Virus record (IMG/VR): IMGVR_UViG_3300031957_001581
Coordinates: 1-20,901 of that record
Length of the DNA: 20,901 nt
Strand: one strand, 5' to 3'
DNA from: a virus
The translations under genes were made by a program, and so were the position numbers. Shown here piece by piece: positions 1 to 20,901 of this stretch. The number at the start of each line of letters is the position of its first letter. Within the stretch, counting starts at the first letter, position 1. The notes under the pieces are model-generated. The model had not been told where the DNA came from. It worked only from the letters and a program-made list of their open reading frames with translations, and did not search any database.

Positions 1-25
1 CATAACCACTGATTAAATTTACGTA

Positions 26-502
26 ATGACTACTGAGAAACCTAAAAAGATAGGGCAACCTACTAAGTATCAAGAAACCTTCCCAGAATTGCTCTTGGCG
101 ATGGCGGCCGACGGTATGTCGGACTGCCAAATCGCAAGAAAGCTGGGTGTAGGGCGAACTACGCTCAATAATTGGGCAAACGACGACACTAAACCGGAAT
201 TTAAGGCTGCTTGGGAAGACAGGAAAGACTACCGACAGGCATTTTACGAAGACCTAGTCCGAAAAATCATCTCAGGAGAAGAGCAAAACTGCTCCACGGC
301 CAAAAAAGACTTACTTATCAGGACCTTAGTGACTCAATTCCCAGATAGTTGGGCAGATACTCGTAAAACACAGCTTGAAATTACAGATAAAACGAAGCAC
401 ATGTCTGATAAAGAGCTCGAAACTACGATTAACCACAAGATTAAGCAATTGTTAGGTCTGAAACCGGATTTAAAACTGGTAGATGGCGATGAAGCTAAGT
501 GA
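26..502 (+). CDS. Terminase small subunit
   Basis: Probable small terminase (158 aa), the DNA-recognition part of the packaging motor that picks phage DNA and hands it to the large subunit. An N-terminal helix-turn-helix is readable at residues 30-50, with the pattern MSDCQIARKLGVGRTTLNNW, typical of phage small terminases. The rest is helical and charged, fitting the oligomerisation and large-subunit-contact regions. It sits directly before the large terminase and overlaps it by 20 nt, the usual terS-terL arrangement. The ATG has no strong Shine-Dalgarno sequence in the 25 bases visible upstream. The HTH alone could belong to another DNA-binding protein; position decides the call. Confidence 0.85.
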   Translation: MTTEKPKKIGQPTKYQETFPELLLAMAADGMSDCQIARKLGVGRTTLNNWANDDTKPEFKAAWEDRKDYRQAFYEDLVRKIISGEEQNCSTAKKDLLIRTLVTQFPDSWADTRKTQLEITDKTKHMSDKELETTINHKIKQLLGLKPDLKLVDGDEAK

Positions 503-1997
503 TATAGAAGCTGTAGATTTCTCCAAACTGACTAGGAAGGAGAAACTAGACCTACTTAGCTCACTTACTGAGCTATCTGAGCGGGTCACTTTTAATAAGC
601 TGGCTCAGATGTATCCCCAAGAAGGACCATTCTCTAGAGACAAGTACTCTAAGCAGATGGACTTCTTCTCAACGGGACTCAAGTTTAGACAAAGAGCTCT
701 TATGGGTGGTAACCGAGTAGGGAAGACTTTAGGGGGAGGCTGCGAAGCAGCTTACCATCTAACAGGTCTCTACCCCGAATGGTGGACAGGGAGAAAGTTC
801 GACTCTGCCATAAATATGTGGGCTTGCGGTATCAACAATGGACGTGTTAGAGACACCCTCCAGGAAGTGCTCCTAGGACGCTATGGGGAGCTCGGTACGG
901 GCTTAATCCCTAAAGACCTTATCATGGACGTGTCTACCAAACCAGGCGTCCCTAAGGGCGTTTTAGACGTTTGGGTGAAGCATGTGTCAGGACACACATC
1001 ACACTTGATTTTCAAGTCGTATGAAGAAGGTATGGATGCCTATATGGGTACTGCCCAAGATGTTATCTGGTTTGACGAGGAACCGCCAGAAGACATCTAC
1101 TTAGAAAGTTTAATGCGTCTGGCTACAACCAACGGGATACTATACTGTACGTTTACCCCTCTAAACGGGTACTCCAACGTAGTAATGAAGTTCCTAGATG
1201 ATGGTAAGTTCCCAGATAGTGCCAAAATGGAACAAACTGGTAAATATGTTCAGCGGGTGGAGTGGGATGATATCCCTCACTTAAGTGCTGAAACTAAAGC
1301 CGAGTACATGGCAGGTATCATGCCTCATGAGAGAGAATCTCGTTTAAAAGGTATTCCGACGGTAGGGGAAGGTAAAGTTTACCCAGTACCTGAAGATTCT
1401 TTTATTATTGCCCCTATCGATTTAAACCCTAATTGGCCTAGAGCTTATGGTTTGGACGTAGGTTGGAACGTTACTGCTGCAGTTTTCGGAGCGTACGACC
1501 CTAAAACGGATATTTGGTACATTTACGACGAATATTATGCAGAGAAGGAATCTCCTGGGTTTCACGCAGGCAATTTAAGGAAAAAGTCTAAAAAGTGGGT
1601 ACCTGGAGCAATTGACCCTTCAGCGGCAGGTGCAGGTAAGCAAAAAGATGGTTTTGCCTTATTAGACTCATACAGAGATGAGGATCTAGATCTATATCTA
1701 GCCAACAATTCAGTAGAGCTAGGTATTAGGGCAGTCTATGAAAGGCTCTCTTCAGGTAGATTAAAAGTTTTCAGTAATTGCCAGTTTCTCATCAGAGAAT
1801 TTCGCATTTACAGGTATGACCAGAAAGGTCGAATTGTCAAGTCTAATGACCACGCTATGGATGCTTGGCGATACTTGATTATGTCTGGGCTAGATATAGC
1901 CAGATTAGAACCAGATTTAGAAGACGAATTATACGGCTCCAAGTCTAGTGTGTCTAGTTATTATGATATGACTAGAAATTCAACCACAGGATATTGA
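483..1997 (+). CDS. Terminase large subunit (packaging ATPase/nuclease)
   Basis: Motor of DNA packaging: an N-terminal ATPase pumps DNA into the procapsid and a C-terminal RNase H-like nuclease cuts it. At 504 aa it is close to P22 gp2 (499 aa). Visible motifs: Walker A GGNRVGKT at 75-82; Walker B VIWFDEE at 194-200 with the catalytic Glu; a coupling motif TFTPLNG at 223-229; nuclease acidic residues at D325 (GLDVGWN), D378 (IDPSA) and D456/D460 (NDHAMDAWRY). All key residues are present, so the enzyme looks intact. The start lies inside the terS reading frame; ATGs at 483 and 489 (M-A-M) are both possible, and neither has a strong ribosome-binding site, which suggests translational coupling to terS. 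Confidence 0.97.
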   Translation: MAMKLSDIEAVDFSKLTRKEKLDLLSSLTELSERVTFNKLAQMYPQEGPFSRDKYSKQMDFFSTGLKFRQRALMGGNRVGKTLGGGCEAAYHLTGLYPEWWTGRKFDSAINMWACGINNGRVRDTLQEVLLGRYGELGTGLIPKDLIMDVSTKPGVPKGVLDVWVKHVSGHTSHLIFKSYEEGMDAYMGTAQDVIWFDEEPPEDIYLESLMRLATTNGILYCTFTPLNGYSNVVMKFLDDGKFPDSAKMEQTGKYVQRVEWDDIPHLSAETKAEYMAGIMPHERESRLKGIPTVGEGKVYPVPEDSFIIAPIDLNPNWPRAYGLDVGWNVTAAVFGAYDPKTDIWYIYDEYYAEKESPGFHAGNLRKKSKKWVPGAIDPSAAGAGKQKDGFALLDSYRDEDLDLYLANNSVELGIRAVYERLSSGRLKVFSNCQFLIREFRIYRYDQKGRIVKSNDHAMDAWRYLIMSGLDIARLEPDLEDELYGSKSSVSSYYDMTRNSTTGY

Positions 1998-1998
1998 A

Positions 1999-3960
1999 AT
2001 GTCTTTAAAACAGATTCAAAAGTTTATAGCTTCTCCTAATATAGCAGAATTGCTTTCTGAGGAAAGGTTAGCTTATGTTAGCTCTGAAGTTATTTCAGGG
2101 TTTGAAGCAGATAAAGCCAGCATGTCTGATTGGTTAAATAATGCAGACGAGATAATGCGTTTAGCTAATCTACCTAAAGAACAAAAGCACTGGCCTTGGC
2201 CAAATGCCTCTAACATTAAATACCCACTCTTAACGATGGCTATTATTCAGTTTGGGGCTAGAACTCTACCTGAATTTGCCAGAAATGGAGATATTGTTAA
2301 GCATAGGACTATAGGTCGAGACTTAACTGGTTTAAAGTCTAGGAAAGGTCGTCGAATTGCTGAATATCTGAATTATAAACTTATGGATGAGTCGTCTATT
2401 TGGTGGAATGAGCACGATAAACTACTTCATGTAGTATCTGCCATAGGTACAGCGTTTACTAAGTCTTGTTATAATCCGTTAACGGGCCAAATAGAGAGCA
2501 AACTTCTTAACTATAGGGACATTATAGTAAATAACAGCATAAGCTGTCTAGAAGAAGCCCCTAGAATTAGTCATAGGGTGGCTTTAACCGAGAATGATAT
2601 AGTTCAAGGCATTAGAGCTGGCTTTTATACAGACTTAGACCCAATTTTACTAAGACCTAGCGATGAATTTGCTGAAATTGAGATAGAACTGATAGAACAG
2701 CACTGCTGGCTAGATTTGGACGAAGACGGCTACAAAGAACCTTATATTGTCTTAATGCATATCGATTCTAACTCTATTTTAAGAATTACAGCTAATTTTG
2801 ACGAAGCAGATGTTATTTTAAATAGTAAAGACCAGATCGTCCGGATAAATAAGAAGCATTACTTCACAGATTACCACTTCTTACCTAATCCAGACGGTTC
2901 TTTCTACTCTAATGGCTTCGGTACATTACTTCTATCTCTCAACGACACAGCTAATACAATTCTTAACCAGTTAGTAGATGCTGGGACTTTAGCTAACACA
3001 CAAGGAGGGTTTATAGGTAAAGGATTGAGAATTAGGAAAGAGAAACTAAATATAGCACCTGGTGAGTGGGTTACAGCAGAAGCTTCTGGTGGTAGAAAGA
3101 TATCTGAAGAGGTATTTCCTCTTACATACAAGGAACCTTCTTCCGTATTATTCCAACTTTTAGGGATGATTATCAATGCTACCAGAGAGCTTACCTCTAC
3201 TACTGAGGTTATGACTGGTAACGTAGAAACCCAAAATACGTCTCCAAATACCTTAGCTCAGACAATTCAGCAAGGCATGACCGTCTATTTAGCTATCCAA
3301 AGACGTATCTTTGCAGGCTTAAAGAAGGAATTAGGGCACATTTACAAACTTTACAGTAAATACATAGACCCTCAAGAGTATATTACTGTCTTAGACCTGT
3401 CGGAGCAGGAAATGATGGAAGTCTTTGCTAATGGATATGGTCAGATTGCAGATTTTGACTTAGCGTCTGCTGATGTGGTACCTGTTGCAGACCAAAACTC
3501 ATCTACTGAACTACAAAGAGCTTTAAAAGCACAAGGCTTGATGAATATGGCAGTTGCAGCAGCTCCAATATTTAATATGCAGGAAGTAGTCAAAGAGGTC
3601 TTAATATCTCAAGGGTTCACTGAGCCTGAAAGATTCTTAGCTCCTCCTCAACAAGGCCCTAACTTAGAAGAAATTAAACTTCAGTCTGAAATCGCAGATA
3701 GGTCTGCTAAGACTCAAGTCGAAGAAAGAAAATTACAATTAGAAGCTGAACGGGTGAAGACTGAACGTCTTAAAGCTGAAGCTACTGCTATAAAAGCTCT
3801 AGCCGATGCTGAGGCTGTAGAAGTTGGAACTCAATTAGACCAATATCAACTCCAGGTAGATAATATGTTTCGTACTATCGAAGTTGGAGACAAATCTAGA
3901 GAGATAGATAGTAAGGTAGCAGCTAATGCAGCAAAATCAGCAGGAACCCCTAAATCTTGA
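1999..3960 (+). CDS. Portal protein
   Basis: Probable portal (653 aa), the ring at one capsid vertex through which DNA enters and leaves. It follows the large terminase by one base, with AGGA about 8 nt before the ATG. The region around residues 65-77 (WPWPNASNIKYPL) is a pattern I associate with P22-type portals of podophages, and the central part is mixed alpha/beta as in portal wings. Residues about 556-625 are rich in Lys, Glu, Gln and Ala with long helix propensity, consistent with a C-terminal helical barrel. P22 gp1 is longer (725 aa). The tail ends in a low-complexity AANAAKSAGTPKS segment that overlaps the next gene. Confidence 0.9.
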   Translation: MSLKQIQKFIASPNIAELLSEERLAYVSSEVISGFEADKASMSDWLNNADEIMRLANLPKEQKHWPWPNASNIKYPLLTMAIIQFGARTLPEFARNGDIVKHRTIGRDLTGLKSRKGRRIAEYLNYKLMDESSIWWNEHDKLLHVVSAIGTAFTKSCYNPLTGQIESKLLNYRDIIVNNSISCLEEAPRISHRVALTENDIVQGIRAGFYTDLDPILLRPSDEFAEIEIELIEQHCWLDLDEDGYKEPYIVLMHIDSNSILRITANFDEADVILNSKDQIVRINKKHYFTDYHFLPNPDGSFYSNGFGTLLLSLNDTANTILNQLVDAGTLANTQGGFIGKGLRIRKEKLNIAPGEWVTAEASGGRKISEEVFPLTYKEPSSVLFQLLGMIINATRELTSTTEVMTGNVETQNTSPNTLAQTIQQGMTVYLAIQRRIFAGLKKELGHIYKLYSKYIDPQEYITVLDLSEQEMMEVFANGYGQIADFDLASADVVPVADQNSSTELQRALKAQGLMNMAVAAAPIFNMQEVVKEVLISQGFTEPERFLAPPQQGPNLEEIKLQSEIADRSAKTQVEERKLQLEAERVKTERLKAEATAIKALADAEAVEVGTQLDQYQLQVDNMFRTIEVGDKSREIDSKVAANAAKSAGTPKS

Positions 3961-4198
3961 GAGATTAGATAGGTGGTTAAACGATACAGATACTAAGGTC
4001 ATTTTAACAGCGTTCAACTTAGCGAAAGCTGACATAGTTCAACTGTTGTTAGTAGAGAGCGATAACATACAAGATCCATATTTAGATAGAAGAGTCAACC
4101 ACTACAGTGGATCACTAAGAACGATTCAACAGCTATTGGATAAACAAGAATTAATAAGTTTGTTAGAAGACCATAATTTATTAACTAGAGAGGTATAA
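3926..4198 (+). CDS. Hypothetical protein between portal and co-chaperonin
   Basis: Small 90-aa protein that I do not recognise. It starts within the last 35 nt of the portal gene, with AAGG roughly 10 nt before the ATG, and its stop codon directly abuts the ATG of the GroES-like gene, so both junctions suggest coupled translation. It is predicted mostly helical with two leucine-rich stretches (around residues 29-45 and 67-85), no cysteines, no membrane segment and no signal peptide. The tight packing in the head operon implies a role in assembly, perhaps a small partner of the portal or of the co-chaperonin. This is inference from position only. Confidence 0.75.
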   Translation: MQQNQQEPLNLERLDRWLNDTDTKVILTAFNLAKADIVQLLLVESDNIQDPYLDRRVNHYSGSLRTIQQLLDKQELISLLEDHNLLTREV

Positions 4199-4552
4199 AT
4201 GGCAGTTGCGTTAGGAACACATTTAATAGTAGAAGTCCCAAAATTATCTAAGAAGTCTAAGGGGGGAATTATTCTCTCTGAAGACACATTAAACAGAGAA
4301 ACCCAAGCATTAAATGTAGGTAAGATTAAATCAATGGGGGAACATTGTTTCTCTAATTACCAAATTAAACCTAATGTTGGCGATTTAGTATTCTTTATTG
4401 CCTATGCTGGAGACAGAATTCCTACTACAAAAGACCATAACATAAGACTGATTTATGATGAACATTGTAGGGGAATAGTAGAACCTGGGGATTTGGACGG
4501 TATGGAAATCGATTTTGAACAGGACTTAGAGAAATTAGCTGCTAAATCATAA
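4199..4552 (+). CDS. GroES-like (Cpn10) co-chaperonin
   Basis: Protein of 117 aa resembling the GroES/Cpn10 family, the lid that caps GroEL during folding. Matches to GroES in order: an N-terminal strand with LIVEVPK; the mobile-loop motif GGIIL at 22-26 (GGIVL in bacterial GroES, the hydrophobic tripeptide that docks on GroEL); a VGKI strand at 40-43; VGDLVFF at 60-66 (compare VGDIVIF); and IRLIYDEHCRGIVE at 82-95, matching the final GroES strands. About 22 extra C-terminal residues are acidic. E. coli GroES is 97 aa and phage T4 gp31, which replaces GroES for capsid folding, is 111 aa. Its place directly upstream of scaffold and coat suggests the same job. GAGG lies 6 nt before the ATG. Confidence 0.85.
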   Translation: MAVALGTHLIVEVPKLSKKSKGGIILSEDTLNRETQALNVGKIKSMGEHCFSNYQIKPNVGDLVFFIAYAGDRIPTTKDHNIRLIYDEHCRGIVEPGDLDGMEIDFEQDLEKLAAKS

Positions 4553-4568
4553 TATACAGAGAGGAAAT

Positions 4569-5438
4569 ATGTCATTAGAAGAGTTAAAAGCAAAACTTCC
4601 AGATGAGCCTGAGATAGCTCCTATTGTCGAGGAACCCTCAATAGTTGAGTCTAGTACCGAACTTACTGAAGAAGAACAAAAAGCTATGGAGCAGGGATGG
4701 AGACCAAAAGACCAGTATTCGGGTCCTGAAGAAGATTGGGTAGATGCTCATACTTATTTAGGTCGAGGTACATTCTTAAAGCAGATTAAATCTCTTAAGA
4801 GTGAGGTTGAAGAACAAAAAAGGACCATGGAATTATATGGTGAGCATTATAAACGAATGGAAAAGCTCATATATGATAAGGCTAAAAGAGAAATCGAAGA
4901 ATCTATGCGGGCTGCTAGGGCTACTGGCAATTTCGATGCCTACGAAGAAGCTCAAAAGAACTTACAAGAATTAAAACCTATATCTGAGCAACCGCAAAAT
5001 CCTGCAGATAATCCGGCTGTTAAGAAGTTTATTGCGGAAAATGCTTGGTATACAAATCCTATTACAGATGAAGATTTCGAACTTAAAGCTATAGCTATGG
5101 CTCACGATGCTAAATATAGCAGAGATAATCCTAACGCCACTATCGAGGAAGTAGTAGCATATGTAGAAAAGAAAATTCAAGAGAAAAAGCGAGGATATAT
5201 GACTAATAGCAATAGAGAATCGGCTCCTCCAGCCACTTTGACTGGTTCAGCTAAAGCTGCAGCTCCAAAAACTAATCCTAACTTACCACATCCAGAATGG
5301 AATAAACTGAGCGATTTCCAAAAAGAAGTGGTTAAGAAGATGACAGATTCGAAATTTGGCGTTAAAGGCTATAAAGAGAACCCAGCTGAAGGCGTCAAAA
5401 AGTACATTGAAGAGCTGAAAAAACTAGGTGCTATTTAA
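4569..5438 (+). CDS. Scaffolding-like head assembly protein
   Basis: Protein of 289 aa with scaffold features; it would template procapsid assembly and leave before or during packaging. The first 40 residues are strongly acidic. GWRPKDQY...EEDWVDA at 43-60 is a motif I know from many phage scaffold-like proteins. Residues 68-136 are a charged helical or coiled-coil segment. The C-terminus (about 243-289) is a lysine-rich helical tail, as in P22 gp8 (303 aa) where the basic end binds coat. A Pro/Ala linker lies near 219-240. GAGAGG stands just upstream of the ATG. No protease gene is seen nearby, so scaffold removal without cleavage, as in P22, is plausible but unproven. Confidence 0.8.
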   Translation: MSLEELKAKLPDEPEIAPIVEEPSIVESSTELTEEEQKAMEQGWRPKDQYSGPEEDWVDAHTYLGRGTFLKQIKSLKSEVEEQKRTMELYGEHYKRMEKLIYDKAKREIEESMRAARATGNFDAYEEAQKNLQELKPISEQPQNPADNPAVKKFIAENAWYTNPITDEDFELKAIAMAHDAKYSRDNPNATIEEVVAYVEKKIQEKKRGYMTNSNRESAPPATLTGSAKAAAPKTNPNLPHPEWNKLSDFQKEVVKKMTDSKFGVKGYKENPAEGVKKYIEELKKLGAI

Positions 5439-5477
5439 TTAACAATACTTTAGAGAAATCACTAAGAGGTATAAAAC

Positions 5478-5939
5478 ATGACAGACTCAACGCAAAATTC
5501 TAAACCTGAGAATAAGGCGACAGAACCTGCTAGAAAGAGGCGACCAGATTACCAACGTGGCCTATTGCATATTCCGCAAGACAGACTTCCAAGTAATCGA
5601 CATCATAGATTTATACACTATCGGGGCGAAGATATGGCCAGAGCTAGATCTCTAGGTTATGAGCCAGTGTCTTTGAAAAATCCCGACTATAAGAGTTTAA
5701 TGTCTTTCATTGGTGACGGCGTTGCTGCTGATGGCCATATGAGAGAGGGTGATTATATCGTTATTACTAAAGGTCAAAGCAAACTTATCCTAGTGGAATG
5801 CCCATTAGAGCTCTGGGAACAAGCTAAGAAGGAAAAAGTTGCTACGACTAATGAGTTAGAATCTCGATATAACAAAAAACAAGGTCAAGGGTTTAAGGAC
5901 TCTAGTCTGACACAACAGACAGATACTAAACCTATATAA
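5478..5939 (+). CDS. Hypothetical protein in head operon
   Basis: Protein of 153 aa that I do not recognise by function. AAGAGG precedes the ATG by about 8 nt. The first 40 residues are polar and basic (RKRRPDYQRG at 20-29) and look disordered. A middle part (about 45-120) contains HHRFIHYRGEDMARARSLGY followed by a compact alpha/beta-like stretch with EGDYIVITKGQSKLILVECP. The C-terminus is Lys/Gln/Thr-rich and again low in structure. Lying between scaffold and the capsid-associated protein, it is probably a minor head component or assembly factor. The basic arm could touch DNA or coat; that is inference. Confidence 0.75.
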   Translation: MTDSTQNSKPENKATEPARKRRPDYQRGLLHIPQDRLPSNRHHRFIHYRGEDMARARSLGYEPVSLKNPDYKSLMSFIGDGVAADGHMREGDYIVITKGQSKLILVECPLELWEQAKKEKVATTNELESRYNKKQGQGFKDSSLTQQTDTKPI

Positions 5940-5966
5940 TTCAATTTACATTGAGGATACTATAAT

Positions 5967-6584
5967 ATGGCTGGTTTCGGCTTACGTCCTGTTAGAATGC
6001 GTGGTGGACGCAACTATGAAGGCGGTACAAAAAAATATTATATTACTGGGACACACGAAGCTATTGGGATTGGTTCCCCAGTAGTGAAAACTGGTGATAT
6101 GAACTCTTCTGTTATCAAAACAGGCTTATCTACATATGATATTGGTACTTTACATAATGTTACTGGTGATGCTGCCTCCGTTGTTGGTGATGGGTTTCCT
6201 TTAACTGGTGTGGTAGTCAGTATCGAACCTATCATGTCAGATTTAAGTTTGACTTATGTAGCAACTGATGCTACTGCAGTGTTAAACGTATGTGATGATC
6301 CAGATGTCATTTTCGAACTCCAAGCTAGTGCTGCTATCACAGCTGCTAATTCTGTAGGTTTAAATGGCGTTCTATACAATGCTGGTGTTAATACAGGTAG
6401 CGGTATCTCTTCTATTCAATTAGATGCTACTTCTGATACTCCTGCTGCAGATGCTTCAAATCAAGTTTTGATTTTAGGTCCTGCTCGTCGGCCAACATTA
6501 GATTATACAGACAAGCCTGTATTTGAAGTGTTGATTATTAACCATACAGAATCTCAAGCTAATCTTAGCATTGGTATTTCTTAA
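5967..6584 (+). CDS. Capsid-associated structural protein (probable decoration)
   Basis: Protein of 205 aa placed directly before the major capsid gene. It opens with GFGLRPVRMRGGRNYEGGTKKYYI; this FGLRPVR start is one I recall from unnamed structural proteins beside capsid genes in many phages. The remainder is rich in Val, Thr, Ala, Ser and Gly with alternating hydrophobic residues, suggesting a beta-rich fold, and it contains a long low-complexity Ala/Asp/Ser region around 140-160. No enzyme motif is seen. GAGG lies 10 nt before the ATG. A head decoration or capsid-stabilising role is inferred from position and composition. Confidence 0.7.
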   Translation: MAGFGLRPVRMRGGRNYEGGTKKYYITGTHEAIGIGSPVVKTGDMNSSVIKTGLSTYDIGTLHNVTGDAASVVGDGFPLTGVVVSIEPIMSDLSLTYVATDATAVLNVCDDPDVIFELQASAAITAANSVGLNGVLYNAGVNTGSGISSIQLDATSDTPAADASNQVLILGPARRPTLDYTDKPVFEVLIINHTESQANLSIGIS

Positions 6585-6602
6585 ACTTAGGAGTTAATAA
6601 TC

Positions 6603-7511
6603 ATGTCTATAATTAATACCGGTACGTTACCTAAGGACCTACTCCCAACGGTACGTGCTTTCTTCGGAGCTGCCTATAACGACGTACCTGCTCAATGGGC
6701 AGAGATCTTTAAAGATAAGCAAGCTTCTAGTCGAGCTTTCGAAGAAGAAGTCGCTTTAGCAGGTCTTGACCTCCCAGTCATGAAACCTGAAGGCGAGTCT
6801 ATCTCTTACGATGCTCCAACTCAGATGTATGTTAGCCGCATTAACCATAATGCTTATGCTAGTGGTATTATCATCACTCACGAAGCTGTTGAAGATGCTC
6901 AAGTATACAAAGTAGCTACCCATCGAGCAGAAATGCTTGGTCGTTCTTTTGCTCAGCTTAAGAATGTATTAGCTGCTAACGTATTGAACAGAGCATTTAC
7001 CTCTGGCTATACAGGTGGTGATGGCGTAGTTCTCTGCGCTACTTCCCATGCTGATGCTAACGGTGTAGCAGTTTCTAACCGTATGGCTGTAGATGCTCCT
7101 CTTTCTGAGGCTTCTTTAGAGCAATCTTGGTTAGACATCCGTGCTATGAAGGATAATAGGGGCCTTAGAGCTCTTTTGAATCCTAAAAAGCTTATCGTTC
7201 CAAATAACTTAAAATTTGAAGCTGATAGACTTTTAAATTCTATGGGCCGTCCAGGTACTGCAGATAACGACAAGAATACTCTTTCTGGGATGTTCTCTGA
7301 AGGTGTGGCTGTTCTTGACTATCTGACTGATACCAATGCTTGGTTCGTTCTTACGGATTCTCCAAATGGTTTAGTACACTATGAAAGAGAAGCTCCAAAA
7401 GTTATGGATCACGTAGAATTCGACTCTATGAACATGAAATTCGCTATGTATACTCGTTATAGCTTCGGCTGGAACGACTATCGTGGAGTTTACGGTTCAG
7501 ACGGCGAATAA
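6603..7511 (+). CDS. Major capsid protein
   Basis: Probable major coat subunit (302 aa), building the icosahedral shell. The order fits an HK97-like fold: an N-terminal arm with FFGAAYNDVPAQWAEIF at 20-36, an extended E-loop-like part (about 43-75), a long spine helix (about 93-130), then the P-domain and A-domain with GDGVVLCATSHA at 139-150 and NPKKLIVPNNLKFEADRLL about 55 residues later. SHA and P-N-x-L patterns of this kind occur in Mu-like and related capsid families. It is far shorter than P22 coat (430 aa), so an extra surface domain like the P22 I-domain is probably absent. AGGAG lies just upstream of the ATG. Codon choice looks more selective than in the flanking genes, as expected for a highly expressed protein. 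Confidence 0.9.
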   Translation: MSIINTGTLPKDLLPTVRAFFGAAYNDVPAQWAEIFKDKQASSRAFEEEVALAGLDLPVMKPEGESISYDAPTQMYVSRINHNAYASGIIITHEAVEDAQVYKVATHRAEMLGRSFAQLKNVLAANVLNRAFTSGYTGGDGVVLCATSHADANGVAVSNRMAVDAPLSEASLEQSWLDIRAMKDNRGLRALLNPKKLIVPNNLKFEADRLLNSMGRPGTADNDKNTLSGMFSEGVAVLDYLTDTNAWFVLTDSPNGLVHYEREAPKVMDHVEFDSMNMKFAMYTRYSFGWNDYRGVYGSDGE

Positions 7512-7537
7512 CCTTCACTCAAACTAAGTAGTGTTTT

Positions 7538-7581
7538 CCCTAAGGCTGGCCTATAGTCAGCTGGAGGGACCGTACTACGGT
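7538..7581 (+). promoter_or_regulatory. Two adjacent RNA hairpins downstream of the capsid gene
   Basis: Within the 90-base gap after the coat gene, 7538-7568 folds as CCCT/AGGG plus GGCTG/CAGCT around a 2x2 internal loop and a 9-nt loop. Immediately after it, 7569-7581 folds as ACCGT-ACT-ACGGT. Neither is followed by a T-run, so this is not a classic intrinsic terminator. It may be an RNA-stability or processing element, or an attenuator, at the 3' end of the capsid message. It stands just before the AGGAG (7587-7591) of the next gene. Confidence 0.5.
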
Positions 7582-7601
7582 TACTTAGGAGATTTAAATA
7601 A

Positions 7602-8555
7602 ATGGGTATGTCAAATTTCCCAAATGGCTTTCTGGGTGGTGTGGTTGTAAGAGGTATGCCTCTTCTTCAATTACATCCTGGTAAAGTCGTATGGGTAAAC
7701 AATTCAAGCGTAAAAGCTGACGGTGCAATTGCAGGTAGTGATAGTAATAGCGGGGATATGAGACACCCCTTAGCTACTATTGATGCCGCTATTGGTAAGT
7801 GTGTAGCGGGTAGGGGCGATATTATCGCTGTTATGCCTGGCCATTCAGAAAACCTGACAGCTTCGAACGTTATTACAGCTGACGTGGCAGGTGTTGCTAT
7901 TGTGGGCTTGGGTGTTGGATCTCTAATGCCTAAATTACAATACGACCATGCTAGTGCTTTAGTGACAGTGTCTGCGGATAACGTATCACTAGTTAACTTG
8001 CGCTTTACTGCATCTGTTACAGCTGTTGTAAATGCTGTTAGTGTAGCTGATGGTGCTGACCACTGTACAATCTCTGGCTGCGTTTTTGACGTAGACTTAG
8101 AAGGTACTGATGAGTTCAATGATGCTATTCAGCTAAATGATGCTAGTAATCAAGCCGTCATCGAAGGTAACACTATCGATATGGGTATTGCTGGTGCTGT
8201 TTCTGCTATTGCGTTTGTTAAAGATACAGATAAAACAGTAGTTAGAAAGAATGTTATCAGGGGAGACTACTCTACTGCTAATATTAGAGGTGCTACCACA
8301 TTATCTACTAGACTTCTAATTGAGAATAACTTATTAGAAAATGGTATAGGTGGCAACTTAGGTACAGAACCTGCTATCGAGCTTCTAACAGGTACTACGG
8401 GTACTATTAGACGGAACGATATCGTCTGTAACTTAGCAACTAAAGCAGCTGCAATTGTAGCTGATACAGCTTTATTGTTTGAAAATTACTACAATGAAGA
8501 TATCAGCAGCGCGGCTACTGGCGGTATTATAGGTACAGCTTCAGCTGACGATTAA
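7602..8555 (+). CDS. Beta-helix (pectate-lyase-like fold) structural protein
   Basis: Protein of 317 aa with the look of a right-handed parallel beta-helix. After a short N-terminal part, residues 44-72 read as a GSDSNSG segment followed by HPLATIDAAIGKC, and VMPGHSE follows at 77-83. From about 88 to 290 there are repeating short strands and turns such as VSLVNLRF, CTISGCVFD, AVIEGNTI, TVVRKNVI, LLIENNLL and GTIRRNDI. This N-terminal pattern is familiar from virion-associated proteins encoded next to capsid genes. No catalytic polysaccharide-lyase residues can be assigned, so a capsid surface or fibre-like role is more likely than an enzyme. AGGAG at 7587-7591 with a 10-nt spacer favours the ATG at 7602 over 7608. 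Confidence 0.75.
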   Translation: MGMSNFPNGFLGGVVVRGMPLLQLHPGKVVWVNNSSVKADGAIAGSDSNSGDMRHPLATIDAAIGKCVAGRGDIIAVMPGHSENLTASNVITADVAGVAIVGLGVGSLMPKLQYDHASALVTVSADNVSLVNLRFTASVTAVVNAVSVADGADHCTISGCVFDVDLEGTDEFNDAIQLNDASNQAVIEGNTIDMGIAGAVSAIAFVKDTDKTVVRKNVIRGDYSTANIRGATTLSTRLLIENNLLENGIGGNLGTEPAIELLTGTTGTIRRNDIVCNLATKAAAIVADTALLFENYYNEDISSAATGGIIGTASADD

Positions 8556-8624
8556 TATCTAACAAAAAGGACAATATCACAGGGAAGTCCTAATTCTAAT
8601 ATTCCTTAAAACGAGGACAAAATT

Positions 8625-9014
8625 ATGGCAAATACTGTAACACAGCGGACCCTATTCGGCAGTGCGTCCTCTAAAAGTGTTTATAGGTTAATTCATATTG
8701 TCTCAGATGGTACTGAAGAATCTGATTTAGTCGTCTATGACAATTCTACTTTAATAGCAAACACTGCTGTTGGTAGACTGATGGAAGTATGGGTCTCTGG
8801 AGACGGTGGTCTTTTAAGACTTGAGTGGGATCAAACTACTGATAGTCCCGCTATTTCCGTAAATGCCTCTAATGCTTTTCATTATGACTTCAGATGTTTC
8901 GGTGGTATTTCTAATCCAAACGGAACAGGTGCTACCGGAGACTTACTATTAAGCACAGCTGCATTAGATTCTGGTGATGAAGTCACTATAATTATACATA
9001 TCCGCCAAGAATAA
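8625..9014 (+). CDS. Probable capsid decoration protein
   Basis: Protein of 129 aa rich in beta-strand residues. The pattern LEWDQTTDSPAI at 66-77, then FGGISNP at 92-98 and TGDLLLST at 104-111, matches from memory a family of small unnamed phage structural proteins that often sits after a beta-helix protein and close to coat. It has one cysteine, no signal peptide and no membrane segment. GAGG precedes the ATG. The function (decorating or clamping the shell) is inferred from size, fold propensity and location. Confidence 0.7.
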   Translation: MANTVTQRTLFGSASSKSVYRLIHIVSDGTEESDLVVYDNSTLIANTAVGRLMEVWVSGDGGLLRLEWDQTTDSPAISVNASNAFHYDFRCFGGISNPNGTGATGDLLLSTAALDSGDEVTIIIHIRQE

Positions 9015-9019
9015 TCATA

Positions 9020-9325
9020 ATGAGTCATTTTAGAAATACATCTAAAAACAATATCAATAAGAGAGACTGGTTAGTCCAAGACGACATTACAGGAGCTATT
9101 ATTAAGGCTTCCGAGTCTGCTTTTAACTTAAAAGGACAACTAGTTAGACGTTCTGAAATGGACGAAGCTGATTCGGATGACTTACCTCCAATAGTTCCTA
9201 GAGTAGAAGCACAGCCTCCTTTTGTAAGACCGGCAGGTCCTGATAGGTTTGTCTCTACTGCTCCAGCTGAAAAAGATACTATTGCTGAACGCTTTGCTGA
9301 TGGCAATTACAATTTAGATACCTAA
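9020..9325 (+). CDS. Hypothetical neck-region protein
   Basis: Protein of 101 aa, charged and Pro-rich. It begins SHFRNTSKNNINKRDWLVQDD; the RDWLVQDDITGAIIKASES segment at 15-33, the LKGQLVRRSEMDEADSDD stretch at 37-54 and the Pro-rich PPFVRPAGPDRFV at 66-78 look like a short linear-motif protein rather than a globular enzyme. It starts 5 bases after the previous stop with only a weak ribosome-binding site, so it may be translationally coupled. It lies between decoration and adaptor genes, so a head-completion or neck role is possible. I cannot assign a function. Confidence 0.7.
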   Translation: MSHFRNTSKNNINKRDWLVQDDITGAIIKASESAFNLKGQLVRRSEMDEADSDDLPPIVPRVEAQPPFVRPAGPDRFVSTAPAEKDTIAERFADGNYNLDT

Positions 9326-9341
9326 ATAGGGGTTGTACAAC

Positions 9342-10277
9342 ATGAGTACCTCCGGTTCAACTAATTTTAATGTGACTAGGTCTGACATCATAGACCATGC
9401 TTTTAGATTGCTAGCTGTTTATGGTGAGCAGGAATCTGTATCTGCTGAAGACACTGCTATTGCCTCTAGAGCTTTAAACATGATGGTTAAGTCTTGGCAA
9501 GTTCAAGGGCTACACCTTTGGACAGAGACAGAAGCTACTGGAATCCTACAAGCAGATATACCATCCTATACAATATCTTCAACTGCGGGTCACTTTTCCG
9601 AAATTATGGTAGAGACTTCAATCTCTGCTGATGAGGCCAGCGGTCAAACTGTTCTTTCTGTAACTAATACCGATAATATCTCAGCTAATGATTATATAGG
9701 GATTGTTTTAGATGATGAATCGATTCACTGGACCACTGTTGCGTCTAAGACATCTTCTACTGTTACCGTTAATAGTGCTATTACTGATGATGCTACTGCT
9801 GGGAATCGTGTCTTTAGTTACACTTACAAGCTATCCAAACCGATGCATATTAGTGATGTTAGGGTTCGTGATGATGGTGATACTGATTTGACGGTACGTC
9901 GCATCAGTCGCAAAGAATATTATGCTATTCCTAATAAATACTCTACAGGCACTCCAATTGTATGGTATTACGATCCGCAACTATCTGGCGGGTTATTACA
10001 TCTTTGGCCTGCTCCTGAAAGTTCAAATATTAGGGTAAAGATGACTTACCAAAGAACCTTAGAGGATTTAGACTCTGGTGTGGATAATCCCGACTTCCCT
10101 GTTGAGTGGTCTGAGACCTTAGCTTACGGTTTAGCTGTAAGATTGGCTCCTATCTACTCTGCTGAGGATAAGTTACAGGTTGTGGCTCCTATTGCTTCTG
10201 ATTTATTAGAGGGATTGAAAGACTGGGACAATGAGAAAACTTCTTTATTCTTTAGACCAGATACTAGTTGGGGTTAG
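9342..10277 (+). CDS. Head-tail adaptor, P22 gp4-like tail accessory factor
   Basis: Probable head-closure adaptor (311 aa) that binds below the portal. The N-terminal helical part at about residues 8-45 (TRSDIIDHAFRLLAVYG, then AIASRALNMMVKSWQVQGLHLW) is the gp4-type pattern. P22 gp4 is only 166 aa; here a Ser/Thr/Val-rich beta region (about 75-150) seems inserted before the C-terminal part with IVWYYDPQLSGGLLHLWPAP and MTYQRTLEDL. Start choice: AGGGG at 9328-9332 stands 9 nt before the ATG at 9342, whereas an in-frame TTG at 9333 abuts the Shine-Dalgarno and is unlikely. It is followed at once by the gp10-like gene, as in P22. Confidence 0.8.
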   Translation: MSTSGSTNFNVTRSDIIDHAFRLLAVYGEQESVSAEDTAIASRALNMMVKSWQVQGLHLWTETEATGILQADIPSYTISSTAGHFSEIMVETSISADEASGQTVLSVTNTDNISANDYIGIVLDDESIHWTTVASKTSSTVTVNSAITDDATAGNRVFSYTYKLSKPMHISDVRVRDDGDTDLTVRRISRKEYYAIPNKYSTGTPIVWYYDPQLSGGLLHLWPAPESSNIRVKMTYQRTLEDLDSGVDNPDFPVEWSETLAYGLAVRLAPIYSAEDKLQVVAPIASDLLEGLKDWDNEKTSLFFRPDTSWG

Positions 10278-10279
10278 AC

Positions 10280-11743
10280 GTGGAAGCTATCCAACTTTTA
10301 GGACAGTCATTTAGCCCTGAGAATAGGGATGTCTCTTCTCAACGGTTAATTAATATGTACCTAGAGGAAAGTAAAGTCGCAGGAGAACAGCAATGGTCTG
10401 CCTTGCCTATGCCTGGAGCTACTCTTTGGACAGGTCTTGGTGGTACTAATGTTAGAGCTCTTTTGACTCACTTAGGTGTTGTCTATGCTGTAGGCGATGG
10501 TACATTCTACTCGATAACGTCAGCTGGTGTGGCTACATCTCAAGGAACGATAACTAACTCCACAGAACTACCTAGAATTAGTATGGCTGCTATCCTGGAC
10601 GAAATACTAGTCACTGATAGCTTAAACACGTATAGATACAAGATATCTACGGATAACTGGGTAGAAGTTACGGATGCTGACCTGCCTGATGATCCTGAGA
10701 TAGTTATGTCCTTAAACGGTTATTTCATAGCTATTATCCCAGATACCCAGAAATTCTATGTTTCAGACCTTAATGATGGTACTAGCTGGAATGCACTCTT
10801 TTTCGCTTCCGCTGAGACAGACCCAGATAAATTAATTTCAGGGTTTACTTTAAATACTAGGATGTGGCTATTAGGTGAGACCACTTCTGAGATTTGGTAT
10901 AACTCAGGTAACCCTAGCGGTGCTCCTTTTGATAGAGCTGTAGCTGGTGCATTACAAGTAGGTTGTGCTGCTAAGTATTCAGTTGCTACTAGCGGTAACA
11001 TGGCTTTCTGGTTAGGTCAAAATAAGCAAGGCCTCTTAGGGGTTATCGCTGCATCTGAAGGTGATTTCAGAGTTATCTCTACTAGAGCTTTAAATGCAGC
11101 TATTCAACATTATGACACTATTAGTGATGCTATAGGGTTTACACACCAATATGGCTCACACGTGTTCTACTGTATTACTTTCCCTTCAGCGACCGCTGAG
11201 AGGGGATATACATGGGTATATGACCTATCTACGGACCAATGGTCTGAGTGGGAGTCTTTAGATGAAGAAGGTGTTACTACTCCATTTTATAATAGATACT
11301 TAGCTAATTGCTCTTGCTCTATTAACAATAAGACGTTAGTAGGTGATTGGCAGTCAGGTAATATCTATGAGCTTAGCCATAGAGTATACACCGAACGTGG
11401 AAATAACATTAAAAGACAAATAGTTACACCTCACGTCCAGATGGGTAGGGATAGGCTCAATATAGGTGCTTTAGAGGTTAAGTTCGAAGCTGGCGCTATC
11501 GAAGACTCCGAAGACAGTTCTTTAGATGAGCCTACGATAATGTTAGAGATTTCTAAAGATTTAGGCAAGTCTTATGGGAGCGTTCTATCTAGAACTATAG
11601 GAGCTGCTGGTGAGTACCTTAAAAGGACTATTTTCCGTAGGCTAGGTAATGCTAGAAGCTATACCTTTAGGCTTACTATGACTGACCCTGTCCCTTGGAA
11701 GATTACCGGGATGTGGGCAAATATTGTTAGGAGAGGCCGTTAA
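10280..11743 (+). CDS. Packaged DNA stabilisation protein, P22 gp10-like
   Basis: Head-completion protein (487 aa; P22 gp10 is 472 aa) that plugs the portal-adaptor channel and supports the tail. The early pattern of the P22 gp10 family is visible (SSQRLINMYLEES near residue 20, then PMPGATLWTGL), followed by a beta-propeller-like series of short strands with Trp/Tyr-containing turns (MWLLGETTSEIWYNSG, NMAFWLGQNKQG, YTWVYDLSTDQWSEWESL). A GTG at 10280 is preferred: GGGG at 10270-10273 lies 6 nt before it and the peptide then begins directly with EAIQLLGQSF. An in-frame TTG at 10268 has no ribosome-binding site. The GTG is 2 bases beyond the adaptor stop codon. Confidence 0.82.
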   Translation: MEAIQLLGQSFSPENRDVSSQRLINMYLEESKVAGEQQWSALPMPGATLWTGLGGTNVRALLTHLGVVYAVGDGTFYSITSAGVATSQGTITNSTELPRISMAAILDEILVTDSLNTYRYKISTDNWVEVTDADLPDDPEIVMSLNGYFIAIIPDTQKFYVSDLNDGTSWNALFFASAETDPDKLISGFTLNTRMWLLGETTSEIWYNSGNPSGAPFDRAVAGALQVGCAAKYSVATSGNMAFWLGQNKQGLLGVIAASEGDFRVISTRALNAAIQHYDTISDAIGFTHQYGSHVFYCITFPSATAERGYTWVYDLSTDQWSEWESLDEEGVTTPFYNRYLANCSCSINNKTLVGDWQSGNIYELSHRVYTERGNNIKRQIVTPHVQMGRDRLNIGALEVKFEAGAIEDSEDSSLDEPTIMLEISKDLGKSYGSVLSRTIGAAGEYLKRTIFRRLGNARSYTFRLTMTDPVPWKITGMWANIVRRGR

Positions 11744-11829
11744 TGGCTCGTGCCCCCCGCAAGTGTTTATTTATAAATACTGAGGACTTACTCTCGGGCT
11801 TCATATTAATTAGGAGTCTTTCGATATGA
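11743..11829 (+). CDS. 28-codon mini-ORF bridging gp10-like and fibre genes
   Basis: Short ORF (MARAPRKCLFINTEDLLSGF followed by eight more residues) that fills the gap exactly. Its ATG shares a base with the TAA of the preceding gene, AGGAGAGG at 11729-11736 gives it a strong Shine-Dalgarno, and its TGA overlaps the ATG of the fibre gene (ATGA). No homologue is known to me. It could encode a real micro-protein, serve only to carry ribosomes into the fibre gene, or be a remnant of a longer gene. The Shine-Dalgarno also encodes Arg-Arg-Gly-Arg of the upstream protein, so chance is possible. Confidence 0.4.
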   Translation: MARAPRKCLFINTEDLLSGFILIRSLSI

Positions 11830-12422
11830 GAGCCCCGCTGGAAGTCCCTTTCTTTGGTAAGAATGACGAAATGTCTCCTGCTTGGCGAGATTATTTCAAC
11901 CAGAATGAAAGCTACTCCTTTTTAGGTCTAAAGAGATTAAATGCCGACTCTACAGCAACCTTACAGATTCCAGACGCTAGAAAGTATAGCAAGATAGTCT
12001 TTGAGCTTTTCGATGTAGTAAGGAGTACTTCCACTACTGTGCTGTTAAGGACTTCCGCTGACGGTGGGGCTAACGTTGCATCTAGCTCTGGAAACTATAG
12101 ATGGGCTATTGATTACTTAAGAGGCTCCGATGCAGCTTCAACTACCGCTAATAGCTCTAGTACTGGGACTAGTATACAACTTTCTGGAACTAACTCAGCT
12201 AACCCAATTAGTGGTCGTATTGAATTATATAGCGCAGATGCTACTACAACTAAACCTCTTTTTGTGTACGACACTATATGTGCTCAGACTTACCCTGAAA
12301 GAGTTAGGGGCTCAGGTATGAGAGATTCTGCTTCTGCTATTAATGCTGTTCAGTTCTTACCGGGTTCGGGGAATTTCACATCTGGAGCCATTCTAGTGTA
12401 TGGTGTGAAGAGACAAACATGA
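11826..12422 (+). CDS. Short fibre/receptor-binding-type protein
   Basis: Protein of 198 aa. Residues about 1-35 form an N-terminal piece (PLEVPFFGKNDEMSPAWRDY) that may anchor to the tail. The remainder is a beta-rich domain that matches the C-terminal domains of the next two genes: a Y-x-K-IVFELFDVV strand, then LLRTSADGGA, GRIELYSAD, and the closing block INAVQFLPGSGNFTSGAILVYGV, parallel to the IRFYMGTGNISSGTFTLYGVK endings downstream. It lacks the DGGTG shaft repeats. It looks like a minimal fibre with tip but no shaft. AGGAG at 11812-11816 precedes the ATG by 9 nt. It could also serve as a tail plug or needle replacement, as no P22 gp26-like needle is seen; that is speculation. Confidence 0.65.
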   Translation: MRAPLEVPFFGKNDEMSPAWRDYFNQNESYSFLGLKRLNADSTATLQIPDARKYSKIVFELFDVVRSTSTTVLLRTSADGGANVASSSGNYRWAIDYLRGSDAASTTANSSSTGTSIQLSGTNSANPISGRIELYSADATTTKPLFVYDTICAQTYPERVRGSGMRDSASAINAVQFLPGSGNFTSGAILVYGVKRQT

Positions 12423-13690
12423 GCGATATTACTGATAGACAAAATGGCGATGATATCGAAATAGCTCGTCGAGATGTTCGAGAGAGAGTTACTGATATTG
12501 TCTACACTAATTCTGAAGCTGCTGACGGTGAGGTTCTACAGTGGAACTCTACTGCATCTGCTTTTCAGTCTGTAACCCCTAATTCTGCTGGTTTGTATAT
12601 TGAAGGTGGTACTGATTTACCTGTGACTGATGGTGGTACTGGCGCATCTACTGCTTCGGCTGCCCGCACTAATTTAGGTATTGGTACTATAGCTACTCAG
12701 GATGCTAATGCTGTAGCTATAACTGGAGGTACTGTCTCTGGCGTAACACTATCATCTTCTGCTGCTACAATTACTGGAGGTACTGTCTCCGGTGTAACTT
12801 TATCGTCTTCAGCTGCTACAATTACTGGCGGTAGTGTTACCGGGATAACTGACTTAGCTGTTGCTGATGGTGGTACTGGTGTTTCTACATTAACAGGTAT
12901 CGTTAAAGGTAATGGTACGTCTGCATTTAGTGCTGCTTCAGCTGGTACAGACTACTATGCTCCTGGAAGCACAGACGTAGCAGTTGCTGATGGTGGTACT
13001 GGTTTATCTTCAGCTACTGCATATGCAGTTCTATGTGGAGGAACTACTTCGACTGGAGCTTTCCAGTCTATAGCTAGTGTTGGGACGTCAGGGCACGTGT
13101 TAACATCCAACGGTGCTGGGGCGTTGCCGACATTTCAAGCAGCTCCAACATATCCTGGCCAATATTACGATTTGATATCGTCACAAACTGCCTCTAATAG
13201 TGCGCAAATAGATTTTACAAGTTTAAGCAGCTCGTATCAAGATTACATAGTTATATTGACAGACATAGTTCCAGTTTCCGATTCCTATCTTTATTTAAGA
13301 TGTAGTACAGATAACGGGTCTTCCTTTGATTCTACCTCAGATATTTATGAATTAGTTTATAGGTCAGTAGAAGATGGTTCCCAGGCTGCAGGGGGTGTTA
13401 ACGTTAACGCTACTGAAATTAGGCTGAATTATAATAGAGTTCTAGATGCTGGATCCAATTCTAACTACTTTGGAATTGTTAGGATATCTAATCCTTCTCA
13501 ATCCTCTGTATATAAAGAGATATCTTGTATAGGTGCTATGTGTGAGGCTACTGCACCAGTTTACGCAGGAAGTAATAGGACTTCTGGAATATATAAGTCT
13601 ACCACTGCAGTAAACGCTATTAGATTTTATATGGGTACTGGCAACATATCGTCCGGGACTTTCACATTATATGGAGTCAAGAAATCGTGA
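12419..13690 (+). CDS. Tail fibre protein, copy A
   Basis: Fibre protein of 423 aa. The N-terminal part (1-60) is charged and probably attaches to the tail. A shaft region (about 62-240) carries DGGTG motifs at 71, 150 and 191, the familiar GGTGASTASAARTNLGIG fibre repeat, and two identical 17-residue units (100-116 and 117-133) beginning ITGGTVSGV. A C-terminal globular domain (about 248-423) ends in GNISSGTFTLYGVK and probably contacts the receptor. The ATG overlaps the previous stop (ATGA), so translation is likely coupled. Residues about 111-222 are encoded by DNA identical to copy B, while both flanks have diverged. Trimeric assembly is expected from known fibres, not shown here. Confidence 0.82.
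   Translation: MSDITDRQNGDDIEIARRDVRERVTDIVYTNSEAADGEVLQWNSTASAFQSVTPNSAGLYIEGGTDLPVTDGGTGASTASAARTNLGIGTIATQDANAVAITGGTVSGVTLSSSAATITGGTVSGVTLSSSAATITGGSVTGITDLAVADGGTGVSTLTGIVKGNGTSAFSAASAGTDYYAPGSTDVAVADGGTGLSSATAYAVLCGGTTSTGAFQSIASVGTSGHVLTSNGAGALPTFQAAPTYPGQYYDLISSQTASNSAQIDFTSLSSSYQDYIVILTDIVPVSDSYLYLRCSTDNGSSFDSTSDIYELVYRSVEDGSQAAGGVNVNATEIRLNYNRVLDAGSNSNYFGIVRISNPSQSSVYKEISCIGAMCEATAPVYAGSNRTSGIYKSTTAVNAIRFYMGTGNISSGTFTLYGVKKS
12719..12820 (+). repeat. Two tandem 51-bp units in fibre copy A
   Basis: Units 12719-12769 and 12770-12820 each encode the same 17 residues (ITGGTVSGV then TLSSSAAT), and a partial third unit begins at 12821 (ITGGSVTGIT). The two DNA units differ at about 7 positions, all synonymous. 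Loss or gain of one unit would keep the frame and change shaft length. Confidence 0.9.
12750..13083 (+). repeat. 334-bp perfect direct repeat, copy 1
   Basis: Read side by side, 12750-13083 and 14015-14348 are identical base for base at a constant offset of 1265, with no gap. Mismatches appear at once on both sides (12748-12749 and 13084). It covers the shaft of fibre copy A. Identity extends to synonymous positions, so the copies were exchanged or duplicated recently. Confidence 0.93.
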
Positions 13691-14958
13691 CAATAAGCGA
13701 TGATCAGTTAAACAATGAAGTAGATATTCAACAAGACCTTACCAATAGAACTACGACGAATATTATAGTAGATTCTGCTAATTTAGCTAATGGTGACTTC
13801 CTTCAGTATGACTCTACAAGTAGGCAATTTGAACCTAGGACAGCTGCTGAAGCTGGTTTATATGCTAGTGGTGGTACTGACGTAGCTGTAACTGATGGTG
13901 GTACCGGAGCATCTACAGCATCTGAAGCTAGAACTAATCTAGGGTTAGGCACTATTGCTACACAAAATAGCAATAACGTTACTATAACTGGGGGTACTGT
14001 CTCCGGTGTAACTTTATCATCTTCTGCTGCTACAATTACTGGAGGTACTGTCTCCGGTGTAACTTTATCGTCTTCAGCTGCTACAATTACTGGCGGTAGT
14101 GTTACCGGGATAACTGACTTAGCTGTTGCTGATGGTGGTACTGGTGTTTCTACATTAACAGGTATCGTTAAAGGTAATGGTACGTCTGCATTTAGTGCTG
14201 CTTCAGCTGGTACAGACTACTATGCTCCTGGAAGCACAGACGTAGCAGTTGCTGATGGTGGTACTGGTTTATCTTCAGCTACTGCATATGCAGTTCTATG
14301 TGGAGGAACTACTTCGACTGGAGCTTTCCAGTCTATAGCTAGTGTTGGATCTTCTGGGTACGTATTAACTTCTAATGGGGCCGGTGCTTTACCTACCATG
14401 CAGAGCCCTGGAGCAGTAACTAATAAATACGTTTTTATCTCAACTCAGTCTGCTTCCACCAGCGCTCAGATAGATTTCACGGGGCTAGATAATTCGTACC
14501 AAGTCTACTTCGTACAGCTAGATAATATAGTGCCTTCTACAGATAACGTCACTTTAAATATGAGAGTTGGTACTGGAGGGACTCCTACGTATGACACTGG
14601 CTCTAATTATGCTTGGTCTGGTGCAGCTGTTCACACTGCAGGAACTGAAGTGAATGGTGGCTCGTCGTCTGCTACAGAAATGCAAATAGTTCCTACTGGT
14701 TCTAATACTACTAATTTAGGGTCTTCTACTGGAGAAAATCTATCTGGTATAGTATACTTCAGTAACCCTTCTAACTCTTCTTTGTATAAAGTTGCTTCTT
14801 GGAAAGTAGGTGGTTTTTCTGCTGGAGCACTACCTATGTCTTGTGAAGGGTCGGGTACATACAAATCTACTACTGCTGTCACGGCGATAAGATTCTTGAT
14901 GTCTTCTGGGAATATAGCATCTGGTACATTTACATTATATGGAGTCAAAAACTCATGA
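13687..14958 (+). CDS. Tail fibre protein, copy B
   Basis: Second fibre protein of 423 aa, paralogous to copy A and of exactly the same length. It starts at a GTG that overlaps the stop of copy A (GTGA), with no clear separate ribosome-binding site, so translational coupling is likely. DGGTG motifs lie at 70, 149 and 190, and residues about 110-220 are encoded by the perfect repeat shared with copy A. The N-terminal 60 residues and the C-terminal domain (about 245-423, ending GNIASGTFTLYGVK) are recognisably related to copy A but clearly diverged. The pair could form a hetero-fibre or two fibres of different receptor specificity; this is inference. Confidence 0.82.
   Translation: MTISDDQLNNEVDIQQDLTNRTTTNIIVDSANLANGDFLQYDSTSRQFEPRTAAEAGLYASGGTDVAVTDGGTGASTASEARTNLGLGTIATQNSNNVTITGGTVSGVTLSSSAATITGGTVSGVTLSSSAATITGGSVTGITDLAVADGGTGVSTLTGIVKGNGTSAFSAASAGTDYYAPGSTDVAVADGGTGLSSATAYAVLCGGTTSTGAFQSIASVGSSGYVLTSNGAGALPTMQSPGAVTNKYVFISTQSASTSAQIDFTGLDNSYQVYFVQLDNIVPSTDNVTLNMRVGTGGTPTYDTGSNYAWSGAAVHTAGTEVNGGSSSATEMQIVPTGSNTTNLGSSTGENLSGIVYFSNPSNSSLYKVASWKVGGFSAGALPMSCEGSGTYKSTTAVTAIRFLMSSGNIASGTFTLYGVKNS
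13984..14085 (+). repeat. Two tandem 51-bp units in fibre copy B
   Basis: Same 17-residue unit as in copy A, at 13984-14034 and 14035-14085, followed by a partial third. The two units differ at about 4 positions, all synonymous. The second unit and most of the first fall inside the perfect 334-bp repeat. Confidence 0.9.
14015..14348 (+). repeat. 334-bp perfect direct repeat, copy 2
   Basis: Partner of 12750-13083 (offset 1265, no mismatch found by eye). It lies in the shaft region of fibre copy B. Homologous recombination between the two copies would delete 1265 bp and give one in-frame chimeric fibre gene, because both copies lie in the same register of their reading frames. Confidence 0.93.
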
Positions 14959-15206
14959 CAATGCATCGTATGGTTAATGGTGAAAAGGTTGAACTTACAC
15001 CTGAAGAAGAGGCTGAGCTTCTTGCTGAATGGGAAGCTAACCGTAAAGCTCAGGAAGCTAGGGCTTGGTTAGATGGGAGGGTACGATCATACCCAAAAAT
15101 AGAGGAGCAGCTAGATATGCTCTTCCACGATGCTCTAAATGGCACTACAACGTGGCAGGACGCGATTAAAGCAGTAAAGGATAGGTACCCTAAGCCTAAG
15201 AGCTAA
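14955..15206 (+). CDS. Small fibre-associated protein
   Basis: Protein of 83 aa whose ATG overlaps the stop of fibre copy B (ATGA); a second ATG lies at 14961. Two parts are visible: an acidic helical N-terminus (VNGEKVELTPEEEAELLAEW at 8-27) and a C-terminal motif YPKIEEQLDMLFHDALNG...WQDAIKAVKDRYPKP at 46-81. Both are patterns I recall from small proteins or domain ends next to fibre genes in many phages. An accessory or chaperone role for fibre folding is often suggested for such genes but is not shown by the sequence. It is the last gene before the long non-coding gap. Confidence 0.75.
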   Translation: MTMHRMVNGEKVELTPEEEAELLAEWEANRKAQEARAWLDGRVRSYPKIEEQLDMLFHDALNGTTTWQDAIKAVKDRYPKPKS

Positions 15207-15255
15207 AACGGCGTAGCGGGCTTTATAGAGCGTTCTAGAGGGTATTAAAAAGGAC

Positions 15256-15284
15256 TTGACAGCCGAAGAAAAATATGATATAAA
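15256..15284 (+). promoter_or_regulatory. Sigma70-type promoter for the ejection-protein genes
   Basis: TTGACA at 15256-15261 is a perfect -35. After a 17-base spacer comes TATAAA at 15279-15284 (5 of 6 to TATAAT), directly preceded by TG-A at 15276-15278, an extended -10. Transcription would start near 15291, giving a leader of about 190 nt before the gene at 15481. It is the only such match seen in a non-coding position in the window. Confidence 0.75.
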
Positions 15285-15353
15285 GTACTTAACGGTTGGC
15301 GTTTCTCCATTTACTGTATAGTATAGCGGCGAGAAAGTCGATAATAAACGAAT

Positions 15354-15414
15354 TAGTTACTTGGTCAATGGTGATAATACACTAACCTGGGGGTGAGGGT
15401 TGACTAGGTAACTA
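15354..15414 (+). ncRNA. Structured leader: 15-bp stem-loop
   Basis: Bases 15354-15368 pair with 15400-15414 in 15 consecutive pairs, two of them G-U, enclosing a 31-nt loop with a G-rich run (CCTGGGGGTGAGGG at 15386-15399). Part of the 3' arm can instead form a local hairpin TAGGTA-AC-TACCTA (15405-15418), so two structures compete. A second small hairpin follows at 15423-15434. I match it to no known RNA family. It could be a 5'-UTR control element or a small RNA. Confidence 0.55.
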
Positions 15415-15480
15415 CCTAATACGGTCGAACGACCATAAACTCAAGATATGGCTTTTCAGCGATAGCGGTAAACAATAAAA

Positions 15481-16416
15481 ATGGCAAATAGACAAAGTAA
15501 GCAAATCAATGAATATGCAGCACTTATAAGTGGAGCTTTACAGTCTGCTTATGATGCTCAGGCAGGGGCTGTACGTGAGGCTTCACGGATACAGTCAGAG
15601 ACTGCCGATAAGAATCGTCAATTATATCAATCACTTAGCGATGATATCGTCTCTAGGTTTGAGGCTATCAATGAGCAGAACATTGGGTACTTTAGAGAGG
15701 CATCAAATACTGCTAGCCAATATCTAATGCCTTTCATTAATGCTGCTAGAGACCCTGCCCCAGATAGTACACTGTTAAGAGACTTGTTAGGCGTTAATGG
15801 TTTCTCTGCGCAGCAAACTGCTACCCAGAACTACTTACAATCACCCCAGGTGCAAGCTGCCCTTGATATGGGGGTGAAGGCTATCGATAAATCTAGTGCT
15901 GCTTCAGGCATGACACAGAGCGGTAGGGCCCTTCAAGAGCTTCACAACCAAGGCCAACAGATTGCTACTCAGAGCTTAGGTGATTACCAGAACAGGCTCT
16001 TAAGCTTATTTCAGACGGACCAACAAGGCTATTTAGCTAAGTATGCTGCCGGAGCTAATGCTGCAGGTAACTTGGCAGGTATAGGCTCAGGGTTTGCTGG
16101 TCAAATGGCTCAGTCGGGATTACAGGCCACTCAGGGCGCTACAGGCGCTATAGGGTCCTTTGGTGGGCTTATCGGCCAACAGAACACACAAGAAGGTAAC
16201 TTCCTATCTAATGCTCAGATGCAGCTAGGTCAGTTAAGTTCTAACTACACTATGCAGAATGCTTTAATGGCTATCGAGTCCAGGAAGGCTGCTAATTCTA
16301 TGTTGTCCCCAGATGCTTGGCAAGCTTCAGGTATGATGTTAGGTGCTGGTGCAGGTGCTGGAGGTATCTTCAGTACAGGTGGTGGCACTATTGGTTCACT
16401 CATAGGAGCATTATAA
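15481..16416 (+). CDS. DNA-ejection / internal virion protein, first of block
   Basis: Protein of 311 aa rich in Ala, Gln, Ser and Gly. The segment 119-176 (LQSPQVQAALDMGVKAIDKS, then ASGMTQSGRALQEL and LGDYQNRLLSLFQ) is a pattern found in phage DNA-transfer proteins carried in the virion. The first 80 residues are helical. Residues about 185-235 are Gly/Ala-rich and could insert into membranes, and the end (about 285-311) is almost entirely Gly, Ala and hydrophobic. P22 gp7, its likely counterpart in the ejection set, is 229 aa. No good Shine-Dalgarno precedes the ATG despite the long leader, so the structured leader may shape initiation. First gene after the internal promoter. Confidence 0.75.
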   Translation: MANRQSKQINEYAALISGALQSAYDAQAGAVREASRIQSETADKNRQLYQSLSDDIVSRFEAINEQNIGYFREASNTASQYLMPFINAARDPAPDSTLLRDLLGVNGFSAQQTATQNYLQSPQVQAALDMGVKAIDKSSAASGMTQSGRALQELHNQGQQIATQSLGDYQNRLLSLFQTDQQGYLAKYAAGANAAGNLAGIGSGFAGQMAQSGLQATQGATGAIGSFGGLIGQQNTQEGNFLSNAQMQLGQLSSNYTMQNALMAIESRKAANSMLSPDAWQASGMMLGAGAGAGGIFSTGGGTIGSLIGAL

Positions 16417-16417
16417 C

Positions 16418-16474
16418 ATGTTTGAATTATTAAATATAATGGTCCTCGAGCAGTACTCTGCGGGAGCGCTCTAA
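16418..16474 (+). CDS. 18-codon mini-ORF between ejection genes
   Basis: Tiny ORF (MFELLNIMVLEQYSAGAL) that occupies nearly all of the 61-base gap. AGGAG at 16404-16408 lies 9 nt before its ATG, and it ends 3 bases before the ATG of the next gene, after a small hairpin GCAG-TACT-CTGC (16450-16461). The Shine-Dalgarno is also coding sequence of the upstream gene, so it may be fortuitous. It may encode a micro-peptide or only pass ribosomes on. Confidence 0.3.
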   Translation: MFELLNIMVLEQYSAGAL

Positions 16475-16477
16475 ATA

Positions 16478-18520
16478 ATGGCAGGTATGGACTTTGATTT
16501 CGAAGGTGCTCTAGGCGGCGGTTTTGACAGCCCAGGTAAGTTCTCTTATGGGCAATATAATCAAGAGCAAATGATGCAAAACCCTAACGCTCTCAAGAAT
16601 TTAGATTTAGTTGGTAAGCTACAAGAAAGCCAACTTAATCAGCAAAAGAAAGTCATGGAAATGAAGAAGATGGAAGAAGATAGGCAGATGGAAATGCTCA
16701 TGAAACAGGCTGTTGCTGAGGCTAGTAAGCAAGGCCCTGACGCTATCGCTTCTGTGTACGAGCAGTTTGGCGACGCTAAGACAGCTATGGATATTAGACA
16801 ATCTGCTATGGCTCTGAAGAAAGGAGGTCTTGAGGTCAATAAACTCCTTACAGATCAAGAGTCTGCAAAGAGAGCTGCCATCATGAATCAAGTAGCTTCT
16901 CGTATAGCATCTCTACCAGCCAACCAAAGAGCTCAAGAATGGGCTAACCTTATCCCTCAAGTTAACGCTCAAATGGGTACTGAGATCCCTGAGAATTACT
17001 CTAGCGGTAATTTAATGGGTTTAATGGCTGTCCAAAGAGGCGTTCAAGATGGACTACAGACAATCCTGTCCAACCCACAAACAGCTTCGATGGCAGAACA
17101 ACCACTTCGTGCAATGGCAGACCCTGCTACTGAGAAGTATTTCAACGATTTAATTGCTTCTAAGAAAGCATCCCTTGGGCCTGACTTAGTTACTAGAGCT
17201 AATCAAATGCCTGAAGATCCTAACTTCGAAGCACAAAGAAAACAGGTACGTGAGCAGATAGATGCCCGTGATAAAGCTGCCTATGAAGCCGATTACTATA
17301 AATATAAGCTAGATCCTGAGACAGAGAAGGCTAAAGAACAGGCTCAATACGAGCTAGGTCAAGAAGCTAATGCCGAAGCGCAAGCCTTAAGTAATGCCCT
17401 TGCTGAGTTGTCTGCTAAAGAAAAACCTACTGCTGCTGATGTTGCTAGGGTTCAAGCCATGGCTGACAGTCTCTACGAAACTCAAACACCTTTAGTTGCT
17501 AGAGATTTCAATAGAGGTAAAGGGGCTCCTGCTTCTCCTGAGACACAGCAAACTAAAACATTTACTACTAAGACGGATAAGGATGGTAATATATCCTTCT
17601 CTGAGTCAGTTAAGGAAGCTCCTGCTAAGGATGATGGAGGAGTGTCTGCTGCTATGGCAGGCCTAACACAAAGCTTACAAGGTCTTGACTTACCTCCAAG
17701 TACTTGGGTAGACCCTAAAGATGTTAAAGGCCCTTCAAGCTCTATAGGTAAACTACAATCAGATCTAAAAGCTGCTATCAAGGAAAGAGACGCTCTAATA
17801 GACTCCGGTGCTTCAGATGAAGAGATATTAGCTGCTGATGATGCTGTTCAACAGTTAAAAGAAGGCGTAAAAGCTGCCGCTAAAACTGGGGGTGGGGTTA
17901 ACGTCACTGTTAATTCGGACGGAGATACTTTAGCTCTTCAAAAGAAAGCTATAGAGGAGTCTCAAACTAAATACACGTATGCTGCTAGACAAATTCAAGA
18001 GCTAAAGAAAATGTTCGAGGTGCCAAAAGGGTATAATCCACTTACGTATAAAGGTGAGTTACTAAAGAACTTTGCTAGAGTTGCAGAGAGAGCAGACCTA
18101 TCAACTCCAGATCAAAGAAGAAAGTTAGTCGAGTCGACATCATTTTTACGTAAGATTGACAGATATACTCAACGAGTAATTAAAGGAATATCAGGCTCTG
18201 CTGCATCTGACTCAGAACGTAAAAACATCAAAGAAGCGTACGTTAACGGAGACATGTCTACATCTGAATACGTATCTGCTATGGTAGATTTGTATAATGA
18301 TGCCCTGGATCAACACGAATATGAATTTGAGTTGCAAACAGGTAAACCTCCTAAGCAGAGAGCTGAGAGACTAACATACGAAATGTTCCTAGGTCCGGAT
18401 TTTGCAGAGCAGTCCAAGGTAGATTACACTGCCATGACTAGGGAAGAACAGAAGGCTGAATTCTTTAAACAAGGAGGAACTAAAGAGATGTGGGCTAAAC
18501 TAACTGGTGAGAAACTTTAA
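16478..18520 (+). CDS. Large internal virion / DNA-ejection protein
   Basis: Protein of 680 aa, highly helical. A Gly-rich N-terminus (1-25) is followed by a Met/Lys/Glu/Gln-rich coiled-coil segment at about 46-82, further long charged helices near 270-330 and 425-475, a Thr/Ser/Asp-rich linker between them, and a C-terminal domain (about 540-640) with FLRKIDRYTQRVIKGISGSA, then SDSERKNIKEAYVNGDMSTS, which looks globular and has relatives in phage structural proteins by my recollection. No enzyme signature is seen. GGGAG at 16462-16466 lies 11 nt before the ATG. Its place between two other ejection-type genes supports a role in the channel that carries DNA across the cell envelope. The shadow frames on the other strand are not genes. 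Confidence 0.72.
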   Translation: MAGMDFDFEGALGGGFDSPGKFSYGQYNQEQMMQNPNALKNLDLVGKLQESQLNQQKKVMEMKKMEEDRQMEMLMKQAVAEASKQGPDAIASVYEQFGDAKTAMDIRQSAMALKKGGLEVNKLLTDQESAKRAAIMNQVASRIASLPANQRAQEWANLIPQVNAQMGTEIPENYSSGNLMGLMAVQRGVQDGLQTILSNPQTASMAEQPLRAMADPATEKYFNDLIASKKASLGPDLVTRANQMPEDPNFEAQRKQVREQIDARDKAAYEADYYKYKLDPETEKAKEQAQYELGQEANAEAQALSNALAELSAKEKPTAADVARVQAMADSLYETQTPLVARDFNRGKGAPASPETQQTKTFTTKTDKDGNISFSESVKEAPAKDDGGVSAAMAGLTQSLQGLDLPPSTWVDPKDVKGPSSSIGKLQSDLKAAIKERDALIDSGASDEEILAADDAVQQLKEGVKAAAKTGGGVNVTVNSDGDTLALQKKAIEESQTKYTYAARQIQELKKMFEVPKGYNPLTYKGELLKNFARVAERADLSTPDQRRKLVESTSFLRKIDRYTQRVIKGISGSAASDSERKNIKEAYVNGDMSTSEYVSAMVDLYNDALDQHEYEFELQTGKPPKQRAERLTYEMFLGPDFAEQSKVDYTAMTREEQKAEFFKQGGTKEMWAKLTGEKL

Positions 18521-18522
18521 AA

Positions 18523-20457
18523 ATGGATATCGATCCAGATTTACTCAATGCAATATCAAGCTCGGGTAGTGACGTTAAAGTGGATCCTAATCTAATTAAC
18601 GCTCTTAGATCCCCTACTAAATCTAAAGAAAGCTCGTGGTTTGCTGACACAGTAGATGTGTTAGACGCTGCTCCTATTGAGATGATTCGAGATTTAGGCC
18701 GAGCTGCTATGTCTGTAGGTAATAGAGTTGGTTTGGTAGATGATGACAAATACAAACAATTCGAAACAAATCTACTAGCTGCTAAGGAAAGAGATTACGG
18801 AGATTGGTCTAAAGGGAAAAGGTTAGCCTTAGGTGTTGCTACAGGTGTAGGAGAAACAGTTGGAACTGCTGCTGTCGGGATAGGTTCTGGAATAGCTGGA
18901 GCTGTAGGTAAAGTAGCTGGAATGACTCCTAAGTTAGCCCAGGTAACAAACGCAGGTCTGATGGGAGCACCTTTAGGTTTCTTAGGAGCGCAAACCCAAG
19001 AACAAGAAGCGCCTGCCGCGGCTTTAGGGACCCTGTTAGGGGTAGGTTTGGGAGGTCTTGGTAGAGCTAAGCCGACAGCGGTAGGGCAGGCTAATTTTGA
19101 TGTAGGTGTTCCTCAAACATTAAAGGAAGCTACAGGAGGATTGCTGGCTAGGGCCGCATCAGCTGTTGAGGATGTACTGCCCGGAGTAAGCGTTACAGAA
19201 CGAAAAGCAGAGACAGTTAAAGGGATGTTAACTACTCTAGAAGACAAATTAAGACCTAGTAGTGTAGGTAAAGCAGGGAGCCGCTCTGAGCAAATCCTTG
19301 AAAATGCTAGAGTTATCCAAGACGACTTACAAAACTCACTGTCTAAATTGCGTAATGAAAAGAACGGAATGTATCAGAAAGCAGTAGAGACTATCAATAA
19401 GAATTCTAAACCTACTTTAATGACAGGCTTTGAAAACGCTATGTCTTCTGGTCGAGAGCTAGCTAAACAAAAAGGCACCTCAGACTCGTATAGAAGAGCC
19501 CTAGATAAACTATCTAATCAGGTTACTAACGAACCTAAAACAGCCCTTCAAATGCAGCAAACTATGATACAGTCCAGGGAAATTGCTGACGATGCTTTCA
19601 GAGTTGGTGATATGTCGAGAGACGAGATTGCTAAGTTAAAGGAGATTGCTGGGTGGGCAGAAGACGACTTAGGTAGGTTAGCTGAAAAAGCTGGCGCTAA
19701 AGACTTATGGGAAGGTGCACAAGCTTTCAACAGAGATTCATTCTCCCCAGTTAGAGAATTCGTAGATAAGGTAACCAGCACGTCTAAGAGTGCTGCAGGT
19801 GCAGGAACACCAGAATTAAGTAATATAAATCAAATACTTAAGTTAGCTGCTACCCCCGACGACCCTAACGCATTACTAAACGCTCAGAAAATTATAGCTA
19901 ACCTTTCACCGGAAGGTAAGAAAGCTATGAGCTTCGATATACTATCTAGAGTACTAAACAATAACTTAAAGTCTGGAACCCTAAATGAGGCTAGATCTGT
20001 TGCTCAAGTTAAAGGTGTTATGGACAGGCTCAAGCTTACTATAGAAGACAAAGAACTATTAGAGGCTACTAAAGGGATGGTTAAACTAGCAGGTACAATC
20101 CAATCCAATATAGGCCAACTAGGGAAACACACAGATATATTAGAAAAGATGATGGGTATAGGTAAAGCAGGAGCAGCCTTAGGGTTAGTAGGGTATCAAT
20201 CTAAGGATTTAGAAGTACTTAATCCTGAAACATGGGTTAAGCCTGCAGGTACTATCATGGCAATGGTCCTGGCTAAATCTCTGCTGTCTACTACAGCAGG
20301 CCAAAGATTCTTAGTAGATTTCAATAAGAATCCAAGTAAAGCAGAAGAGTTTGTGAAACAAGGCCTCCCTCAGTTAATCTCAGGAACCATATCCAACATG
20401 AATTTAATGCACAAAGACACAGAATACCCAACACCTACAGAATTACAGGATAGATAA
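18523..20457 (+). CDS. Large DNA-ejection protein with hydrophobic segment
   Basis: Protein of 644 aa, near in size to P22 gp16 (609 aa) but no clear homology can be claimed by eye. The N-terminus has two short DPxLxNA repeats (DPDLLNAISS at 5-14, DPNLINALRS at 21-30). Residues about 100-135 and 140-180 are Gly/Ala/Val-rich hydrophobic stretches (ALGVATGVGETVGTAAVGIG and following) of the kind expected to insert into a membrane during ejection. The rest (about 190-640) is a long series of amphipathic helices. It begins 2 bases after the previous stop with only a weak ribosome-binding site, so coupled translation is likely. A phage-associated lysozyme-type gene follows directly. Confidence 0.72.
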   Translation: MDIDPDLLNAISSSGSDVKVDPNLINALRSPTKSKESSWFADTVDVLDAAPIEMIRDLGRAAMSVGNRVGLVDDDKYKQFETNLLAAKERDYGDWSKGKRLALGVATGVGETVGTAAVGIGSGIAGAVGKVAGMTPKLAQVTNAGLMGAPLGFLGAQTQEQEAPAAALGTLLGVGLGGLGRAKPTAVGQANFDVGVPQTLKEATGGLLARAASAVEDVLPGVSVTERKAETVKGMLTTLEDKLRPSSVGKAGSRSEQILENARVIQDDLQNSLSKLRNEKNGMYQKAVETINKNSKPTLMTGFENAMSSGRELAKQKGTSDSYRRALDKLSNQVTNEPKTALQMQQTMIQSREIADDAFRVGDMSRDEIAKLKEIAGWAEDDLGRLAEKAGAKDLWEGAQAFNRDSFSPVREFVDKVTSTSKSAAGAGTPELSNINQILKLAATPDDPNALLNAQKIIANLSPEGKKAMSFDILSRVLNNNLKSGTLNEARSVAQVKGVMDRLKLTIEDKELLEATKGMVKLAGTIQSNIGQLGKHTDILEKMMGIGKAGAALGLVGYQSKDLEVLNPETWVKPAGTIMAMVLAKSLLSTTAGQRFLVDFNKNPSKAEEFVKQGLPQLISGTISNMNLMHKDTEYPTPTELQDR

Positions 20458-20458
20458 A

Positions 20459-20901
20459 GTGTTAGGTGATATATCTTCTAAGTATGAGTCAGGCAATAAA
20501 GGCTTCGAGGCAATCTCTAACATACCTAACGACCCGGGTGGAGCCTCTTATGGTAAGTACCAACTATCTAGTAAGACTGGCACGCTAACAGCCTTCTTAA
20601 GAGAATTCGACTACGAGAAAGACTTTGAAGGAGCTAAACCTGGAACACCCGAGTTCAATCAGAAATGGGTCTCTAAGGTTAAAGCTGACAAAGACTTCTG
20701 CATAGCCCAATGGCAGTACATACGAAACACTAAGTTCCAACCTATATCTAACCATGCATATAAAGAATTACACTTCCCTAAATGTGCTGCCGTAGATGAG
20801 CTTCTATGGAGCCTCTCAGTACAACATGGCAGATGGGCCGTAATACTCCAAAGAGTGGCGAAGAAAAGTGACCCGCGAGCGATGACGCAGGAAGAAGCGA
20901 T
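20459..20901 (+). CDS. Lysozyme/chitosanase-like virion protein (partial, runs off the end)
   Basis: Open frame of 147 codons with no stop before the window ends. GTG at 20459, 1 base after the preceding TAA, has AGGA at 20447-20450 with an 8-nt spacer; no other start lies between it and the upstream in-frame stop at 20405-20407. The protein begins LGDISSKYESGNKGFEAISN and continues DPGGASYGKYQLSSKTGTLTAF, a pattern I associate with lysozyme-like (chitosanase/muramidase-type) domains of phage proteins. E10 in KYESG is the likely catalytic acid. It probably opens peptidoglycan for DNA entry, given its place after the ejection genes, though a lysis enzyme is also possible. The C-terminal part is outside the window. 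Confidence 0.75.
   Translation, partial: MLGDISSKYESGNKGFEAISNIPNDPGGASYGKYQLSSKTGTLTAFLREFDYEKDFEGAKPGTPEFNQKWVSKVKADKDFCIAQWQYIRNTKFQPISNHAYKELHFPKCAAVDELLWSLSVQHGRWAVILQRVAKKSDPRAMTQEEA

Follow-up and report, generated by a model that had tools for sequence, protein, structure and literature searches.

Among phage-encoded lids for the GroEL chaperonin, gp31 of T4 is the classic case of one required for capsid folding, and its gene lies outside the gene 20-23 head cluster. It serves the T4 capsid protein, with gp23, at about 56 kDa, being slightly too large for the GroEL-GroES cage, and a missing roof hairpin is a known trait of this lid (PMC6318259). GroES is also found among the 13 core genes of the HTVC023P-type pelagiphages (82 genomes; PMC9599517), has been labelled in CRP-901-type roseophages (PMC10149686), and in the Pseudoalteromonas phage B8b is encoded among the tail genes (PMC4294664). 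Phage GroES proteins are familiar from gp31, and the protein described below is one more of them. Viral use of group I chaperonin parts is likewise seen in the virioplankton viral chaperonins and in the GroEL of phages EL and AR9; the studies of these, including that of Marine et al. in 2017 on virioplankton, reportedly centre on phages with a GroEL gene.

The locus considered here lies in a 20.9 kb viral fragment (IMG/VR record IMGVR_UViG_3300031957_001581, positions 1 to 20,901), the whole of which we call the window. The features on which the argument depends are the following, L001 being one of the related loci recovered in the survey reported below:

483..1997, plus strand: terminase large subunit (TerL), 57.1 kDa; Pfam Terminase_6N/6C
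1999..3960, plus strand: portal protein, 73.2 kDa; PHROG 1216, E 7.8e-25
3926..4198, plus strand: small conserved ORF of 90 aa between portal and GroES; from the ORF list, with a homologous ORF in L001
4189..4194, plus strand: putative ribosome-binding site before the GroES start, purine-rich agaggt; read from the sequence
4199..4552, plus strand: Cpn10/GroES-type co-chaperonin, 117 aa; Pfam Cpn10, PHROG 3188, AlphaFold2 model and fold search, 47/47 relatives
4262..4276, plus strand: GGIIL, residues 22-26, counterpart of the GroEL-binding segment of the GroES mobile loop; alignment
4340..4378, plus strand: shortened roof segment, residues 48-60 (13 residues); alignment length and model
4484..4549, plus strand: acidic, probably disordered C-terminal tail, residues 96-117; composition, pLDDT and relatives
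4569..5438, plus strand: putative scaffold protein, helix-rich, 289 aa, 33.0 kDa; position, composition and family alignment
6603..7511, plus strand: major capsid protein, 33.2 kDa; Pfam Phage_capsid_4, E 7.5e-12, and PHROG 371 major head protein, E 2.9e-18

The first-pass annotation of this DNA, made from its letters alone, had read a GroES-like co-chaperonin in the 117-residue ORF. The ORF is real as it was read there, with an ATG at 4199 and a TAA ending at 4552, and the GGIIL, the VGDLVFF at residues 60-66 and the IRLI...GIVE at the end of the barrel do follow one another in the GroES order. The protein matched the Pfam Cpn10 family (PF00166) with an E-value of 7.2e-6 and a score of 26.4 bits, above the curated cut-off of 21.1, and PHROG 3188 'co-chaperonin GroES' with an E-value of 2.9e-8; the NCBIfam GroES models also matched it, with scores under their own cut-offs. 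A relative with 71% identity is encoded by another viral contig, and when 47 relatives were searched against Pfam all of them matched Cpn10 and no other family. A profile built from these 47 recovered solved GroES-type proteins with E-values down to 1.4e-28, the whole barrel being aligned, including the closing strands. An AlphaFold2 monomer model computed from the window and viral-contig sequences (mean pLDDT 82, pTM 0.74) has the GroES beta-barrel fold. In a fold search of the PDB, the first 16 entries were all co-chaperonins (Z 10.8 to 7.0), among them GroES of H. thermoluteolus (Z 10.8 over 88 residues, 2.5 Å), Thermus Cpn10 (9.9), human mitochondrial Hsp10 (9.8), E. coli GroES (8.6 to 8.8) and T4 gp31 (8.3, over 69 residues at 1.8 Å, and 7.6), and the unrelated dehydrogenases with a GroES-like domain ranked after them, at Z 7.0 and below. 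T4 gp31 was found by this fold search and was not retrieved by the family-profile search of PDB sequences. Among the viral models of BFVD, the best fold matches were named 'co-chaperonin GroES, uncultured virus'. By profile and by fold, the ORF thus encodes a genuine Cpn10/GroES family protein, and on both counts the first-pass reading of the family held.

The window protein shares with bacterial GroES the Pfam family, the barrel fold and a GGI-type mobile loop, at about 20% identity; unlike bacterial GroES it has an acidic tail, no adjacent groEL and a location among head genes. To examine the loop and the roof we used an alignment of 139 phage-side and 9 bacterial host Cpn10 proteins, in which GGIIL of the window is aligned with the host GGI-I/V-I. 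Within the GroEL-binding tripeptide, 137 of the 139 phage-side sequences have I, V or L at the first position and most have L or I at the third, with variation at the middle position. With hydrophobic residues kept in the first and third columns and a variable middle one, a strict GG-hydrophobic regular expression, which matched only 83 of the 139 members, was dropped as a test of the loop. The loop pattern is conserved in the family, so that the mobile loop named in the first-pass annotation stands, in its canonical form in the window protein itself. Three Cpn10 copies in the same slot have much altered mobile-loop motifs (L031, 5625-6011; L038, 1166-1495; L063, 5728-6072), and these may have another chaperonin partner or may have lost docking.

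The roof segment has 13 residues in the window protein; bacterial GroES has 17, and the phage family at large mostly has 18-21, within a range of 9 to 26. The short form is rare, being seen in 7 of the 139 sequences. The monomer model has no strand between residues 47 and 62, and in this prediction the window protein may, like gp31, lack the roof hairpin. The extended acidic C-terminus pointed out in the first-pass annotation is likewise real, with seven D/E and two K/R in the last 22 residues, though it varies among relatives: the L001 protein ends at residue 108, with the tail nearly absent, and those of L098 and L101 have longer acidic tails. The model is unreliable in this region (pLDDT below 50 for residues 109-117). 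The GroES of the HTVC023P-type pelagiphages and CRP-901-type roseophages is homologous to the window protein (26-32% identity) and occupies the same slot next to a homologous capsid, but it has a longer N-terminus and a longer roof, with a conserved PWCK-like stretch that is absent from the window protein. As judged from the alignment, the variable roof and the altered loops of some members may reflect drift in partner or function.

In the window, the TerS, TerL, portal and capsid assignments are backed by profiles, and the capsid gene lies 2.05 kb downstream of the GroES gene. The latter had been placed directly between portal and scaffold. The slot is correct, but the 90-aa ORF, whose start lies within the portal gene's 3' end, separates portal from GroES; neither Pfam nor PHROG gave a significant family match for this ORF, nor any profile match for the putative scaffold. 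The TAA of the small ORF abuts the GroES ATG, 16 bases separate the GroES gene from the next gene, which has its own ribosome-binding site, and no promoter or terminator signals above chance were detected near the GroES gene. Weak matches to DUF3830 and to the 'head morphogenesis' PHROG 931 fell below significance and were set aside. Further downstream are an SU10-type adaptor, a head-closure protein, fibre-like proteins and a DNA-ejection homologue; given the adaptor, head-closure and DNA-ejection homologues, a short-tailed phage of the P22/SU10 type is a fair reading, in agreement with the podovirus-like phage suggested earlier.

To determine how general this arrangement is, we surveyed viral contigs, a bacterial and archaeal genome collection and INPHARED. 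The Cpn10 alignment (A1) had no stretch conserved enough to serve as a query for scanning these collections, and the capsid was therefore used as the anchor; the window capsid as sole query drew in one relative only. Membership of the capsid clade was set at no less than 259 bits on a clade model, and loci with a readable upstream region were counted. In the first round, a Cpn10 ORF lay upstream of the capsid on the same strand in 63/63 loci, at a median distance of 2.07 kb, and over all rounds this held for 130 of 130 interpretable phage or prophage loci, usually at about 2.1 kb. The count of 130 includes near-copies; clustering at 85% identity left 109 phage-side Cpn10 sequences, the set used for the tree. 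In L176 and L013 the stretch from Cpn10 to capsid contains insertions. Two apparent Cpn10-less loci, L129 and L170, were rejected as assembly joins to unrelated bacterial DNA or to a run of N. In INPHARED, 21 records carry a homologous capsid, and the 18 closer ones, which comprise pelagiphages, roseophages, Caulobacter, Alcaligenes, Planktothrix/Synechococcus and spring-water phages, carry Cpn10 among the head genes. The linkage to scaffold and coat, described as unusual in the first-pass annotation, is instead the rule in a large phage lineage, and the annotations of pelagiphages, Caulobacter phages and roseophages already show it. In the open-access literature we found no prior description of Cpn10 co-occurrence throughout a capsid lineage or of its persistence after relocation.

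This capsid lineage is seen, in phages and prophages, in contigs assigned to many bacterial phyla; the titles of metagenome-bin contigs are weak evidence of host, and for Gluconacetobacter, Salinisphaera and Sphingomonas the sequences come from named strains. The chromosome of Gluconacetobacter diazotrophicus PA1 5 has two capsid-Cpn10 modules (L143 and L157), and related ones occur in about ten further Gluconacetobacter genomes; these modules are likely prophages. In the tree, the bacterial GroES copies form one supported group and the deep forks are not resolved, for which reason we make no claim on the origin of the phage Cpn10.

As an unbiased control, viral records were drawn by an arbitrary 15-mer, ignoring gene content (n=28, 19-64 kb). 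Two of the 28 carry this capsid lineage, and in both a Cpn10 gene precedes the capsid by about 2 kb, one of the two Cpn10 genes having been missed by Pfam and caught by the Cpn10 family model (1.4e-15). None of the 26 records without this capsid has a Cpn10 over the cut-off (Fisher's exact test, 2/2 versus 0/26, p 0.0026), these negatives being by Pfam alone, as the family model was run only on the regions of the two capsid-bearing records. A sister capsid branch, nearly all of whose members score 97-175 bits on the clade model, has the gene order portal, scaffold-like gene, two small genes and capsid, and no Cpn10 was found in its portal-capsid slot. Cpn10 is present elsewhere in the genome in all four of the largest sister-branch records tested (44-48 kb), namely vir526, where it lies upstream of the terminase, ct7ZZ929 (MW202601), where it is close to the gene for a single-stranded DNA-binding protein, and two IMG/VR records. 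The first two are among the remaining INPHARED records, as is MW202604, which matches MW202601 in length and capsid coordinates. Among the smaller sister-branch pieces only one more (G018) has Cpn10, and as these records are fragments its lack in the others is not interpretable. Furthermore, Cpn10 was found in none of six phages with distant portal homologues (20-27% identity) that do not match this capsid model. With a pelagiphage and a roseophage in this set, the presence of Cpn10 is not a matter of host type alone.

A search for GroEL genes in seven phage records of the capsid clade and four of the sister branch found none. In this they differ from phages of the EL/AR9 type and may resemble T4, whose gp31 is a phage lid unaccompanied by a phage GroEL. 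Of eight bacterial genomes with the module, six encode a GroEL that scores over the cut-off, with a separate groES close by, from which their phage-type Cpn10 copies clearly differ. Given that the phage records are without GroEL while most module-bearing bacterial genomes have it, use of the host GroEL is a straightforward inference. The sister-branch record vir526 (L352, BK063670 38000-44208), in which GroEL is likewise lacking, is assigned to the archaeal Methanomicrobiales.

Taken with its near-obligate co-occurrence with this capsid lineage in the surveyed loci, these features make it quite likely that the phage Cpn10 is a gp31-like lid for host GroEL, with the Phage_capsid_4-type capsid protein as its most likely client. 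Such a protein would form a heptameric lid, dock on the infected cell's GroEL by way of its GGIIL mobile loop, and replace or compete with the host GroES late in infection, helping a phage head protein, most likely the capsid, to fold before scaffold-directed assembly. The first-pass annotation had likewise pointed to the capsid protein, or else another virion protein; the capsid protein is probably the main client. Since distant-portal phages without this capsid have no Cpn10, the capsid or the co-travelling scaffold is favoured over the portal or the host; as the capsid, scaffold and portal genes keep one another's company, their co-occurrence with Cpn10 does not point to the capsid with certainty. 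The shared slot in more than 100 related phages and prophages suggests that the folding of head proteins of this type calls for a special lid. Against such a need, a capsid of 33 kDa is small enough for the ordinary GroEL-GroES pair, and, as it is well below the size of gp23, the larger-cage rationale for gp31 is not directly transferable.

A GroEL-docking lid could also be needed for the scaffold, the portal, the terminase or many phage proteins, its location among head genes then serving the timing of expression. This is consistent with the distances among GroES sequences, which correlate with those of capsid, scaffold and portal alike (Spearman 0.67, 0.61 and 0.59) and single out no client, with the positions of Cpn10 in ct7ZZ929 and vir526, and with the B8b gene among tail genes (PMC4294664). 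We consider it unlikely in view of the lack of Cpn10 in all six distant-portal phages with another capsid and, by Pfam, in the 26 randomly drawn phages. Moreover, the usual limit of the GroEL cage is about 60 kDa, and the portal, at 73 kDa, is larger than that. The variable roof and tail, the acidity of the latter and the changed loops of members such as L063 and L031 would fit a Cpn10-fold protein that has left GroEL-assisted folding and either takes a direct part in head assembly or serves the phage by blocking or retuning the host GroEL; the hydrophobic first loop position in all but two phage-side sequences and the canonical GGIIL of the window protein make this quite improbable. That the gene is a passenger with no special relevance to the head proteins is scarcely credible: gene order is fixed in most loci, and linkage alone could therefore keep it there, but the sister branch has kept the gene even where it has moved, which speaks against a mere passenger, as does its persistence across members divergent enough to leave more than a hundred clusters.

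Extending the preferred reading, that of a host-GroEL lid for the capsid, we tentatively propose, with rather less confidence, that the Phage_capsid_4/gpT-like capsid lineage may be obligately dependent on a dedicated GroES-type lid, and that capsid and lid may have coevolved as a folding-and-assembly unit, even after relocation. A lid that stays with one capsid type across diverse hosts would provide many natural capsid-lid pairs, and the question of why a capsid needs a special lid could be put to a direct test, among other places in the Gluconacetobacter prophages and in Caulobacter and Alcaligenes phages that are in culture.

Apart from the co-chaperonin, the window has two tandem genes for fibre-like proteins of 423 aa each (12419-13690 and 13687-14958), 62% identical to each other, with C-termini that diverge and a near-identical middle region (300 nt, 86% DNA identity). 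Their C-terminal family, PHROG 14820, is also that of the 198-aa ORF at 11826. The tandem pair looks like a duplicated receptor-binding cassette.

Follow-up and report, generated by a model that had tools for sequence, protein, structure and literature searches.

In a 20.9-kb stretch of DNA from a metagenomic virus record, which derives from an uncultured phage and is referred to here as the window, two tail fibre genes (g1 and g2) lie in tandem. We consider it highly probable that they are old paralogues and that homologous recombination has recently homogenised their shafts. Comparison of the two sequences shows that a 334-bp tract of the shaft has a far more recent common origin than the two ends of the genes, and a related 44-kb phage genome, L082, carries at the equivalent locus a single fibre gene that joins a g1-like N-terminus to a g2-like tip.

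The fibre genes and their shaft core

Three genes with a tip domain stand in tandem, g0 leading, and each overlaps the next by 4 bp (TGA/ATG for g0/g1, TGA/GTG for g1/g2). A counterpart of g0 is present in L082 (66% at the amino acid level). The features of the locus are as follows.

11826–12422, + strand: g0, a 198-aa protein that ends in tip domain phrog_14820 and has no shaft
12419–13690, + strand: g1, tail fibre paralogue 1, 423 aa, ATG start
12419–12598, + strand: N1, the first ~60 codons of g1, presumed particle-attachment part
12722–12823, + strand: two 51-bp tandem units (ITGGTVSGVTLSSSAAT) in g1
12750–13083, + strand: shaft core copy 1, 334 bp, same letters as copy 2
13157–13690, + strand: C1, tip domain of g1, phrog_14820
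13687–14958, + strand: g2, tail fibre paralogue 2, 423 aa, GTG start
13687–13866, + strand: N2, the first ~60 codons of g2, far from both N1 and the L082 fibre
13987–14088, + strand: two 51-bp tandem units in g2, as in g1
14015–14348, + strand: shaft core copy 2, 334 bp, same letters as copy 1, at an offset of 1265
14419–14958, + strand: C2, tip domain of g2, phrog_14820, all-beta sandwich-like model, sister of the L082 tip

The assignment to tail fibres follows from family similarity and from the place of the genes among late structural genes: the N-terminal and shaft part gives weak matches to tail fibre PHROGs (E ~1e-3), and the genes are located between head-closure/Hc3-type and ejection-type genes. 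The shaft is repetitive, of the GGTG type, with a motif, V.DGGTG.ST, that is found widely among phage fibres. In a single-chain model of full-length g2, built with a 3-row alignment, the shaft has pLDDT values below 50.

A first-pass annotation had described a perfect 334-bp core shared by the two genes, and this is exact: 12750–13083 and 14015–14348 match without a single difference, with abrupt edges on both sides. Specifically, none of the 83 four-fold sites of the core differs between g1 and g2, while 15 of 31 differ in the shaft directly upstream, 11 of 12 in the linker directly downstream and 26 of 40 in the tip (core versus all flanks, Fisher p 1.7e-21). At 264 codons g1 and g2 encode one and the same amino acid; 92 of these codons differ between them, and the longest stretch without a difference is 110 codons, compared with a maximum of 33 in 100,000 shuffles (p <= 1e-5). 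Beyond the 3' edge of the core, ~20 residues are ~85% identical as protein, with nearly all synonymous sites changed. The synonymous profile that had been suggested as a check is thus uneven along the gene, and a tract of near-zero synonymous divergence between strongly diverged flanks of paralogues is the pattern by which gene conversion is recognised.

Divergence outside the core is itself uneven, so that the earlier description of diverged ends holds in part. Instead of the whole N-terminal 100 codons, only codons 1–60 have diverged strongly (about 30–37% amino acid identity); codons 61–111 have done so moderately (roughly 75–80%). The tips are most different in their middle, and their last part is alike in both genes (family D3, 112 nt at 74%). 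At its 5' side the identical tract begins within the first 51-bp unit of g1, and the first unit of g2 looks as if it were pieced together from units 1 and 2 of g1; L082 has one such unit.

A related genome and alternative histories

The first-pass annotation had proposed looking for single-copy chimeric fibre genes in related genomes, and L082 has one at 9511–10701. Its N-terminus is 77% identical to g1 versus 40% to g2, and its tip 66% to g2 versus 44% to g1. Informative sites in codons 1–60 favour g1 as the nearer match by 56:21, while those in alignment columns 281–428 favour g2 by 113:37. Between these regions the sites are neutral (18:13 in columns 61–111, 11:11 in 222–245 and 18:13 in 246–280), so the switch point is bracketed to columns ~61–280 rather than assigned to the 334-bp core. 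When the two-gene region is aligned to L082 by blastn, the alignment passes from g1 to g2 within the shaft, and no further copy of this fibre type was found by blastn in the 44-kb genome. The gene order of L082 agrees with that of the window, and its fibre has the arrangement expected from a shaft-to-shaft deletion.

The tips and the cores record different histories. In a tree of 39 tip domains, the g2 tip groups with the L082 tip (support 100/98) and the g1 tip falls outside, so the tips split before the window and L082 diverged. A recent duplication of the whole gene is thereby ruled out, as the first-pass annotation had argued. The cores of g1 and g2 coalesce after that divergence: the same core differs between the window and L082 at 21 of 45 four-fold sites (p 6e-12), with indels in addition. 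The block-like synonymous profile and this dating together bear out the earlier view that recombination or gene conversion was limited to the shaft. N-terminal orthology is read from an unrooted triplet, since outgroup N-termini were searched for and none was found.

When the head-closure, ejection, capsid and fibre genes were used to look for further relatives, L082 was the only one that covered the region completely; L083 and L084 end ahead of the fibres. A blastn comparison of the region with 50,697 phage records returned only 90-bp shaft-type matches, an exact 47-bp core pattern had 0 matches in viral contigs, and a host search by genome contigs gave only distant matches to the head-closure gene (25–36% identity). 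With a single whole-region relative, it is equally parsimonious that L082 lost [C1-N2] or that the window gained it.

We therefore regard a gain in the window lineage as a real possibility, although we lean against it. An L082-like N1-shaft-C2 ancestor would have acquired [C1-N2] by shaft recombination with another phage, for example from a circular or co-infecting donor, and the identical shafts would mark that event; this is the best explanation with its polarity reversed. It accords with the single gene of L082, with repeats that exactly bracket the extra [C1-N2] segment, and with a g1 tip outside the g2 and L082 tips, as expected for a C1 from elsewhere. However, an old tandem pair followed by loss in L082 accounts equally well for the tip tree, and the donor shaft must already have matched that of the recipient, which only shifts the question. 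Moreover, the composition of C1 and N2 is ordinary (trinucleotides, 20th percentile) and does not mark them as foreign, and a search for a donor found none.

It is unlikely that the identity is only apparent, the assembler having collapsed differing shafts to one consensus or joined two strains. The record is metagenomic, an exact 334-bp repeat exceeds a typical short read, and among 180 loci compared we found one other exact repeat of at least 60 bp (62 bp), which fits assemblies that break or collapse at repeats. Nevertheless, a single genome of the form A-R-B-R-C has a unique path and an unambiguous order, the middle segment is joined on both sides by clean 4-bp overlaps of the operon type, the reading frame is kept throughout, and gene order agrees with L082. 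The two diverged tips and two diverged N-termini are real and imply two genes or two strains regardless.

A dedicated diversification system, either a diversity-generating retroelement or an invertase-driven shufflon, is very improbable. The locus looks like what such systems produce, with variable tips next to a constant part, but the differences cover whole domains with indels instead of one local variable repeat, and the tip tree indicates that the tips have diverged by descent. Among the window ORFs scanned there was neither a reverse transcriptase nor an invertase gene, the repeats are whole identical shafts, and no pair of inverted repeats of at least 30 nt occurs in the window. Finally, purifying selection on the shaft DNA or protein alone, to which a repetitive shaft with a widespread motif might point, has next to no chance of being correct, since the linker directly downstream encodes an equally conserved protein and is changed at nearly every four-fold site; constraint on the shaft is ruled out by the divergence of the same core between the window and L082. 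As a separate observation, the terminase-small-subunit-like protein of the window has a marginal match to phrog_125, 'DNA invertase' (E 7e-4, 84 residues).

Predicted tip domain and proposed crossover

The g2 tip is confidently predicted to be a separately folded domain, its AlphaFold2 model being all beta with pLDDT 93 and pTM 0.89. A search of BFVD with this model gave 141 matches at E <= 0.001 (best TM 0.93), including proteins annotated as side tail fibre and tail fiber proteins, while the PDB held no convincing match to the fold (TM < 0.4). The C-terminal place of the tip on a fibre-like protein, together with its predicted fold, suggests that it may bind the host receptor.

In the history that we favour, of old paralogues with homogenised shafts, the shaft would act as an in-frame crossover zone, and the two copies may be kept alike by gene conversion or by exchange with a near-identical co-infecting phage. 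Crossing-over between the copies could delete the 1265-bp [core-C1-N2] unit and leave one N1-core-C2 fibre, or alternatively duplicate this unit; either outcome would re-pair tips with attachment ends. The core ends 665 and 662 nt from the starts of g1 and g2, respectively, and both distances are 2 mod 3. The fusion is in frame because the core has the same codon phase in both genes, with a predicted N1-core-C2 product of 424 aa. This preserves the earlier conclusion about frame and replaces its reason, since the offset of 1265 is not a multiple of 3. The further proposal that recombination would swap tips is not borne out as worded: one crossover between direct repeats yields either N1-core-C2, with C1 and N2 lost, or, reciprocally, a duplication in which the middle gene is N2-core-C1, and at constant copy number the tips stay unswapped. 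A tip swap that retains both genes needs an extra event, or a conversion tract that extends into the diverged tips.

L082 encodes an exonuclease of the RecE/lambda recombination type, so an annealing pathway encoded by the phages themselves is plausible in this group. No recombinase gene was found among the ORFs scanned in the 20.9-kb window, and we propose that the recombinase of this phage is located outside the fragment. The first-pass annotation had called the locus a natural cassette for tip exchange; its layout is suggestive of one. We doubt the stronger idea of a maintained, self-renewing cassette that operates without a dedicated recombinase or retroelement. If true, continual conversion would give single-fibre (N1-C2) and three-gene variants in every burst, and the fibre complement would be varied reversibly by recombination.

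Comparison with known systems

Recombination in fibre genes is an accepted route to new host-binding tips and is usually inferred by comparing phages. In T-even adhesins, recombination at conserved gene segments re-pairs a variable receptor-binding part with a conserved frame. The window resembles these in homologous recombination at conserved fibre or adhesin segments, but there the exchange is between phages at adhesin-gene motifs, whereas here the partners are tandem in one genome and share a perfect 334-bp shaft. One genome thus has both partners, with a perfect shaft and diverged ends, and a relative has the expected chimera, which makes the locus a concrete and testable one for tip exchange. 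Since contigs break or collapse at identical shafts, short-read assemblies may conceal pairs of this kind.

Tip domain phrog_14820 also occurs in arrays of up to eight genes, and its genes are found in marine phages including the pelagiphages HTVC010P, HTVC019P and HTVC034P. These share the C-terminal beta-domain with the window and are often tandem; unlike g1 and g2, array members are typically ~200 aa, without a GGTG shaft and without long identical tracts.

Kuttervirus (Ackermannviridae) likewise has several host-binding proteins per genome, and a conserved motif shared by TSP1, TSP3 and TSP4 has been proposed as the recombination site through which receptor-binding modules pass from one paralogue to another (PMC8432352). 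In those tailspikes the tips are alike (91–100%) and it is the N-termini that differ, around a motif of 7 residues (PMC8432352), whereas in the window the shaft is identical and N-termini and tips both differ. As cited in PMC9004378, adhesin domain duplications in T4 gp37 of laboratory mutants are linked to host range (Tetart et al. 1996, J Mol Biol 258:726). On that account, recombination between fibre-gene repeats alters copy number there, as it would in the window, but T4 has small duplications within one gene and the window, from an uncultured phage, has whole tandem genes. Excerpts of an analysis of podovirus tail fibres (Sulfitobacter phage PhiGT1) describe graded mosaicism, in which the C-terminal antireceptor is often replaced and the N-terminus kept, with crossover points spread along the fibre (PMC10386132). 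These excerpts concern between-phage exchange in general, and an identical intragenomic shaft pair was not found in them (PMC10386132). Together, the type of event is already known from T-even adhesins and Kuttervirus tailspikes, and this locus is a new, clean example of it.

Fibre locus and tip domain

This 20,901-bp virus record spans the late-gene region of a tailed, podovirus-like phage. It encodes, in order, both terminase subunits (small and large), the portal, the major head protein, an adaptor and a head-closure (Hc3-type) protein; behind these lie three tandem genes that have a C-terminal domain in common, then an 83-aa gene and genes for ejection-type proteins. The first tandem gene, g0, lacks a shaft; the other two, g1 and g2, are tail-fibre paralogues.

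12419-13690: g1, 423 aa
13687-14958: g2, 423 aa
12750-13083 (g1) and 14015-14348 (g2): shaft core, 334 identical bases with abrupt edges
4199-4552: GroES-like co-chaperonin gene amid the head genes (phrog_3188, E 3e-8)
7602-8555: 317-aa protein directly after the major head protein, without a PHROG match; recurring short beta-like segments, noted by eye only, suggest a beta-helix
20459-20899: truncated protein with a match to PF21277, a VgrG3-like C-terminal domain (E 1e-32); it is probably the part of an ejection protein that acts on the cell wall

Annotated phages are only remotely related, with head-closure proteins that reach 34% identity at best. Closest is the genome L082, an IMG/VR contig of 44,457 bp whose DNA is roughly 65-79% identical to much of the window. 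Well away from the studied fibre locus, L082 encodes another fibre-like protein, repetitive, 884 aa long and unrelated (L195: 8552-12638, minus strand), with a glycine-rich protein of 331 aa beside it; the genome also encodes two ClpP-like proteases (L196: 563-1150 and 6592-7248).

The tip domains of g0, g1 and g2 all match phrog_14820, a family of unknown function. The AlphaFold2 model of the tip, built with 73 relatives, is all-beta and confident (pLDDT 93, pTM 0.89). Predicted phage proteins, including some annotated as tail fibre, match it closely in many cases; solved structures gave no convincing match. We infer that the tip binds the receptor. The shafts of g1 and g2 carry three V.DGGTG repeats per gene, and the shaft comes out undefined in the full-length model. 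In an iterated profile search, the tip family was present in 87 of the fetched loci, in up to eight tandem genes; as these loci were fetched with tip-bearing queries, the count proves that arrays exist and does not measure their frequency. The uncultured phages L164, L177, L147, L176, L116 and L102 have genes with this tip domain in tandem, as many as eight in a row, and since neighbouring genes are at most ~66% identical, the arrays are old.

The shared shaft core

The first-pass annotation described a perfect core with diverged flanks, and the silent sites agree: none of 83 four-fold sites differ between g1 and g2 in the core (codon alignment, columns 112-221), against 15 of 31 in the shaft just upstream and 11 of 12 in the linker just downstream (core versus all flanks, Fisher p 1.7e-21). 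Among the 264 codons that encode the same residue in both genes, to which the run-length test was restricted, the longest identical run is 110, and 100,000 shuffles gave at most 33. The most telling result is the linker past the core boundary: over twenty residues the proteins are still ~85% identical, yet almost all silent sites differ. At its 5' edge the core begins within a 51-bp unit that both genes repeat in tandem; the first unit of g2 resembles a mosaic of units 1 and 2 of g1, which suggests more than one exchange between the shafts.

There is a small chance that the assembler merged two similar, non-identical cores into one consensus, which would weaken the word "identical" and leave two diverged genes and the chimeric fibre of L082 standing. 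Among 180 loci, no exact repeat above 62 bp was found outside the window; the only other one of at least 60 bp is a 62-bp repeat in L113, a locus with tip-domain genes (positions 2235 and 2834, spacing 599), which may be a conversion tract of smaller size. Repeats of this kind break assemblies, so the scarcity cannot be read as true rarity.

Conflicting histories of tip and core

Recent duplication of the whole gene, which the first-pass annotation had judged unable to explain the pair, predicts sister tips. The tree, built from 39 tip domains, instead pairs the g2 tip with the L082 tip in one clade (support 100/98), with the g1 tip outside and the trio supported at 94/88. Given this grouping, the g1 and g2 tips parted before the window phage and L082 split, and the cores share a much more recent common ancestor. 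Simple constraint on the shaft is ruled out, since constraint would hold it constant between phages and, of 45 four-fold sites compared in the core, 21 differ between g1 and L082, with indels in addition. Such a conflict between tip and core histories is the mark of gene conversion, or of a crossover, confined to the shaft; together with the silent-site profile, it supports the recent, shaft-restricted exchange proposed at first pass.

The same annotation led us to look for single-copy chimeric fibres in relatives, and one was found. L082 has one 396-aa fibre, flanked by orthologues of g0 and the 83-aa gene, with a g1-like N-terminus (over the first 65 residues, identity is 77% with g1 and 40% with g2) and a g2-like tip (66% with g2, 44% with g1). 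At informative sites, where L082 agrees with one of the two genes against the other, g1 is favoured 56 to 21 over codons 1-60, and g2 113 to 37 over alignment columns 281-428. The stretches between are neutral (18:13, 11:11, 18:13) and leave the switch point bracketed by columns ~61-280, a span that includes the core and exceeds its width. When the 44-kb L082 contig was searched with the two-gene DNA, the match passed from g1 over to g2 within the shaft, and no further copy of the g1 tip (C1) or the g2 N-terminal end (N2) was found. The N-terminal comparison of g1, g2 and L082 is an unrooted triplet, as an outgroup N-terminus was sought and none found. With one relative to go by, the data fit a loss in L082 as well as a gain in the window.

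Probable recombination between shafts, and known systems

Homologous recombination between shafts, in cis or between co-infecting genomes, has most likely homogenised those of g1 and g2. If the direct repeats crossed over once, 1265 bp would be lost and the g1 N-terminal end (N1), the core and the g2 tip (C2) would be joined into a 424-aa fusion, in frame because the core has equal codon phase in both genes; this product would have the same end pairing as the L082 fibre. The reciprocal product would carry three genes, the middle one N2-core-C1. Thus, of the outcomes first envisaged, in-frame deletion of one gene stands, while a tip swap that retains two genes does not follow from one crossover. 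A phage-encoded recombination pathway is plausible in this phage group, because L082 encodes a RecE/lambda-type recombination exonuclease; the window fragment lacks the corresponding genome region.

Exchange of receptor-binding parts via conserved fibre segments was reportedly established for T-even phages by Tetart et al. in 1998 (cited in PMC6027323). For Kuttervirus tailspikes, such exchange has been proposed within one genome (PMC8432352), and a study on podovirus fibres describes exchange as general mosaicism (PMC10386132). The literature searched, which took in few subscription journals, gave no description of two tandem fibre genes whose shafts are identical and whose ends have diverged. 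The kind of exchange is thus already known, and the g1/g2 pair is a new, clean example of it.
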